From Myxococcaceae bacterium (GTDB lineage: Bacteria; Myxococcota; Myxococcia; Myxococcales; Myxococcaceae), in assembly GCA_016793095.1 (NCBI GenBank), contig JAEUJQ010000052.1:1-64000 (forward strand): a stretch of 64,000 bases of DNA, read 5' to 3'. The notes beneath the pieces were generated by a model. That model was not told the origin of the DNA. It made no database searches and was given only the letters and a program-made list of their open reading frames with translations. Shown here piece after piece: positions 1-64,000 of the stretch (the first letter of the stretch is position 1; every line of letters starts with the position of its first letter). The position numbers and the translations under genes were made by a program.

Positions 1-35
1 GCCAGCGCCTTCCCGTCGATGAGCTGTGCGGTCAT
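1..35 (-). CDS. folD: FolD N-terminus (partial)
   Basis: Only the first 11 complete codons plus part of a twelfth are inside the window; the gene runs off the left edge. The peptide reads MTAQLIDGKAL, the usual opening of bifunctional methylenetetrahydrofolate dehydrogenase/cyclohydrolase, which interconverts one-carbon folates in the cytosol. It starts 21 bp after the stop of the YdcF-like gene on the same strand, so the two may be co-transcribed. The identification rests on a very short peptide; the match to the FolD start is good, but the rest of the gene must be seen to be sure. Confidence 0.6.
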   Translation of the reverse strand, partial: MTAQLIDGKAL

Positions 36-56
36 GGGCGATCTGTACCAGCACCT

Positions 57-644
57 TCACTCGGTGAGCACGAGCCGAATGAGCGCCGGCACCTCACGCG
101 CGGTCCACCACATGCGCGAGATCAACGAGCGATGCCTTGGAGCGTCGAGCACCGCCCCGATGGTGACTTCGAACTCCTCCTGCTTGAAGCACCAGCGTGC
201 ACGCGCGAGATGGTACGGGTCGGAGATGACGTGCGCGCAGGACACGCCGTGTTCCTTCAGCAGCTTCACGGTCTCGTGCGCGTTCTGCCTGGTCGAGTGA
301 CTGTTCACCTCGACGAGGATCGACTCGGGTGCGATGCCCGCGTCGATCGCGAGATCTCTGCCCACGATCGCTTCGGCTGGCGGGAAGTCTCCGACGCCGC
401 CTGAGAAGACGAGGAACTGGCCCTTCCCTGCTCTTCGAGTCGCCACCCCTTCCGCAACCCTCGCGGCCAACGTGTCGGAGGCCGCGCCGCCTTCGTTCAC
501 CCGAGCGCCAAGCACGACGACCGCGCAATCGCGCCCGGCAACGTCAGACGAGCTCGTCCCGACGTGGTCGATCCACAGCGCGGCGAGCGCCCACGCGGCG
601 ATCAGCACCACTCCTGCGGCCAGAAGCCCACGAAGCCTGCGCAC
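57..644 (-). CDS. YdcF/SanA-like DUF218 membrane protein
   Basis: A 195-residue protein with one N-terminal membrane segment (about residues 5-25) followed by a DUF218 (YdcF/SanA) fold. Seen: VVVLGARV at the first strand, LVFSGGVGD, a conserved acidic/Glu region (PPAEA), ILVEVNSHSTRQNA (the family usually has an E-S-S-T-N segment here) and VISDPYHLARA. Members are inner-membrane proteins tied to envelope integrity; the reaction is not settled. The start is GTG at 644, which leaves a normal signal-anchor. It lies upstream of folD on the same strand. No operon logic beyond that is evident. Confidence 0.8.
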   Translation of the reverse strand: MRRLRGLLAAGVVLIAAWALAALWIDHVGTSSSDVAGRDCAVVVLGARVNEGGAASDTLAARVAEGVATRRAGKGQFLVFSGGVGDFPPAEAIVGRDLAIDAGIAPESILVEVNSHSTRQNAHETVKLLKEHGVSCAHVISDPYHLARARWCFKQEEFEVTIGAVLDAPRHRSLISRMWWTAREVPALIRLVLTE

Positions 645-740
645 AGGGAAGGCCTGAGCACAGCTCGTGCCGCTTCAGGTGCGAAAACCGCCCTTTTCAT
701 GACACTCGTTGCGCGGACCTGACGGAGTACGCTGACGCGC

Positions 741-1577
741 GTGTACGGGAAGCTGCTCGGCGCCGGCATCGGCGGCTGCGTGGGAATGCTGCTCGAGTGG
801 AATCCGCTCGTGGTGTTCGCGTGCGTCGTGGCGGGCGGGCTGATCGGACACCTCTTCTTCGATCGCGAAGGCGACGTGCCCCGCGTCGAGAACCCCAGGT
901 CGGTCGAGGAGCTGCTCGCCGAAGGAAAGAAGCGCCGCGCGAAAGAGAAGGCGCGCGCGAAGGCTGTTCCTCCGAAGCCTGCCAGCGAAGAGCACACCAC
1001 CCTCGCCCGCGCGCTCTGCCCGATCTTCATCGAGGTCGCCCGCGCTGATGGAGACGTCGTCAGTGACGAGGTGCGCATGGTGCGCGAGTTCTTCGAACAC
1101 TCGCTGAAGTTCGATGAACCGGGCCTCGAGGTGGTGCGGGTCTCGCTGAAGGAGGCACTCGGTCAACCGGTGGCTGACATCGAGACGCTCGTGAAGGCCA
1201 ACCGCGGCGCCGTGAAGCCTGCGCTGCGCGTCGAGGTGCTGCGCGCGATGTACGAGGTCGTGCTCTCGGACGGAGCGATGAAGCGCGCCGAGCAGGACAC
1301 GCTCAAGCGCGTCGTGCAGCACTTCAACCTGTCGGATGAGCAGCTGCTGCAGATCACGAAGGACTTCTTCGGCACGGGCAAGGAGCACTTCGAGGTGCTC
1401 GGGCTGCCCGAGTCCGCGAGCGACGACGAGATCCGCTCCGCGTTTCGAAGGCTCGCGGCCGAGAATCACCCCGACCGCGTCGCCTCGCTCGGTGCGAAAG
1501 AAGCCGAAGCCGCGACCGAGCGCTTTCGCATCGTCAAAGACGCGTACGAGGCGCTCAAGCAGCTGCGCGGCTTGTGA
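741..1577 (+). CDS. DjlA-like membrane co-chaperone (TerB + J domain)
   Basis: A 278-residue protein with the layout of DjlA: a glycine-rich N-terminal membrane segment (about 3-35), a TerB-like helical domain (about 85-200) and a C-terminal J domain (about 216-278). The J domain carries HPD (in ENHPDRV) and ends at the protein terminus, as in DjlA. J proteins stimulate the ATPase of Hsp70 partners, here at the cytoplasmic face of the inner membrane. The start is GTG at 741, just before the membrane segment. Its stop abuts the stop of the convergent EF-hand gene with no gap, so there is no room for a separate terminator. Confidence 0.8.
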   Translation: MYGKLLGAGIGGCVGMLLEWNPLVVFACVVAGGLIGHLFFDREGDVPRVENPRSVEELLAEGKKRRAKEKARAKAVPPKPASEEHTTLARALCPIFIEVARADGDVVSDEVRMVREFFEHSLKFDEPGLEVVRVSLKEALGQPVADIETLVKANRGAVKPALRVEVLRAMYEVVLSDGAMKRAEQDTLKRVVQHFNLSDEQLLQITKDFFGTGKEHFEVLGLPESASDDEIRSAFRRLAAENHPDRVASLGAKEAEAATERFRIVKDAYEALKQLRGL

Positions 1578-1958
1578 CTACCGGCTCGACCACCACGCCT
1601 TGAACTCGTCCCACGAGATCTTGCCCGAGTGGTTTGCGTCGACCACGTCGAGCGCGATGTTCAGCTCCATCTCACCGGGGCTCTGGCCGAGCGCCTCGAG
1701 CAGCCGGGCGAACTCGCCACGATCGATGCTGCCCGAGCCGTCGCGATCGTAGACCTTGAAGATCTCGAACACCTCTTCGTGCTCGTCGTCTTCGAGCTCG
1801 GGGTGGTTCACCTTCGCGTGCATCGGCGGGTTGCGTGGCGTGCCCTTGCGCTTCTTCGCGACGACCTTCTTCGGCGCGGCCTTCTTCACCGGCTTCTTCG
1901 CGGCGGGCTTCTTCTTCACAACGGGCTTCTTCTTCGATGCCTTCTTCTTGGCTGCCAT
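1578..1958 (-). CDS. EF-hand protein with histone H1-like Lys/Ala/Pro tail
   Basis: A 126-residue protein in two parts. Residues 1-45 are almost only Lys, Ala, Pro and Val in KKA/KKP repeats, like a histone H1 or AlgP tail. Residues about 55-126 form a pair of EF-hands with loops DRDGSGSIDRGEF and DANHSGKISWDEF, both with the expected acidic positions and the final Glu. The second loop has His at position 4 instead of the more common Gly/Asp. The fold predicts Ca2+ binding; the basic tail suggests binding of nucleic acid or another polyanion. Putting the two together is inference. ATG start at 1958. Confidence 0.75.
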   Translation of the reverse strand: MAAKKKASKKKPVVKKKPAAKKPVKKAAPKKVVAKKRKGTPRNPPMHAKVNHPELEDDEHEEVFEIFKVYDRDGSGSIDRGEFARLLEALGQSPGEMELNIALDVVDANHSGKISWDEFKAWWSSR

Positions 1959-2106
1959 GGGCCCATCCTCCAGTCAGGAACGCTTCTGACGACCGTCTAT
2001 CGCGCCCAACGAAGCGGAGGGCATCGAACTTCACCACGCCGGGCCAACCCTCCGCACGCTCAGGTGAGCACTTCGGAGCACTTCAAACGGGCCCGGCGAT
2101 ATGAAA

Positions 2107-2111
2107 AAGGA
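2107..2111 (+). promoter_or_regulatory. Ribosome binding site deciding the start of the deaminase gene
   Basis: AAGGA lies 4 nt before the ATG at 2116. The in-frame ATG at 2101 sits inside this purine run and has no comparable site upstream (only cytosine/guanine-rich sequence). The downstream ATG is therefore preferred. Confidence 0.55.
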
Positions 2112-2115
2112 AGAC

Positions 2116-3114
2116 ATGACGAGAGAGCTGATTGACCTCCACATCCACGTCGGCGGCGCCGTTGCACCCCACATCCTCTGGGCCATCGCGCACCAGCACG
2201 GCTTCAAGCTCCCCGTCAAAAGCTACTTCGAGTTCGTCGACCTGATCACCGCGAGCCCCGACAAGGTGGCGAGCCTCGACGAGTACCTGAAGATCATGCA
2301 CACCTGGACCGAGAAGATTCAGAGCTCGCCGATGGCGATCGAGCGCTCGGTCTACGAGGTGATCGGCAAGGAGTACCGCAGCTCTCGCGTCACGCAGATC
2401 GAGCTGCGCTTCAACCCGATGAAGCGCAACCTGCACTCCGAGCTCGACCTCGATCACATCATCCACGCGGCGATCCGCGGCATGGACCAGGCGATGCTCG
2501 AGTACGGCGTCAAGGCGTGCCTCATCTTCTGCCTCGCGCGCGAGTTCGATCACCGGCTCAACAGCATCATCGTGGACAAGGCCATCAAGTACCGGCATCG
2601 GGGCGTGCGCGGCATCGACCTCGCCGGCACCGAGTCGCACGCGCTCGAGCTCAAGCCCGAGGTCGTCGCGCAGTACGAAGACCTCTTCGAGAAGGCGCGC
2701 AAGGCGGGCCTCAAGGCCACCGTGCACACCGGCGAGACGCGCGGCACCGGGGCCGAGGGCGTGATCGCGGTGATCGAGAAGCTCAAGCCCAACCGCATCG
2801 GCCACGGCATCCGCGCCGCCTACGACGAGGCCGCGATGAAGCTGATCAAGGAGCGTGATGTGGTGCTCGAGGTCTGCCCGACCTCGAACCTGCAGACGAA
2901 GGCCGTCGATGGCATCAAGGAGCTCGAGCACATCGTCCGCACCTTCTGGGATCGCGGCGTGAAGGTGACCATCAACACCGACGGTCCGTACCTGCTCAAC
3001 ACCGACATGCGGCGCGAGATCGATCTCGTCGAGAACAACCGCATCCTGACGCCCGAGCAGATCGATCAGACGCTCGCCTGGGCCCGCGAGTACTCGTTCA
3101 TTCCGAAGAGCTGA
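2116..3114 (+). CDS. Adenosine deaminase-family amidohydrolase, divergent subfamily
   Basis: A 332-residue TIM-barrel metal-dependent deaminase. Zinc ligands and catalytic residues of adenosine deaminase are present: HIH near the N-terminus (H9, H11), HTGE (H204, E207), GHG (H230) and the Asp of NTDGP (D289). Two substrate-recognition positions differ from true adenosine deaminase: the Asp after HxHL is Gly (HIHVGGA) and the second Asp of the usual NTDDP is Gly290. Hydrolytic deamination or hydrolysis of a purine-like compound is likely, but adenosine itself is doubtful. The start at 2116 is chosen over ATG 2101 because of the ribosome binding site. pyrD follows after 9 bp, so the pair is probably an operon of nucleotide metabolism. 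Confidence 0.8.
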   Translation: MTRELIDLHIHVGGAVAPHILWAIAHQHGFKLPVKSYFEFVDLITASPDKVASLDEYLKIMHTWTEKIQSSPMAIERSVYEVIGKEYRSSRVTQIELRFNPMKRNLHSELDLDHIIHAAIRGMDQAMLEYGVKACLIFCLAREFDHRLNSIIVDKAIKYRHRGVRGIDLAGTESHALELKPEVVAQYEDLFEKARKAGLKATVHTGETRGTGAEGVIAVIEKLKPNRIGHGIRAAYDEAAMKLIKERDVVLEVCPTSNLQTKAVDGIKELEHIVRTFWDRGVKVTINTDGPYLLNTDMRREIDLVENNRILTPEQIDQTLAWAREYSFIPKS

Positions 3115-3123
3115 AGCCGCGCC

Positions 3124-4179
3124 GTGTACCAATCGCTCGTCAGGCCCGTCCTCTTCCAGCTCGACGCCGAGCGCGCGCACCACCTCGGCATGGCGGGGCT
3201 CAGGGCCATGCCGCTCGCGATGGCGAGGTCCTGGCGCGCCAACGCCCGCGCCGATCGACGGCCCGCGCTCGCCACCACCATCGCCGGCCTCGCCTTCCCC
3301 AACCCCGTCGGCCTCGCGGCCGGGCTCGACAAGAACGCCGAGGCGCTCGTGGGCCTCTTCGGCCTGGGCTTCGGGTTCGTCGAGGTCGGCACGGTCACGC
3401 CGCGTCCCCAGCCCGGCAACCCCCTGCCCCGCCTCTTCCGCATCCCCGAGCACACCGCGCTCATCAACCGGCTCGGCTTCAACAACGAGGGCATGGCCGA
3501 GATGAAGCAGCGGCTCGCGGCGCTCGCGTGGCGCCCGGGGCCGGTGGGCGTGAACCTCGGCAAGAACAAAGACACGCCGAACGAGCGCGCGGTGGAAGAC
3601 TACGTCGCGTGCGCGGAGACGGTCGGGCCGCTCGGGGACTACGTGGTGGTGAACCTGTCGTCACCGAATACGCCGGGCCTGCGGCAGCTGCAGGAACCTG
3701 AGGCGCTGGCGGCGATCCTCTCAGCAGTCCGCGTGAAGGTGCCCACGAAGCCGCTCTTCCTGAAGATCGCGCCCGATCTCGGTGACGAGGCCATCGACGT
3801 CGTGGTGGACGTGGCGACCTCGACCGGCATCACCGGTCTCATCTGCACCAACACCACGATCACCCGGCCCTTCGAGCACCCCATCGCGAAGGAGGCGGGC
3901 GGGCTGTCGGGGCGCCCGGTGTTCCAGCGCTCCACCGAGGTGCTGCGTCGGGCCTTCAGGCGGTGCCAGGGCAAGCTGCCGATCATCGGCGTGGGCGGCG
4001 TGTTCGACGGAGACGACGCGTTCGCGAAGATCGCCGCGGGCGCGTCACTCGTGCAGCTCTACACCGGCTTCATCTACGGGGGCCCCGGCCTGCCGCGCCG
4101 CGTACTCGATCGGCTCGACGAGAAGGTGGCGGAGCTCAAGCTGTCGAACCTGTCGCAGGCTGTCGGCCGGGACGCGTGA
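3124..4179 (+). CDS. pyrD: Dihydroorotate dehydrogenase (quinone), class 2
   Basis: Oxidises dihydroorotate to orotate in pyrimidine synthesis, passing electrons through FMN to membrane quinone. The 351-residue length and the N-terminal amphipathic helical extension (YQSLVRPVLFQLDAERAHHL) mark the membrane-associated class 2 enzyme. FMN and substrate motifs seen are AAGLDKN, NRLGFNNEG, NLGKNKDT, NLSSPNTPGLRQLQ (Ser is the class 2 catalytic base), CTNTT, GGLSG and GVGGVFDGDDA. GTG start at 3124, 9 bp after the deaminase stop. About 590 bp without a gene follow. Confidence 0.95.
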   Translation: MYQSLVRPVLFQLDAERAHHLGMAGLRAMPLAMARSWRANARADRRPALATTIAGLAFPNPVGLAAGLDKNAEALVGLFGLGFGFVEVGTVTPRPQPGNPLPRLFRIPEHTALINRLGFNNEGMAEMKQRLAALAWRPGPVGVNLGKNKDTPNERAVEDYVACAETVGPLGDYVVVNLSSPNTPGLRQLQEPEALAAILSAVRVKVPTKPLFLKIAPDLGDEAIDVVVDVATSTGITGLICTNTTITRPFEHPIAKEAGGLSGRPVFQRSTEVLRRAFRRCQGKLPIIGVGGVFDGDDAFAKIAAGASLVQLYTGFIYGGPGLPRRVLDRLDEKVAELKLSNLSQAVGRDA

Positions 4180-4410
4180 CCGAGGCAGCGCAGCGCGGCG
4201 TGCACGACTGCCGGCCGGGAGTGCGATTCGCGCTCCCTCTCGCGCGACGCTCTGGCGTGCGGACGACCCTCAGGCGGAAAGCCGCGCCTGGCCGCCTCGG
4301 GGACGCGGTCGGCGCCTCCAGGCACCGAGAAGGTGTTCTCGCTCCCGGCCCCAGTCGGGGCTGCGTGAACGAACCTCAGCCGGAACCAGGCCTCGACCCG
4401 GCTCGGAGCG

Positions 4411-4609
4411 GCGCGCGCGTGCAACCCAGCGTCGCGACGGGCGCATCGACGTGCACGAGCATCGGGCAGAGCGGACGACGCGGAGAACCGCGAGGCGAGG
4501 GGCGGATCCTCCAGACCGGAATCGACTCCCCGCACCTCGGCTCAGCGTGAAAGGCAGCTTCACAGCCGATTCCAGAGTGGAGGTTGCGAGTTGCGCGCGC
4601 GTGCAACCC
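4411..4609. repeat. 17-nt direct repeat pair
   Basis: The 17 bases at 4411-4427 (GCGCGCGCGTGCAACCC) recur exactly at 4593-4609, 182 bp downstream. No gene lies between the copies. The repeat is GC-rich but not simple, so chance is less likely than for a low-complexity run; function is unknown. Confidence 0.5.
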
Positions 4610-4620
4610 TGCACGGCGCG
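4596..4620 (+). repeat. GC-rich inverted repeat (hairpin)
   Basis: Ten base pairs with a one-nucleotide bulge (G4616) and a four-base ACCC loop: CGCGCGTGCA pairs with TGCACGGCGCG. It overlaps the second copy of the 17-nt repeat. There is no U-run after it, so it is not a classical intrinsic terminator, although it could still slow or end transcription coming from either of the two convergent genes. Confidence 0.4.
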
Positions 4621-4769
4621 TCCGCCTGAGCAGCCGTCCCGTCGATTTCCACCTGAACCTCCGATGACGCGGCCCTTCGGCAGTCGCTCGAAGTGAGAGA
4701 GCGCGAACCGATCGGGTGCCCAACCTCCAGGCTGGAATCCGCGGCCCAGCCGAGGCGGAGATGAGGGCC

Positions 4770-5726
4770 TCACACCGGGACGAAGACGCGCCTCACCCGC
4801 TCGTCGCTCAGCACGCGCGACACCCGCTCGGCCCGCTGCGCCGGCGTCATCGGCTCGCGCGGCGAGTGGCCCCAGACCGGCCCTGGCCAGGCCGGATCAT
4901 CGAGCCGTCGGCCGACGTGGTGCACGTGCAGCTGGCGCACCACGTTCCCCAGCGCGCCGACGTTCACCTTGTCGCTCCCGAAGCGTTCGCGGAGCACGTC
5001 GCACACGATCGCGCTCTCGTCGGCCAGCTGCCGGCGCTCGGCCTCGGACAGGTGCCCGGGATCCTCCGCGCCGCTCTGTCGCGGCACCAGCACCAGCCAG
5101 GGCCAGCGCGCCTCGTTGAAGAGCAGCAGCTCGCTCGAAGCGCCATGCGCGACGAGCGTGGTGTCCCGCGCGAGGCGTGGATCGAGCTCGAAGGGCGCCC
5201 CTGCCCTCAACGCGCGGAGCAGCTCCCAGCCCTCGGGCCAGGCGCCCAGCGCTGCGCCGTCGAGGTGCCCTCGTGCGCCAACGTTCACCAGCCGGGCGCC
5301 GAGCAGCCTCGCGAGCCCGGTCGTGTGCCCGAGCGACCCGTGGGGATCGTCCTCGCTCGCGACGACGATCGACGGGAACGGCAGCGACACCATCGGCCAG
5401 TCGAACGCGCGCACGGCCGGCGGCAGCGCCGGTGTAGCGCACTGCGGCGGGGCGACGAGCAGGGCTCCAGCGACGCGCGACGACGACGGCGACCTCGCCA
5501 CGTGTGCGATCAGCGCAGCGCCGAGGCCGTGACCCAGCAGCACCGCGGGCGAGGGGGTCGCCTCGAGCGCCTCGATGACGCGCGCGCTCCAGGCCGCGAG
5601 CGACGGCTCGGTCCACGAGGCCTGCTCCACGCGCTGCACGCGGGCGTCGAGGCGCTCCCACGCGCGCTGCCACGCCGCGGGGCCGGGCCCGGTCCAGTCT
5701 GGCAGGCTCAAGACGCGCACCGACAC
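4770..5726 (-). CDS. YdeN/RBBP9-like hydrolase fused to a HIT domain
   Basis: A 318-residue protein of two domains not usually joined. Residues 1-170 match the RBBP9/YdeN alpha/beta-hydrolase family: LPDW near the start, LLGHGLGA at the nucleophile elbow, ASEDDPHGS with the acid (D127) and GARGHLDG with the His (H154). The nucleophile Ser of the usual GHSLG is Gly67 (codon GGC; AGC would be Ser). Residues about 190-318 are a HIT domain: NEARWPWLVLVPR, KVNVGALGNVVRQLHVHHV and PAWPGPVWG. HIT proteins are nucleotidyl hydrolases/transferases. GTG 5726 is chosen because GGTGA lies 7 nt upstream; it begins 2 bp after the previous gene ends. Function unknown; the first domain may only bind. Confidence 0.75.
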   Translation of the reverse strand: MSVRVLSLPDWTGPGPAAWQRAWERLDARVQRVEQASWTEPSLAAWSARVIEALEATPSPAVLLGHGLGAALIAHVARSPSSSRVAGALLVAPPQCATPALPPAVRAFDWPMVSLPFPSIVVASEDDPHGSLGHTTGLARLLGARLVNVGARGHLDGAALGAWPEGWELLRALRAGAPFELDPRLARDTTLVAHGASSELLLFNEARWPWLVLVPRQSGAEDPGHLSEAERRQLADESAIVCDVLRERFGSDKVNVGALGNVVRQLHVHHVGRRLDDPAWPGPVWGHSPREPMTPAQRAERVSRVLSDERVRRVFVPV

Positions 5727-5728
5727 CG

Positions 5729-7357
5729 TCAGATCACCGGCTGCCCGGCGATGGGCAGCACGACGACCTTCTTCGGGTCCACGCGGCCGTCGTCGAGCCA
5801 CCTCCGGCCGACGTCGGCGAGCAGCGCCTGGAGCACCCGCGCCACCATGCCCTCGAGCTCGGCCACACCCTCGGTGAGCTTCGACGACAGCACCTCGACG
5901 GCGCGCTTGCCCGCGCTCGCCCGGAGGACCGGCTGGCGGCCCTGCTCGTCGAACAGGCGCGTCACCAGCTCCTGAACCCGCAGCTCGGGCAGCGGCCCCA
6001 CCTCGACCCGCCCGTCGAGCTCGGCGTGCGCGGCGACGGCGAGGAGCAGCCGCTGGGGCGTCAGCTCTGCCAGCTTCACCCCGAAGCGGGCGATCACCTC
6101 GGCAGGCGACGGCCCCAGCAGCGCGGTGAAGATCGCCCGCTGACCGCGCACCCGCGTCAGCAGCCCCTCGACCTCGGCGAGCTCGCGCTTCGAGCGGAAG
6201 CTGACCGGCTCGGCGCCCGGCACCTTGAGGGCCTTGAGCGGTCGCCGCCGCATGAGCGCCTGGAGCGCGAGCGTCTCTTCGTCCAACGCGAGCCACGTGT
6301 CGGCGAACCGGCTGCCCGGCTCCTGCGCGAGCCGCTCGACCTGCCGCTTGAGCTTGAGCGTGAGGGAGAAGCCGATCTGGAAGATCTCGCGCAGCGTCTT
6401 CTCGCGCACCACGGCGACCGCGCGCTCGGCGTCACCGCCGGTCAGGTGCTCGAGGCCGAGCTCGAGCGTGTCGCGGGCGTGCTCGCTCAGCCGGCGCAGG
6501 GCGGGCGGATCTCCCGGCTCGGCTCCCTCGGCCACCAGCACGCAGTTCACCAGGTACCTCACCTCGCCCTCGAGGTTCGTGCGCTCGACGGCGTCGAGCC
6601 CCTTGAACATGGCCGCCACGTAGTCGATGCGCTCGCCTGGCTTCGTGAGGCCGGGCTTCACAGCGGGCGCCTGGAGCTTGTCGGGGTCGAGCCAGGCGAA
6701 GACGCGGAGCGCCTCCTCGAGGGGCGGGAAGCCCAGATCCTGCAGCCGGCTCTGGCGGAACTGGAAAGCGGCCTCCTCGAGCTCGGTGGCCTGTTCCCAG
6801 CGCACCGCCTCGAGGAACCGGGTCAGCTCGAACGGGTTCGCCGCCATCAGATCGCGCGTGAGCTGGCGCAGCGCGTGCTCGTCCACACCGTCGATCGTGA
6901 ACTCGAGCAGGAACTTGCCCTCGGGCGTCTCGAGGGTGAGGCCCTCGGTGTCAACGTCGGGGTTCTCCTGCAGATCGTGAATGCGGGTGAGCCGCTTGAA
7001 CATGAGCTCGACCAGCTCGACGTCGAGGCGCCGCAGCTTCTCGAGGTACTGGGACTCGTCGTCTCCCCGCGCCGCGCGCAGCCAGTGCAACACCTCGAGC
7101 ACGTCGACCCGATCCTTCTGCCAGCTCGCCAGGTCCACGTAGGCGCGGAACTGCTCTGGCGTGGACAGCTGCACGATCTCGGTCGAGTCCGCGAGCCCCA
7201 CGTCGATGATCGTCGAGTAGACCTCCTCGGCGGAGATGCTGCGGACCAGCGCGCGGCCGTCCACCTCCTCGAGCATCGCGTCCAGCTTCTTCTTCGGCGC
7301 GAGCTCGGTCAGCCGCCGCATGAGCTCGGCGCGAAGCCCTTCATGGCGCTCAGTCAC
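5729..7357 (-). CDS. Large cytoplasmic protein, DUF6178-like
   Basis: A 542-residue soluble, Leu/Glu-rich, largely helical protein without signal peptide or membrane segment. Its opening portion (LVRSISAEEVYSTIIDVGL, then a Trp-Lys-Asp-Arg segment) resembles what I recall as DUF6178, a family found mostly in myxobacteria and related sulfate/iron-reducing lineages; the family has no known activity. I see no catalytic motif. It is followed after 2 bp by the YdeN-HIT gene, so the two are probably translated from one mRNA. The family name is from memory and should be treated as moderate confidence. Confidence 0.65.
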   Translation of the reverse strand: MTERHEGLRAELMRRLTELAPKKKLDAMLEEVDGRALVRSISAEEVYSTIIDVGLADSTEIVQLSTPEQFRAYVDLASWQKDRVDVLEVLHWLRAARGDDESQYLEKLRRLDVELVELMFKRLTRIHDLQENPDVDTEGLTLETPEGKFLLEFTIDGVDEHALRQLTRDLMAANPFELTRFLEAVRWEQATELEEAAFQFRQSRLQDLGFPPLEEALRVFAWLDPDKLQAPAVKPGLTKPGERIDYVAAMFKGLDAVERTNLEGEVRYLVNCVLVAEGAEPGDPPALRRLSEHARDTLELGLEHLTGGDAERAVAVVREKTLREIFQIGFSLTLKLKRQVERLAQEPGSRFADTWLALDEETLALQALMRRRPLKALKVPGAEPVSFRSKRELAEVEGLLTRVRGQRAIFTALLGPSPAEVIARFGVKLAELTPQRLLLAVAAHAELDGRVEVGPLPELRVQELVTRLFDEQGRQPVLRASAGKRAVEVLSSKLTEGVAELEGMVARVLQALLADVGRRWLDDGRVDPKKVVVLPIAGQPVI

Positions 7358-7387
7358 TCCCCGCCCTCCGTCACGCCTGTCCCTCGC

Positions 7388-9310
7388 TCACTGGATCATC
7401 GCGCCGCAGAAGGAGGTGACCTGGAACGAGCGCAGCACCGGGGTGCTCAGGCGGTCGGCCGAGGCCAGGGTGAACTCGACGCGCAGGTACTTCCGCGGCA
7501 CCACCCCCTGAGCCCGCAGATCCACGGGCGACATCGTGAACGGCCCGTACCGGGGCGCCGTCGGCAACGAGAGCTCGGCGAGGGTGTTGGCCACCTTCAC
7601 GATCACGCTGACCGTGGTGTTCGGCGGGGTCTGCGCGTCCCACTGGAGCAGGCGCCACTCGGCCTCTTCGCTGCAGCCCTCGAAGTCGCGACGGAAGGTG
7701 CCTCTCGGCGCGGTGAAGTTGCGCAGCTGGTAACCGGTGAAGTCGCTGTAGGTGTAGAGGCCGGCGGGCTGCTGTGACGACTTGAGCACCGCGCCCGTGG
7801 TGTTGTGGATCCGCACCATGTTGCCCGAGCTGTTGTTGACCCACGGCTGGCCGTCGTTGTCGAGCCCGACCCCGATCGCTGCGGCCGACTCCCCGTCGGA
7901 GTAGTCGATGAAGTCAGCGCTGCCGTACCGACGCAGCGCCCCGGTCTCGGCGTCGAAGCGCAGGAGCTGCCCGACGCTGCCCTGGTAGCCGCTCATGTAG
8001 ACGACGCCCTGCACGTCGACCGCGATGCCACGCCCCATGGCGAAGGGAGTGTTTCGCTGGCTCCGCGCGGACGAGAAGTCGAACGCCGTCCACGTGCCCG
8101 TCGAGTGATCGTAGCGGCACGCGCGCGCGCCCTGGCTCCAGCCCGGCAGCCACACCCGATCGCGCCCGTCGATGCCCAGCGCGTACGAGGCGCACGCGAC
8201 GTTGGCCGGCGGGACGCTCGCCGGCGCGCGGATGTTCGAGTCCACCACCATGCCCGTGCCGGTGTCGATCAGCGCGAGGCGCGCGGCGCCGATGGAGATG
8301 ACCCAGAGGCGCTGCCGCGAGTCCACGATCGCCCCGTAGGGGTTGAAGTCCGACGGGAGCTGCACGAACGTCTGCCCTCCCGCGTTGACGGGCACTGGCT
8401 GGCCGGTGAGCGTGGAGAGCTTGTAGATGCGATCTTCGCGGTAGATGCCGACCCACACGTCGCCCGCGGTGCCTTCGGCGCCAGCGGAGATGGCGATCGC
8501 GCGCCCGGCGACGTCGCTGCCCACCGGTCCGACGGGCGTCGAGAACAACACGCACTCGTCGTACTGGTTCGGGTCGTTGGGATCGGAGGGGACGATCATC
8601 TCTCCGTCGGCCGGCATGGTGCTGATGGTGCCGTCGTTGTTGAGGTCGCGGCTCGTCTGGATCGAGCCGTTGCCGTTGCGATCGATGCAGTCGACCGGAT
8701 CGTTCGCGATCTTCGTCACCGAGCCCTGCACGCCGATGGCGCGGTTCGCGATCCACACGTTGCCGAAGCGATCGATGGCCGTGCGCGAGGGGTTGTGGCG
8801 CGGCCCGAACGTGAGCGACGGCTGGAGCGAGCCCCCGGCGCAGGGCGGGCCGACGGGGCTGTTCGCGCAGTCTTTGGGAATGGTGGACCAGTAGCGGCCC
8901 GTCTCGCGGCCGGTGCGGGTGTCGTACTTCGAGACCCACCCCTGGCTGTTGTTGGCGACCCACATGAAGCCGAGGTCCAGCGAGCCGACGCCCAGCACGA
9001 TGTGGCCCATCGGGTTCACCACGACGCCCGAGCCGGTGCCCCCCGGGCCACCGTCGAGGGTGAAGCCGCCAGGCCCGATGCCTGTGGTGGTGGTCCCGTC
9101 TCCGCCGTCGAAGGCCGTCCCGCCAGCGCTCCCTCCGCCGGCGCCTCCGCCGCTCGCGCCGCCGCCCGAGCCTCCATCACGCTGCACGACGGTGACGCTG
9201 CCGTCCCGCCCGCCGCCGTCCCCCTCGTTGACGTCCACCCGGTTCGTGCACTGGCACTGGCAGCCAGAGATGACGGAGAAGGCGATGACTGCCGAGGTCC
9301 AGAGCCGCAT
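7388..9310 (-). CDS. Lipoprotein with beta-propeller (Vgb/NHL-like) domain
   Basis: A 640-residue lipoprotein. The signal peptide ends in a lipobox (VISGC, Cys16) followed by a Cys-rich stretch and a Gly/Ser/Asp-rich linker (about 30-90) typical of outer-membrane lipoproteins of this group. The rest has repeating WVANN, GNVWIANR, GDVWVGIY, RLWVISIG and RVWLPGW blades as in virginiamycin B lyase/NHL-type propellers. Two Asp/Asn-rich Ca2+-loop-like segments (DRNGNGS, DLNNDGT) sit in an insertion near residue 230. The start is ATG 9310, as longer frames would place the lipobox internally. No catalytic role can be read. It follows engB by 55 bp. Confidence 0.75.
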   Translation of the reverse strand: MRLWTSAVIAFSVISGCQCQCTNRVDVNEGDGGGRDGSVTVVQRDGGSGGGASGGGAGGGSAGGTAFDGGDGTTTTGIGPGGFTLDGGPGGTGSGVVVNPMGHIVLGVGSLDLGFMWVANNSQGWVSKYDTRTGRETGRYWSTIPKDCANSPVGPPCAGGSLQPSLTFGPRHNPSRTAIDRFGNVWIANRAIGVQGSVTKIANDPVDCIDRNGNGSIQTSRDLNNDGTISTMPADGEMIVPSDPNDPNQYDECVLFSTPVGPVGSDVAGRAIAISAGAEGTAGDVWVGIYREDRIYKLSTLTGQPVPVNAGGQTFVQLPSDFNPYGAIVDSRQRLWVISIGAARLALIDTGTGMVVDSNIRAPASVPPANVACASYALGIDGRDRVWLPGWSQGARACRYDHSTGTWTAFDFSSARSQRNTPFAMGRGIAVDVQGVVYMSGYQGSVGQLLRFDAETGALRRYGSADFIDYSDGESAAAIGVGLDNDGQPWVNNSSGNMVRIHNTTGAVLKSSQQPAGLYTYSDFTGYQLRNFTAPRGTFRRDFEGCSEEAEWRLLQWDAQTPPNTTVSVIVKVANTLAELSLPTAPRYGPFTMSPVDLRAQGVVPRKYLRVEFTLASADRLSTPVLRSFQVTSFCGAMIQ

Positions 9311-9365
9311 GGGGCGAGTGTTGGCGCAGCCCGGGGCGGGGGTCAACGCCCGACCCCCATGACGT

Positions 9366-9977
9366 TCACCGCGCATCGACCGTGGCCAGCAGCCGGTTCC
9401 ACACATCGCTCACGCCCAGGCGCTCGGTCGCCGAGAACCCCACCACCGCCTCCGCGGGCACGCCGAGCTTCTTCGCGATCTCCAGGAGCCTCGGCTTCCT
9501 GGCTGCCTTGTTCACGCGATCGAGCTTGGTCGCGACGACGAGGATCTTCGGGGGCGTGTCTTGCAGAAAATCCAGCATCGAGCCGTCGTCGCCGGTCGGC
9601 CCGATCTCGGCGTCGATGATGCTGACGACCACCTCGAGCTGCTGCCGCTCCGACAGGTACTCGGAGATCATGTGGTGCCAGGCGTCCCGCTCGGCCTTCG
9701 ACACCTTCGCGAACCCGTAGCCGGGCAGATCGCAGAGCCTCACCGTGCGTCGCTTCGCGTGCGACTCGATGGTGACGTCGAAGAAGTTGAGCGTGCGCGT
9801 GCGGCCTGGCGTGTTCGACACCCGCACGAGCTGCCGGCGCTGGGCCAGCGTGTTGATCATCGACGACTTGCCGACGTTCGAGCGGCCGACGAAGGCCACC
9901 TCGGGCAACGGCTCTCGGGGCCACTGGCCGGCCTTCGTGGCGGTGGTGACGAAGACGGCGTCGAGGACCTTCAGCAC
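9366..9977 (-). CDS. engB: Ribosome biogenesis GTP-binding protein EngB (YsxC/YihA)
   Basis: A 203-residue GTPase needed for assembly of the large ribosomal subunit. All G motifs are visible: G1 GRSNVGKS (about 31-38), G2 region TPGRTRT, G3 DLPGYG, G4 TKLD and G5 FSAT. Length and the N-terminal short extension fit EngB. It starts 4 bp after the stop of the tetraheme cytochrome gene and precedes the propeller lipoprotein, so it is embedded in an operon with unrelated envelope genes. Confidence 0.95.
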   Translation of the reverse strand: MLKVLDAVFVTTATKAGQWPREPLPEVAFVGRSNVGKSSMINTLAQRRQLVRVSNTPGRTRTLNFFDVTIESHAKRRTVRLCDLPGYGFAKVSKAERDAWHHMISEYLSERQQLEVVVSIIDAEIGPTGDDGSMLDFLQDTPPKILVVATKLDRVNKAARKPRLLEIAKKLGVPAEAVVGFSATERLGVSDVWNRLLATVDAR

Positions 9978-9981
9978 GAGC

Positions 9982-10560
9982 TCACCGGCGAACCAGCGAC
10001 GAGCCCCGCTGCTCGAGGTACTCGCCGAACGTCGGGGACGGGCCGCGCGCTGGCAGGGGCGCGCGCGAGGAAGACTGCTCTTTGCGCTTCGCCCGCTCGA
10101 CGGACCAGTGATCCATCGCCTTGAGGCGGGAGGCGAAGTCGAAGGGCCTGAGCGATGGGCTCGACGCGTCGTGGCAGGCGCGGCACGCCTTCTCGGTGGG
10201 ATCGACCAGGCCCGCCAGGCGCGCGAGCTCGGCGTCCTTCATGATGTAGCGTGGGGAGTAGTACTGGCCGCCGCCGTGGCACGTCTCGCACGTGACGCCA
10301 GCCTGCTTCTGATCGACGTCGTTCGGGGAGTGGCAGGACAGGCAGCGGGCGTCGCGCTGCTGGGTCGGCGACAACACGTCCTTCGCGCGCGCGTGCGGAG
10401 ACGCCTTCCAGGTGGCCCAGGCGTCGGGGTGGCAGCTCTGACAGCTCTCAGCGCCAAGGAAGTCGTAGGCCCACGCAGCCGGGGCGGCGCACATCCACGC
10501 CAGGATCCCGACACGCCAGGCGCGGGCCAGCTCGGAGCGGCTCAAAGTCGGCGAACCCAT
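9982..10560 (-). CDS. Exported tetraheme c-type cytochrome
   Basis: A 192-residue protein with an N-terminal signal sequence (about 1-32, ending APAAWA) and four CxxCH heme sites: CQSCH, CLSCH, CETCH and CRACH. The opening of the mature part, AESCQSCHPDAWATWKASPH, resembles cytochrome c554-type multiheme proteins. It should carry electrons in the periplasm. The C-terminal 50 residues are basic and lack heme motifs. The ATG at 10560 is chosen because it directly precedes the signal peptide. It is divergent from the small exported protein that follows (start-to-start 15 bp), so promoters overlap. Confidence 0.85.
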   Translation of the reverse strand: MGSPTLSRSELARAWRVGILAWMCAAPAAWAYDFLGAESCQSCHPDAWATWKASPHARAKDVLSPTQQRDARCLSCHSPNDVDQKQAGVTCETCHGGGQYYSPRYIMKDAELARLAGLVDPTEKACRACHDASSPSLRPFDFASRLKAMDHWSVERAKRKEQSSSRAPLPARGPSPTFGEYLEQRGSSLVRR

Positions 10561-10575
10561 CTCGGCTGGCGTAGC

Positions 10576-11052
10576 ATGCGGGCACTCACCATGTCGCGGG
10601 TCGTCTTGTCGATCGTCTGTCTGTGGGGCCTGCTGTCGAACGCCAGGCCCTGGCAGGGCATTCACCCCGGGGTCTCGAGCACCCTCGACGTCTTCGGGAA
10701 GTTCGGCGAGCCGACGAAGAAGACCGACGTCAAGGGGCAGCTCGTCCTCGTGTACTCGGGCATTCAGGCGCCCGGAGGCACGGTCCAGACGCAGTTCAAG
10801 TTGGTCCCGGGCACGCAGACGGTTGGCCGCATCGACGTCTACCCGGCGCCGCGGATCGACAAAGACGCCGTGGAGAAGAGCTACGGCCCGAAGTGCGACG
10901 AGAAGGAGCCGCAGAAGACCGAGCCCTGCTACTTCCTGAAGGAGGCGGAGGGAAAGCGGCCCTACTTCCTCTACCTGAAGCTGGGCCTCGCGGTCTTCTT
11001 CAAGCCCGACGGAACGGTGCTGTCCTTCGCCTTCCTGCCGGGGAAGGAATGA
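10576..11052 (+). CDS. Small exported protein of unknown function
   Basis: A 158-residue protein with a hydrophobic N-terminal signal (about 7-22) and a compact mature domain. The VFGKFGEPTKK segment recalls the small outer-membrane SmpA/BamE-like fold, but similarity is too weak for a call. Two Cys (in GPKCDEK and EPCYF) could form a disulfide in the periplasm. ATG 10576 is used; ATG 10591 is an equal alternative giving a shorter n-region. coaE begins 1 bp after its stop, so the two genes are co-transcribed. Confidence 0.6.
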   Translation: MRALTMSRVVLSIVCLWGLLSNARPWQGIHPGVSSTLDVFGKFGEPTKKTDVKGQLVLVYSGIQAPGGTVQTQFKLVPGTQTVGRIDVYPAPRIDKDAVEKSYGPKCDEKEPQKTEPCYFLKEAEGKRPYFLYLKLGLAVFFKPDGTVLSFAFLPGKE

Positions 11053-11053
11053 C

Positions 11054-11653
11054 GTGCTGCTGTACGGCCTGACGGGCGGCATCGCCACCGGGAAGTCAAC
11101 GGTGGCGCGGCGCTTCGTCGAGCTCGGCATGCCCCTCATCGACGCCGACGTGATCGCGCGGGAGGTGGTGGCGAAAGGGCAACCCGCGCTGGAGGAGATC
11201 GCTCGCCGCTTTCCGGGCGTGGTCCTGCCCGACGGCACGCTCGACCGCGCGGCGCTGGGCGCCCGCATCTTCTCGGACCCCGCGGAGCGGGCGGCCCTCG
11301 ACGCCATCACGCACCCGCGGATCCGGGTCGCCGTCCTCGAGCGCTCGGTCGCGCTGGCCGAAGCAGGAGCGCCACGCGCCCTCTACGACGCCCCGCTGCT
11401 GATCGAGAACCGGCTGCACGAGGGCCTGTCCGGGGTGGTGCTGGTCGTCGCGCCACGGGCGGTTCAGCGGGCCCGGCTGATGGCCCGGAACGGCTTGAGC
11501 GCCGCCGAAGCCGACGCCCGCATCGACGCGCAGATGCCGCTCGATGCCAAGCGCCCGCACGCGACGTGGATCATCGACAACGGCGGCACGCTCGAGGACA
11601 CGCAGCGGCAGGTAGACGAGGTGTGGCGCCAGATGCTCGCACGCGCTGCATGA
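11054..11653 (+). CDS. coaE: Dephospho-CoA kinase
   Basis: Catalyses the last step of coenzyme A synthesis, ATP-dependent phosphorylation of dephospho-CoA. The 199-residue protein has the P-loop GGIATGKST, the DADVIAR segment, the THPRIR motif and PLLIENRL, all in the expected order. The length is normal for the family. GTG start at 11054, one base after the preceding stop, suggesting translational coupling. Confidence 0.95.
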   Translation: MLLYGLTGGIATGKSTVARRFVELGMPLIDADVIAREVVAKGQPALEEIARRFPGVVLPDGTLDRAALGARIFSDPAERAALDAITHPRIRVAVLERSVALAEAGAPRALYDAPLLIENRLHEGLSGVVLVVAPRAVQRARLMARNGLSAAEADARIDAQMPLDAKRPHATWIIDNGGTLEDTQRQVDEVWRQMLARAA

Positions 11654-11681
11654 TCGAGCGGCAACCTGAGTCGGCTTGGGT

Positions 11682-12797
11682 ATGCTGCCGCGCGTGCCAG
11701 GCACCATCTTCGTCACCGGCTACCCCGGCTTCATCGGCAAGCGGCTGGTGCGTCACCTCGCGAAGGTGGCGATCGACAGCCGCATCGTGTTGCTGGTGCA
11801 GCCGCGCTTCGTGAAGGAGGCGACGCAGTACGCCAGCAAGCTGGGACCGGCGCCGATCGACATCTACTCGGGCGACATCGTCGACATCCACCTCGGCCTG
11901 TCGGGCGCCGAGTACCAGCGGCTGTGCAACGAGGTGACGCACATCTTCCACCTCGCCGCGATCTCGTACCTCGGCATGCCCCGCGAGACCGCGCACCAGG
12001 TCAACGTTCACGGCACCCGCCACGTGCTCGAGCTCGCGCGCGACGCGAAGCACCTCGAGCGCCTGGTGTACTTCAGCACGACCTACGTCTCGGGCGATCG
12101 GGTCGGCGTGATCGCCGAGGACGAGCTCGACTGCGGGCAGGGCTTCCGGACGGCCTACGAAGAGACGAAGTTCCTCGCCGAGAAGCTGGTGCAGCGCGCG
12201 AAGGACGAGCTGCCCCTCACCGTGATCCGCCCCTCGACGGTCGTCGGCGACTCGCGCACCGGAGAGATCGAACGCTTCGAGGGGCCCTACTACCTCGGCA
12301 TGCTGCTGGTGTTGTCTCCGCTCGTGCTGCCGCTGCCGCTGCCGGGCAACGGGGTCGCGCCGCTGAACGTGGTGCCGGTGGACTTCGTCGTCGAGGCGAC
12401 CTGGGCGCTGGCCACCAACCCGGCGGCGAAGGGCCGCACGGTGCACCTCGTCGACCCGAACCCCATGAGCGCCCGGCGAGTCTACGAGCTGATCGCCGCC
12501 CGCTCGAACCGCAAGCTGCCGCGCTTCAACGTCTCGGCGCGCGCGGCTGATCTCATGATGCGCCTGCCCGGCCTCGAGAAGCTCGTACGGCCGCAGCGCG
12601 CCGCGGTGAACTACGTCAACCACCTCGCCCTCTACAACTGCCACACCGCGCTCGAGCTGCTCGACGGCACCGGCGTTCGCTGCCCGCCGCTCAGCACCTA
12701 CCTCGACACGCTGGTGGACTATGCCATGAGCGTCTGGCGGGACCGGCAGCTCAAGGCCGCCGAGGGCCGCGAGCCGGACGATCCGCTCGATCGCTGA
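11682..12797 (+). CDS. Extended SDR reductase (NAD-binding type 4-like)
   Basis: A 371-residue extended short-chain dehydrogenase. The Rossmann signature is TGYPGFIG near residue 15; HLAAISYLG is the usual strand-4 segment; STTYVSG supplies the Ser/Thr and YEETK the catalytic Tyr-x3-Lys. The later RPSTVVGDSRTGE matches thioester/fatty-acyl reductase-like (male-sterility type) SDRs. Reduction of an acyl or sugar substrate with NAD(P)H is likely, substrate unknown. ATG 11682 is used; TTG 11676 and GTG 11694 are also in frame. It follows coaE by 28 bp and converges on the TPR gene. Confidence 0.75.
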   Translation: MLPRVPGTIFVTGYPGFIGKRLVRHLAKVAIDSRIVLLVQPRFVKEATQYASKLGPAPIDIYSGDIVDIHLGLSGAEYQRLCNEVTHIFHLAAISYLGMPRETAHQVNVHGTRHVLELARDAKHLERLVYFSTTYVSGDRVGVIAEDELDCGQGFRTAYEETKFLAEKLVQRAKDELPLTVIRPSTVVGDSRTGEIERFEGPYYLGMLLVLSPLVLPLPLPGNGVAPLNVVPVDFVVEATWALATNPAAKGRTVHLVDPNPMSARRVYELIAARSNRKLPRFNVSARAADLMMRLPGLEKLVRPQRAAVNYVNHLALYNCHTALELLDGTGVRCPPLSTYLDTLVDYAMSVWRDRQLKAAEGREPDDPLDR

Positions 12798-12806
12798 GCA
12801 AGCCCC

Positions 12807-14315
12807 TCAGCCCCGGTTGATGACGCCCTCGTCCACCAGCTGGGCCAGGATGCGCGCCGTGTCGAGCCGGGACATGCCCGACACCGCGAACAGATCGTCG
12901 AAGCTCACGGTGCCATCGATCTGCGCCAGCACGAACCCGGCGCGGTGATCGAGGTTGAGCCAGATGATCTCGTCTTCCTTCAGCAGCACGCGCGGCATCA
13001 TCTCGAGCCGGCCGATCTTCGACTCGAACATCGTCAGCAACGTCTTCTCGCTTCGCTCTTTCAGGGCCTGCACGTCAGGGTCGTTGGGCGCGAGGGCCTG
13101 GGCCTTGGTGATGAGCTCCATGGCCCCGGTGTGATCGTCGAGATCGAGCAGGTCTCGCGCGCCACGCAACAGGGTCTTCACCTCGTCCTGGGCGCTCGGC
13201 GGCGGCGAGCCCTGCCGCACCGCAGAGTCCGACGAGATCATCTCGAGGGCCTTCGCCTCGCCGACGATGGACGACAGCTTGATGCCCGGGTTGCTCCGCA
13301 CGTCCCACGCAGAGGTGGCGTTCGGCGACAGGGGCGAGGGTTGCGGCAGGGGCCGCTGCTCCGCGGGGACGACCTGCGGGCTGGTGACGGCGTCGCGGAA
13401 CGGCGCGGGCGTGTTGTTCGACCACGCCCACGCGACGCCGACCGGATCGGGCGCTGCGGTGAGGGGCACGTCGACGTTGGTGGGAATGGGGCTGGGCGCC
13501 TTGAACCGGGGCTCCGGCGGGCTCGGCAACCCCATCGGATCCGGCGGTGGAGGCACGCCGATCGGCGAGGGTGGCGGCGGCGCTCCTGCTTCGAACAGCG
13601 GTGGCGTGGACCGCGGCGGCGATGGCTCGGGGACGTTGGTGCTCGAGATCGTCACCGTCAGCGCGGGGGGCGCTCCAGAGGCGCCCTCGAAGGACGGCGC
13701 CTGCCAACCCGGACCGAGGGCCGCCGAGGACGACAACGGCGTCGAAGGCGCGGGGGTCGTCGAGCCCAGCGACACCGTCAACGGCGCTTTTTGACTCCCA
13801 GCGCCGAAGATCGGTGGGGTCGACCGCGGCGGAAGCTCGGGCTCCGCGCCCAACGAGATGGTCGCGCTGTTCGAGGACGCGACGGGGTTGGGGGCCGAAG
13901 CGGGCGGCTCGAGCATCGCGCCCCACTCGCCGCTCCCCGACTGTGGGTTGGGATCGCGAAAGGGCTCGGGCGAGTCGAAGCCGGTCGCCTTGCCCCAGTC
14001 GAGCTCCTCTGCCGGTATCGGTGAGACGCGCCTCGCGGCAGCCCGGGGGGGCTCGGCCGGCGGGTTCTCGGGTTGCGGCTGCTCGGTGACCGGAGCGACG
14101 GCGGGCGCGACGGGCGGCTCGAAGGGCTCCTCGACCCGCGCGGGCGGTGACGCCGCCGGTGGGGTGGCCCCCTCCTTCAGCAGCTGGGCGGCCCGGTCGC
14201 TCGTGGGATCGAGCTTGAGCGCGCGCTCGAAGAGCTTGCGCGCCCCCTCGAGGTCTCCCGAGAGCCGGAGCCAGATGCCGGCGTCGATGAGCTGCGCTGC
14301 CCGCTCCTTGCTCAT
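12807..14315 (-). CDS. TPR protein with Pro-rich linker and C-terminal small domain
   Basis: A 502-residue protein. An N-terminal TPR (about 5-48) is followed by some 270 residues of Pro/Ser/Ala-rich, probably disordered linker. A second TPR-like helical segment lies near 390-430 (TLLRGARDLLDLDDHTGAM). The C-terminal 70 residues (LDHRAGFVLAQIDGTVSFD onward) look like a small helical or winged-helix domain often found in myxobacterial regulators. It is the last gene of the hslV-hslU-argD-J-Hsp70 run, 13 bp after the Hsp70 gene, and may be a client adaptor; that role is inference. Confidence 0.7.
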   Translation of the reverse strand: MSKERAAQLIDAGIWLRLSGDLEGARKLFERALKLDPTSDRAAQLLKEGATPPAASPPARVEEPFEPPVAPAVAPVTEQPQPENPPAEPPRAAARRVSPIPAEELDWGKATGFDSPEPFRDPNPQSGSGEWGAMLEPPASAPNPVASSNSATISLGAEPELPPRSTPPIFGAGSQKAPLTVSLGSTTPAPSTPLSSSAALGPGWQAPSFEGASGAPPALTVTISSTNVPEPSPPRSTPPLFEAGAPPPPSPIGVPPPPDPMGLPSPPEPRFKAPSPIPTNVDVPLTAAPDPVGVAWAWSNNTPAPFRDAVTSPQVVPAEQRPLPQPSPLSPNATSAWDVRSNPGIKLSSIVGEAKALEMISSDSAVRQGSPPPSAQDEVKTLLRGARDLLDLDDHTGAMELITKAQALAPNDPDVQALKERSEKTLLTMFESKIGRLEMMPRVLLKEDEIIWLNLDHRAGFVLAQIDGTVSFDDLFAVSGMSRLDTARILAQLVDEGVINRG

Positions 14316-14328
14316 CCGGCCACGTGCC

Positions 14329-16164
<1,836 letters not shown>

Positions 16165-16176
16165 GAATCCGAAAGG

Positions 16177-17130
16177 TTAGAACGGCCAGCGCTTCTTGAC
16201 GTGTTTTTTCACGTCGGGGTGGTCTGGACCCAGCCGCAAGGCCTCCTCGAAGTGCTTCTTCGCGAGGGCCTTCATCCCACTTGCGTCCAGCATGCGGCCG
16301 AGCAGCACGCGGTACTCGACCTTCGTTGGCATGGCCTCGACTGCCTTCTGAGCCAACCCGCTGATCTCCTTTGGATCTCCACCACTCTTCTCCAGCAGTC
16401 GGGCAGCCTCGAAGGCGGCGACGTGGTTGGAGGCGCTGATGTTGACCGCGGCCTTGAAGGCCTGGAGCGCGAGCTCCTCGTTGCCTTCTTCGAGCGCCTT
16501 CATTCCACGCTTGTAGTCCGCGTCGCTGCGCTCGTGTTCGGCGCGGCGGCGGGCGTCGGAGAGCAGGGCCTTCACGTCAGCGTTCTGCGGGTCCACCTGG
16601 CTGGCGATGTTCAACACCGTGAAGGCGTGGCTGAACTCGCCCTTCTCCATGTGCGCCCGCGCGCGCGCGAGGTTCTCCTGCACCTTGCTCACCTTCGCGA
16701 GGTAGGGGTGGCGCGCGAGGCGGGCGCGGCGTTCGGCGTCGCGGGCTTCCTCCTCGGCTGACTTCGGCGCGGCAGGCTGTGGTTTGAGCGCAGGGTTGGT
16801 GCCCGTGGCGGCGCGGATGGCGGCGCGCACGAAGGGGTTCGCGTCGAAGTAGGCCTGCCGCTTGTCTGGATCGGTGAGCACGTTGTTCGCCTCGACGAGG
16901 CGCTTGAAGATGCTGTCGATCCGGGCCCGGAACGAGCCGAGCTCCCTGCCGTGGTAGCGATCTGGGTGGAACTTGCGGGAGAGCGCGTGAAAGGCGTCGC
17001 GCACCTGCTCGGCGGGGGCTCCCGCAGGCACCCCGAGCACCTCGAAGTGGTTGGCGCTCAGCTTCGCCTCGAGCGCGAGGATCTCCTTCTGGCGATCCTC
17101 CGGAATGTCGACCTTCTCGGCGTCAGCCAT
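16177..17130 (-). CDS. J-domain protein with TPR repeats
   Basis: A 317-residue protein with an N-terminal J domain (about 26-97; HFEVLGVPAGA, HPD in KFHPDRYHG) and several TPR units through residues 150-310 (AFTVLNIASQVDPQNADVKA, then ALQAFKAAVNISASNHVAA and later repeats). It should deliver clients to the Hsp70 encoded 12 bp downstream and stimulate its ATPase; the TPRs would hold the client or a partner. It differs from housekeeping DnaJ, which has zinc-finger and C-terminal peptide-binding domains. The start is ATG 17130, 30 bp after argD. Confidence 0.85.
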   Translation of the reverse strand: MADAEKVDIPEDRQKEILALEAKLSANHFEVLGVPAGAPAEQVRDAFHALSRKFHPDRYHGRELGSFRARIDSIFKRLVEANNVLTDPDKRQAYFDANPFVRAAIRAATGTNPALKPQPAAPKSAEEEARDAERRARLARHPYLAKVSKVQENLARARAHMEKGEFSHAFTVLNIASQVDPQNADVKALLSDARRRAEHERSDADYKRGMKALEEGNEELALQAFKAAVNISASNHVAAFEAARLLEKSGGDPKEISGLAQKAVEAMPTKVEYRVLLGRMLDASGMKALAKKHFEEALRLGPDHPDVKKHVKKRWPF

Positions 17131-17160
17131 GGTGTTCGTGTGCCGCCCCCGCGACGCATC

Positions 17161-18402
<1,242 letters not shown>

Positions 18403-18412
18403 GGTGGTGCTC

Positions 18413-19773
<1,361 letters not shown>

Positions 19774-19774
<1 letters not shown>

Positions 19775-20292
19775 CAGAGCTCCTCCAGGGTGACGGCGGG
19801 GTTCGTGTAGATGTCGATGTCGGCGGCGATCTTGAGCGACTCCTCGACGATCTGCCGTGCGCCGAGGCCCGAGTGCGCCAACAACGCCCGCGCCGCCGAC
19901 AGCGCGTAGGAGCCGCCAGAGCCGACCGCCGCGATGCCGAAGTCGGGCTCGACCACGTCGCCGGCCCCCGAGAGGATGAAGGTGCGCTCCTTGTCCGCGA
20001 CCACCAGCAGGGCCTCGAGGCGGCGCAGGAAGCGGTCCGTGCGCCAGTCCTTCCCCAGCTCGACACAGGCGCGCGGCAGGTTCTTCTGGAACTCCTGCAG
20101 CTTCGTCTCGAAGCGCTCGAAGAGCGTGAAGGCGTCGGCGGTGCCGCCCGCGAAGCCCGCGACCACCGAGCCGTCACCGAGGCGCCGCACCTTCTTCGCG
20201 TTGCCCTTCATCACGATCTTGTCGAGCGTCACCTGGCCGTCGCCGCCGATCACCGTCTTGCCGTCGCGCCGGACGCACAGAATCGTCGTCAT
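19774..20292 (-). CDS. hslV: ATP-dependent protease peptidase subunit HslV
   Basis: A 172-residue Ntn-hydrolase threonine peptidase; together with HslU it degrades unfolded cytosolic proteins. The start is ATG 20292, giving [12 protein letters not shown]: removal of Met exposes the catalytic Thr2. Also seen are [18 protein letters not shown] and [12 protein letters not shown] longer in-frame start would bury the catalytic Thr, so it is rejected. First gene of the hslVU-argD-chaperone run; the divergent Imm22-like gene begins 90 bp away, so the operon promoter should lie in that gap. Confidence 0.97.
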
Positions 20293-20382
20293 GGGGGCGG
20301 TGTAACAGGGTTCGTGCAGCCCGGCACCGCCCGGTCGTCGAGCTCCGTCGACGCAGGCCAACCGGTGGGCGAGACTGCAGCG

Positions 20383-20739
20383 GTGAAGTCCTTCGAGGCG
20401 GCGGTGTGGGTAGGCAGCGCGACCGACGAGGCGGCGCTCGAGGCGGTGCTGGTGGGCGACCGCTCGTGCGACGGCGACTCGCTGGGCTCGGCGCTCTCAC
20501 GCGCGGTGGAGCTGCCTGCGCTGGCCACCGCGATTCGTGAGGTGCGCGTCCTGCCGGACGGGACGACCCGTGACACCGCCGAGCTGCTGGGGCCCCTGTC
20601 CTTCGCGGGGCCGCTCTGCGCACGTCTGCCGGGGGAGCTCCCGAGGCCGGCCAACGCCGTCGTCGTCTTCTACGGCATCGCGCCCTCGCCCGGAGCGTTC
20701 TCGGTCGAAGGCGTCAGCCTGCGCTGCCTCCTGCCCTGA
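20383..20739 (+). CDS. Imm22-like immunity protein (orphan)
   Basis: A 118-residue cytoplasmic protein. The order [10 protein letters not shown], a DGDSLGSAL segment, [17 protein letters not shown] and ANAVVVFYG follows what I know of the immunity protein 22 (DUF4284) family, which neutralises polymorphic toxins. No toxin gene is near it: neighbours are hslV and an SDR. So it may be a stray immunity gene protecting against toxins of relatives, or a housekeeping offshoot. GTG 20383 fits the family start best; GTG 20365 is also in frame. Assignment is from pattern memory. Confidence 0.55.
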
Positions 20740-20895
20740 CGCGCCGATCGATCGCGGGACGGCCCGGCTGGCGGCGCTGGCCATCGCCGACTGGTATGAA
20801 GGCAGGCGACGATTCGTGAGGATCGAACCGGTGCGGCAGGCGGGTGACCTGGGCCCTGCCGATTGGACTCTTCATCCGTTGATCGACCGGCCCCC

Positions 20896-21843
20896 ATGCT
20901 CCCGACCGTCCAGGCCCCCAGCTCCGTCTCGTGCCGTCTCTTCGCGGCCCTCTGGCGCCAGCAGGCCCGCACCACGCCGTGCCCCGACACGCCGAGGCTC
21001 GACGGCGCGCTTGCGCTCGTCACGGGCGGCAACGCGGGCATCGGACTCGAGACGTCGCTCGGCCTCGCCCGACGCGGGGCTGAGGTCATTCTCTGTGCGC
21101 GGCGAGAGGCCGAGGGGGAAGCCGCGGTCGCCCAGCTCGAGACCCAGACGGGTCGCCAGGCCTTCTTCGTGCGCCTCGACCTCGGCGACCTGCCCGCGGT
21201 GACGACGGCCGTGCGCGAGGTGGCGCGTCGCCTCCCGGGGCGGCCGGTGACCCACCTGGTGGCAAACGCAGGGCTGTGGCCGCGCGAGTACCGCACCTCA
21301 CCGCAAGGCCACGAGCTCGCCTTCGCGACCAACGTGCTCGGGCATCACCTGCTCTTGCGAGGCCTCAGCGACGTGGGCGCGCTCGCGACCAGGGCGCGCG
21401 TCGTCATCGTGACGGGAGACATCTACGTCACGGTCCGCGACGCCTCGGAAGACTTCACCTTCACGGGCGCCACTGGCGGGCAGACCGCCTACTGTCGCAG
21501 CAAGCTGGCGAACGCGTGGCAGGCCTTCGAGCTGGCGCGCCGGGAGCCCACCCTCGAGGTGGTGCTGGTGCACCCGGGCGTCGTGGCCAGCGGGCTGGGC
21601 GGCAGCGCCGGCGCCGCGGTGGACTGGGCGAAGCGCCAGATGCTCATCGACACCGTGACGGGCGCGCAGACGTCGCTGTGGGCCGCCACCCAGCCGGTGA
21701 CGTCGGGCGCATACCTGCACAACACCCTGGGCCTGGTCAGCCTCCCCGAAGGCGACCCGGCCCTCCAACGAGGCAAGGCCGCGGCATGCTTCGACCGCAT
21801 CGAGGCGCTGGTGGCGCCCTATCGGCCTCGAAGCGAGCGCTGA
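20896..21843 (+). CDS. Short-chain dehydrogenase/reductase, retinol-dehydrogenase type
   Basis: A 315-residue SDR with TGGNAGIG (cofactor loop), ARRE after strand 2 (Arg suggests NADPH), LVANAGLW, a strand-4/5 region and YCRSK (Tyr-x3-Lys). At the usual catalytic Ser position after strand 5 the sequence is VIVTGD rather than a Ser pair, so the triad looks incomplete. HPGVV and a C-terminal helical cap resemble retinol-dehydrogenase-like SDRs. An N-terminal 35-residue extension precedes the fold. ATG 20896 is used. Substrate unknown. Confidence 0.75.
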   Translation: MLPTVQAPSSVSCRLFAALWRQQARTTPCPDTPRLDGALALVTGGNAGIGLETSLGLARRGAEVILCARREAEGEAAVAQLETQTGRQAFFVRLDLGDLPAVTTAVREVARRLPGRPVTHLVANAGLWPREYRTSPQGHELAFATNVLGHHLLLRGLSDVGALATRARVVIVTGDIYVTVRDASEDFTFTGATGGQTAYCRSKLANAWQAFELARREPTLEVVLVHPGVVASGLGGSAGAAVDWAKRQMLIDTVTGAQTSLWAATQPVTSGAYLHNTLGLVSLPEGDPALQRGKAAACFDRIEALVAPYRPRSER

Positions 21844-22080
21844 GCCCGGTGGCATCGTGCCGTCGGGCCGCGATGGGCAGGCGTCGACTCAACCGGGCTG
21901 GGTCGCGCGCCGCAGCGAGAGCGGCGCTCGGCTTTCGACCCAGGGCGACCACCTCGTGCCCACGAGCGCGCGCGAGCCGCAGCACCTCTCGCCCGCGCCT
22001 CGCGAGCTGAGACCGCCGCGAGCGCCGATCGACGTCGATCCAGGCGCAACCTCCATGCTCCTCACTCCGTGGCTCGCGCG

Positions 22081-22689
22081 TCAGATGGCCGCGGCCTGCA
22101 ACAGCTTCATCCACCGCGCGAAGCGATCGGGCGCCGGCTTCACCTTCGCGATCACCACCTCGTGGGCGCGCTCGACGCCAACGCCGTCAACCGCGAAGAA
22201 GTGCACCAGGTTCTCGGTCGGCGAACCTCCGGCGCGCCTTCGCAGCACCTTGTAGGCGGCGATGGCCTTCTTCCACGTCGCGAGGTCGGACGCGTCGCTG
22301 CTCGAGCGCTCCAGCGCAGTGATCGTCTCGCGGGCCAGCGCTGCGAAGGCGTCGTCGAGGCTGGGGCGGCTGGCCGCGGCCTTCTTCTTCCTCTTTGACG
22401 GAGTGACCAGGCGCCTGGCGGCGGGGGTCCCCGGGAGCACCCCCTTCGCGAGCCCGGCGCCGGTGTCAACCCACCCTTCGCGCTCGAGCTCGGCGAGGCG
22501 GGCGCCCATCGCCTCGACCGCGGCGTCGACGTCGGCGTAGCTGACCGGGGGCGGCACCTTGCGCGGCGCGCTCGTCGTCTTGCGCATCCGAAGCTCGGTC
22601 AGGTGTCGACCCGATCTCCAGAGCCGGATCTTCTCCTGCCCCTTCACGAGTTCGGCGAGCTCACGCTTCATCTCGTCCCTCCAGTCCAT
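22081..22689 (-). CDS. Hypothetical cytoplasmic protein
   Basis: A 202-residue protein I do not recognise. It begins MDWRDEMKREL, has helical charged segments, a basic spacer (PSKRKKKAAA near the middle) and a C-terminal helical part ending WMKLLQAAAI. No signal peptide, membrane segment or catalytic motif is visible. Codon use looks like its neighbours and the frame is clean, so it is probably real. ATG 22689 is chosen; an ATG 15 codons upstream is also in frame. Flanks of 237 and 267 bp hold nothing recognisable. Confidence 0.55.
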   Translation of the reverse strand: MDWRDEMKRELAELVKGQEKIRLWRSGRHLTELRMRKTTSAPRKVPPPVSYADVDAAVEAMGARLAELEREGWVDTGAGLAKGVLPGTPAARRLVTPSKRKKKAAASRPSLDDAFAALARETITALERSSSDASDLATWKKAIAAYKVLRRRAGGSPTENLVHFFAVDGVGVERAHEVVIAKVKPAPDRFARWMKLLQAAAI

Positions 22690-22956
22690 CGGTCGATGAC
22701 GCGATTCAGTGTCCCGGTCGTTGCGGACTGCCAACTTCGTTCACGCCCCGACCCGCGTCATCGACGGCGTCACGCCAACAGATGCCGACGACCTCTACCA
22801 CGCAGGCGCCTCTCCTTCCCCTGGCGTTCGAGCAGTGGGTCGCGACGCAGAGAGCGAGGCCGCAGCGCCTTCGTTCGCCGGCCGGGTTCAGTTCGGGCAA
22901 CGACCGGGGCGTGTGCGTGGTTGGGTGTGGCTCTCGACGGCGGAGACGACTGGAGC

Positions 22957-23607
22957 TCACCGGCGCAGCAGCACGTAGACGGCTCCCGCGCCGCCGTCCT
23001 CCGGGCGAGCCGAGCAGAACGCCAACACCTGCCGCGCGGGCCGCCCGTGGGTGAGCCACGACTGCACGCTCTGCTTGAGCACCGGGATCGAGGCCTCCGA
23101 GTGCAGACCGCGCCCCGTCACCACCAGCACGCAGCGATGGCCTGCCAGCCGCGCCTCGGTGACGAACTTCTCGAGGGCTGGTTTCGCTTCCTCCTTCGTC
23201 AGGCCATGCAGGTCGAGCTGGGCGCGGTGGGCGAACTCGCCCCTGCGCAGCTTCCGCAGCACGCGCTCGTCGAAGCCCTGCACCGCCCCCTCGATGAACT
23301 CGTCGGAGTCGGCGAGATCGAACGCGCCATCACCCGACACCAGCTCGGCGAGGCGGGCCAGCGACTCGGCCTCTTCGCTGGGGATGCGGAGCTGATCGGC
23401 CGCCGGCGGATCCTTCGGCGCCACGCGATCGGCCTTCGCGCGCACAGGCGCGACCTCACCGACGCTCTCGAGGAAGAGCGCCGCGTCGTCGTCGCGGTCC
23501 TTCGGCTTCGGGGGAGCCGGGGGCGGCGCCGGAGCCGCGGATCTCTTCGGCGGCTCGAGCTTGAGCTTCGAGAACGGGTTGTTGAACGGCTCGGGCTTCT
23601 TCGCCAC
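22957..23607 (-). CDS. Smr-domain protein
   Basis: A 216-residue protein with a Pro/Lys-rich N-terminal half and a C-terminal Smr domain (about 125-216). Smr motifs are LDLHGLT, VVTGRGLHS and GGAGAVYVLLRR. Smr domains act as nucleases on DNA or on mRNA in collided ribosomes (SmrB-type); which applies here cannot be told. GTG start at 23607 comes 1 bp after the xerC stop (TGACGTG), so it is co-translated with xerC. Confidence 0.85.
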   Translation of the reverse strand: MAKKPEPFNNPFSKLKLEPPKRSAAPAPPPAPPKPKDRDDDAALFLESVGEVAPVRAKADRVAPKDPPAADQLRIPSEEAESLARLAELVSGDGAFDLADSDEFIEGAVQGFDERVLRKLRRGEFAHRAQLDLHGLTKEEAKPALEKFVTEARLAGHRCVLVVTGRGLHSEASIPVLKQSVQSWLTHGRPARQVLAFCSARPEDGGAGAVYVLLRR

Positions 23608-23608
23608 G

Positions 23609-24499
23609 TCACGCCCTCGGGTGAGCGTCGTCGTACACCTTCTGCAACTGCTCGAAGGAGACGGCGGTGTACCGCTGGGTGGTGGACAGGCTCGCGTGGC
23701 CCAGCAGCTCCTGGATCGAGCGCACGTCGGCGCCCGACGCCAGCAGGTGGGTGGCGAAGGAGTGACGGAGCGCGTGGGGCGAGATCTCCCTCGTGAGGCC
23801 CAGGCGCTTCGCGTATCGGTCGAGGTGCAGCTGCATGCTGCGGGTCGTCAGGCGCCCTCCGCGGTAGTTGAGGAACATGGCCTCGCGGTCCTGCTTCGGG
23901 CGCGGCTTCGAGAGCAGCTCACCGCGCCGCACCAGCCACGCCTCGATGGCCGCGATCGCGCCCTCGTTCAGCGGCACCAGGCGCTCCTTGTTGCCCTTGC
24001 CCAGCACCCGCACCATGCGCGCGCGGAGGTCGACGTCACGCAGCGACAGGCCGCAGAGTTCGCTGACGCGCAGCCCGGCGCCGTAGAGCGTCTCGAGCAT
24101 GGCGCGGTCTCGCAGCTCGAGCAGCCTGTCAACCTGGGGCTCGTCGAGCAGCGCGAACGTCTCGTCGATGGGCACCGCGCGTGGGAGCCGCTGCGGCAGC
24201 TTCGGCGTCTTCACGCGCCGCGCCGGGCTCACCTCGATCACCTTGCGCCGTACGAGGTAGCGGTAGAACGACTTGATGGCCGCGAGGCGACGCGCCCGGG
24301 TCGCGGCGGCCTTGTCCACCGCCTGCTGGCCGAGGAAGCCGCGCAGGTGCAGGTGGGTGAGCTCCACGAGCTCGACCGCCTGGGGCTCGAGGTACTTCTC
24401 GAGCGCGGCGAGATCCTGCGCGTAGGCCTTGAGCGTGTGCTTCGAGGCGGCCCGCGCCACCTCGAGGTGCTTCAGGAAGTCGGCGACCAGCGCGTGCAC
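23609..24499 (-). CDS. xerC: Tyrosine recombinase XerC
   Basis: A 296-residue site-specific recombinase that resolves chromosome dimers at dif with XerD. The N-terminal SAM-like core-binding domain is at about 1-85. The catalytic set is complete: R144 (GLRVSEL), K168 (LGKGNKERL), H242 and R245 (HALRHSFATHLL), H268 (LLGHAS) and Y277 (TTQRYT). GTG start. Position next to trmFO and near hslVU matches the conserved trmFO-xerC-hslVU order, which supports XerC over a phage integrase. Confidence 0.93.
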   Translation of the reverse strand: MHALVADFLKHLEVARAASKHTLKAYAQDLAALEKYLEPQAVELVELTHLHLRGFLGQQAVDKAAATRARRLAAIKSFYRYLVRRKVIEVSPARRVKTPKLPQRLPRAVPIDETFALLDEPQVDRLLELRDRAMLETLYGAGLRVSELCGLSLRDVDLRARMVRVLGKGNKERLVPLNEGAIAAIEAWLVRRGELLSKPRPKQDREAMFLNYRGGRLTTRSMQLHLDRYAKRLGLTREISPHALRHSFATHLLASGADVRSIQELLGHASLSTTQRYTAVSFEQLQKVYDDAHPRA

Positions 24500-24567
24500 A
24501 CCTGCACCCTACCCTTGCTCGAGGTGGCGCGCAGGTTCCCGGCCCGGGCGCACCGCCTCGTCGCGGT

Positions 24568-26247
24568 TCAGGGCCCGACGTACACGCCCGCGGTCTTCTT
24601 CTCAGCCACGATCCACGCCAGCTTCGAGCCGTCCTTCGCGAGGAAGTGCACCGGCTGGGTGACGTACTGATCGAGCACCTTCGACTCGCCGGTCCCGAGG
24701 TCGGTGAGCACCACGTCGAAGTACTCGTCAGTCATGTGGGGCGTCGTGCTGAGCGCGCGCGACCCGTCGTCGGACAGCTTGAAGTTGAAGGTGTTCTGCG
24801 TCACGCGCCGTGGCGGCTCGGCGCCGACCTTCGTCAGATCCTGCACCAGCAGATCGCAGCTGCGACCCTCGCGGGTGCACGTGGCCCTGAAGAACAGGCG
24901 ATCGCCCTGAGGCGCGAACACGTAGTCATAGAGCCACTCCTGCAGCTTCACCGGCTCGCCTCCCTCCTTCAGGAGGAAGAGGTGGCGCGAGTACTCGGGC
25001 TTCTCGATGCGGGCCGTGTACGCGATCGCCTTCCCGTCGGGAGACAGCTCGTAGTTTGGCGAGCGCTTCTGCAGCACCTTCGGCGCGCCGTCGGGCAACG
25101 TCACGGTGGTGAGGTCGCCCACCTTCTCGTCGTACTTCCCGCCCAGCAGCGCGAGCACCTGGTAGTTGTCGCGGAAGATGAGCTTCTTCGAGTCCTTCGT
25201 GAACTCGAACTCGCGCACCTTGTCGCCCACCTTGCGCGCGTCAGCCTGTCCGGTGCGGCCCAGCCACAGCTCGCCGAGCTGCAGATCGTTCGCGGCGGCC
25301 GCGTTCGCCGACACGTTCTTCGGCACCTGCATGCGCGCGACCCACTGGCCGTCACGGCTGATCGCGAACCGCATCACGTCGTCGCCCAGCTTCACCACCT
25401 TCAGGGTGGCGGCGTCGGCGACGAAGAGCTCGAAGCCGAACATGCGCGGGTTGGTGCGCGCCATGGCGATCACCCACTTCGAGTCCTCCGAGATGGCGTA
25501 CTCGCCGACCGCGTCCACGAAGCGCTTCGGCGTCGGCTTGTCGGCGGCGAGCTCCAGCTGGAAGACGCCTCCGCCCGCGACGGAGCGGCGGCGGAAGTAG
25601 AGGTGCTTGCCGTTGGGCGCGAACTCGGCGGTCGCGACTTCCCCCGCGAGCTGCCGGAAGGGGCCGGCTGGCAGCGGGCCCTCGAACAGCACCCCGTCGT
25701 CCACCCAGGCCAGCCGCGTGCCGTCAGCGCTGGGCTTCATGTAGGTGACGTGGGGCGCGAGGCGCTGGCGCTCCTTCGAGAGATCGGTGAGATCCTGCAC
25801 GAGCAGCTCGCCCGCCTGCTGGCTCGGGTCGTACGCGCCCAGCACCAGCAGGAACTTCCCGTCGCTGGTGAAGAGCAGCCCGCCGGGGACGTTCGTCGCG
25901 CCGTTGGCGATCTTCACCGCGGCGCCTTCGCCCGTCGGGACGGCCCACAGCGCCCCCACGCGCATGGTCGGTGGCACCCCGTCGATGCGGGGCTTCTCGG
26001 CGTCGAGGAGCGCGGTCACGACGCGACCGTCAGGCGCTGCCCGCAGATCGATCGCGACGCCTTCGAGCTTCCGCGTTCCGAGCGACGTCATGCGCGCGGG
26101 CTTCTCGATGCTCTGCCGGATCGTCTTCGGTCCGCCGGGGGTCGGTCCGCCGCCGCCGCCGGCGTCCTTCTTCGCGCAGGCCGTCAACGCGACGGTCAGC
26201 ACGGCCACCCACCACCTCGGAGTCGGGACAAGCGTCAGGAAGGGCAT
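24568..26247 (-). CDS. Lipoprotein with WD40-like PD40 (TolB-type) repeats
   Basis: A 559-residue lipoprotein: signal peptide and lipobox LTAC (about residues 20-24), a Gly-rich spacer, then repeated blades such as LLFTSDGKFLLVLG, AEFAPNGKHLYFRR, YAISEDSKWVIAMA, FAISRDGQWVARM and YELSPDGKAIAYT. These fit PD40 repeats of TolB-like beta-propellers. It probably sits in the periplasm or outer membrane as a binding scaffold. ATG 26247 is chosen because it starts a normal lipoprotein signal. It is inserted between trmFO and xerC, genes usually adjacent. Confidence 0.75.
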   Translation of the reverse strand: MPFLTLVPTPRWWVAVLTVALTACAKKDAGGGGGPTPGGPKTIRQSIEKPARMTSLGTRKLEGVAIDLRAAPDGRVVTALLDAEKPRIDGVPPTMRVGALWAVPTGEGAAVKIANGATNVPGGLLFTSDGKFLLVLGAYDPSQQAGELLVQDLTDLSKERQRLAPHVTYMKPSADGTRLAWVDDGVLFEGPLPAGPFRQLAGEVATAEFAPNGKHLYFRRRSVAGGGVFQLELAADKPTPKRFVDAVGEYAISEDSKWVIAMARTNPRMFGFELFVADAATLKVVKLGDDVMRFAISRDGQWVARMQVPKNVSANAAAANDLQLGELWLGRTGQADARKVGDKVREFEFTKDSKKLIFRDNYQVLALLGGKYDEKVGDLTTVTLPDGAPKVLQKRSPNYELSPDGKAIAYTARIEKPEYSRHLFLLKEGGEPVKLQEWLYDYVFAPQGDRLFFRATCTREGRSCDLLVQDLTKVGAEPPRRVTQNTFNFKLSDDGSRALSTTPHMTDEYFDVVLTDLGTGESKVLDQYVTQPVHFLAKDGSKLAWIVAEKKTAGVYVGP

Positions 26248-26356
26248 CGCGGCCCCTTGAACCACACCTTGTCGGCCTCGAAAACCATGCTGGCATCGAC
26301 ACCGCCGGCCGCGACCAGGTTCGCGTGCCCGGCCAGAGCCGACGGAGCCACGGAGC

Positions 26357-27727
26357 TCACCCGGCCACGGCGTGGGCGGCAGCGGTGGGCGGCTCGACGG
26401 CCGGGCGGACAGGGTGCGGAGCGGAGACGGCCCAGGCGTCGAAGTCCACCCGGCTGCGCGCGGCGTACGCCTGGCGCTTCTGCCCCTTGTTCAGCCGCCC
26501 GGGCACGGGCGGAAACAGGGCGAAGACGACGTTGGTGGGCTGGTACGGCGCGCCGGGCGGGTGGGCCTCGCCCGTCACGTGACGGTAGAGCGCCCCCAGC
26601 GCGGTGGTCGCAGGCGGCGGGGCAAACGGCGCGCCGGTGCGCCGCGCGTGCACGGCCAGGGCCGTCAGGTACCCGCAGGCCGTCGACTCGACGTAGCCCT
26701 CGACGCCGGTGATCTGCCCCGCGAAGAAGAGCCTGGGCTCGGCCAGCAACGAGAGCTCACGCGAGAGCAGCCGAGGGCTGTCGAGGAAGGTGTTGCGGTG
26801 GATCTGCCCCATGCGGAGCCACTCGGCGTTCGCGAGGCCGGGCAACATGCCGAAGATGCGCTTCTGCTCAGGCCACGTCAGCCGCGTCTGAAAGCCCACC
26901 AGATTCCACGCGGTGCCGGCGCGATCCTCCATGCGCAGCTGCACCACGGCGTGTGGCCAGCGCCCGGTGCGGGGGTCCGTCAGGCCCACGGGCTTCATGG
27001 GCCCGAAGGCCAGCACCTGCTCGCCGCGCTCGGCCATCACCTCGATCGGCAGACACCCCTCGAAGTACTTCGGCTCCTCGAACGCGTGGGGCGTCACCTT
27101 CTGGCCGCTGCGCAGCTCGTTCACGAAGCGCAGGTACTCGTCCTTCGACAGCGGCAGGTTGAGGTAGTCGTCGCCGTCGCCCTTGCCCCACCGGCTGGCG
27201 CGGAAGGCGATCGCCCGGTCGATGGAGTCTCCCGCCACGATGGGCGCGATCGCGTCGTAGAAATACAGCTTCTCACCGGTGAAGCGGGCGAGCGCGGTGG
27301 TGAGGGCCTCGCTGGTCAGCGGACCGGTGGCGAACACGACGTCGCCCTCGGGCACCTCCGTCACCTCGCCGGGGACGATCGACACGCGCCCGCCGCCCGA
27401 GAGCGCGCGCGTGATGTGCGCCGAGAAGCCCTCACGCTCGACGGCGAGCGCGTCGCCCGCGGGCACCCGGTTGGCGTCGGCGGCCTCGAGCACCACGCTG
27501 CCGACCCGCCGCAGCTCGGCGTGCAGCATGCCGATGGCGCTCTCGGGGTTGTCCGAGCGCAACGAGTTGGAGCAGACCAGCTCGGCGAAGGCGTTCGAGT
27601 GGTGGGCTGGAGAGCGCTTCTGCGGCTTCTGCTCACGCAGCACCACCTCGTGGCCGAGCCTCGCGAGCTGGAAGGCGCACTCACTCCCGGCCAGGCCGGC
27701 GCCGATCACGGTGATGGGAGTGGGCAT
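26357..27727 (-). CDS. trmFO: Methylenetetrahydrofolate-tRNA-(uracil-5-)-methyltransferase TrmFO
   Basis: FAD- and folate-dependent enzyme making 5-methyluridine at position 54 of tRNA. The 456-residue protein opens with the dinucleotide-binding [16 protein letters not shown], has [10 protein letters not shown] (with the conserved Cys), [17 protein letters not shown] and [12 protein letters not shown]. Length and motif order are typical. It lies downstream of dprA and the ExbBD set on the same strand, and upstream of xerC. Confidence 0.95.
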
Positions 27728-27796
27728 GCTTCCAGAGCTCCTGAACGGGGGCGGAGCCTGTAGACGAACCGGGGCGCGGAAAAAAGACGCCGCCGG

Positions 27797-28384
27797 TCAG
27801 TTCTCGGCCTTCGAGATCACCACGAAGCGGAAGTTCTCGAGCTCGTTCTGACCCGCCGTGTAGAGCACCGAGCTCAGCACCTCGTAGGGAATGCGGCGGT
27901 CGCCGATGATCGAGACCTCCCGCATGAACGGGGCGTTCGGGTTGCGATCGGCGATGTACTTCAGCTTCTCGACTTCCTTCTTGAGGGCCTCGTCGAGGGG
28001 CAGGATCAGCTTGCCCTGCATGTCGGAGGCGCGCGGCTGCATGTTCTTCTCGAGGGTCGCCCGCACCTTGTCGCCCACCAGGATGTGCCTCGGCGTCACC
28101 GTGACGGCGACGGTGTCTTTCGGGGTGAGGCGGGTGGTGGAGAGCGGCGGCCGGATGTCTTCCGAGGCCGTCATCGTCACCGACGACGCGGTGTACGACT
28201 TGATGAGGAAGACGAGGATGATGGTCATGATGTCCATCATCGCGGTGATGTTGAGCTCCTTGATCTCGCCCTCAGCCTCGCGCTCGATGCGCTTCTTGCG
28301 GGCGAGCGCCTTGCGGAAGCGGCTCCGCGCGATGTCGTCGGCGTCGATCTCGTCTGCGGTGGGGTTGCCGGGGGCGGTGGCCAT
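27797..28384 (-). CDS. ExbD/TolR-type protein (second copy)
   Basis: A 195-residue biopolymer-transport protein. One membrane helix (about 47-66, NITAMMDIMTIILVFLI) carries the Asp (MMD) that conducts protons in this family; a periplasmic domain follows. A charged 40-residue N-terminal extension is longer than in typical ExbD. With the adjacent ExbD and ExbB-like proteins it would form a proton-driven stator. In myxobacteria such sets power gliding (AglRQS) or related A-motility functions (AglX/AglV); which one cannot be fixed from sequence. 11 bp after the first exbD. Confidence 0.85.
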   Translation of the reverse strand: MATAPGNPTADEIDADDIARSRFRKALARKKRIEREAEGEIKELNITAMMDIMTIILVFLIKSYTASSVTMTASEDIRPPLSTTRLTPKDTVAVTVTPRHILVGDKVRATLEKNMQPRASDMQGKLILPLDEALKKEVEKLKYIADRNPNAPFMREVSIIGDRRIPYEVLSSVLYTAGQNELENFRFVVISKAEN

Positions 28385-28395
28385 CTGATCGGTCC

Positions 28396-28929
28396 TTAGA
28401 AGCTGGCCAGGGTGACGTCAGGGAAGAGCAGCTTGTGATCGACCGTCTCGCGCGTGGCGTCCATGGTCGAGACGAGGATCTCGTACGAGGTGTCGGCTTC
28501 GGCCGCGAGGATCACCTTGCTCTCGTCAGGGAAGCTCGTCTTGATCTCCTTCATCTTCGCGTTCAGCGCGTCGTAGTCGTAGGTCCCGTCGCCCTTCTTC
28601 CCGACCGTCGGCGGGGCGCCTTCGGCGGCGGTGCCCTGCTGCTCGATGCCCGGCAGCACGCCACCCGTCGCCGCGATGTAGAAGCCGTTCTTGGCGATCG
28701 CCACGGTGAGGAGCAGAGGTGGCTTCTCCTCAGGGTTCCCACCGCCGCCGCCCCCGCCGTAGGTCGGCGCCGACACGTTCAAGATGCCGAACGTCGCCAG
28801 GCCCGTCATCGACAGGAGCATGAAGATGATGAGGTTCATCAGGATGTCGAGGTACGGGACGATGTTGAGCTCGCCCGCTTCCTCTTCTTCCTTCGGCTTC
28901 AGCTTGCGCTTGGAGACGTGGAACGCCAT
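28396..28929 (-). CDS. ExbD/TolR-type protein (first copy)
   Basis: A 177-residue ExbD/TolR protein: short cytoplasmic N-terminus rich in Lys/Glu, one membrane helix with the proton-binding Asp (NIVPYLDILMNLIIFMLL), then a periplasmic domain with a Gly-rich loop (YGGGGGGGN). It differs clearly from the second copy, so the pair is not a recent duplication; a stator with two different TolR-like subunits is the same composition as AglRQS. It starts 73 bp after the ExbB-like gene. Confidence 0.85.
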   Translation of the reverse strand: MAFHVSKRKLKPKEEEEAGELNIVPYLDILMNLIIFMLLSMTGLATFGILNVSAPTYGGGGGGGNPEEKPPLLLTVAIAKNGFYIAATGGVLPGIEQQGTAAEGAPPTVGKKGDGTYDYDALNAKMKEIKTSFPDESKVILAAEADTSYEILVSTMDATRETVDHKLLFPDVTLASF

Positions 28930-29002
28930 GTCGCACCGTTGAAGCCCCTGACATCGGTCGGCGGCGCAGGTTCCCCCACGTGCCGACCGGTCGAATGGGC
29001 GG

Positions 29003-29746
29003 TCAGGAGGCCTTCTCGAAGTCCATCGCGCTGGTCTCTCCGGCCGCGCGGCGAGCCAGCAGGTTCTCCAGCTTCATCGCGTTGAGCTCGACGACCTCGA
29101 TCATGCGGCGCGCGTACGCCATGAGGAAGAGGTGGAAGATGATGCAGGTCACGGCGATGCCCAGCCCGAAGGCGGTGTTGTTCATCGCTTCCGAGATGCC
29201 CTTCGAGAGCAGCGCCTGCTTCTGATCAGCGGGGACGTTGCCGAGCGACTTGAACGTTCCGATGAGGCCGATGATGGTGCCGATGAGGCCCATGAGCGTC
29301 GCGATGTTCGCGAGCGACCAGAGCCACTGAATGCGGGCGGTGATGTGCGGGGTCTGCTCGAGGATCGACTCTTCGATCGCCTTGGCGACCTCGATCTCAC
29401 CGCGGTTCGCGCGGGTCAGGCCCGAGCGCACCACCTTCGCGAGGGGCGCGTTGGGTGCTGCTCCGCAGAGCTTCACCGCGCGATCCGGGTTGCCGGTGAG
29501 CACCAGCTTGGTGATCTGCTCCATGAACGGGCCGGCGTTGAGGTTGTACCGGAACATCAGCGTCACCAGGCGCTCCACGGTGACGGCCAGCGCGAAGGCG
29601 AGCCAGAAGATGTTCACGAACATGAACGGTCCACCTTCTTTGAAGAAGAGGACCAACGAGTCTTTGAAGGAGCCTTCAGCGGCGTGCGCGGGCTCGGCGG
29701 TCAGCACCACGTCGAGGAAGTGGTGAACCATCATGCTGGCGGACAT
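29003..29746 (-). CDS. MotA/TolQ/ExbB-family proton channel protein
   Basis: A 247-residue inner-membrane protein with three predicted membrane helices: about 34-55 (FMFVNIFWLAFALAVTVERL), about 130-150 and about 170-195 (the last two near LANIATLMGLIGTIIGLIGTF and NTAFGLGIAVTCIIFHLFLM). GLIGTIIGLIGTF is the TolQ/ExbB signature. It forms the channel with the two ExbD proteins encoded next. The genes are placed between dprA and trmFO. Likely jobs are motility motor, Tol-type envelope function or TonB energising; no TonB or receptor gene is nearby. Confidence 0.9.
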   Translation of the reverse strand: MSASMMVHHFLDVVLTAEPAHAAEGSFKDSLVLFFKEGGPFMFVNIFWLAFALAVTVERLVTLMFRYNLNAGPFMEQITKLVLTGNPDRAVKLCGAAPNAPLAKVVRSGLTRANRGEIEVAKAIEESILEQTPHITARIQWLWSLANIATLMGLIGTIIGLIGTFKSLGNVPADQKQALLSKGISEAMNNTAFGLGIAVTCIIFHLFLMAYARRMIEVVELNAMKLENLLARRAAGETSAMDFEKAS

Positions 29747-29837
29747 GGAAGTGTGGGATTCCTTTCAACCCGACGGTGAAAGACCATCGACTTCTAGTTG
29801 GCGGCATGAGGGTCGTCAACAAAGGAAGAGCCCATGG

Positions 29838-30938
29838 TCACTCACGTTTCTCGTAGCGTCGGCCGCTGCGACTGGCCAGCCATCCTGCGATCTCGAGCTC
29901 CATGAGGGCTGCCGACAGCGAGCCGGAAGAGACCTCGGGGACCGCCGTGAGGGCCTGCTCGAGATCGAAGAGCCCCTGCGGGAGTGACGAGAAGACGGCG
30001 CCGGCTTCGGCGCTCACCTCGCCGCGCACGGCAGGCATCGGGGCGGCCGCAGGCATGGCGGTGAGGCTGAGCTGACGGAGCACGTCGGTCTCGTCGAAGC
30101 AGGGCCGCCCGCCCGCCCGGAGCACGTCACGGCACAGCTCTCCTCCCTTCTCCTCCGGGCCGCCGGCCACCGCGAGCAGCGGCCGCTGCTGCTCGTTCGC
30201 GAAGGCCGCGGTGTGTCGTGCGCCCGACTTCTCGCCGCCCCGAACGATGACGACCACGTCCGAGCTGCCGGAGATGAGCCGGTTCCGGCGCACGAAGAGG
30301 CCCTCGTTGGCGCGAGTGCCGGGCGGGTACTCGCTGAAGACCGAGCCGCCGGCCGCGAGCAGCCGATCGACGATCCGCTTCGGCGTGGGATCGATCTGAT
30401 CGATCCCGCTGGCGACGAAGGCCCAGGTGATGCCGCGGGCCCAGAGCGCCCCGGTGTGCGCAGCGGTATCGACGCCCTCGGCCGCGCCGCTGGCGACCAC
30501 GAGGCTCTGCTGCGCGCAGCCACGAGCGAAGCGGGCGGTCCACGACAGCCACTCCTTCGTGGTGTGCCGGGTGCCGACGATCGCCACCCTCCCGCGGCTC
30601 TGCGCGACCGCTCCCGGGCCTCGGTAGAAGAGCAGCGGCGGCGCGTTGCCGATCCCGCTGAGGCGCGTCGGGTACTGGGGATCGCCCGGGAAGCACACGC
30701 GCTCACCGTCAGCCGCCAGGCGCTGCTCGACCTCTGCGATGCGCTCCTCCAGGGAGCGGCACTGCAACAGCCCCTCGATCACCGGCGCCTTGAGGCCCTC
30801 GAACCTCGAGATGAGCTCACGCCAGGGCACCCGCAACCAGTCGCCGCGCGGAATCCGCGCCTCGAGTCGTGCCAGCGCCTGCGGCCCCAGCCCCTGAAAG
30901 CTCCAGATGCCCAGCACTGCCCGCTGCGTCTCGGTCAT
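29838..30938 (-). CDS. dprA: DNA-processing protein DprA (Smf)
   Basis: A 366-residue protein that binds incoming single-stranded DNA and loads RecA in natural transformation. The Rossmann core shows IVGTRHTTKEW, SGAAEGVDTAAHTGAL, FVASGID, SEYPPGT and RRNRLISG, all DprA hallmarks. The N-terminal SAM-like region (about 1-70) and a C-terminal winged-helix (about 305-366) are present. In the first motif the usual SR..Y is TRHTT, a small deviation. ATG 30938 is chosen because upstream codons read as non-coding. It heads the ExbB-ExbD-ExbD-trmFO-xerC direction. Confidence 0.9.
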   Translation of the reverse strand: MTETQRAVLGIWSFQGLGPQALARLEARIPRGDWLRVPWRELISRFEGLKAPVIEGLLQCRSLEERIAEVEQRLAADGERVCFPGDPQYPTRLSGIGNAPPLLFYRGPGAVAQSRGRVAIVGTRHTTKEWLSWTARFARGCAQQSLVVASGAAEGVDTAAHTGALWARGITWAFVASGIDQIDPTPKRIVDRLLAAGGSVFSEYPPGTRANEGLFVRRNRLISGSSDVVVIVRGGEKSGARHTAAFANEQQRPLLAVAGGPEEKGGELCRDVLRAGGRPCFDETDVLRQLSLTAMPAAAPMPAVRGEVSAEAGAVFSSLPQGLFDLEQALTAVPEVSSGSLSAALMELEIAGWLASRSGRRYEKRE

Positions 30939-31113
30939 GGGGCTCCCATACCCGATGGGTCTGACATGCCTCTGGCTCCAGCGGTGGCTTGATTCGAAGC
31001 AGGCGCGGACTCCTCCGCGCACGGCCGACCAGAGAGGGCCATGAGGTGGAGCCCCGCCCGGAGCCGCACACCGGCTTGCCTCGCGCTGGCCATCCGGCTC
31101 TGCTTGATGAGGC

Positions 31114-32937
31114 GTGGGCGTCGCGTCGAACGAGCAGCTGCTGCGGGAGTGGCACGAGGCGCGTGAAGCGCTCGAACAGTTCGTGGGCCCTCTCGATGAG
31201 CTGGCACGACAGCGGCGAGACGAGCTGCGCGAGCGCGAAGAGGCGCTGGCGTCGCGGGTGCGTGCGGCTGGTCTGATTCCGGAACGAGTGGAGCCGAGGT
31301 CAGGCGTGTGGGCTCCGCTGCCGCTGCATGAGGCGCCCGCTGCGCCGCCTCCCGAGGAGATCGCGTTCTCGGATGGGCACAACACGAACTACGCGCACGA
31401 CGAGGTCGTGAGGCGCGTGACGTCGTTGTACGAGTACCCGACTCGACAGAGCCGCGCCGTTGGGCTGTTGACCGAGCTCGCCGCGAATCGGCTCAGCGCT
31501 CGCAGCGCGGAGTTGGTCGCGGCCGCCCTCGATGACTTCGAGCAGGGGTTTCAGGCGATGACGCTCCGCGCGCGTCACGACGTGCGACGGCCTGCACCTG
31601 AACCGTGGCTACCGCGCGCAGCGACGGCAGTTCCCACGCCCTTCTTGCCTGACGAGCGTGACGGCCTGACTGCTGCTCAACGACGATTGATCGAAGTGCT
31701 GGCTGCGGTCGCTCCGAATCACCTGGGCCGGGTGGAACTGCTCGAGCGCGTGGGCGCGACGGAGGAACACGAACGCGCGCTCTCCGAGTTGTTACTCCCG
31801 CGCCCCTACCCGCTGGTGCTCGCCCACAGCGCCTCCCGTTACCGGCTGTCGCCGCTCGCGATGGAGATGATCGATCGGCTCTCCGGGGGTGGCGTCCAGG
31901 TGCACGGCGGCTTCTTTCCGAACCTGCTCGTGAACGGGTGCGCAGAGCCGCTCGCGTTTCCGACTCATCACCTTCGCGAGGTCGTCGAGGCCTCGAAGCT
32001 CATCGCCAGGTGGCCTGGTTCGAACGAGCTGAGCCTGATGAGTCGTCTGCCAGGCCCGGACTTCGCCTGGCCTGTGGCGTGTGCACAGCCTCGACGGCTG
32101 TACGAGACGGGAGAGGGCCAGCTCGACATTGGCACCCTGATCACCTTCGAGTCACTGCGCGTCGTGCAGTTGGAGCGGTTCGTGCCAGGCGTCTCGCCCT
32201 CGCAGGTCGTTGCTGCCATCTCGGAGGGGGTCGCCAGGGGAGCCCTGGCGGGAGTGGTGAGGGTCTCGGAGCTCGGTTCAGAAGCCGTTCGCTACGAGGT
32301 GGAGCAGCCGGCGTACGCTCGCGCGGTGCTGCGGCACCTCGACGCCAGGTCGATGCTGATGCGCTCGTATGTTGCGACCCTCTCGTTTCGCAGCGACACG
32401 GGTGCGCCCGCGACCGGCTGGATTGGCCACCTGCTCCAGGCATTCTTCAACCGCACGAGGCTGGTGATCGCCCACCGGCTCGTCGCGCAGGAGAAGGCGC
32501 TTCGTGCGCAGCTCGACCAGCTCTCGGAGTGGTCAGTCACCCCAGCGGTGCAGCGCGTGATCGATCGCGTGCTCGACGTCTCGCTCGATCACGCGGAGGC
32601 CGTGTGGGCGCTGACTCGATTGGGGACCGAGGAGTTCGTTGCCCACCCGGTGTTCAAGGGCGTCGCGACGGACGGGGTGGCGCCGCTCTCCGAACCCAGC
32701 GCGCAGCGCGCCCTCCGAGCGACGAGGACGCGAAGCTCGTCGAATCGGTCAGAGGCCGAACGGGATTCCTTGACCAGCCGAATCGACGAGCTCGAGGCCC
32801 GCCTTCGTTCCCCTGGGCTCCTGCACGAGGAGGTGTGTTCGCAGCTCGATCTCATCGTCGGCAGGTACGCGACGGCCCCCAGACGCACGCTGTTCCGTTC
32901 ACGGGCGAGCCTGTTGGCCCTGCTCCATCTCCGCTGA
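31114..32937 (+). CDS. Eroded GyrA/ParC-like protein (orphan type IIA topoisomerase A relative)
   Basis: A 607-residue protein. From residue 178 on it is colinear with the N-terminal half of GyrA/ParC: LPDERDGLTAAQRRLI (GyrA LPDVRDGL..RR), an Arg-Tyr pair (R242-Y243) followed by RLSPLAMEMI where GyrA has its catalytic RY..RL region, FPNLLVNG (268-275), HHLREVVEA, PGPDF (313-317), YETGEGQ (330-336) and the long helix ending FNRTRLVIAHRL. The HPHGD motif and the DNA-wrapping C-terminal domain are missing, the catalytic region is shortened, and residues 1-60 form a charged coiled coil. No GyrB/ParE partner is nearby. So it is probably not a normal topoisomerase; it may bind DNA or act as an inhibitor or decoy. 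GTG start. Confidence 0.7.
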   Translation: MGVASNEQLLREWHEAREALEQFVGPLDELARQRRDELREREEALASRVRAAGLIPERVEPRSGVWAPLPLHEAPAAPPPEEIAFSDGHNTNYAHDEVVRRVTSLYEYPTRQSRAVGLLTELAANRLSARSAELVAAALDDFEQGFQAMTLRARHDVRRPAPEPWLPRAATAVPTPFLPDERDGLTAAQRRLIEVLAAVAPNHLGRVELLERVGATEEHERALSELLLPRPYPLVLAHSASRYRLSPLAMEMIDRLSGGGVQVHGGFFPNLLVNGCAEPLAFPTHHLREVVEASKLIARWPGSNELSLMSRLPGPDFAWPVACAQPRRLYETGEGQLDIGTLITFESLRVVQLERFVPGVSPSQVVAAISEGVARGALAGVVRVSELGSEAVRYEVEQPAYARAVLRHLDARSMLMRSYVATLSFRSDTGAPATGWIGHLLQAFFNRTRLVIAHRLVAQEKALRAQLDQLSEWSVTPAVQRVIDRVLDVSLDHAEAVWALTRLGTEEFVAHPVFKGVATDGVAPLSEPSAQRALRATRTRSSSNRSEAERDSLTSRIDELEARLRSPGLLHEEVCSQLDLIVGRYATAPRRTLFRSRASLLALLHLR

Positions 32938-33107
32938 AGACGAGCGGCGGCTGCTCGAGAGGCGGAGTCACGACGAACCGGGCTGGCTGCTTGCTGTGGA
33001 TGCGGTCGAGGCCTCAGACCCGTGGCGCGATGTGCGACGCACCCACACCTCGAACTTCTTCACGAAGCGAACCCGGTGCGGAGGCATCTCAACGCTGCGA
33101 GAGTCCC

Positions 33108-34310
<1,203 letters not shown>

Positions 34311-34413
34311 CGAGCTGCTCCACGCGGGCGCGCCGCGGCGCTTGACCCGGGTCGCTGGCAGGGGCATTGGCGCTCCCGTCACTCGCCCCCCGCCGTCTCG
34401 TCTGGAGCTGCTC

Positions 34414-36552
34414 ATGAAGCTGCGCACCCTCGCCTTGTCCGGTCTCGTGCTCGCCAGTCCCGCCTTCGCAGACGAAGGCATGTGGACCTTCAACAACTTC
34501 CCCTCGGCCGAGGTGAAGAAGAAGTACGGCTTCGAGCCGACGAAGGAGTGGCTCGATCAGGTGCGCCTCGCCTCCGTGCGCATCGCCGGCGGGTGCTCGG
34601 CGTCGCTGGTGTCCGCCGACGGCCTGGTGATGACCAACCACCACTGCGCCCGCACCTGCATCGAGAACCTCTCGGGGCTGCAGAAGAAGGACTTCAACAA
34701 GGACGGCTTCTTCGCGAAGACGCTCGCCGACGAGCCGAAGTGCCCGGCGATGGAGATGAACCAGCTCGTCGAGATCACCGACGTGACGAAGCGCGTGCAG
34801 GACGCCACGAAGGGTGTCGCCGACGACAAGTTCGCCGAGACGCAGAAGGCCGAGATCGCGAAGATCGAGAAGGAGTGCGCGACCAGCGACGAGTTCCGGT
34901 GTGACGTCGTCACGCTCTATCGGGGCGGCCGGTACGATCTCTACAAGTACCGCCGCTTCCAGGACGTGCGGCTCGTGATGGCACCCGAAGACGCGATCGC
35001 CTTCTTCGGCGGCGACCCCGACAACTTCATGTTCCCCCGGTACGATCTCGACATGACGTTCGTGCGCATCTACGGCACCGACGGCAAGCCGCTGAAGAAC
35101 GACACGCACTTCAAGTGGTCGGCGAGCGGCGCGAAGGAAGGCGATCTCACCTTCGTCTCGGGCAACCCCGGCGGCACGTCGCGCACGCTCACCGTCGCGC
35201 AGCTCGAAGACGATCGCGACTACCGCCTGCCGATGCGCCTGTTCCGGCTGAGCGAGCTGCGCGGCCTCGTCACCGAGTACCAGCTCCGCGGCCCCGAGCA
35301 GAAGCGCCACTCGAACGACACGCTCTTCTACGTCGAGAACGCCTTCAAGGCGCTCAAGGGTCGCCACGGCGCGCTCGCCGACGCGGCGTTCCTCGGCAAG
35401 CTCAAGGCGAACGAAGAGGACTTCAAGAAGAAGGTGAACGCCAACCCGAAGCTCAAGAAGGACTTCGGCAAGGTGTGGGACGAGATCGCCGCCATCACGA
35501 AGAAGAACGCGGCGATCCGCAAGGAGTACGGCGCGCTCGAGGGGGGCCCGTACTCCGACCTCTTCTCGAAGGCGCGCACGCTGCTGCGCTCCGCCGAGGA
35601 GTCGGGCAAGCCGAACGGCGAGCGCCTCAAGGAGTTCACCGACTCGCGCCTGCCGCAGCTGAAGGCGCAGCTGCTCTCGAACGCGCCCATCTACAAGGAG
35701 CTCGAGATCACCAAGCTCACCTGGTCCCTCACCAAGATCCGTGAAGACCTCGGCCCCGATCACCCGGTGGTGAAGAAGATGCTGGGCCTCAAGTCGCCGG
35801 CAGACGTCGCGAAGGCGCTCATCGACGGCACCAGGCTCGATGTGCTCGCCGCCCCCGAGCAGAAGGACCCGAAGACCGGCAAGCCCGTGCCGGCGAACGA
35901 CACCTTCAGCCGCACCGCCCTCTTCACCGGAGGCAAGGCCGCGGTGGACGCCTCGAAGGACCCGATGATCGAGTTCGCGCGCCGCTTCGACGCCGAGGCC
36001 CGCGCGATCCGCACCCGCTTCGAGAACGAGGTCGAGGGCCCGCTCAAGAAGCAGCAGGAGCTGCTCGCGAAGGCGCGCTTCGCCGTCTACGGCGAGAAGA
36101 TCTACCCCGACGCGACCTTCACGCTGCGGCTCTCGTTCGGCGCGGTGAAGGGCTACCAGGAGGACGGCCGGGAGGTGAAGCCGCTCACCACCATCGACGG
36201 CGCCTTCGCGCGCCACACCGGCGCCGACCCGTTCGCCCTGCCGAAGTCGTGGCTCGACGCGAAGCCGAAGCTCAACCTCGAGACGCCCTTCAACGTCGCC
36301 ACCACCAACGACATCATCGGCGGGAACTCAGGCTCCCCCATGGTGAACAAGGACCGCGAGGTGGTGGGCCTCATCTTCGACGGCAACATTCAGTCGCTGG
36401 GCGGAGACTACGGCTTCGACGAGAGCCAGAACCGGGCCGTGGCCGTGCACTCGGCGGCGATCCTCGAGGCGCTCGAGAAGATCTACGGCGCGCAGCGCAT
36501 CGTCGAGGAGCTCAAGGGCAAGGCGACGTCGAGCGGCGCCGGCTCGAAGTGA
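34414..36552 (+). CDS. S46 dipeptidyl-peptidase, DPP7 type
   Basis: A 712-residue exported serine exopeptidase that removes dipeptides from peptide N-termini in the periplasm. Signal peptide 1-19 (ending PAFA). The catalytic His lies in TNHHC (76-77) and the Ser in GGNSGSP (S639). Eighteen residues after the Ser, in FDGN, is Gly657; the matching position (673 in Porphyromonas enzymes) is Gly in DPP7 and Arg in DPP11, so preference for hydrophobic P1 is predicted rather than Asp/Glu. GGAG 6 nt before ATG 34414 supports this start. It likely feeds on proteins degraded by secreted proteases. Confidence 0.93.
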   Translation: MKLRTLALSGLVLASPAFADEGMWTFNNFPSAEVKKKYGFEPTKEWLDQVRLASVRIAGGCSASLVSADGLVMTNHHCARTCIENLSGLQKKDFNKDGFFAKTLADEPKCPAMEMNQLVEITDVTKRVQDATKGVADDKFAETQKAEIAKIEKECATSDEFRCDVVTLYRGGRYDLYKYRRFQDVRLVMAPEDAIAFFGGDPDNFMFPRYDLDMTFVRIYGTDGKPLKNDTHFKWSASGAKEGDLTFVSGNPGGTSRTLTVAQLEDDRDYRLPMRLFRLSELRGLVTEYQLRGPEQKRHSNDTLFYVENAFKALKGRHGALADAAFLGKLKANEEDFKKKVNANPKLKKDFGKVWDEIAAITKKNAAIRKEYGALEGGPYSDLFSKARTLLRSAEESGKPNGERLKEFTDSRLPQLKAQLLSNAPIYKELEITKLTWSLTKIREDLGPDHPVVKKMLGLKSPADVAKALIDGTRLDVLAAPEQKDPKTGKPVPANDTFSRTALFTGGKAAVDASKDPMIEFARRFDAEARAIRTRFENEVEGPLKKQQELLAKARFAVYGEKIYPDATFTLRLSFGAVKGYQEDGREVKPLTTIDGAFARHTGADPFALPKSWLDAKPKLNLETPFNVATTNDIIGGNSGSPMVNKDREVVGLIFDGNIQSLGGDYGFDESQNRAVAVHSAAILEALEKIYGAQRIVEELKGKATSSGAGSK

Positions 36553-36606
36553 CGCGGGCGGCGGGCCTCGGTCCATCGCGGCACGCTGATCGCAGTCCAC
36601 CGGGGC

Positions 36607-37212
36607 ATGCGCTGGCTCGGCGTGTCCCTGGGGTTGATGGCCTGTGAACCGCAGGCGCTCGAAGCGCCGCTCCCGGAGACGGTCGAGGCCGTCGTCGAGC
36701 ACTGCGGCGACTTCGTGGAGGAAGTGGAAGAGGAGCACGGGGTGAACGAGCTCGTCGCCGACGAGGTGCGACCCGACCTCCAGGGCCCAGCCGTCATGGT
36801 GGTCGAGCCCATCGATCCGGCCGGGGTGAACCCCGAGCGTGTGCCCCTCGAGCGCGGCGATCTCGACACGAGCCCCCTGCCCCGCTGCCACCCGTGGCCC
36901 GCGTGTCTCGAGGCCCTCGTGCGTGACAAGCCGCTGTCGGAGCGCGCGCACCTGGGGGTGTGGCTGTTCGACGGGGAGCAGGTGACGCCGGCTCCGGGCA
37001 CCCGCGCCCTGACTGCACCGCTCGACGGCGCCGTGATCGCAGACCTGCCGCGCGGGCTGCTCTACGAGCTGGCGACCCGGAAGGTCACGCGGGTCACCAC
37101 CGACGGGCCCCGCCTGCACGTCTGCACGGGAGACGACGAGACCGTCGCGAGCGAGTGCCAGGCGCTCGATCTGTTCCAGGGCGTCGTCGAGCTGCGCACC
37201 GGGCTGCGGTGA
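36607..37212 (+). CDS. Lipoprotein of unknown function, paralogue A
   Basis: A 201-residue lipoprotein with a very short signal and lipobox LMAC (Cys13). It shares with the next gene the order P(L/V)PRC..PAC(L/V), VWLFDG, LPRG(L/V)(L/V), a Cys pair region (CTGDDETVASECQALDLF) and the domain end, so the two are tandem paralogues. Four or more conserved Cys in the mature part suggest disulfides. No known domain recognised. 54 bp after the S46 peptidase gene. Confidence 0.65.
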   Translation: MRWLGVSLGLMACEPQALEAPLPETVEAVVEHCGDFVEEVEEEHGVNELVADEVRPDLQGPAVMVVEPIDPAGVNPERVPLERGDLDTSPLPRCHPWPACLEALVRDKPLSERAHLGVWLFDGEQVTPAPGTRALTAPLDGAVIADLPRGLLYELATRKVTRVTTDGPRLHVCTGDDETVASECQALDLFQGVVELRTGLR

Positions 37213-37297
37213 GCTGGTGGCGCCCCGCCCGCCGACCCGTGGCCGAGGGAAGCGCACCGCCCTCGCACGTCGCGGGTCTTCATGGTCTCGTGTCGTG

Positions 37298-38203
37298 GTG
37301 CAGCCGCGAGGACGCTCGGTCGCCTGCGTCGCAGCCCTGTCTCTGCTGGTGGGCTGCCGGGCGCCCACCGAGCGAACTCCCCCGGTGGACGCTGGCCAGG
37401 CCGACGCTGGTGATGCCGCAGGACGCGACGCCGGCGGGCGAGCCGCTCACCTCGCGCAGCTCGCGCGCCTCTTGCCCGCCCTCCAGTCGACGACGCGACG
37501 GAAGGACGACGACGAAGCGGTCTGGCCCGATCTGTCGCGGGTCCCGATGAGCGGCCTGGTCGAGGCGACGCCCGTGCCGCGCTGCGCTCGACCGCCAGCC
37601 TGTGTCATCGACGCGCTCACCGCCGGGGGCGCGCAACCCGACGTCTGGCTCTTCGACGGCCGCCGGACGAGCCGGCCCAGGCCAGCCCCGCCCGATGCCC
37701 AGCGCGCCCTGCTGCTCCATCTCCCGCGCGGCGTCGTCTTCAGCCTGCCCGACGGTGCCACCGAGTGGACCACCGGTGACGGCGCCCTGCTGGGCCACTG
37801 CATCGCGGGGGATCCGCCCACGTCCTGGAGCTGCGACCTCTTCGACCTCGAAGCTGGTCAGCGGGTGCTGTCGGCTGGCCCGGGGGTCCGTCTCGAGGCG
37901 CTCGCGCGAGGGGTCGCGACGCTCACCTTCGAGTCCGTGTTCGTTCCGGAGTGGTGTCGCCGCGGCGACCCCGAGGAGCGTCGGAACGTGCGCAGGGACC
38001 CTCCCGCGCTCCTGTCGCTGCAGCTGTCACTCGCAGGGCCGACCCGGCTCGCGGCCTGGCCGACGGCGTGGGACCTGCTCGAGGCGGACGACGATCACCC
38101 TGCCCCCGCGATCCGCTGCGAGGGCCTGCCCGCGCGCGCGACCGGGCTTCCGTTGCTGCCCGGGGCGGCGACGCGGCCGTCCCCCCGTCCACCGGGGCGC
38201 TGA
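37298..38203 (+). CDS. Lipoprotein of unknown function, paralogue B
   Basis: A 301-residue lipoprotein; lipobox LVGC (about residue 20), an Asp/Ala-rich linker and a mature domain paralogous to the preceding gene (PVPRCARPPAC, DVWLFDGRR, LPRGVV, CIAGDPPTSWSCDLFDLE) plus about 100 extra C-terminal residues. GTG 37298 is used because it gives a normal signal peptide; the in-frame GTG 37217 would add an Arg-rich non-signal stretch. It ends base-to-base with the convergent TIGR02996 gene. Confidence 0.6.
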   Translation: MQPRGRSVACVAALSLLVGCRAPTERTPPVDAGQADAGDAAGRDAGGRAAHLAQLARLLPALQSTTRRKDDDEAVWPDLSRVPMSGLVEATPVPRCARPPACVIDALTAGGAQPDVWLFDGRRTSRPRPAPPDAQRALLLHLPRGVVFSLPDGATEWTTGDGALLGHCIAGDPPTSWSCDLFDLEAGQRVLSAGPGVRLEALARGVATLTFESVFVPEWCRRGDPEERRNVRRDPPALLSLQLSLAGPTRLAAWPTAWDLLEADDDHPAPAIRCEGLPARATGLPLLPGAATRPSPRPPGR

Positions 38204-39199
38204 TCACCCCGGAGAGGGCCAGCTCACCCTCGCGAGGCGCGGGAAGCGCTTCACCATCGCCTTGAGCCGCGCCAGCGCCTCGTTCGTCGTCGGGTAGCGA
38301 CAGGTGACGTCGAGGCGCAGCAGCCCCGTCGTCGGCAGCGACTGCAACATGAGCTCGACGTCGTGAATGACCGGATCGACGATCGGCGTGCGGAAGGTGA
38401 GGTGCAGCACCCGCCACTCGTCAGCGGGCTTGAGCTTCGCCTCGAGCTGCCGCCCCTTGAGCACCAGCGCGTCGGGCACGTCGGTGAGCGTCAGCAGGCG
38501 ATCGCGCACGGCGCCCAGGTTGGCCGCGAGCCGGTGGAACCGCAGCTCCATGGTGCGCACGCGCCCGAACACCGGCGCCGTCCACGCCCACTCGAGCTCG
38601 TCGACGTCGAAGCGCCAGACGTTGAGGGCCAGGTGGCGCAGATCGGGCAGCGCTCGGGCGCTCCGCAGCGCGTCGAGCTCGGCCGCCGACCAACTCTCTG
38701 CGTCGCCGGGCCCTTCGACGGCCACGGTGGTGAAGGGCAAGGAGCGATCGGCCGCGAAGACGAGCAGCACCCCCTGACGCGGCAGCCCGCTGACCTCGCG
38801 CACGGTGCGCAGGTGCGGTGAGAGGAGCTCGCGTGGCACCTCGTCGTCGCGGTTGAGCACCTCGATGGAGCGCACGGTGCCCCACGACGGCTCGTCCGCC
38901 AGCGTGCCATCGAGCGTGGCGCGGCAGGCGACGAGGAAGCCCTTCTCCCAGGTCTGCCCCCGGCTCGAGACGACGCGCGCCAGCGGCCCGAGGAATTGTT
39001 CGCGGTAGCGCTCGAGCAGGCGCTCGAGCTTGAGCTCGGCCTTGCGCGACCGCCTCGCCGCCATCTGCAGCGCGATGAACTCGCCGCGTGGATCGCCGAC
39101 CTCGATCAACACGTCGGCCAGCACCTGTCGGGCCCCGTCATCCGAGGGGTGCTCGTACACCGCGCGGAAGAGCTCGGCCGGATCCACGGCCCCGTGCAT
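38204..39199 (-). CDS. TIGR02996 repeat-companion domain protein
   Basis: A 331-residue protein. Residues 5-45 (PAELFRAVYEHPSDDGARQV then LADVLIEVGDPRGEFIALQ) are the TIGR02996 domain, common in myxobacteria and planctomycetes and usually leading leucine-rich-like repeats. The remainder has Leu-rich irregular repeats (LRHLALNVWRFD, VRTMELRFHRLA). No enzymatic motif. A related gene lies at 47437-48330. The ATG at 39199 directly precedes the domain. Confidence 0.75.
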   Translation of the reverse strand: MHGAVDPAELFRAVYEHPSDDGARQVLADVLIEVGDPRGEFIALQMAARRSRKAELKLERLLERYREQFLGPLARVVSSRGQTWEKGFLVACRATLDGTLADEPSWGTVRSIEVLNRDDEVPRELLSPHLRTVREVSGLPRQGVLLVFAADRSLPFTTVAVEGPGDAESWSAAELDALRSARALPDLRHLALNVWRFDVDELEWAWTAPVFGRVRTMELRFHRLAANLGAVRDRLLTLTDVPDALVLKGRQLEAKLKPADEWRVLHLTFRTPIVDPVIHDVELMLQSLPTTGLLRLDVTCRYPTTNEALARLKAMVKRFPRLARVSWPSPG

Positions 39200-39262
39200 A
39201 CGTCCCCGCCGGGCCGCTCGCCACCCGTTGCGCCGCCCCTCAGGGTGCGCGACAAACCCGGC

Positions 39263-39751
39263 ATGCTGCTCCCCGAGCTCCAGGTGCTGACCTCGAAGGA
39301 CGTGCCGCGCCAGACGGTGCTGGGCTGGCTCTCGACCCGGTACCCTTCCGCCCGGGTGCACGTCGGCGACGAGCAGCCGTCGGACTCGAAGTGGACGATC
39401 TGGCTCCGGATCGAGCCGAGCGGGCACAAGGACTGGCCGTGCGCCGTCACCCTCGCCTTCACGCAGGACGACACGCTGGTTGGCCGCTTCCCCGAGTTCG
39501 CGCTCGCCGCGCACCTCGGCGCGAGCGGCGTGGACTGCCTCGTGCCGCCGCGCGCGCTGGTGAAGAACCTGCCGAAGAAGGGCGGTTGGACCTTCGCGCT
39601 GCTGAGCGGCGCGTGGCACCTCGCCGACTTCCGCGGCGACGAGGCCGGCCCGCGCGGCTTCGACCCGGCCGCGGGCGCGCCGAAGCAGGTGGCGCTCGAC
39701 GTCGGCAAGCTCGAAGACAAGGCCATCGACTTCAAGGCCCTCTCGGCCTGA
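39263..39751 (+). CDS. Hypothetical cytoplasmic protein
   Basis: A 162-residue protein I do not recognise. It has no signal peptide or membrane segment, a Trp-rich first half (KWTIWLRIEPSGHKDWPC) and an alpha/beta look. Divergent from the TIGR02996 gene (starts 64 bp apart) and convergent with the UshA-like gene (17 bp). Frame and codon use look genuine; ATG 39263. Function unknown. Confidence 0.55.
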   Translation: MLLPELQVLTSKDVPRQTVLGWLSTRYPSARVHVGDEQPSDSKWTIWLRIEPSGHKDWPCAVTLAFTQDDTLVGRFPEFALAAHLGASGVDCLVPPRALVKNLPKKGGWTFALLSGAWHLADFRGDEAGPRGFDPAAGAPKQVALDVGKLEDKAIDFKALSA

Positions 39752-39768
39752 GGCGGTCGCGCCGCTCG

Positions 39769-40839
39769 TCAGTGCAGGCCTGAGTAGGTGGGCTCGATCT
39801 CGAGCACCCTGGCCTTGAGCGCCTCGTCGTCCTTCACGTCGGTGCCCAGCAACACCCAGTCGAGCTGAAGCGTGCGCGCGCCCTGAACCGCCTTCACCTT
39901 CCTGGCCTGCTCGTCGCGCCGCGCCTTCATGTCCTTCCGCAGCGCAGCGAGGCTCTTCTTCCCCTCGGCGTCCACCGCGGCCTTGAGGCGACCGTCGAGT
40001 GTCGCGAGCTGGCGATCGAGGTGTTCGAGCAGCTCCCGGTCTCGCGCGGCCTCGTTCAGATCGGTGAAGCGGCCCGTGGGCGCGCCCAGGGTCAACGAGA
40101 GCTTGCCCACGGCCTGCCCGCGCTGGCCCGACGCCAGCAGCAGCACGTCCTTCACCGCCTGCGGCGGCACGGTGCCGCGGAACTCGCCTGACTGAATGAC
40201 GAGGTCGATCTTGCCGGACAGCTCGTTGGCGAGCGCCATCGCCTCTTCGTAGCCGGCGGCGCTCAGCAGCACCGTCACGTCACGCGGCGGCAGGCGCGCG
40301 AGCTCGGCCTTCAGCGCAGGGAGCGACGGGGCGCCCACGAGCCCCGGCGCACCGGGGACCTCACCCGTGCCCGAGGCGGCCAGGATCGCCACCTTCACCC
40401 CGTTTCGCTCGACGACGGTCGAGCGAGGGAAAGCCGCCTTGCCGTTCTGCTCGAGGTTCGTCGAGACGAGCTGCACCTTCGCCCGCTTCGCCTCGGCGGA
40501 GAGGAACTCGGCGCCGGCAGAGAGATCGCGAAAGCCCACCCCGAGCACCGCCGTCCGCAGCTCGCCCATGGCGCCCAGCACGAAGGCGGCGCGCCGCTTG
40601 TCCTCGTCAGACGCGCCCCCCAGCACGCGGAACAAGGCGTTCCCCGAGTCGAGGACGAGCACGGCGTTCCCGAGCGAAGTCAGCATCGTCTTGCGCCTGG
40701 CCAGACCGCCAGTCGGGTTCGCGCGTCACCCACAGGGGGCGACTTCGCCCCCGACGTCTCCCGTGTACGCGATGGTGAGGGACCTGGGCGCCGCGAGGAC
40801 AGGCAACGCCAGGAGCATCGAGAGCGAGAGGGCCTTCAC
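39769..40839 (-). CDS. UshA/5'-nucleotidase-like exported protein, candidate selenoprotein (UGA at codon 38)
   Basis: Read from GTG 40839 with the UGA at 40728-40726 as an amino acid, this is a 356-residue protein: signal peptide (about 1-16), then LTIAYTGDVGGEVAPCG-UGA-RANPTGGLARRK and AVLVLDSGNALF. The PCGC..NPxGGLARR pattern is known from UshA-like metallophosphoesterase relatives, where the UGA position is Cys. The metal-site motifs are degenerate (DxH is DVG, GD is GN, GNHE is missing), so phosphatase activity is doubtful. The frame is open on both sides of the UGA with a good ribosome site before GTG 40839, and a SECIS-like hairpin follows. If UGA is a true stop, this is a pseudogene, or translation begins at ATG 40686. 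It overlaps the CpoB-like gene's stop (GTGA). Confidence 0.7.
40697..40728 (-). promoter_or_regulatory. SECIS-like hairpin after in-frame UGA
   Basis: Counting the U of UGA (40728) as 1, bases 17-21 (CUGGC) pair perfectly with 28-32 (GCCAG), leaving the loop GGUCUG. In the E. coli fdhF element the loop GGUCU also occupies bases 22-26 after the UGA, so position and loop sequence coincide. Part of this sequence is forced by the coded GGLA motif, which weakens the case somewhat. Bacterial SECIS elements bind SelB to insert selenocysteine. Confidence 0.5.
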
Positions 40840-41654
40840 TTCTTGCCTCCCTTCGGGGCGGCGGGCGCCGGCTTCTTCTCGAGCTCGGCGAGGCGGGCCC
40901 TGGCGAGCTTCGCCTGCTCGGACTTCGCGTACGTCTTGAGGAGCTCGTTGAGCGCCAGCTTCGCCTCGTCGATCATCTTGAGCTCCTTGAAGCAATCGGC
41001 CGAGCGCAGGTACGCCTGCGGCGCTGCCTTCGACTTCGGGTGATCCTGAATCACCTTCCCGTACTCGTAGAGGGCCTCGCGGCACTTCGACTCGAGGAAG
41101 TGCACCTCGCCAAGCCCGAAGTGGGCCTCGCCGGCCAGCTCGTCGCGCGGCCACTTCTTGAGGAACTCGGCGTAGAGCTTCTTCGCGAGCTCGTTCTCGC
41201 CGGCCTTGGCCTTGTCGTCGGCCAGCTTGAGGAAGTCCTTCGGGTCGTCGGGCTTCTTGAGCTCGTCCTTCTTCGGCTCTTCAGGCTTCCCAGGCGTCGG
41301 CGCGGCGCCAGGGCTCTTCTCGGCGGCGGCGAGGCGGGCCTCGAGCTCGGTGATCTTGAACTGGTAGCTCTCCATCTGCCCGCGCAGGGTCGCCACGTCC
41401 TGGATCGCGCCGTCGACCTTCACGCCGATGTTCGCGCCGGTGGTGCGCGAGGCCTGATCGAGCTGCTCGAGCGCCGTCTTCAGCTGGGCGGTGGTGTCGT
41501 CGAGCTTGCCCTGCGTCTCGGCGAGCGCGCCCTTGAGCCTCTTGTTCTCGTCCGAGAGCTTGTCGACGCGGCTCTCGAGGAGCTGGCCGCGATCGGCGGG
41601 GAAGAAGCAGCCGGTGAGACCGAGGGCGAGGGGCAGCACGAGGAGGCGACGCAT
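40836..41654 (-). CDS. CpoB/YbgF-like coiled-coil TPR lipoprotein
   Basis: A 272-residue lipoprotein: lipobox LTGC (about residues 13-16), a long coiled coil (about 25-110), a Pro/Lys-rich spacer, and three TPRs (about 140-255; ELAKKLYAEFLKKWPRDELA, GEVHFLESKCREALYEYGKV and a third). This is the layout of CpoB (YbgF), which coordinates Tol-Pal constriction and peptidoglycan synthesis; a general outer-membrane lipoprotein is the alternative. It precedes and overlaps the UGA-containing gene by 4 bases. ATG 41654. Confidence 0.75.
   Translation of the reverse strand: MRRLLVLPLALGLTGCFFPADRGQLLESRVDKLSDENKRLKGALAETQGKLDDTTAQLKTALEQLDQASRTTGANIGVKVDGAIQDVATLRGQMESYQFKITELEARLAAAEKSPGAAPTPGKPEEPKKDELKKPDDPKDFLKLADDKAKAGENELAKKLYAEFLKKWPRDELAGEAHFGLGEVHFLESKCREALYEYGKVIQDHPKSKAAPQAYLRSADCFKELKMIDEAKLALNELLKTYAKSEQAKLARARLAELEKKPAPAAPKGGKK
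40846..40851 (-). promoter_or_regulatory. Ribosome binding site for the UGA-containing gene
   Basis: GGGAGG lies 6 nt before GTG 40839, inside the end of the CpoB-like gene. It is one of the best sites in the window and argues that translation begins upstream of the UGA rather than at ATG 40686. Confidence 0.6.
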
Positions 41655-41864
41655 CGGGCGCGCACTGTATGCACAGAGACGGGCCGTCAGAGAAGAAACC
41701 TCCTGAGGGGCCGGCCAGTGCTTCGAGCGGTGCGCAGCGAGCGTCGGCCCACCCGGGAGGGAGCGCCCAGCGGGCCCGCGCTGACATCACCTCGCACTGA
41801 CCGGCCCGCTCGCTGCGTTCCGGTTCGTGGGGTGAAACAGCGCCCGCGAACGCACATTCCCGGG

Positions 41865-42245
41865 TCAGCGCTGCTTGAGGCGCAGCCAGGGGGTCGCGGG
41901 CAGCTCGAGGCCCCGCCGGCGCGAGCCTGCCCGCTGCTCCGCCGGCAGCTGCCGCCGCGTGGAGAGCACCACGGCGTACAGCTCGCCCTCGGCGTCGAGC
42001 GCCATCACCGTGAGCGGCAGCCCCGCCGGGCTGAGCACGAAGGGCCGCGCGTGCCGCGACTCGTGGGCCTGAAGCGCCGAGATCGCCTTCCGCAGCCAGT
42101 CGAGCTCGCCGTCTCTGACCTGCGCGCGCGCCCAGAAGGGGCTGCCCTCGGGGCCGAAGATGAAGATCTGATCGCCAGGGTGCTGCCGGCACAGCCGCTC
42201 GATCGCCACGTCGAGCGCCGCGTCGAGCACCGAACGGAAGTCCAT
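41865..42245 (-). CDS. Small hypothetical protein
   Basis: A 126-residue protein, MDFRSVLDAALDVAIERL at the start, with IFIFGPEGSPFWARA and LYAVVLSTRR strands; a small alpha/beta fold, possibly roadblock-like, but I cannot assign it. The ATG at 42245 gives a clean start; longer forms would be Arg/Pro-rich non-coding-like. Flanked by 210 bp and about 800 bp without genes. Confidence 0.5.
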   Translation of the reverse strand: MDFRSVLDAALDVAIERLCRQHPGDQIFIFGPEGSPFWARAQVRDGELDWLRKAISALQAHESRHARPFVLSPAGLPLTVMALDAEGELYAVVLSTRRQLPAEQRAGSRRRGLELPATPWLRLKQR

Positions 42246-43054
42246 GGGGCGCGAGCCTGACGGAAAGCGCCTGCCGCCCACAAGGCGCCGATGTGGGCGC
42301 GGCGATGGCGCGAACAGCACGGGGCGAGCTCCGCACCGAGGGGCTTCGTGCTGACTCGGCTCCACGCACGCGACGACGGGTTGCGAGGCTGTCTGAGGCT
42401 CGGGGCTCAGGTCGCTGCCGGGCGTCGAGTTCGGCGATGCGCGCTCCATCGCACCGTCGCTGGCGCCGGGCAGCTGGAGCACGAGCGTGCGGTGGGCGAT
42501 CAGGTGTGAGTTTCCGGAGATCGTCGGGCGCGTGCTCCTTCACGAAGGCGGCCTCGAACGCCTGCGCGCCGGGCGTACGCGGCCTCGAGCGATGTGTGCC
42601 GGGGCGCGGCGCGACAGGGCCCTGCGACGTCGATGAGCGCGGGCCCCTCGAGCGTGTCGTGGGCGTCGAGCGCAGCGACCTGAAGGCCATGGAGCTGCGC
42701 CTCGCGGGGGGTGCGCGGCACGCTGCGGGCTGGCCCGGCAGCGCCAGTCCTGGGCCGGCGTCACAGCGGAAGGAATGGCCGCGCGCGAGGGGCCGAACGT
42801 TCTCGACGTCCAGGTCCGCGTCGCGGCCGTCCGTCGACGTGCCCACCCCACCTCGAGCCGACCCGGGCGCTCGGGGACTACCTGCTCACGCAGGTGCACG
42901 AGCGGCGCGGTGACGTCGACGCGGCCCGCAGGAGCTCCCGCGACGCGGTGAACCAGCGCAGAGGTCCGCCGCACACGCTGCTCGGGCATTCCGCACGCTG
43001 CCGTCCCTCCTCGCCGCGCGGCTCGCAGGGGCTCGATGAGCGCGACAGAGCGGC
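42246..43054. other. Long stretch without a convincing gene
   Basis: About 800 bp in which all frames are Arg/Pro/Ala-rich, lack credible starts and match no family. A few short segments look faintly protein-like (for example [19 protein letters not shown] on the plus strand near 42880), so a decayed gene is possible. No repeat, tRNA or obvious terminator was seen. It lies downstream of the M36 protease gene's stop and upstream of the small 126-residue protein. Confidence 0.45.
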
Positions 43055-46000
43055 TCAGCGGCGCCGACGGAGCAGCAGCGCGAACACGCCGAACACCGCC
43101 GTCAGCTCGGCGCCGGTCGAGCACCCACAGCCCTTCGGCAGCGGTCCCACGACAGGAGGCACTGCGAACAGCTCGGCGTCGCGGATGACGATCTGGACCC
43201 GCACAGGCACGGAGTCGATCTGCCCGTCGTTCGCCACCACGTCGACGAGCACCGTGCTGTCTTCGTTCACGTAGGGCGCCCGGAAGCGCAGCGTGTCCGA
43301 GTCGGCGCCCTCGAGCGCGAGGGCAGGCCCGCTGACCTGCGCCCAGCGGAAGCTCACCGGATCGTTCTGCGGATCGGTCGCGAGGGCGGTCACCGTCCCG
43401 CCGTTCCCTTCGACCACCTCGACGGTCATCGGCGCGAGCACCGTCGGAGCAGACTCCGCGTCGAGCACCGTCACGGTGAGGCGCTGCGGCATCGACTCCA
43501 GCGCTCCGTCGCTCGCGGCCACGTCGAAGACGAGCTCGGTCGTCAGGTCCACCGAGGGCGCCACGAACGATCCCATGTTCAGCTCGACGAGCGGCCCCTC
43601 GCGTTGCACGAAGACGAGAGAGACGGCGTCGCCGTCAGGATCCGTGCCTGTGCCGCTCAGCCTCACCACGTCGCCTTCACGCACACGCAGGTTCGTCACC
43701 GGAGCCAGCGTGGGCGCCCGGTTGCCGGAGCAGCGGTTCGGGTCGGGCGTCACGCTGGCGAACGGCAGGTTGCTGAGCCCGGTGAAGGCGAGGTCATCGA
43801 CCTCCCAGCCCTTGTTCGCTGCCGCGTCGTCGGAGCCGATGCGGAGCCGCAGCCGCACCGTCTGCCCTGCGTACTGTGTGCCCAGCTCGAGCTGCTCGGT
43901 GAGGAACGCCGGGTAGCCGGTGCTCTTGCCGACGTAGCCGCGACGACCGCGCAGCGGGTTCGACGTCTGCGCCGGGATCGCTCCGGTGTAGCCGGGCATC
44001 GCCGAGCCCCCGATGTCCACGTACGCGCCGCCCTCGGGCGCGAGCTCGATCACGGCGCCGTCGTAGAACGTGGTCGCGTCGGCCTCGAAGTCGAACCGAT
44101 GGCGGAACGAGATGCGGAAGGGCCCGCTGCCGACCTCCAGGGGCGGGGACACGAGCCACGTGTCAGCCGGAGAGGCCGGGTTGGGCCCGAACCACCAGTG
44201 CGAGGTCGGGCTGCTCTGCGCGATGCGCCAGTCGCTGCCGGTGTTGCCGTTGGGGTTGTGGCCGGTCGTCCAGCGCGACATCGGCGCCTCGACGTCGTCG
44301 CTGGCGCTGCCGGTGGGGTTGACGTTGCTGTTGAGGCGCGCGCGCAGCTCCTTGGTGACCGGCCCCGGCACCGCGAGCGAGGGGTCGTTCGCCGCCACGG
44401 TGATGACGACGCCCTGGAAGCCACGCACCCCGCGCAGGGCCACCGGCACGCTCACGGTCGCGGTGCCGAAGGGCTGCATGGCCGCCGCGTTCACGGTGAC
44501 TCCCTGCGGAAACGAGAGCCCCGTCGAGGCGCTCGACAGGGTGACCGTCGTGGCCATGAGCGGCCCGACGCCGACGTTCTTCAGCGTGACGTTCACCTTC
44601 CCCACCTCATCGGTGTCGAGGGTGCCGTCCATGTCGCAGCTCGTGATGGAGTCGTCGATGGTGACGTCGGTGATCGCGACGGCGTTGCCCACGACGAAGC
44701 TCTCGACCGCGGGCCGGTTGTCGGAGGCGTCGCGATCGGGCGCCTGGGCCTGCATGCCGAGCCCTCGTCGGGCGAAGGCCGCCCAGAACAGCGCGAAGTC
44801 CTGCGGATCACGGGCCACTGCTGCCGCGAGCAGGGCGTCGCGCGCCTCCACGAACGTCGGCATCAGGGGCGTCAGCTTGTAGGCCGCGACGAGGTACCTG
44901 AGCATTCGATCCTGCGCCTGCTCGAAGGTGAGCCGGGGCTGCGCGCGGAGCAGCTCGACATAGCACTCCCACAACATCGTGCCCCAGACCTCGCCCGTCG
45001 AGTGCACCTCGGCGTTGTACGAGCCATCGAGGCCGTAGGCGGTCGGCACCATCGGCAGGGGCACGCCCCGCTGGATGTGCTTGAAGGTGAGCCCGTTCTT
45101 CGTGAAGTCCACCGTGTAGGGGACCCGCCGGACGCCGTAGTAGTGGCCCTCGGCGTTCGTCGCCGAGGTGGTGTACCCGCCGACGGCCCACGTGCCCGTC
45201 CAGTTCGGGTTCGACGGCACGGTCGCGTCGGACTCGCGCACCATCATCAACAGCGCGTGGAAGTCGCTCCAGCCCTCACCCATGCCGACGGACTGGTACG
45301 ACGACAACCCGTTGCCGTCACCGATCAGCCGGTTCGAGATGTAGTGGCCCCACTCGTGGGCGATGATCGCGTTGTCCAGGGTGCCGTCGCGGCTGGTGGT
45401 CGCGTTGCGGAACAGCGTGACCTGGAGGGAAGGCGTGGTGGCGAGCGCGCTCTTGAGCGACGTGGCGGCCGTGCGCGTCAGCGACATCGCCGGAATGGTG
45501 GTGTTCGGCATCGGCGTTCCCACCAGCTCGGGCGGCCGCGTCGAGGTGACGTTGTCGCCGATGATCACGCCGACCGCGCCGTTCATCTGCGCGTTCTGGA
45601 CCTTCTGAACGAAGGTGCACAGCCCGCGATCGACGAGCGCGATCTTCCCGGCGACGCTCGCGACGAAGCCAGGCTGGCAGCCGTCGTTGACCGTCCCGCC
45701 GGCTCCTGACGGATCGCCGTCGTCCACGTACACGACCTCGGCGGTGACGTTGTAGGTCCGCGGGCCGAAGCCGGCGCCGTTGGTGCTCACGTTCGCGCCG
45801 TTCCAGGACAGGCGCTCGGTCTCGGAGCCGGTGAAGATGTACATCTGCATGCGCGGCCGCGCCCCGTCGCTCGGGGTCGACATGTTCGCGTTGTTCCGAC
45901 CCGAGTTGTCCTGCCCCTCGGCGTTGATCGGGTCGCCCTCGAGCCCGCCGCGCCCGTAGTTCGAGGTCTGCGCGTTGCCCGCCCGCTCGTCGAAGCCGCG

Positions 46001-47236
46001 GTCGTAGTACCAGTCGTGGAAGAAGTTGATGTCGTAGAAGAGCTGGGTGGCGGCCGCGAGGCGCTGCTCGGTGTTCACGTCAGGGTTCTGCGTCACGTCG
46101 TAGGTGCGATCGAAGAGCACCACGCCGGCGTCCGGGTCGCCGGTGGGCGTCGGCGCCAGATCGCCCTGGCCGAAGCCGTTCGGTCGCACCGCGTCGATGT
46201 ACGTGAAGGTGTTGTTGCCCTCGGTGCGGGTCGCGTTGGGCGGCAGCCACGGATCCATCGTCGAGATCGGCCCGTGCTCGCGCGTCACCAGCTCAGGGGT
46301 GACGAAGGGCGGCTGGAAGCCATTCGGCGCGCCCGCCGGATGAGGCGTCGGCGAGTTCCCCGCGGGGCCGTCGAAGGGCAGGCCCGGCCCGGTCGCCTCG
46401 GCCCACACCCGGAAGCCCGCCTCGGCGGTGAGGTTCTTCTCGTAGAGGATGGCGCCGTCGCGTCCCGACACGACGAACGAGAAGTACCTCGAGTCGAGCG
46501 CGCCCTCCGACACCTCGACCTCGACGTAGTAGCCGGGCTCGAGGCCGCCCGCGGTGGGGAACCAGACCCGACGCGCGCGCACGGGCGTCGGCTCGTCTGC
46601 CAACCGCCAGAGCTGGTAGCCGTCCTTCACCGTGAGCGGCACCAGCGCCGACGCCTCCACCCCGCGCCCCGAGACGGCCGTCACCGCGGCCGCGGCTGCC
46701 GTCGAGGGCGTGAGCGCCCACGGACCGAGGGGCTTCGTCGCCGGAGTGAGGTAGCCAGCGATCGCGACCGGCACGAACTGTGCCGTCATCGCCACCTTCA
46801 CTTCGTCGCGGAAGACGCGCACGCCCTGGACGTCCTGCTGGAACGTGGCGATCACCACGCCGTCGTCAGCGGGCGCATGGAGGTGAGCCAGCCGCGCCTC
46901 GGCCCATCGCACCCGATCACCGCGGTACAGCTCCGCGTGAGTGAAGAGCGTGCGGCGGGCGACCTGCTCCGCCGTCAGGCCCTGCGCTCGCGGCGTGCCG
47001 GTGCCCGATGCTGGCTGGGCCAACCACAGGAAGGTGGGGACGCCGAGGCGAGGCTCCTGCGACGACGCGAACGAGGCCTCCAGGGCAGCGCGACCGGTCG
47101 GAGTCAGTCCGTCTCCGCTCACCAGCTCGAGGCGCCTGGTGCCTTGCAGGAAGAGATCACGGCCCGGGGCCGCGACGGCGATGGACGACATGGACGACAC
47201 GAGGACGAGGCCCCAACCAGTCCGTGAGATGTGCAT
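43055..47236 (-). CDS. Secreted M36 (fungalysin-type) metalloprotease with MYXO-CTERM tail
   Basis: A 1,393-residue extracellular or surface zinc protease. Order: signal peptide (about 1-27), propeptide, peptidase M36 domain with HEWGH (627-631) and the third ligand Glu654 in [12 protein letters not shown]-type insert ([19 protein letters not shown]) precedes the active site. Downstream are a putative MAM/jelly-roll domain (about 1000-1200) and Ig-like/cadherin-like repeats ([26 protein letters not shown]). The last 30 residues, KGCGCSTG, a hydrophobic helix and RRRR, form a MYXO-CTERM signal, processed by myxosortases. ATG 47236 precedes the signal; the 200 bp to the divergent TIGR02996 gene are unusually AT-rich and should hold both promoters. 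Likely a predatory/nutritional exoenzyme. Confidence 0.9.
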
Positions 47237-47436
47237 GAGCGCTCCCTGAATGCCCGCGCCGGATAACGACATTCCACACCCGCCACAAGCCCATTCTCTC
47301 GTTATTTCATGTGGTTGCATGTTCGTTTCCTGTCGGGCGCGAAGTGGCAGCCGGACACGAATGTCACGGTGCAGTAGAGTCGGGACCCGAGAAAACCACG
47401 ACTTGCCTGCTCGGCTTCTCCACCCCGGACCCACCC

Positions 47437-48330
47437 GTGTCAGATGAAGTGCGACAGGAAGAGCTCCAGCGCGCCATCGAGGCGGCTCCGGACGACCCGA
47501 GTCGCTACGCCGTCTATGGCGACTGGCTCGCGCAGCGCGGTGACGTACGCGGTGAGCTGATCGCGCTGCAGCTGGTGCCCAACCCCGATCGCCGCCAACG
47601 GGAGCGCGTGAAGGCGCTGCTGATGGAGAACGGGATCCGCTGCCTGGCAGGCCCGCTGGCGCAGTGGCGCTGGGGCTTCGTCCACACGGCGGCCCTGCTG
47701 CGCCCGCCCGGCCCGGCGGGTCGCAGCATCGAGCTGACGAAGCTGCTGCGCCACCCCTCGATGCGTTTCGTCCGTGCCCTCACCCTGGGCCAGGAGCCGG
47801 TGCGCGAGACCTTGCGGGAGCTGGGCGTGGCCGCGCCGCGGGTCCTCTCGGCGTTGACGCTGTACTCGCCTCGTCCGCTCGAGCTCGGGCTCGTGCCCGA
47901 CACCCTGCCCTGCCTCGAGCAGCTCCACCTCTCGCTCCCGGAGGCGTCGGGAGCGCTCCCGCTGCTGCCGGCCCTCCGCAGCCTCGAGCTGTCGTTCTTC
48001 GAGTGGACCACGCGCTCGAGAGAGCAGCTCTTCGGGGCCAACGGCCCGCGCCTGCGCCGCTTCAAGCTGGCGGTCCAGGGAGAGCTCGCTGCTTCCGTGC
48101 TGCTCGACGTGCTGTCAGCGGGCAGCCTCGAGACGCTGGTGATCGAGGCCAGCGAGCTGGGCGTGGACGCGGTGTCGGCGCTCAGCAGCGCCCCGGGCGC
48201 CCAGCACCTGGTGACGCTCGATCTCTCGCGCAGTGGCCTCACGGAGCGGGCGGCGCGGCAGGCGCTTGAGCTGTCGCGACACCTGCCCCGCCTGTCCTCG
48301 CTCGTGCTCGGAGACGCGGTCGAGTCGTGA
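47437..48330 (+). CDS. TIGR02996 repeat-companion protein with LRR-like repeats
   Basis: A 297-residue protein. The TIGR02996 domain is at about 5-48 (ELQRAIEAAPDDPSRYAVYG, DWLAQRGDVRGELIALQL). It is followed by irregular leucine-rich repeats (LRSLELSFFEW, LETLVIEASELGVDAVSAL, LVTLDLSRSGLT). A paralogue of the protein encoded at 38204-39199. Probably a binding scaffold; no enzymatic motif. GTG 47437 starts just before the domain. The next gene begins within its stop (TGATG). Confidence 0.75.
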   Translation: MSDEVRQEELQRAIEAAPDDPSRYAVYGDWLAQRGDVRGELIALQLVPNPDRRQRERVKALLMENGIRCLAGPLAQWRWGFVHTAALLRPPGPAGRSIELTKLLRHPSMRFVRALTLGQEPVRETLRELGVAAPRVLSALTLYSPRPLELGLVPDTLPCLEQLHLSLPEASGALPLLPALRSLELSFFEWTTRSREQLFGANGPRLRRFKLAVQGELAASVLLDVLSAGSLETLVIEASELGVDAVSALSSAPGAQHLVTLDLSRSGLTERAARQALELSRHLPRLSSLVLGDAVES

Positions 48331-48983
48331 TGGAAACCGACCCGGGAACGGGCGAGAAGCAGCGGGTGCGCCGCGTCCTGCTGCTCTTCCTCCTCTGCGC
48401 GAGTCCGGGGTGTCGCACCCTCGCCCAGGGCGTCAACGAGCGCGCTGACGCGATCCTGGCGGACTACCGGCAGCGGCGAACCTCGATCATCGGGTCCGAG
48501 GAGCCGCGCGAGCAGTGGGTGACCGGGCAGTTCACGGTGCACGCGCTCTCCGACGAGCGCGGCACGCTGCTCGAGCGGGTCTCGGTGCGGTCGATCAGCG
48601 GCGCGCGGGTGCTCCTCTCGATCGACCGTCTCGGAGGGGGCGCGCAGCTGCGGCTGCGCCTCACGCTCACGAATCAACCGGTCGACCGCGCGGCTTTCTC
48701 CGCCGCCGTCACGGAGGCCTGGGTTCGCACGGACGAGGGTCCGGACGTGCACCACCTGGGAACGGTGCCGCCCTGGCTGCTCGCCCTGGCCTGGGCGGCC
48801 ATCGAACGCCCGCGGAGCGAGGGCCCGCCGCGGACCCTCGTGGTTCCCGCTGGCCGCTTCGACGGCTGCGTTGACGGCGTGCACCCAGCGGTGCCGCTGT
48901 CGGGCGTGGTGGAGCGGGCCGCGAACGGGGTGCGACGCGAGCTGCTCGAGTTCGGCGACGACGACGGCGGAGCGCTGTACTGA
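48330..48983 (+). CDS. Lipoprotein of unknown function
   Basis: A 217-residue protein with an N-terminal basic stretch, hydrophobic helix and lipobox-like ASPGC (about residues 24-28). The mature part is a mixed alpha/beta domain I do not recognise, with a late Cys (GRFDGCVDG). Its ATG overlaps the previous stop by one base, so it is coupled to the TIGR02996 gene. Convergent with cheR. Confidence 0.55.
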   Translation: METDPGTGEKQRVRRVLLLFLLCASPGCRTLAQGVNERADAILADYRQRRTSIIGSEEPREQWVTGQFTVHALSDERGTLLERVSVRSISGARVLLSIDRLGGGAQLRLRLTLTNQPVDRAAFSAAVTEAWVRTDEGPDVHHLGTVPPWLLALAWAAIERPRSEGPPRTLVVPAGRFDGCVDGVHPAVPLSGVVERAANGVRRELLEFGDDDGGALY

Positions 48984-48990
48984 GCGCTGA

Positions 48991-50226
48991 TCAGCCCCCG
49001 AGCCGCACGAGCGCCGCGCGGCAGGCCGCGGTGAGCCGCTCGGGGTTGAGGAAGAAGGGGGTCGGCATCGCGCGGCCGCCCTGCAACACCGCGAGCGCCC
49101 GGCGGTACTCCGTCAGCGCGTCGTTGCGCAGCCCGCGCTGCTCGAGCAATCGACCCAGGCAGTACCGCGCGGCGGCGAGGTTGGGCGCGAGGTAGAGCGC
49201 CTTGCGGAGGCCCTGCGCAGTCTCGTCGTCGTCCTGCCCCGCCGCGGCCCACTCGAGCACCAGCGCGAACAACTGCTCCCCTTCCTGCTCGGGCGTCGGC
49301 GGTGCGGCCGGCGAGGGCGCCGAGGGGCGCGGCGTCGGAGCCGACATCGGCGCCGAGGGCCGCGGCGCAGGGGCCGAGGGGCGGGGCGTCAGACTCGACG
49401 GTGGCGGGGACGAGACCGAGGGCTCGCGCCGCCGCGTGGGCTCGTAGAAGAACGCGCCGCCCACCCGACGGGTCTCGAGGTCCTCGCGCGGCTTCAGCAC
49501 CGGCTCGGCGGCCGAGAGCACGAGGGTCCCGTCAGGGGCCAGGCGCTCCGCGAGCCAGCCGAGCGTGCGATCGGTGGCCTCGGGCGTGAAGTAGATGAGG
49601 ACGTTGCGGCAGACGATCACGTCGAAGGCGCCGCCGCGTTCGGGCAACGGGTAGGGCTGCTCGACGAGGTTGTGCTGCTGAAACCGGGCCCGCGCCGCCA
49701 GCTCGGGTCGCAGCGTGAACCCGGCGCCCGACTCCTTGAAGAAGAACCGCTCGCGCAGCCCGACGGGCACCCGCCGCAGCGCTTCGCCCGAGAAGGTGAG
49801 GAGCCGTGCCCGCTCGACCGCCATCGTCGAGAGATCGGTGCCGAGCACGGTGCTGCGGGCGTCTGCCTGGGCCCGCTCGAGGAGGAGCAGCAGCGTCGCC
49901 ACCTCTTCGCCCGTCGAGCAGCCGGCGCTCCAGAGCGACAGCGGACGGCCCGTGCGAGCGAGGGGCTTGAGCACATGCTCTTCGAGCGCCTCGAGCTGCG
50001 CCTCGTCGCGGAAGAGATCGGTCTTGTGAACCGAGACCGCCGAGAGCAGGCCCACCAGGTCTTTCGCGCCTCGTCGGCTCTCGAGGTGCTCGAGCAGCGC
50101 GCCAACCGGTCGCCCGCCGCGGAGCGCCTCCACCGCCTGCGTCACCCGGTCCCGCTGCTGCTTCGAGAGCGCGCTCCCGCTGCGGCGAGAGACGAGCTCG
50201 AAGAGGGGCTCGAGGTCGTCCGCCAC
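48991..50226 (-). CDS. cheR: CheR methyltransferase fused to C-terminal TPR region
   Basis: A 411-residue enzyme that methylates glutamates of chemoreceptors. The CheR domain is at about 1-270: SKQQRDRVTQAV (N-terminal), SVHKTDLFRD, LWSAGCSTGEEVATL (SAM site), VPVGLRERFF and VIVCRNVLIYF. Then a low-complexity linker with RPSAP repeats (about 285-320) and TPR-like helices (about 325-411). Fusion to TPRs is known in FrzF-type CheR of myxobacteria. Its GTG comes 1 bp after the cheB stop. Confidence 0.93.
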   Translation of the reverse strand: MADDLEPLFELVSRRSGSALSKQQRDRVTQAVEALRGGRPVGALLEHLESRRGAKDLVGLLSAVSVHKTDLFRDEAQLEALEEHVLKPLARTGRPLSLWSAGCSTGEEVATLLLLLERAQADARSTVLGTDLSTMAVERARLLTFSGEALRRVPVGLRERFFFKESGAGFTLRPELAARARFQQHNLVEQPYPLPERGGAFDVIVCRNVLIYFTPEATDRTLGWLAERLAPDGTLVLSAAEPVLKPREDLETRRVGGAFFYEPTRRREPSVSSPPPSSLTPRPSAPAPRPSAPMSAPTPRPSAPSPAAPPTPEQEGEQLFALVLEWAAAGQDDDETAQGLRKALYLAPNLAAARYCLGRLLEQRGLRNDALTEYRRALAVLQGGRAMPTPFFLNPERLTAACRAALVRLGG

Positions 50227-50227
50227 C

Positions 50228-51298
50228 TCAGGGCCTCGAGGGGTCCTGCCCGCGCGCGAGGCGCACGATCGCCTTCCCGACGTCGTCGCCGTGAATGACG
50301 AAGTCGACCACGCCCTTCGCGATCGCAGCGCCCGGCATCCCGAAGACGACACAGGACTCCTGGCTCTGCGCGATCGTCTTCCCGCCAGCCGCACGGATGG
50401 CGGCCATGCCCTCGACGCCGTCATTGCCCATTCCGGTGAGGATCACCCCGAGGGCCCGCTTCCCGTAGGCCTTCGCAGCCGACTCGAGGAGCAGCGTGGC
50501 CGAGGGCAGGTGCCCGTCGCGCGGCTCCCCCGCCTGCACCGCCACCCGCCCACGAGACGGCACGGTGAGGTGGAACCCCGAGGGCGCGATCAGCACGGTG
50601 CCGGGGGCGAGCAGATCGCCGTCCTTCGCGGCGCGCACCTTGAGCCTGGCCGACGTGCCGAGCCACCCGACCAACGAGTCAGCGAACGCCGCGTTGATGT
50701 GCTGCACCACGACGACGGGCGCCGGGAAGTCGGCTGGCAGATCGCTCACCAGCTTGTGGACGACCTGCGGCCCTCCGGTGGAAGAGGCCACCACCACCAG
50801 GCCCACCGGCGAGGCGGCTCCGGGAACGGCGTCGAGGTTGGGTGAGGAGGATGGAGGCGGCTGCAGGCCGGGCTTCTTCACCCCGCGCAGGTGACGAATC
50901 ACCTTCACGGTGGACAAGAGCTTCACCTCGCGTGCGAGGTTCCACGCCTCTGGCGCCGCGTCGAGCGCCGGCTTCACCTGCAGGGCCAGGGCGCCAGCAG
51001 CCAGCGCGCGGTGGGTCAGCTCAGGCGCCTGGTTACGCGGGTCGGCGGTCAACACGAGGATCGGCGTCGGGGTGTCGGACATGATCCGCTCACAGGCGGA
51101 GAGCCCGTCGAGCACCGGCATGTCCACGTCCATCGTGATGACGTTCGGCTTCAGCTCGATCACGCGCGCGATGGCCTGCTCGCCATTCTCGGCCTCCCCC
51201 ACCACCTCGATGTCGGGATCGCGGGTGATCGCGTCGACGATCAGCTGACGGCACAGGGGCGAGTCGTCCACCACCAGCACCTGACACTTCCGACTCAT
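50228..51298 (-). CDS. cheB: Chemotaxis methylesterase CheB
   Basis: Demethylates/deamidates receptors as the adaptation counterpart of CheR. The receiver domain is at about 1-125 with phospho-Asp57 (TMDVDMP). The methylesterase domain is at about 163-350, with the catalytic Ser173 (ASSTGGPQ), His200 (VQHI) and Asp293 (GMGNDG). Complete and of usual length (356). 73 bp after cheA. Confidence 0.96.
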
Positions 51299-51371
51299 CC
51301 TGATCTCTCCCTGACCGAGGCGACCGACAGCTCAAGTCGTAGCGCTCCCGGCCCGCGAAGGCCATCTCATC

Positions 51372-53585
51372 TCACGCGAGCAGCCTCGCCACCACGTCCA
51401 CCAGGTCCTGGCGCACGAGATCGCCCTTGGTGACGTAGCCGTCGGCGCCGGCGGCCATGCCGCGGCGGCGGTCGTCGTCGCTCCCGCGGGTGGTGACGAT
51501 GACGACGGGCAGGCGCTTGAGCGTCGGGTGCACCTTGAGCCGGCGGGTGAGCTCGAGGCCGTCGAGCCGGGGCATCTCGAGGTCGGTCACCACGGCGTCG
51601 ACGACCTCCCGGTCGAGCCGCTCGAGGGCTTCGGCGCCGTCGGCGGCCTGCACGATCTCGTAGCCGACGGACTCGAGCAGCGAGACGAGCAGCTCGCGGG
51701 TGAGGGGCGAGTCGTCCACCACGAGGAGGCGCCGCCGGCGCGCCTCGGCGCCCGGTGCGGCCTGAGTCGACAGCTTGAGCTCGCGCCCCTGCGCCGTCGC
51801 CACGAGATGAGGCGCCGAGAGGACCATCGCGAGGGTGCCGTCGGGCAGCAGGGTCGCGCCAGACAGGTGACTCAGCCGCGAGAGCAGGCCCTTCAGCGGC
51901 AGGATCGGCTGCACGCGCTCGTCGAGCACCCGATCGATGCCGATGGCCGCCGTCTGCCCGCGGCCCCGCACGACGAGCAGCACCTCACCGTCCGACACCG
52001 GTCGCTCGGGCGCTCCCGCGAGGATCGAGGCGATGGACTGGTACGGCAACACGACGTCGTCCACCACCACCGCCGCGCGGCCCGCCACCTCGCGCGCCTG
52101 GCCCGGCTCGACCTGCACCGCGCGCAGCACGTTGGCGGCCGGCACGCAGAACCGCTCATCGCCTGTCTGGACGAAGAGGACCGGCGCCACGGTGAGCGAG
52201 ATCGGCACGCGCAGCTCGAAGGCCGCGCCGAGCCCCGGGGTCGACGACACCGTCACCTCGCCGCCGATCTGCTGGAGCCGGGTCTTCACGACGTCGAGGC
52301 CGACGCCACGACCCGAGACGTCGGTCACCTCGCTCTTCGACGTGAAACCCGGCAGGAACACGAGGTCGATGGCGGCGAGATCCGTCAGCGCGTCGGCGGT
52401 CGCCTGATCGACGAGGCCCTTGCTCACGGCCACCTTCCGCAGGGTCGACGGGCTGAGCCCGTTGCCGTCGTCCTGCACCCGCAGCACCAGCCGCTCGCCC
52501 TCGCGCCGCGCCGTCAGCATCAGGGTGCCCCTGGGCGTCTTGCCCAGCTCGACCCGCTGCTCGCGGGGCTCGAGGCCGTGATCGATGGCGTTGCGCACGA
52601 GGTGCATCAACGGATCCTTGAGGGCGTCGTGCACCGTGCGATCCACGCGCTCGTCCTCGCCCTCCACGACGAGCTCGACGTCCTTCCCCAGATCGCGGGA
52701 GAGCTCGCGCACCATGCGGGGGTATGGCTCGAAGAGCACGCCGAGCGGCAGCATGCGCAGGGCCTGCACCTCTTCCGACAGCAGCGACAGCTCTCTCGCC
52801 TCGTCGGTGCTGATGAGCGTGTGGAGGCGGTTGACATCACCCGACAGCTCCTTCGCGCGGCCCAGGCGCGCCGCCAGCTCCTGCGCCGCGGGGCCCAGCT
52901 CTTCCGCGAGGCGGTGCAGCTGAACGAGCTCTCGGGTGAGGGCCCGCAGCCGCGACGCGTTGAGTTCGCGCCGTCGAACGACCTGCTGCAGCGCCGTCAC
53001 CCCGCTGGTGAGCGTCTCGAGGCTCTGCTGGCTGATGCGAATGCTGGCGTCGGAGCGATCGGCCGCCGGCCGACCCGTCGGCGCAGGCGCCGCCTCGGGG
53101 GCTCTCACCGGGGCGCTGGGTGACGCAGCCGGGGCCGTCGGGACCGGCGCGGTGGGGACCGGCGCGGACACCGGCGCAGCGTCCACGCGCGAACCCGACA
53201 CGCGCGTCTTCTCGGCCGCGATGGCCGAGGCGAGCCACTCGAGCAGGCGGGGCAGCTCGACCGACGCCCCGGGCGTCGCACCAGACAGCACGCCCACGGC
53301 GTCGGAGGCGACGAGCAGGGCGTCGACGGTGCCCGGCCCGAGCTCGTAGCGCATCGGCTCCACCGTCCGCACGAGCTCCTCCATCTGGTGCACGAGCGTG
53401 TTGACGTCGCCGAAGCCCATCATGCGGGCCTCGCCCTTGAGGCCGTGCAGCTCTCGCAGCGCCGCCTTGCCCGCCTCGAGATCGGCCCCCGACTCGAGCG
53501 TCATGAGGTGCCGATTCACCTTCGCCAGGCGCTCGACGACGAGCTCGCGGAACTGGGCGAGCAGCTTTTCGCGGTTCTGGCTCAT
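51372..53585 (-). CDS. cheA: Chemotaxis histidine kinase CheA with C-terminal receiver
   Basis: A 737-residue hybrid kinase: Hpt domain (about 1-110, His47 in LRELHGLKGEA), Pro/Ala-rich linker, dimerisation helices, ATPase (HLVRNAIDHGLEPREQR, DDGNGLSP, SGRGVGLDVVK), CheW-like domain (about 470-600) and a receiver (from about 615; VVDDSPLTRE, TDLEMPRLDG). The built-in receiver replaces a free CheY, as in FrzE. Its ATG overlaps the stop of the receptor gene by 4 bases (ATGA). The CheY-binding P2 domain of classical CheA is not seen. Confidence 0.95.
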   Translation of the reverse strand: MSQNREKLLAQFRELVVERLAKVNRHLMTLESGADLEAGKAALRELHGLKGEARMMGFGDVNTLVHQMEELVRTVEPMRYELGPGTVDALLVASDAVGVLSGATPGASVELPRLLEWLASAIAAEKTRVSGSRVDAAPVSAPVPTAPVPTAPAASPSAPVRAPEAAPAPTGRPAADRSDASIRISQQSLETLTSGVTALQQVVRRRELNASRLRALTRELVQLHRLAEELGPAAQELAARLGRAKELSGDVNRLHTLISTDEARELSLLSEEVQALRMLPLGVLFEPYPRMVRELSRDLGKDVELVVEGEDERVDRTVHDALKDPLMHLVRNAIDHGLEPREQRVELGKTPRGTLMLTARREGERLVLRVQDDGNGLSPSTLRKVAVSKGLVDQATADALTDLAAIDLVFLPGFTSKSEVTDVSGRGVGLDVVKTRLQQIGGEVTVSSTPGLGAAFELRVPISLTVAPVLFVQTGDERFCVPAANVLRAVQVEPGQAREVAGRAAVVVDDVVLPYQSIASILAGAPERPVSDGEVLLVVRGRGQTAAIGIDRVLDERVQPILPLKGLLSRLSHLSGATLLPDGTLAMVLSAPHLVATAQGRELKLSTQAAPGAEARRRRLLVVDDSPLTRELLVSLLESVGYEIVQAADGAEALERLDREVVDAVVTDLEMPRLDGLELTRRLKVHPTLKRLPVVIVTTRGSDDDRRRGMAAGADGYVTKGDLVRQDLVDVVARLLA

Positions 53586-55363
53586 TCGCGCTGGAAGCGG
53601 TTCACCACCTCGGCCAGCACGAGCGACAGCGCCTGCAGGCGCTCGTTGGCAGCGGTGAGCTGCCGGGTGGTGGCGAGGCTCTGCTGGGTGATGCCGAGGA
53701 TGTCGGCCATCGCCTCGGCGAGCTGATCGGTGCCGGTCTGCTGCTGCTGGGTCGCGAGGCTGATGGTGCGCACGGCGTCTGACGTCTGCCGCGCGCTGTG
53801 CGCCACGCTCGTCAACGACTTCGCCACCTCATCGGCCAGCGCCGTGCTGCCCTCGGTGAGCGCCCGCGCCCGCTCGGTCGCGTCGGCCGTCTGGCGGGTC
53901 GCGGCGCGGATCTCGCCGATCAGCTCCTCGACCTCGGCGGTAGACTCGAGCACGTTCTCTGCCAGCCGCCGCATCTCCGCGGCCACCAGCGAGAACCCGC
54001 GGCCCACCTCGCCGGCGCGGGTGCCTTCGAGCTCGGCCGACAGCGCGAGCAGATCGCTGCGCTCGGCGACCGTGTTGATCACCTCGACGATGCGGCCGAT
54101 CTGCTGAACCCGGCCGTTGAGGCGCTCGACCGCTGCGGAGACCGACCGGTTGTCCTGGTGCATGCGCACGATGGCCGCACGGAAGGACTCGGCGTTCCCC
54201 AGCCCGGACTCGGCGGCCTCGAGGGTCTTGCGGGCGAGCTCCTGGACCGCGCTCGCCGAGGACGCGATCTGCCGGGCGCTCTGCGCGAGCTCTTCGGTGG
54301 TGGCCGACGTCTGGTTGAGCGCCGCGGCCTGTTCGGCAGCGCCCCCCTCCGACCCCTGAGACGCCACCTGGAGCGTCGCCGCGGCCGACGCGATGCGCAG
54401 GTTCGAGGCCGAGAGCTGCCGCACCAGCGCGACGAGGCGCTCCTTCAAGCGAGAGAAGACGTTGCTGATGAGCCAGACCTCGCCGTCTCCTGCGATCAGC
54501 GTCGCGTCGCTCAACTGCCCCCGCGCCAGCGCGCTCGCGTCGGTCGCCACCCGCTGCAGGGGCCGTGCGATGCTAGTCGCCCCCACCGCTGCCGCGAGCA
54601 CCGCGAGAAGCGTCGTCAACCCCACCAGGAGGACGACCTTGAGGATCATCGCCGACTGGGCACTGGCGAGCCACTGGGCGCGGCTGGCCGGGGGCTGGGA
54701 GAACCAGAGCTCCGCCACGTCCACCCCGAGCGAGCGGGTGACGTCCATCGCGACCATCGACGGCAGCGCGACCATGATGACGGTGAAGCCGATGAGTCGT
54801 CTCGAGACCGAGACCGAGGGTGCTTTCAAGCTCGAGACGATCTGCTCCGGCGACAAGCCCCTCGCGAGGACCTCGACGGCGCTCTGAGCCCGGTGCCCGA
54901 CCAGCAGCCCGACCACCACGGCCGCCATCGGGCCGAACAAGAGACCGATCGCTTCGATGCGACCCACGAGCGCGAGCGGCGCGGTGCTCAACAACCCGAA
55001 CAGCAGCGCGACCACCGAGACGGCCCCGACCCAGCACGCGACCCCGAGCCGGGCGACCAGGTCGGGCAGGTGGCGCGCCTCGTCGATGGCCCTCAGGCGA
55101 TTGGCGGGGGTGATCGGGAGCCGCCCCACCGCGAGCCCGCGAAGGATGCGCAGGCGCCTGGCGGCGATCACCTCGGCGATGGCGACGCCGGCCGAAGCCA
55201 CGGTCACGACCAGCGTCCAGAACACATCGAGCGTGTCGGGCGGGAAGTGGAGCGTCGAGGACGCGTAGAGCGCCGCGACCAGCGCGACCAGGGTGTTCCC
55301 CAGGGTCGAGGGGAGCATCAGCCAGCGCGCGCGACCGGGCAGCCATTCCGCGAGCGAGCTCAC
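53582..55363 (-). CDS. Methyl-accepting chemotaxis protein, multi-TM type (B)
   Basis: A 593-residue receptor. The first 290 residues have about six membrane helices joined by short loops, with no large periplasmic sensor domain, then a HAMP-like linker and a signalling coiled coil (about 340-590). The hairpin tip is EVINTVAERSDLLALSAELE, with LLALSA where most receptors read LLALNA, followed by GRGFSLVAAEMRRLAEN. Paralogue of the next receptor. GTG start overlaps the previous stop by 4 bases (GTGA). Confidence 0.9.
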   Translation of the reverse strand: MSSLAEWLPGRARWLMLPSTLGNTLVALVAALYASSTLHFPPDTLDVFWTLVVTVASAGVAIAEVIAARRLRILRGLAVGRLPITPANRLRAIDEARHLPDLVARLGVACWVGAVSVVALLFGLLSTAPLALVGRIEAIGLLFGPMAAVVVGLLVGHRAQSAVEVLARGLSPEQIVSSLKAPSVSVSRRLIGFTVIMVALPSMVAMDVTRSLGVDVAELWFSQPPASRAQWLASAQSAMILKVVLLVGLTTLLAVLAAAVGATSIARPLQRVATDASALARGQLSDATLIAGDGEVWLISNVFSRLKERLVALVRQLSASNLRIASAAATLQVASQGSEGGAAEQAAALNQTSATTEELAQSARQIASSASAVQELARKTLEAAESGLGNAESFRAAIVRMHQDNRSVSAAVERLNGRVQQIGRIVEVINTVAERSDLLALSAELEGTRAGEVGRGFSLVAAEMRRLAENVLESTAEVEELIGEIRAATRQTADATERARALTEGSTALADEVAKSLTSVAHSARQTSDAVRTISLATQQQQTGTDQLAEAMADILGITQQSLATTRQLTAANERLQALSLVLAEVVNRFQRE

Positions 55364-57144
55364 GAGCGGGTCCCTCCGAAGGTGGTGATCGCTTGCTCGA
55401 GCTCTCTCGAGACCCCCACGAGCTCGCCCTGCGTGCGCGCCATCTCTCCCGCGCTCTCGAGGTTCTTCCGTGTCGAGCGGTTGATGTCCTCCATCGCCGA
55501 GACGAGCTGATCGCTGCCCGCCTGCTGCTGGGCGGTGGCGAGGCTGATGCTCTGCATCGCGTCGGCCGACAGGTTGGCGAACTCGACGATGTCGCCCAGC
55601 CCGTCCCGCACGGTGGTGGCGAGCCCCGCGCCGGTGTCGGTCGCCTTGACGCCCGCTTCGGTGGCCATCACGGCTGCGTTGGTGGCGTCGCGGATGTCTT
55701 CGATGAGCCGCGAGATCTCGCGGGTCGAGGTCATCACGTTCTCGGCGAGCCGTCGCATCTCGGCGGCCACCAGGCCGAAGCCCTGACCGACGGAGCCGGC
55801 CTTGTGGCCCTCGAGCTCGGCGTTGAGCGCCAGCAGGTCGGACTTGTCGGCGATGCCGTCGATGAACTCGATGATGCGCCCCACCTGCTGCACCCGCTTG
55901 TTCAGCTTCACCACCGAGTCGGCGATCGCCTGGTTGCCCTGGCGCACCTGGCCCATCGCCGACGTGAAGGCCTCGGCGCTGTCCTTGCCCGCCTGAGCAG
56001 CGAGCAGCGTGGTGCGCGCGATCTCCGAGACGCGCTGCGCGTTGGCCGAGATCTGCCGGGCGCTGCGGGCCAGCTCCTCGGTCGTCGCCGTCGTGGCCAT
56101 GAGCGCCGCCGACTGCTCTGCCGCCCCCTGCTCCCGCTGCGCCCCGTTCTCCACCAGCTCCTCGGCGGCGGTGCGAATGCCCTTCGACGCGTCCTGCGCG
56201 CCCACCAGCGCGTCGAGCAGGTGGGCCTCCATGGCCGACAGCGCGTTCGCGGCCGCCCACGGCTCGAACTCGGCGATCACCACCCGCCCGCGCTCATACC
56301 GGCCCTGCGCGAGGCGCTCGGTCTCCCCCCCGAGGCGCTTGAGCGGCTGCCCCAGGGCGTTGCCGGCCAGCCACCCGCAGAGCACCACGGTGCCGATGAG
56401 CAGCACGCCCAGGAGGATGAGGTCGCTCGTGCCTGCGCTCTGCTCCGCCGCGAGCACCAGGCGAGCCGCCGCGTCGTCGGGCTGCTGCGCGAGCCGCTCG
56501 AAGAGGGCAAACCAGCGGTGCAGGTTCGCGTCGGCGACCAGGAGCATCGGGGTCGCCGCGCCGACGCCCGCGTAGATCACGAGCCGACGCCGCAGCCCTT
56601 CGCGACCGGGCAGGGCGGTGGCGAGCGCCTCGCGAGACAGGCCCGCCGCCATCAGCTCCTCGATCACCTGCCGCGCCCGGGGCAGCACCAGGAGGTTCGC
56701 CATCACCGCCGTGAGGGGCCCGAGGAGCAGGCCGACCAGCCCCACCCGCACCGCCACCGCCAGCGGGGGCGAGGCGATGAGGTACCAGAGGCCAGCGAGG
56801 ATGAGCGAGCCACCGCCGAGGCAGGCGAAGGCCAGCAGGAAGGTGGTCATGCCGGCCTGCGATGCCTCGCGGGCGGCCCGTTCCAGGGTGTCGGGGCGCG
56901 AGCTGATGGTGCCGTCGCCAAGCCCGCGGATGGTGCGCAAGCGCCCCTGCTCGTACGCGTCAGCGGCGAGGTTGAAGCCACCGACCAGCAGGATCACGAG
57001 GCCCGCGAACCAGCCGCGCGTGCCCTCGGGCAACGTCACCACCCTCGCCACGTAGAAGACGCCGAGCAGGGCTCCGAGCGGCACGGCGACGGAGGAGGGG
57101 TTCGTCAGCCAGCGGCTGCGACCCTTCGGGAGGGGCGTCGTCAC
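55360..57144 (-). CDS. Methyl-accepting chemotaxis protein, multi-TM type (A)
   Basis: A 594-residue receptor with the same design as its neighbour: about six N-terminal membrane helices (for instance AVPLGALLGVFYVARVV, FAGLVILLVGGFNL, LLLGPLTAVMANLLVL, LILLGVLLIGTVVLCGW), HAMP-like linker and a cytoplasmic coiled coil. The tip reads FIDGIADKSDLLALNAELEG. Sensing would have to occur within the membrane or by partner proteins. GTG start overlaps the cheW stop (GTGA). Confidence 0.9.
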   Translation of the reverse strand: MTTPLPKGRSRWLTNPSSVAVPLGALLGVFYVARVVTLPEGTRGWFAGLVILLVGGFNLAADAYEQGRLRTIRGLGDGTISSRPDTLERAAREASQAGMTTFLLAFACLGGGSLILAGLWYLIASPPLAVAVRVGLVGLLLGPLTAVMANLLVLPRARQVIEELMAAGLSREALATALPGREGLRRRLVIYAGVGAATPMLLVADANLHRWFALFERLAQQPDDAAARLVLAAEQSAGTSDLILLGVLLIGTVVLCGWLAGNALGQPLKRLGGETERLAQGRYERGRVVIAEFEPWAAANALSAMEAHLLDALVGAQDASKGIRTAAEELVENGAQREQGAAEQSAALMATTATTEELARSARQISANAQRVSEIARTTLLAAQAGKDSAEAFTSAMGQVRQGNQAIADSVVKLNKRVQQVGRIIEFIDGIADKSDLLALNAELEGHKAGSVGQGFGLVAAEMRRLAENVMTSTREISRLIEDIRDATNAAVMATEAGVKATDTGAGLATTVRDGLGDIVEFANLSADAMQSISLATAQQQAGSDQLVSAMEDINRSTRKNLESAGEMARTQGELVGVSRELEQAITTFGGTRS

Positions 57145-57500
57145 GGGCCTGACCTCCGGCTCTCGAGGAAGTCGAGCAGGCCGCCCACCGACACGATCGG
57201 CCACAAGTCCCCGGCGAGCAGCACGAAGCCCGCGAGCGCTCCGCCAGCCGCCCGGGCGATCACCGCCGGAACTGGAAGCACCGCGAGCGCCGTCGTCGCC
57301 AGGACGTCGACCGAGTCCACCTGGAGCAGTCGATGCCCGTGGGCGAGGGCCTTGCCCTCGGGCGATCCGACGTCGCCGAACGCCAGCGCGGCCCCGAGCG
57401 CGTCCGGCCCGACCGCGGCGATGGCGTCGATCTCGTCGCACGGGAAGGCGAGCCGGGCCTCACCCACGCGGCAGAGCGCGATCCCGTCGATGGGCTTCAC
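57141..57500 (-). CDS. cheW: CheW-like coupling protein (short)
   Basis: A 119-residue protein with a compact CheW-type fold: ALCRVGEARLAFPCDEIDAI at the start, VDVLATTALAVLPVP, and FVLLAGDLWPIVSVGGLLDFL near the end. It is shorter than usual, so one lobe may be reduced. It would link the receptors to CheA. GTG start 2 bp after the first cheW. Confidence 0.75.
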   Translation of the reverse strand: MKPIDGIALCRVGEARLAFPCDEIDAIAAVGPDALGAALAFGDVGSPEGKALAHGHRLLQVDSVDVLATTALAVLPVPAVIARAAGGALAGFVLLAGDLWPIVSVGGLLDFLESRRSGP

Positions 57501-57502
57501 GC

Positions 57503-57928
57503 TCAGCGCCCCCTCGCGAGGAACTCCAGCAGGCCCTCCGGGTCGATCGTCGCGCAGTCGCCCGAGGGGACCCGCGCCGGGCCGTGCATGAAGGCGAGGG
57601 CGCCGCTCTCACCGAGGCGCGGCGGAGCGCCCTCGATCGCGCTGACCCCGATCACCTTCGTCGCGGTGAAGGCCATCACCCCACGCCCGACGCGCACCAC
57701 CACCACCCGCCGGAACGCTTCGTCAGCGGGTTTGCCGATCAGCCGCGTGAGATCGATGACGGGCAGGACCTCACCGCGGTGGGCGAAGACGCCGAGCAGG
57801 TGCGGGGCCGCGCCGGGCACCCGGGTGAGCGAGGGCAGGTTGACGACCTCGGACGCACGCTCGGCGGGCACGGCGTACAGGCTGCCCCCGCACGCGAAGA
57901 CGAGATGGCCCCTCGGTCCCTCCGACAT
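57503..57928 (-). CDS. cheW: CheW coupling protein
   Basis: A 141-residue CheW: LVFACGGSLYAVPAERASEV, GVFAHRGEVLPVIDLTRLIG and VGVSAIEG-type segments. It scaffolds CheA to the receptors. ATG 57928 is used; GTG 57946 would add six residues. It is the first gene of the chemotaxis run; the divergent globin-kinase gene begins 62 bp away, so both promoters share that gap. Confidence 0.85.
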   Translation of the reverse strand: MSEGPRGHLVFACGGSLYAVPAERASEVVNLPSLTRVPGAAPHLLGVFAHRGEVLPVIDLTRLIGKPADEAFRRVVVVRVGRGVMAFTATKVIGVSAIEGAPPRLGESGALAFMHGPARVPSGDCATIDPEGLLEFLARGR

Positions 57929-57990
57929 GACGGGCGGTTTGAGCACAGGTTTGCGTCCGAAAGAAGCAGTGGCTACACGGCGCAGTCGCG

Positions 57991-59115
57991 ATGGAGGCCC
58001 TGTTCGCCGAGCTCAAGCAGTACGTCGGCTTCACCGCTGCGGACGAGGCACGACTCCGGGCTGTCAGACCGGCCGTTCAGCACGCGTTCGGTCCGGCGAT
58101 CGACGCCTTCTACGCCCGGATCCTCGAGCACGCCGACGCCCGGGCCGCCCTCGAGCGGGGCGAGCGGCGGGTCGGGCAGCTCAAGGTGACCCTCGACCAG
58201 TGGATGCTGGAGCTCTTCGAGGGCCCCTGGGACACCGCGTACCTCGAGCGGCGCGCCCGCATCGGCTCGGTGCACGTGCGCATCGGCCTGCCCCAGCATT
58301 ACATGGTGACGGCGATGCACCTCGTCCGGCGTCACCTGCTCGAGGCGCTCGGGGCCGCCGAGCATGCCGAGGCGCGCCTGTCGGTGCAGCGCGTCTGCGA
58401 TCTCGATCTCGCGATCATGCTCCACACCTACCGGCTCGATCTCGAGGCGCGGCAGGCGACCGCGGAGCGGCTCGCGACCTACGGCCAGCTCGTCGGCAGC
58501 ATCGGGCACGAGCTGCGCAACCCGCTCGGCGTGATCGAGACGAGCCTGTACGTGCTCAAGCTGCGGAACGACCCCGACCCGCGGGTGGTGAAGCACCTCG
58601 ACCGCATCGCGAGCCAGGTTGGCATCGCCAACCACATCATCACCCAGCTGCTCGATCTCATCCGCGACAAGCCGCTGGGGCGCCAGCCGGTCTCGCTCGA
58701 GGACGTGGTGACTGAGGTGAGCGCGGCCCTCACCCGCCCCGACGGCGTCCGGCTGCTGCTCCCGACGCCTCCCCTGCCCCGCTTGTCCGGCGACCCCATT
58801 CAGCTCAGGCAGGTGCTGCTCAACCTCGTGGACAACGCCCTCCACGCGGCCGGCCCCGGAGGCACCGTTCAGGTCACGGTGACGAGGGTCGGGCCCCAGA
58901 TCGAGCTCTCCATCGAAGACTCCGGCCCGGGCATCGACCCGGCCATCAAGGGCCGGCTCTTCGAACCCCTCGTCAGCGCGCGCCCCCGCGGCATCGGGCT
59001 GGGCCTCGCGCTGGTCAAGCGCATCGTCGATCGGCACGGCGGTGTGGTAGAGGTTGGGCGCAGCGCGGCGCTCGGGGGAGCGCAGTTCGTGGTGAGACTC
59101 CCGGAGGCCCCTTGA
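57991..59115 (+). CDS. Globin-coupled sensor histidine kinase
   Basis: A 374-residue soluble kinase. Residues 1-150 are a protoglobin-type heme domain: RARIGSVHVRIGLPQHYM carries the proximal His95. Then HisKA with H173 (IGHELRNPLG) and HATPase (LLNLVDNALHAAG, EDSGPGI, GIGLGLALVK). It should sense O2, CO or NO and start a phosphorelay. No membrane segment. The next gene's TTG overlaps its stop. Confidence 0.9.
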   Translation: MEALFAELKQYVGFTAADEARLRAVRPAVQHAFGPAIDAFYARILEHADARAALERGERRVGQLKVTLDQWMLELFEGPWDTAYLERRARIGSVHVRIGLPQHYMVTAMHLVRRHLLEALGAAEHAEARLSVQRVCDLDLAIMLHTYRLDLEARQATAERLATYGQLVGSIGHELRNPLGVIETSLYVLKLRNDPDPRVVKHLDRIASQVGIANHIITQLLDLIRDKPLGRQPVSLEDVVTEVSAALTRPDGVRLLLPTPPLPRLSGDPIQLRQVLLNLVDNALHAAGPGGTVQVTVTRVGPQIELSIEDSGPGIDPAIKGRLFEPLVSARPRGIGLGLALVKRIVDRHGGVVEVGRSAALGGAQFVVRLPEAP

Positions 59116-59812
59116 AGCGGCACTATCTGCTCGTCGACGACAACGAAGCGTTCGCCGAGAACCTGGCCGAGATCCTGCGTGACGCGGGCGCGACGGTGGA
59201 CGTCGCTGGTGATGGCGCCACCGCCCTCGCCTTCGCCCGGAGCCGTCGCTACGACGCGCTCGTGACCGACATGCGCATGCCCGGCATGAACGGAGCCGAG
59301 CTGCTGTGCGAGCTGCACAAGATCGACGCGGGCCTCCCGGCGGTGCTGCTGTCCGCCTACAGCCAGGACGAGCTGCTCGCCCGCGCGCGGCGCGACGGGC
59401 TGCTCGCGGCGCTCAGCAAGCCCCAGCAGATCCCCCGGTTGCTCGAGCTGCTCGGGGCCGCGCGCCGTGACGGCGCGGTGCTGCTGGTCGAGGACGACGT
59501 GGCGCTGGCGGACAACCTGGCCGAGGCCCTGTGCAGCCGCGGCCTGACGACGGTGCCGGTGACGAACCTCCGCGAGCTCGACAAGGTGTCAGCGCGGCCG
59601 TTCGCGGTGCTGGTCGATCTCAAGCTGCCCGATGCGGGCTTCGGCGAGGCGCTCGAGAAGGTGCGCCGGCGCTGGCCCGGCGTCCCCACCATCGTCATCA
59701 CCGCCTTCGCGGACGAGGCGCGGACGACCGGCGTCGAGCACTTCAACAAGCCCTTCGACACCGCCAGGGTCCTCAGCCGGCTCGAGGCGCTCTACGCGGA
59801 GCCCCGCCACCC

Positions 59813-59816
<4 letters not shown>
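59112..59816 (+). CDS. Tandem double-receiver protein
   Basis: A 234-residue protein of two receiver domains (about 1-115 and 121-232) with no output domain. Phospho-Asp are D53 (VTDMRMP) and D169 (VDLKLPD). The first receiver also has DD at 9-10 and Lys103; the second EDD at 127-129 and KPF. Such proteins pass or sink phosphate between kinases. TTG start overlaps the previous stop (TTGA); the next start overlaps its stop (GTGA). Confidence 0.88.
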
Positions 59817-60894
<1,078 letters not shown>

Positions 60895-60901
<7 letters not shown>

Positions 60902-62286
60902 TCGGGCTCGCCAGGCGGCAGCGGCGTGCCCGCGTCCTGGTGGGCGTACTCCTTGAGGCGGTACTGGATCTTCCGCACCGAGATGCCGAGGATGTCAGCG
61001 GCCCGTGAGGTCGAGCCGTCCACCATCTCGAGCGTACGGAGGATCGCCTCGCGCTCGATCTCGTAGAGCGTCGCCCCCGGGATGAGCGAGTCGGGGCTGC
61101 GATCTTTCGGGCGGGGGCCGCGCAGCGTCGCCGGCAGATCGTCGCTGGTGAGCTCGTTCTCGCGCGCCAGCACCACCGCGCGCTCGATCACGTTCGACAG
61201 CTCTCGCACGTTGCCGGGCCAGTCGTACGAGAGCAGGGCGTTCAGCGTACCCGGCGCGAGCCCCTTCACGTTCTTCCCGTGCGCCTCGTTGTACTTCTCG
61301 ATGAAGTGGCTCACGAGCGAGGGCACGTCGGACTTGCGCTTGCGCAGCGGCGGCAGCGTCACGCTCACGACGTTGAGGCGGTAGTACAGATCTTCGCGGA
61401 ACTTGCCGGCCTTCACCTCGGCGCCGAGATCCCTGTTGGTGGCGGCCACCACGCGCACGTCCACCTTGAGCGTCTGGGTGCCGCCGACGCGCTCGAACTC
61501 CTTCTGTTGCAGCACGCGCAGCAGCTTGACCTGCAGCGCCGGCGTCACGTCGCCGATCTCGTCGAGGAAGAGCGTGCCGCCGTCCGCGAGCTCGAAGCGC
61601 CCCTCCCGCTTGCCGGCCGCGCCCGTGAAGCTCCCCTTCTCGTGCCCGAAGAGCTCTGACTCGAGCAGCGTCTCCGAGAGCGCCGCGCAGTTCACCTTCA
61701 CGAAGGGCCGGTCGCGACGCGGTGACTCCTCGTGAATGGCCTGGGCGATCAGCTCCTTGCCGGTGCCCGACTCGCCGAGGATCAGCACGGTGGCCTTGGT
61801 GGGCGCGGCGCGCTTCACCACGTCGAAGACCGCCTGGAGCTCGCCGCTCTCTCCGACGATGTTCGCGAAGCGGTGCTTCTCGTGCAGCCGCTCGCGCAGC
61901 ATCGCGTTGTCGCGCTTGAGCTGCCGCGCCTCGAGCGCCTTCTCGAGCTTCACCAGCACCGCGCTCACGTCCACCGGCTTGGTGATGTAGTCGTGGGCTC
62001 CGGCGCGCATCGCCTCGACGGCGGTCTCGATGCTGCCGAACGCCGTCACCATGATGAAGAGGTTGTCGAAGCCGTCAGCCCGCGCCTTCCGCAGCAGCTC
62101 GAGCCCGTCCATCTTCGGCATCTTGATGTCGCAGAGCACGGCCTCGGGGCTGAACTGGCTCAGCTTCTCGTAGCCGGCTTCGCCGTCTGCCGCCTCGGCG
62201 ACGTCATAGCCCTCCTCACGCAGAATGGTGGTGAGGCCGTCACGGGCGTTCTGCTCGTCATCGACCACGAGAATGCGATGTCGCAT
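60895..62286 (-). CDS. NtrC-family sigma-54-dependent response regulator
   Basis: A 463-residue activator: receiver (about 1-120, Asp53 in CDIKMP), AAA+ domain with Walker [15 protein letters not shown] (variant of the sigma-54-binding GAFTGA) and LFLDEIGDV (Walker B), and a Fis-type helix-turn-helix ([19 protein letters not shown]). It would activate sigma-54 promoters when phosphorylated, plausibly by the facing kinases. ATG 62286 is chosen over ATG 62292 because of the ribosome site. Confidence 0.93.
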
Positions 62287-62293
62287 GTGCATT

Positions 62294-62297
62294 TCCT
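62294..62297 (-). promoter_or_regulatory. Ribosome binding site of the NtrC-type gene
   Basis: AGGA lies 7 nt before ATG 62286 but only 1 nt before the in-frame ATG at 62292. The second ATG is therefore the better start. Confidence 0.5.
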
Positions 62298-62333
62298 GCG
62301 CGTTGCGTGGGGGACCTGCAGTTTCTGCGGAGC

Positions 62334-62744
62334 TCAGCGGACCACCAGGATCGGTCGCTTGCAGATGTGGACGAGCCGATCGGTGACGCTGCCGATCAAC
62401 ATGCGTGAAACGGCGCCGCGGCCCTTGGAGCCGACGACCACGAGATCGAAGCCACCGCTCTCGGCCAGGTCGGCGATGCGCTCGGCCGCAGAGCCGGTCA
62501 CGTTGTGACGCTCGCAGGTCATGCCCGCCTCGGAGGCCGCCGCTTCGAGGAGCTTCTCACCAGCCTTCACGGCCTCTTCGGTCCAGGGCTGGACCCCAAA
62601 AGGCACTTCTGGAGGCACGAACGTCGGCGGGACCACATGGATGAGAGAGAGCTGCCCACCGAGCCCTCTGGCGAGCGTCACCGCGGTGCGGACGGCGTGC
62701 ATTGCGGCATCAGATCCGTCGATGGCCACGAGAATTCTCTTCAC
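62334..62744 (-). CDS. Universal stress protein (UspA family)
   Basis: A 136-residue single UspA domain: KRILVAIDGSDAAMHAVRTA at the start, RIADLAESGGFDLVVVGSKG and GRGAVSRMLIGSVTDRLV, including the ATP-binding G-x2-G-x9-G(S/T) pattern. So it is probably the ATP-binding type. GTG 62744 is used: GGAGGA lies 6 nt upstream, and a longer frame would add a non-conserved tail. It precedes the NtrC-type gene on the same strand (47 bp). Confidence 0.9.
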   Translation of the reverse strand: MKRILVAIDGSDAAMHAVRTAVTLARGLGGQLSLIHVVPPTFVPPEVPFGVQPWTEEAVKAGEKLLEAAASEAGMTCERHNVTGSAAERIADLAESGGFDLVVVGSKGRGAVSRMLIGSVTDRLVHICKRPILVVR

Positions 62745-62750
62745 GATCGC

Positions 62751-62756
62751 TCCTCC
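62751..62756 (-). promoter_or_regulatory. Ribosome binding site of the universal stress protein gene
   Basis: GGAGGA, 6 nt before GTG 62744. This near-perfect site fixes the GTG start over an upstream ATG at 62804. Confidence 0.65.
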
Positions 62757-62833
62757 GGTCAGGCCAGTTCCCTTTGACTTTGCACAGGTCGGGCCGAGAA
62801 CCACATGGCGCTCGCCTTGCTAGCCCTCACTCC

Positions 62834-63340
62834 ATGCGCACCGTCCTCTTCTCGGTCCTCGTCGCGCTGTCCTTCGTGGTGCTGGCAGATGAGAAGAAGC
62901 CACCGAAGAAGGCGCCGCCTCCGAAAGACGAGGTGGGGCTCGCGCGCCCCGACTACCTGTCCGACCTGGCCCGGCAGATCCTCCGGCGCCGCATGGACCG
63001 CCATGGGCGAGACCTGCATCAACTCACCACGTCGGTGGTGCTGCTGCGGCGTGACGTCGCTCGCGTCCTCGCCGAAGGCATCGCGACGGAGCCCCGCATC
63101 GTGCGGCCCCTGCCGGACAGCCGCGATGAGCTCAACACCGCCCTGCCCGAGCGCTTCTTCGTCCTCCAGGACGAGCTGCGCGATCGCGCAAAGTCGCTCG
63201 CGGAGGCCGCAAAAAAGGGAACCGACCGGGACCTCGGCGAAGCCTTCTCCCGCATGATGCAGACCTGCGTCGCCTGTCACTCCGCGTTCTTGAATCCGAA
63301 GGCCGAGGAAACTGAGGCGCCGCCGCCCACCAAGAATTGA
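62834..63340 (+). CDS. Exported cytochrome c'-like protein
   Basis: A 168-residue protein with signal peptide (about 1-18, ending VLA), a Lys/Pro-rich spacer, a helical bundle and one CVACH heme site near the C-terminus, as in cytochrome c' and related c-type cytochromes. Cytochrome c' binds NO/CO or carries electrons in the periplasm. It is near a globin-type kinase, suggesting gas/redox themes in this region, but a link is inference. ATG 62834. Confidence 0.8.
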   Translation: MRTVLFSVLVALSFVVLADEKKPPKKAPPPKDEVGLARPDYLSDLARQILRRRMDRHGRDLHQLTTSVVLLRRDVARVLAEGIATEPRIVRPLPDSRDELNTALPERFFVLQDELRDRAKSLAEAAKKGTDRDLGEAFSRMMQTCVACHSAFLNPKAEETEAPPPTKN

Positions 63341-63442
63341 CGGCGCTCAAGCCGTTTGGAGGTGGGGCGTTCTGGACCACGCTTTGCAGTCGCCTGTGCA
63401 GCAATGACGGGCGGGAGTCACCATGTGGGCTACGGCACGGGG

Positions 63443-63664
63443 ATGACAGCCGATGCTCGGCGTGCGCTGGTGGCGCGGCGGGAGAGCCTCCGCAGCCAGG
63501 CCTCGTCCGACGCCCTTCAGACTGAGTTGCGGGAGATTGAAGAAGCGCTTCTCCGCATCGACTCGGGGACGTGGGGCCGCTGCCTCCAGTGCGGCGGCGC
63601 GATTGGCCGCGATCGCCTGCGCGCGCTGCCCGAGACGAAGTTCTGCGTGTCCTGCAGCCGGTGA
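63443..63664 (+). CDS. Short DksA/TraR-type zinc-finger protein
   Basis: A 73-residue protein: a helical N-terminus (ALVARRESLRSQASSDALQT) and a C4 zinc finger, CLQCGGAIGRDRLRALPETK then FCVSCSR. This matches short TraR-like members rather than full DksA (about 150 residues); the acidic coiled-coil tip of DksA is lost. Such proteins bind RNA polymerase in the secondary channel. ATG 63443 is chosen; ATG 63404 is also in frame. Confidence 0.75.
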   Translation: MTADARRALVARRESLRSQASSDALQTELREIEEALLRIDSGTWGRCLQCGGAIGRDRLRALPETKFCVSCSR

Positions 63665-63673
63665 GTCGCGTCG

Positions 63674-64000
63674 TCAGAGCCCGAGCTGTCTGGCGATGAT
63701 CTCGTTCATGATCTCGCTGGTGCCGCCGCCGATCGGCCCGAGCCGCGCGTCGCGCCAGTGCCGCTGAATGTCGTACTCCATCATGTAGCCGGCGCCGCCG
63801 TGGAGCTGGAGCGCCCGGTCGGCGATCCGACAGGCCATCTCGGTCGCGTACTTCTTGGCCATGGCCGTCGCGCCCAGCGCCCACTCGCCGGCCACGTGGA
63901 GCCGCAGCGCGTGGTAGGTGAGCTGCCGGGCCGCCTCGAGCTCGGTCGCCATCTCGGCGAGCTGGTGGCGCACCACCTGGAACTTCGCGACGCTCTGCCC
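63674..64000 (-). CDS. Acyl-CoA dehydrogenase, C-terminal part (partial)
   Basis: The C-terminal 108 residues of a flavin acyl-CoA dehydrogenase; the gene continues past the right edge. Seen: GQSVAKFQVVRHQLAEMATE, MAKKYATEMACRIADRALQL, HGGAGYMMEYDIQRHWRD and the end segment GPIGGGTSEIMNEIIARQLG. These match the FAD-binding C-terminal domain. Oxidises an acyl-CoA to an enoyl-CoA; chain length unknown. Confidence 0.92.
   Translation of the reverse strand, partial: GQSVAKFQVVRHQLAEMATELEAARQLTYHALRLHVAGEWALGATAMAKKYATEMACRIADRALQLHGGAGYMMEYDIQRHWRDARLGPIGGGTSEIMNEIIARQLGL

Follow-up and report, generated by a model that had tools for sequence, protein, structure and literature searches.

The question raised by this locus is whether a UGA codon inside a long open frame in the window, i.e. 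the whole 64-kb stretch of DNA that was analysed, ends translation or is read as selenocysteine (Sec). The initial annotation proposed Sec as residue 38, and this reading is supported by the codon exchange at the site, covariation in the SECIS hairpin and the Sec machinery of the genome. The internal stop codon almost certainly encodes selenocysteine, because about 100 related myxobacteria keep both the UGA and the hairpin, and relatives that lack the machinery carry Cys.

The interrupted gene and its surroundings

The UshA-like gene lies on the minus strand (39769..40839). Sequence and translation confirm the single frame described in the initial annotation, with 356 open codons from the GTG at 40839 down to 39769, interrupted only by the TGA at 40728-40726 (40726..40728, minus strand), which falls at residue 38 in the motif PC-G-U. 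The closing stop is the TGA at 39771-39769, and read through, the product would have 356 residues including Sec38. The GGGAGG ribosome binding site that had been noted before the start is present at 40851-40846 on the same strand. Residues 1-18, MKALSLSMLLALPVLAAP (40786..40839, minus strand), read as a likely signal peptide, so the UshA-like selenoprotein would be periplasmic or exported.

The upstream gene (40836..41654, minus strand) encodes a YbgF/CpoB-like TPR lipoprotein (TPR_6, TolA_bind_tri), which scores 79.8 bits against tol_pal_ybgF in the profile search, below the cut-off of 90.1. Its stop overlaps the GTG start of the selenoprotein gene (GTGA), giving an operon, and it is a conserved partner that adjoins the selenoprotein gene in 59 loci. 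In the window there was no match to Rfam and no tRNA. The search for related loci rendered one relative only, and the genus of the source genome takes in an Archangiaceae metagenome assembly with 71% identity.

Other features of the window include overlapping frames on opposite strands at 38204-39751 (471 aa on the minus and 251 aa on the plus strand), where conservation in L024 suggests that both are real genes, shorter and divergent. An S46 peptidase is encoded at 34342-36552 on the plus strand (735 bits) and an M36 fungalysin-like peptidase with a PA domain at 43055-47434 on the minus strand. By eye, the C-terminal tail of the latter, GCGCSTGAE...RRRR, resembles a myxobacterial sorting signal.

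The UGA codon in related genomes

Translation table 11 reads the TGA as a stop and a 305-aa open frame starts at ATG 40686, as would suit a pseudogene, or a short peptide after which translation starts anew at this ATG. However, the search of the phylum found exactly one in-frame TGA in the homologue in 97 of 195 genomes, several of them closed, and it stands at the UGA codon in all 65 such copies that were read. Alignment of 87 homologues gave TGA in 65, TGC in 21, TGT in one and no other codon, which bears out the Cys that had been expected at this site in UshA-like relatives. The random stops of a pseudogene are absent from these relatives; at precisely this position they show nothing but TGA or a Cys codon. 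Pairwise substitution rates show purifying selection downstream of the UGA in most ungapped close pairs, the gapped pairs L075/L076 and L092/L093 being left out of this result. Furthermore, reinitiation at ATG 40686 would leave a product with neither the signal peptide nor the invariant motifs CGC/CGU and GG; C36, G37, U/C38, G44 and G45 are invariant in an alignment of 38 members. With the hairpin conserved alongside, a true stop is very improbable. An error in sequencing or assembly is still less credible. It would need only one base change from TGC (or a misread TGG), but it would have to recur in frame in each of 97 genomes, several of which are closed, and in the copies read it would do so next to a SECIS.

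In a tree of 75 copies, seven Sec/Cys changes are needed, at least six of which are forced by well-supported branches. Leaky decoding of UGA exists in bacteria, and a near-cognate tRNA might therefore insert Trp or Cys here without any Sec machinery. Against this, the exchange is with Cys alone and a Trp codon was never found at the site among the 87 homologues read, the hairpin is conserved, the machinery co-occurs with the UGA, and syntenic copies have changed to TGC where the machinery is missing. Readthrough with another residue is thus highly unlikely, if slightly less so than a true stop.

The SECIS hairpin

The putative upper hairpin of a bacterial SECIS is found at 40697..40712 on the minus strand, where 40712-40708 pairs with 40701-40697 around the loop GGUCUG at 40707-40702. 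If the U of the UGA is numbered 1, bases 17-21 form a stem without mismatch with bases 28-32 and enclose the loop at 22-27, as the initial annotation had it, and RNA folding recovers the same hairpin, CUGGC[GGUCUG]GCCAG, with -13.9 kcal/mol for 45 nt. The SECIS of E. coli fdhF has GGUCU at bases 22-26 in this numbering. The window hairpin shares this loop sequence at the same bases but differs from fdhF in that a bulged U is not evident at base 17 and the stem sequence is unrelated. The two strands of the window contain 1519 TGA triplets, and the one at 40728-40726 alone is followed by such a 5-bp stem with a GGU loop. The 45-nt fold is within the limits of the published bSECIS model (PMC13188914), with a 6-nt loop that begins with G, a stem of 5-6 bp, a spacing of 18 nt between the UGA and the loop and an MFE below -7.5. 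With a covariance model of this type of SECIS, the window site was the only one above noise among the 150 of 13215 genome candidates that were scored.

The initial annotation cautioned that the coded GGLA motif itself favours such a hairpin, and the hairpin could be a by-product of coding GGLARR, since the peptide constrains the bases. The folding energy is unexceptional for the composition (z -0.34), so stability is no proof of function. The Cys copies answer this caveat: their peptide is almost unchanged, yet the hairpin is missing from most of them. A stem of at least 5 bp is found in 62 of 65 UGA copies compared with 2 of 22 Cys copies, and the loop codon GGU (GGT) in 63 of 65 compared with 1 of 22. 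In 43 distinct UGA sequences, pair counting shows 92% of the stem cells paired and 25 stem cells with a double change, where shuffles give 6.0 and slid versions 2 to 14. The 22 Cys sequences show no excess of double changes and hence no covariation. Neither the Fisher nor the shuffle figures take account of kinship. The UGA copies hold the stem through compensatory, paired changes, e.g. at one pair where U-A has become G-C and at the adjacent one where C-G has become U-A. In three of them (L038, L040 and L097) the stem is shifted by one base around the GGUCU loop as Ala becomes Pro. The evolutionary conservation is decisive, not the folding energy, and there is very little probability that the hairpin is a coding by-product.

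Sec machinery and its loss

The source genome (8.81 Mb, 98.65% complete) holds all four genes that the initial annotation had suggested looking for: selA (559 bits), selB (324 bits over the cut-off), selC (70.3 bits, anticodon UCA) and selD (380 bits). The selD gene has no internal UGA and the formate dehydrogenase alpha subunit (L111, G000:C63:99115-101142) is of the Cys form (CARVCHSPTG), so the usual Sec users need no Sec in this genome. Across the phylum, selA is over the cut-off in 94 of the 97 genomes that have a homologue with an in-frame TGA and in 56 of 98 others, a comparison uncorrected for kinship.

Four syntenic orthologues have TGC: L061 (G095), L037 (G110), L041 (G072) and L030 (G148). 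All four genomes lack part or all of the Sec machinery. In G095, which is near-closed (2 contigs, 100% complete), neither selA nor selB was found over the cut-off and there was no clear selC; its near relatives G096 and G098 have the UGA copy together with selA, selB and selC. In G110 and G072 selA and selB were not found, and in G148 both of these are present, whereas a clear selC is missing. Weak tRNA matches of 44-48 bits occur also in genomes with a clear selC (about 70 bits). The G095 orthologue keeps the stem and its loop is now GGCUUG, as if its SECIS were decaying.

Conversely, three incomplete assemblies have a UGA copy and no selA match. G068 (80% complete) has selB and selC, G143 (87%) gave no selA, selB or selC, and G011 (92%) has selC but selA and selB were not found. 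Assembly gaps are the likely cause of the missing selA in all three. In G011 the UGA copy (L108) pairs perfectly in the hairpin and carries a cytochrome region; with selA and selB not found in its genome, it reflects either the incomplete assembly or a real exception.

According to the mechanism proposed here, SelB would bind the hairpin, which begins 13 bases downstream of the UGA, and bring Sec-tRNA(Sec) to 40728-40726, so that Sec38 would be inserted in the PC-G-U motif and the readthrough product would be the exported 356-residue protein.

Protein family, fold and function

UshA-like selenoproteins with a CxU motif were reported in 2008 in a Global Ocean Sampling study (PMC2398784) and are listed in reviews from 2022 and 2026. 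The family corresponds to NCBIfam NF041198 (UshA_like_PCGU), a UshA-like (seleno)protein of COG0737 with CxU (PMC2398784, PMC13188914). A selenoprotein list from 2006 for Anaeromyxobacter does not name UshA, and the literature search brought up nothing specific on myxobacterial selenoproteins. The window protein matches NF041198 with 149.9 bits (E 8.9e-44, profile positions 20-339 of 519), under the curated cut-off of 275 bits. It has in common with that family the N-terminal UshA-like domain, the PCG-U/C motif, the GG-L motif and the Sec/Cys exchange, but differs in its link to a YbgF-like gene and in lacking the C-terminal cytochrome c554 part (profile positions 340-519 approximately); the window protein gave no Pfam match. 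That cytochrome region is present in L100, L104, L108, L109 and L110, with L104 aligned to the profile end. A second related family, NF049981 (UshA-like (seleno)protein family 2), shares a related domain, but the window protein scores 35 bits against its cut-off of 140, and the family motif is listed as CxxU as opposed to CxU. The window protein is a short, cytochrome-free and probably periplasmic branch of the known UshA-like CxU family, linked to YbgF.

The source genome has a second UshA-like homologue, L023 (G000:C15:6231-6548 and beyond), in the Cys form PCGC with a multihaem cytochrome c554-like region. It scores 220 bits against NF041198, below the cut-off. The Cys at the site and the cytochrome part rule out a plain UshA, which had been considered for this gene.

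The structure model of the window protein (pLDDT 93.5) resembles 5'-nucleotidases and SoxB at a Z of about 30 and an rmsd of 2.2-2.7 over about 260 residues, and in these targets the match is confined to the N-terminal part. The metallophosphoesterase fold is thus shared with UshA and SoxB, and Asp28 is kept, by eye, at the first metal motif position. An active 5'-nucleotidase or SoxB-like hydrolase, with Sec as metal ligand or in a structural role, would agree with these likenesses. However, in the alignment to 2z1a (Thermus 5'-nucleotidase) the motifs GD, GNH, SH and GHSH are replaced by n, GerD, aa and qsgd, so most metal-ligand motifs are missing, as the alignment of family members also shows, and the C-terminal substrate-binding domain is absent as the protein stops at 356 residues. 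The cytochrome fusion in relatives also points to electron transfer, and the window protein, unlike UshA and SoxB, would carry Sec. Hydrolase activity, a rival to the function and not to the Sec reading, is therefore unlikely, though it deserves far more weight than any of the alternatives to Sec.

With the metal ligands mostly replaced, a redox use of Cys36-Gly-Sec38 would be likelier than hydrolysis. The motif and the lost ligands, from which this is judged, make a redox function of the Cys36-x-Sec38 pair reasonably probable. The protein would have kept the metallophosphoesterase fold, lost most metal ligands and the C-terminal domain, and most likely use the invariant pair for thiol/selenol redox chemistry in the periplasm, being made together with the YbgF-like periplasmic TPR protein.

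Conclusions

As judged from the sequences, the gene very probably encodes a genuine selenoprotein, an exported 356-residue protein with SECIS-directed Sec38, a likely redox role and a YbgF-like partner. It is a far more tentative idea, and on balance doubtful, that Sec in these myxobacteria serves mainly, perhaps solely, the cytochrome-free UshA-like protein, which together with the YbgF-like periplasmic protein would have turned what was once a metallophosphatase scaffold to a new selenol-thiol reaction.

The family itself was already known; new here are a branch spread across myxobacteria that has no cytochrome part and is linked to YbgF, and the history of Sec and Cys within this branch. 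The branch occurs in about half of the genomes searched in the phylum. The tested members fall under the cut-off of the curated model, and therefore risk being annotated as two fragments or as a pseudogene. The repeated exchange between Sec and Cys, accompanied by retention or loss of the SECIS, constitutes a natural experiment on the gain and loss of Sec, and the cytochrome-free form of the UshA-like protein may be better suited for biochemistry.
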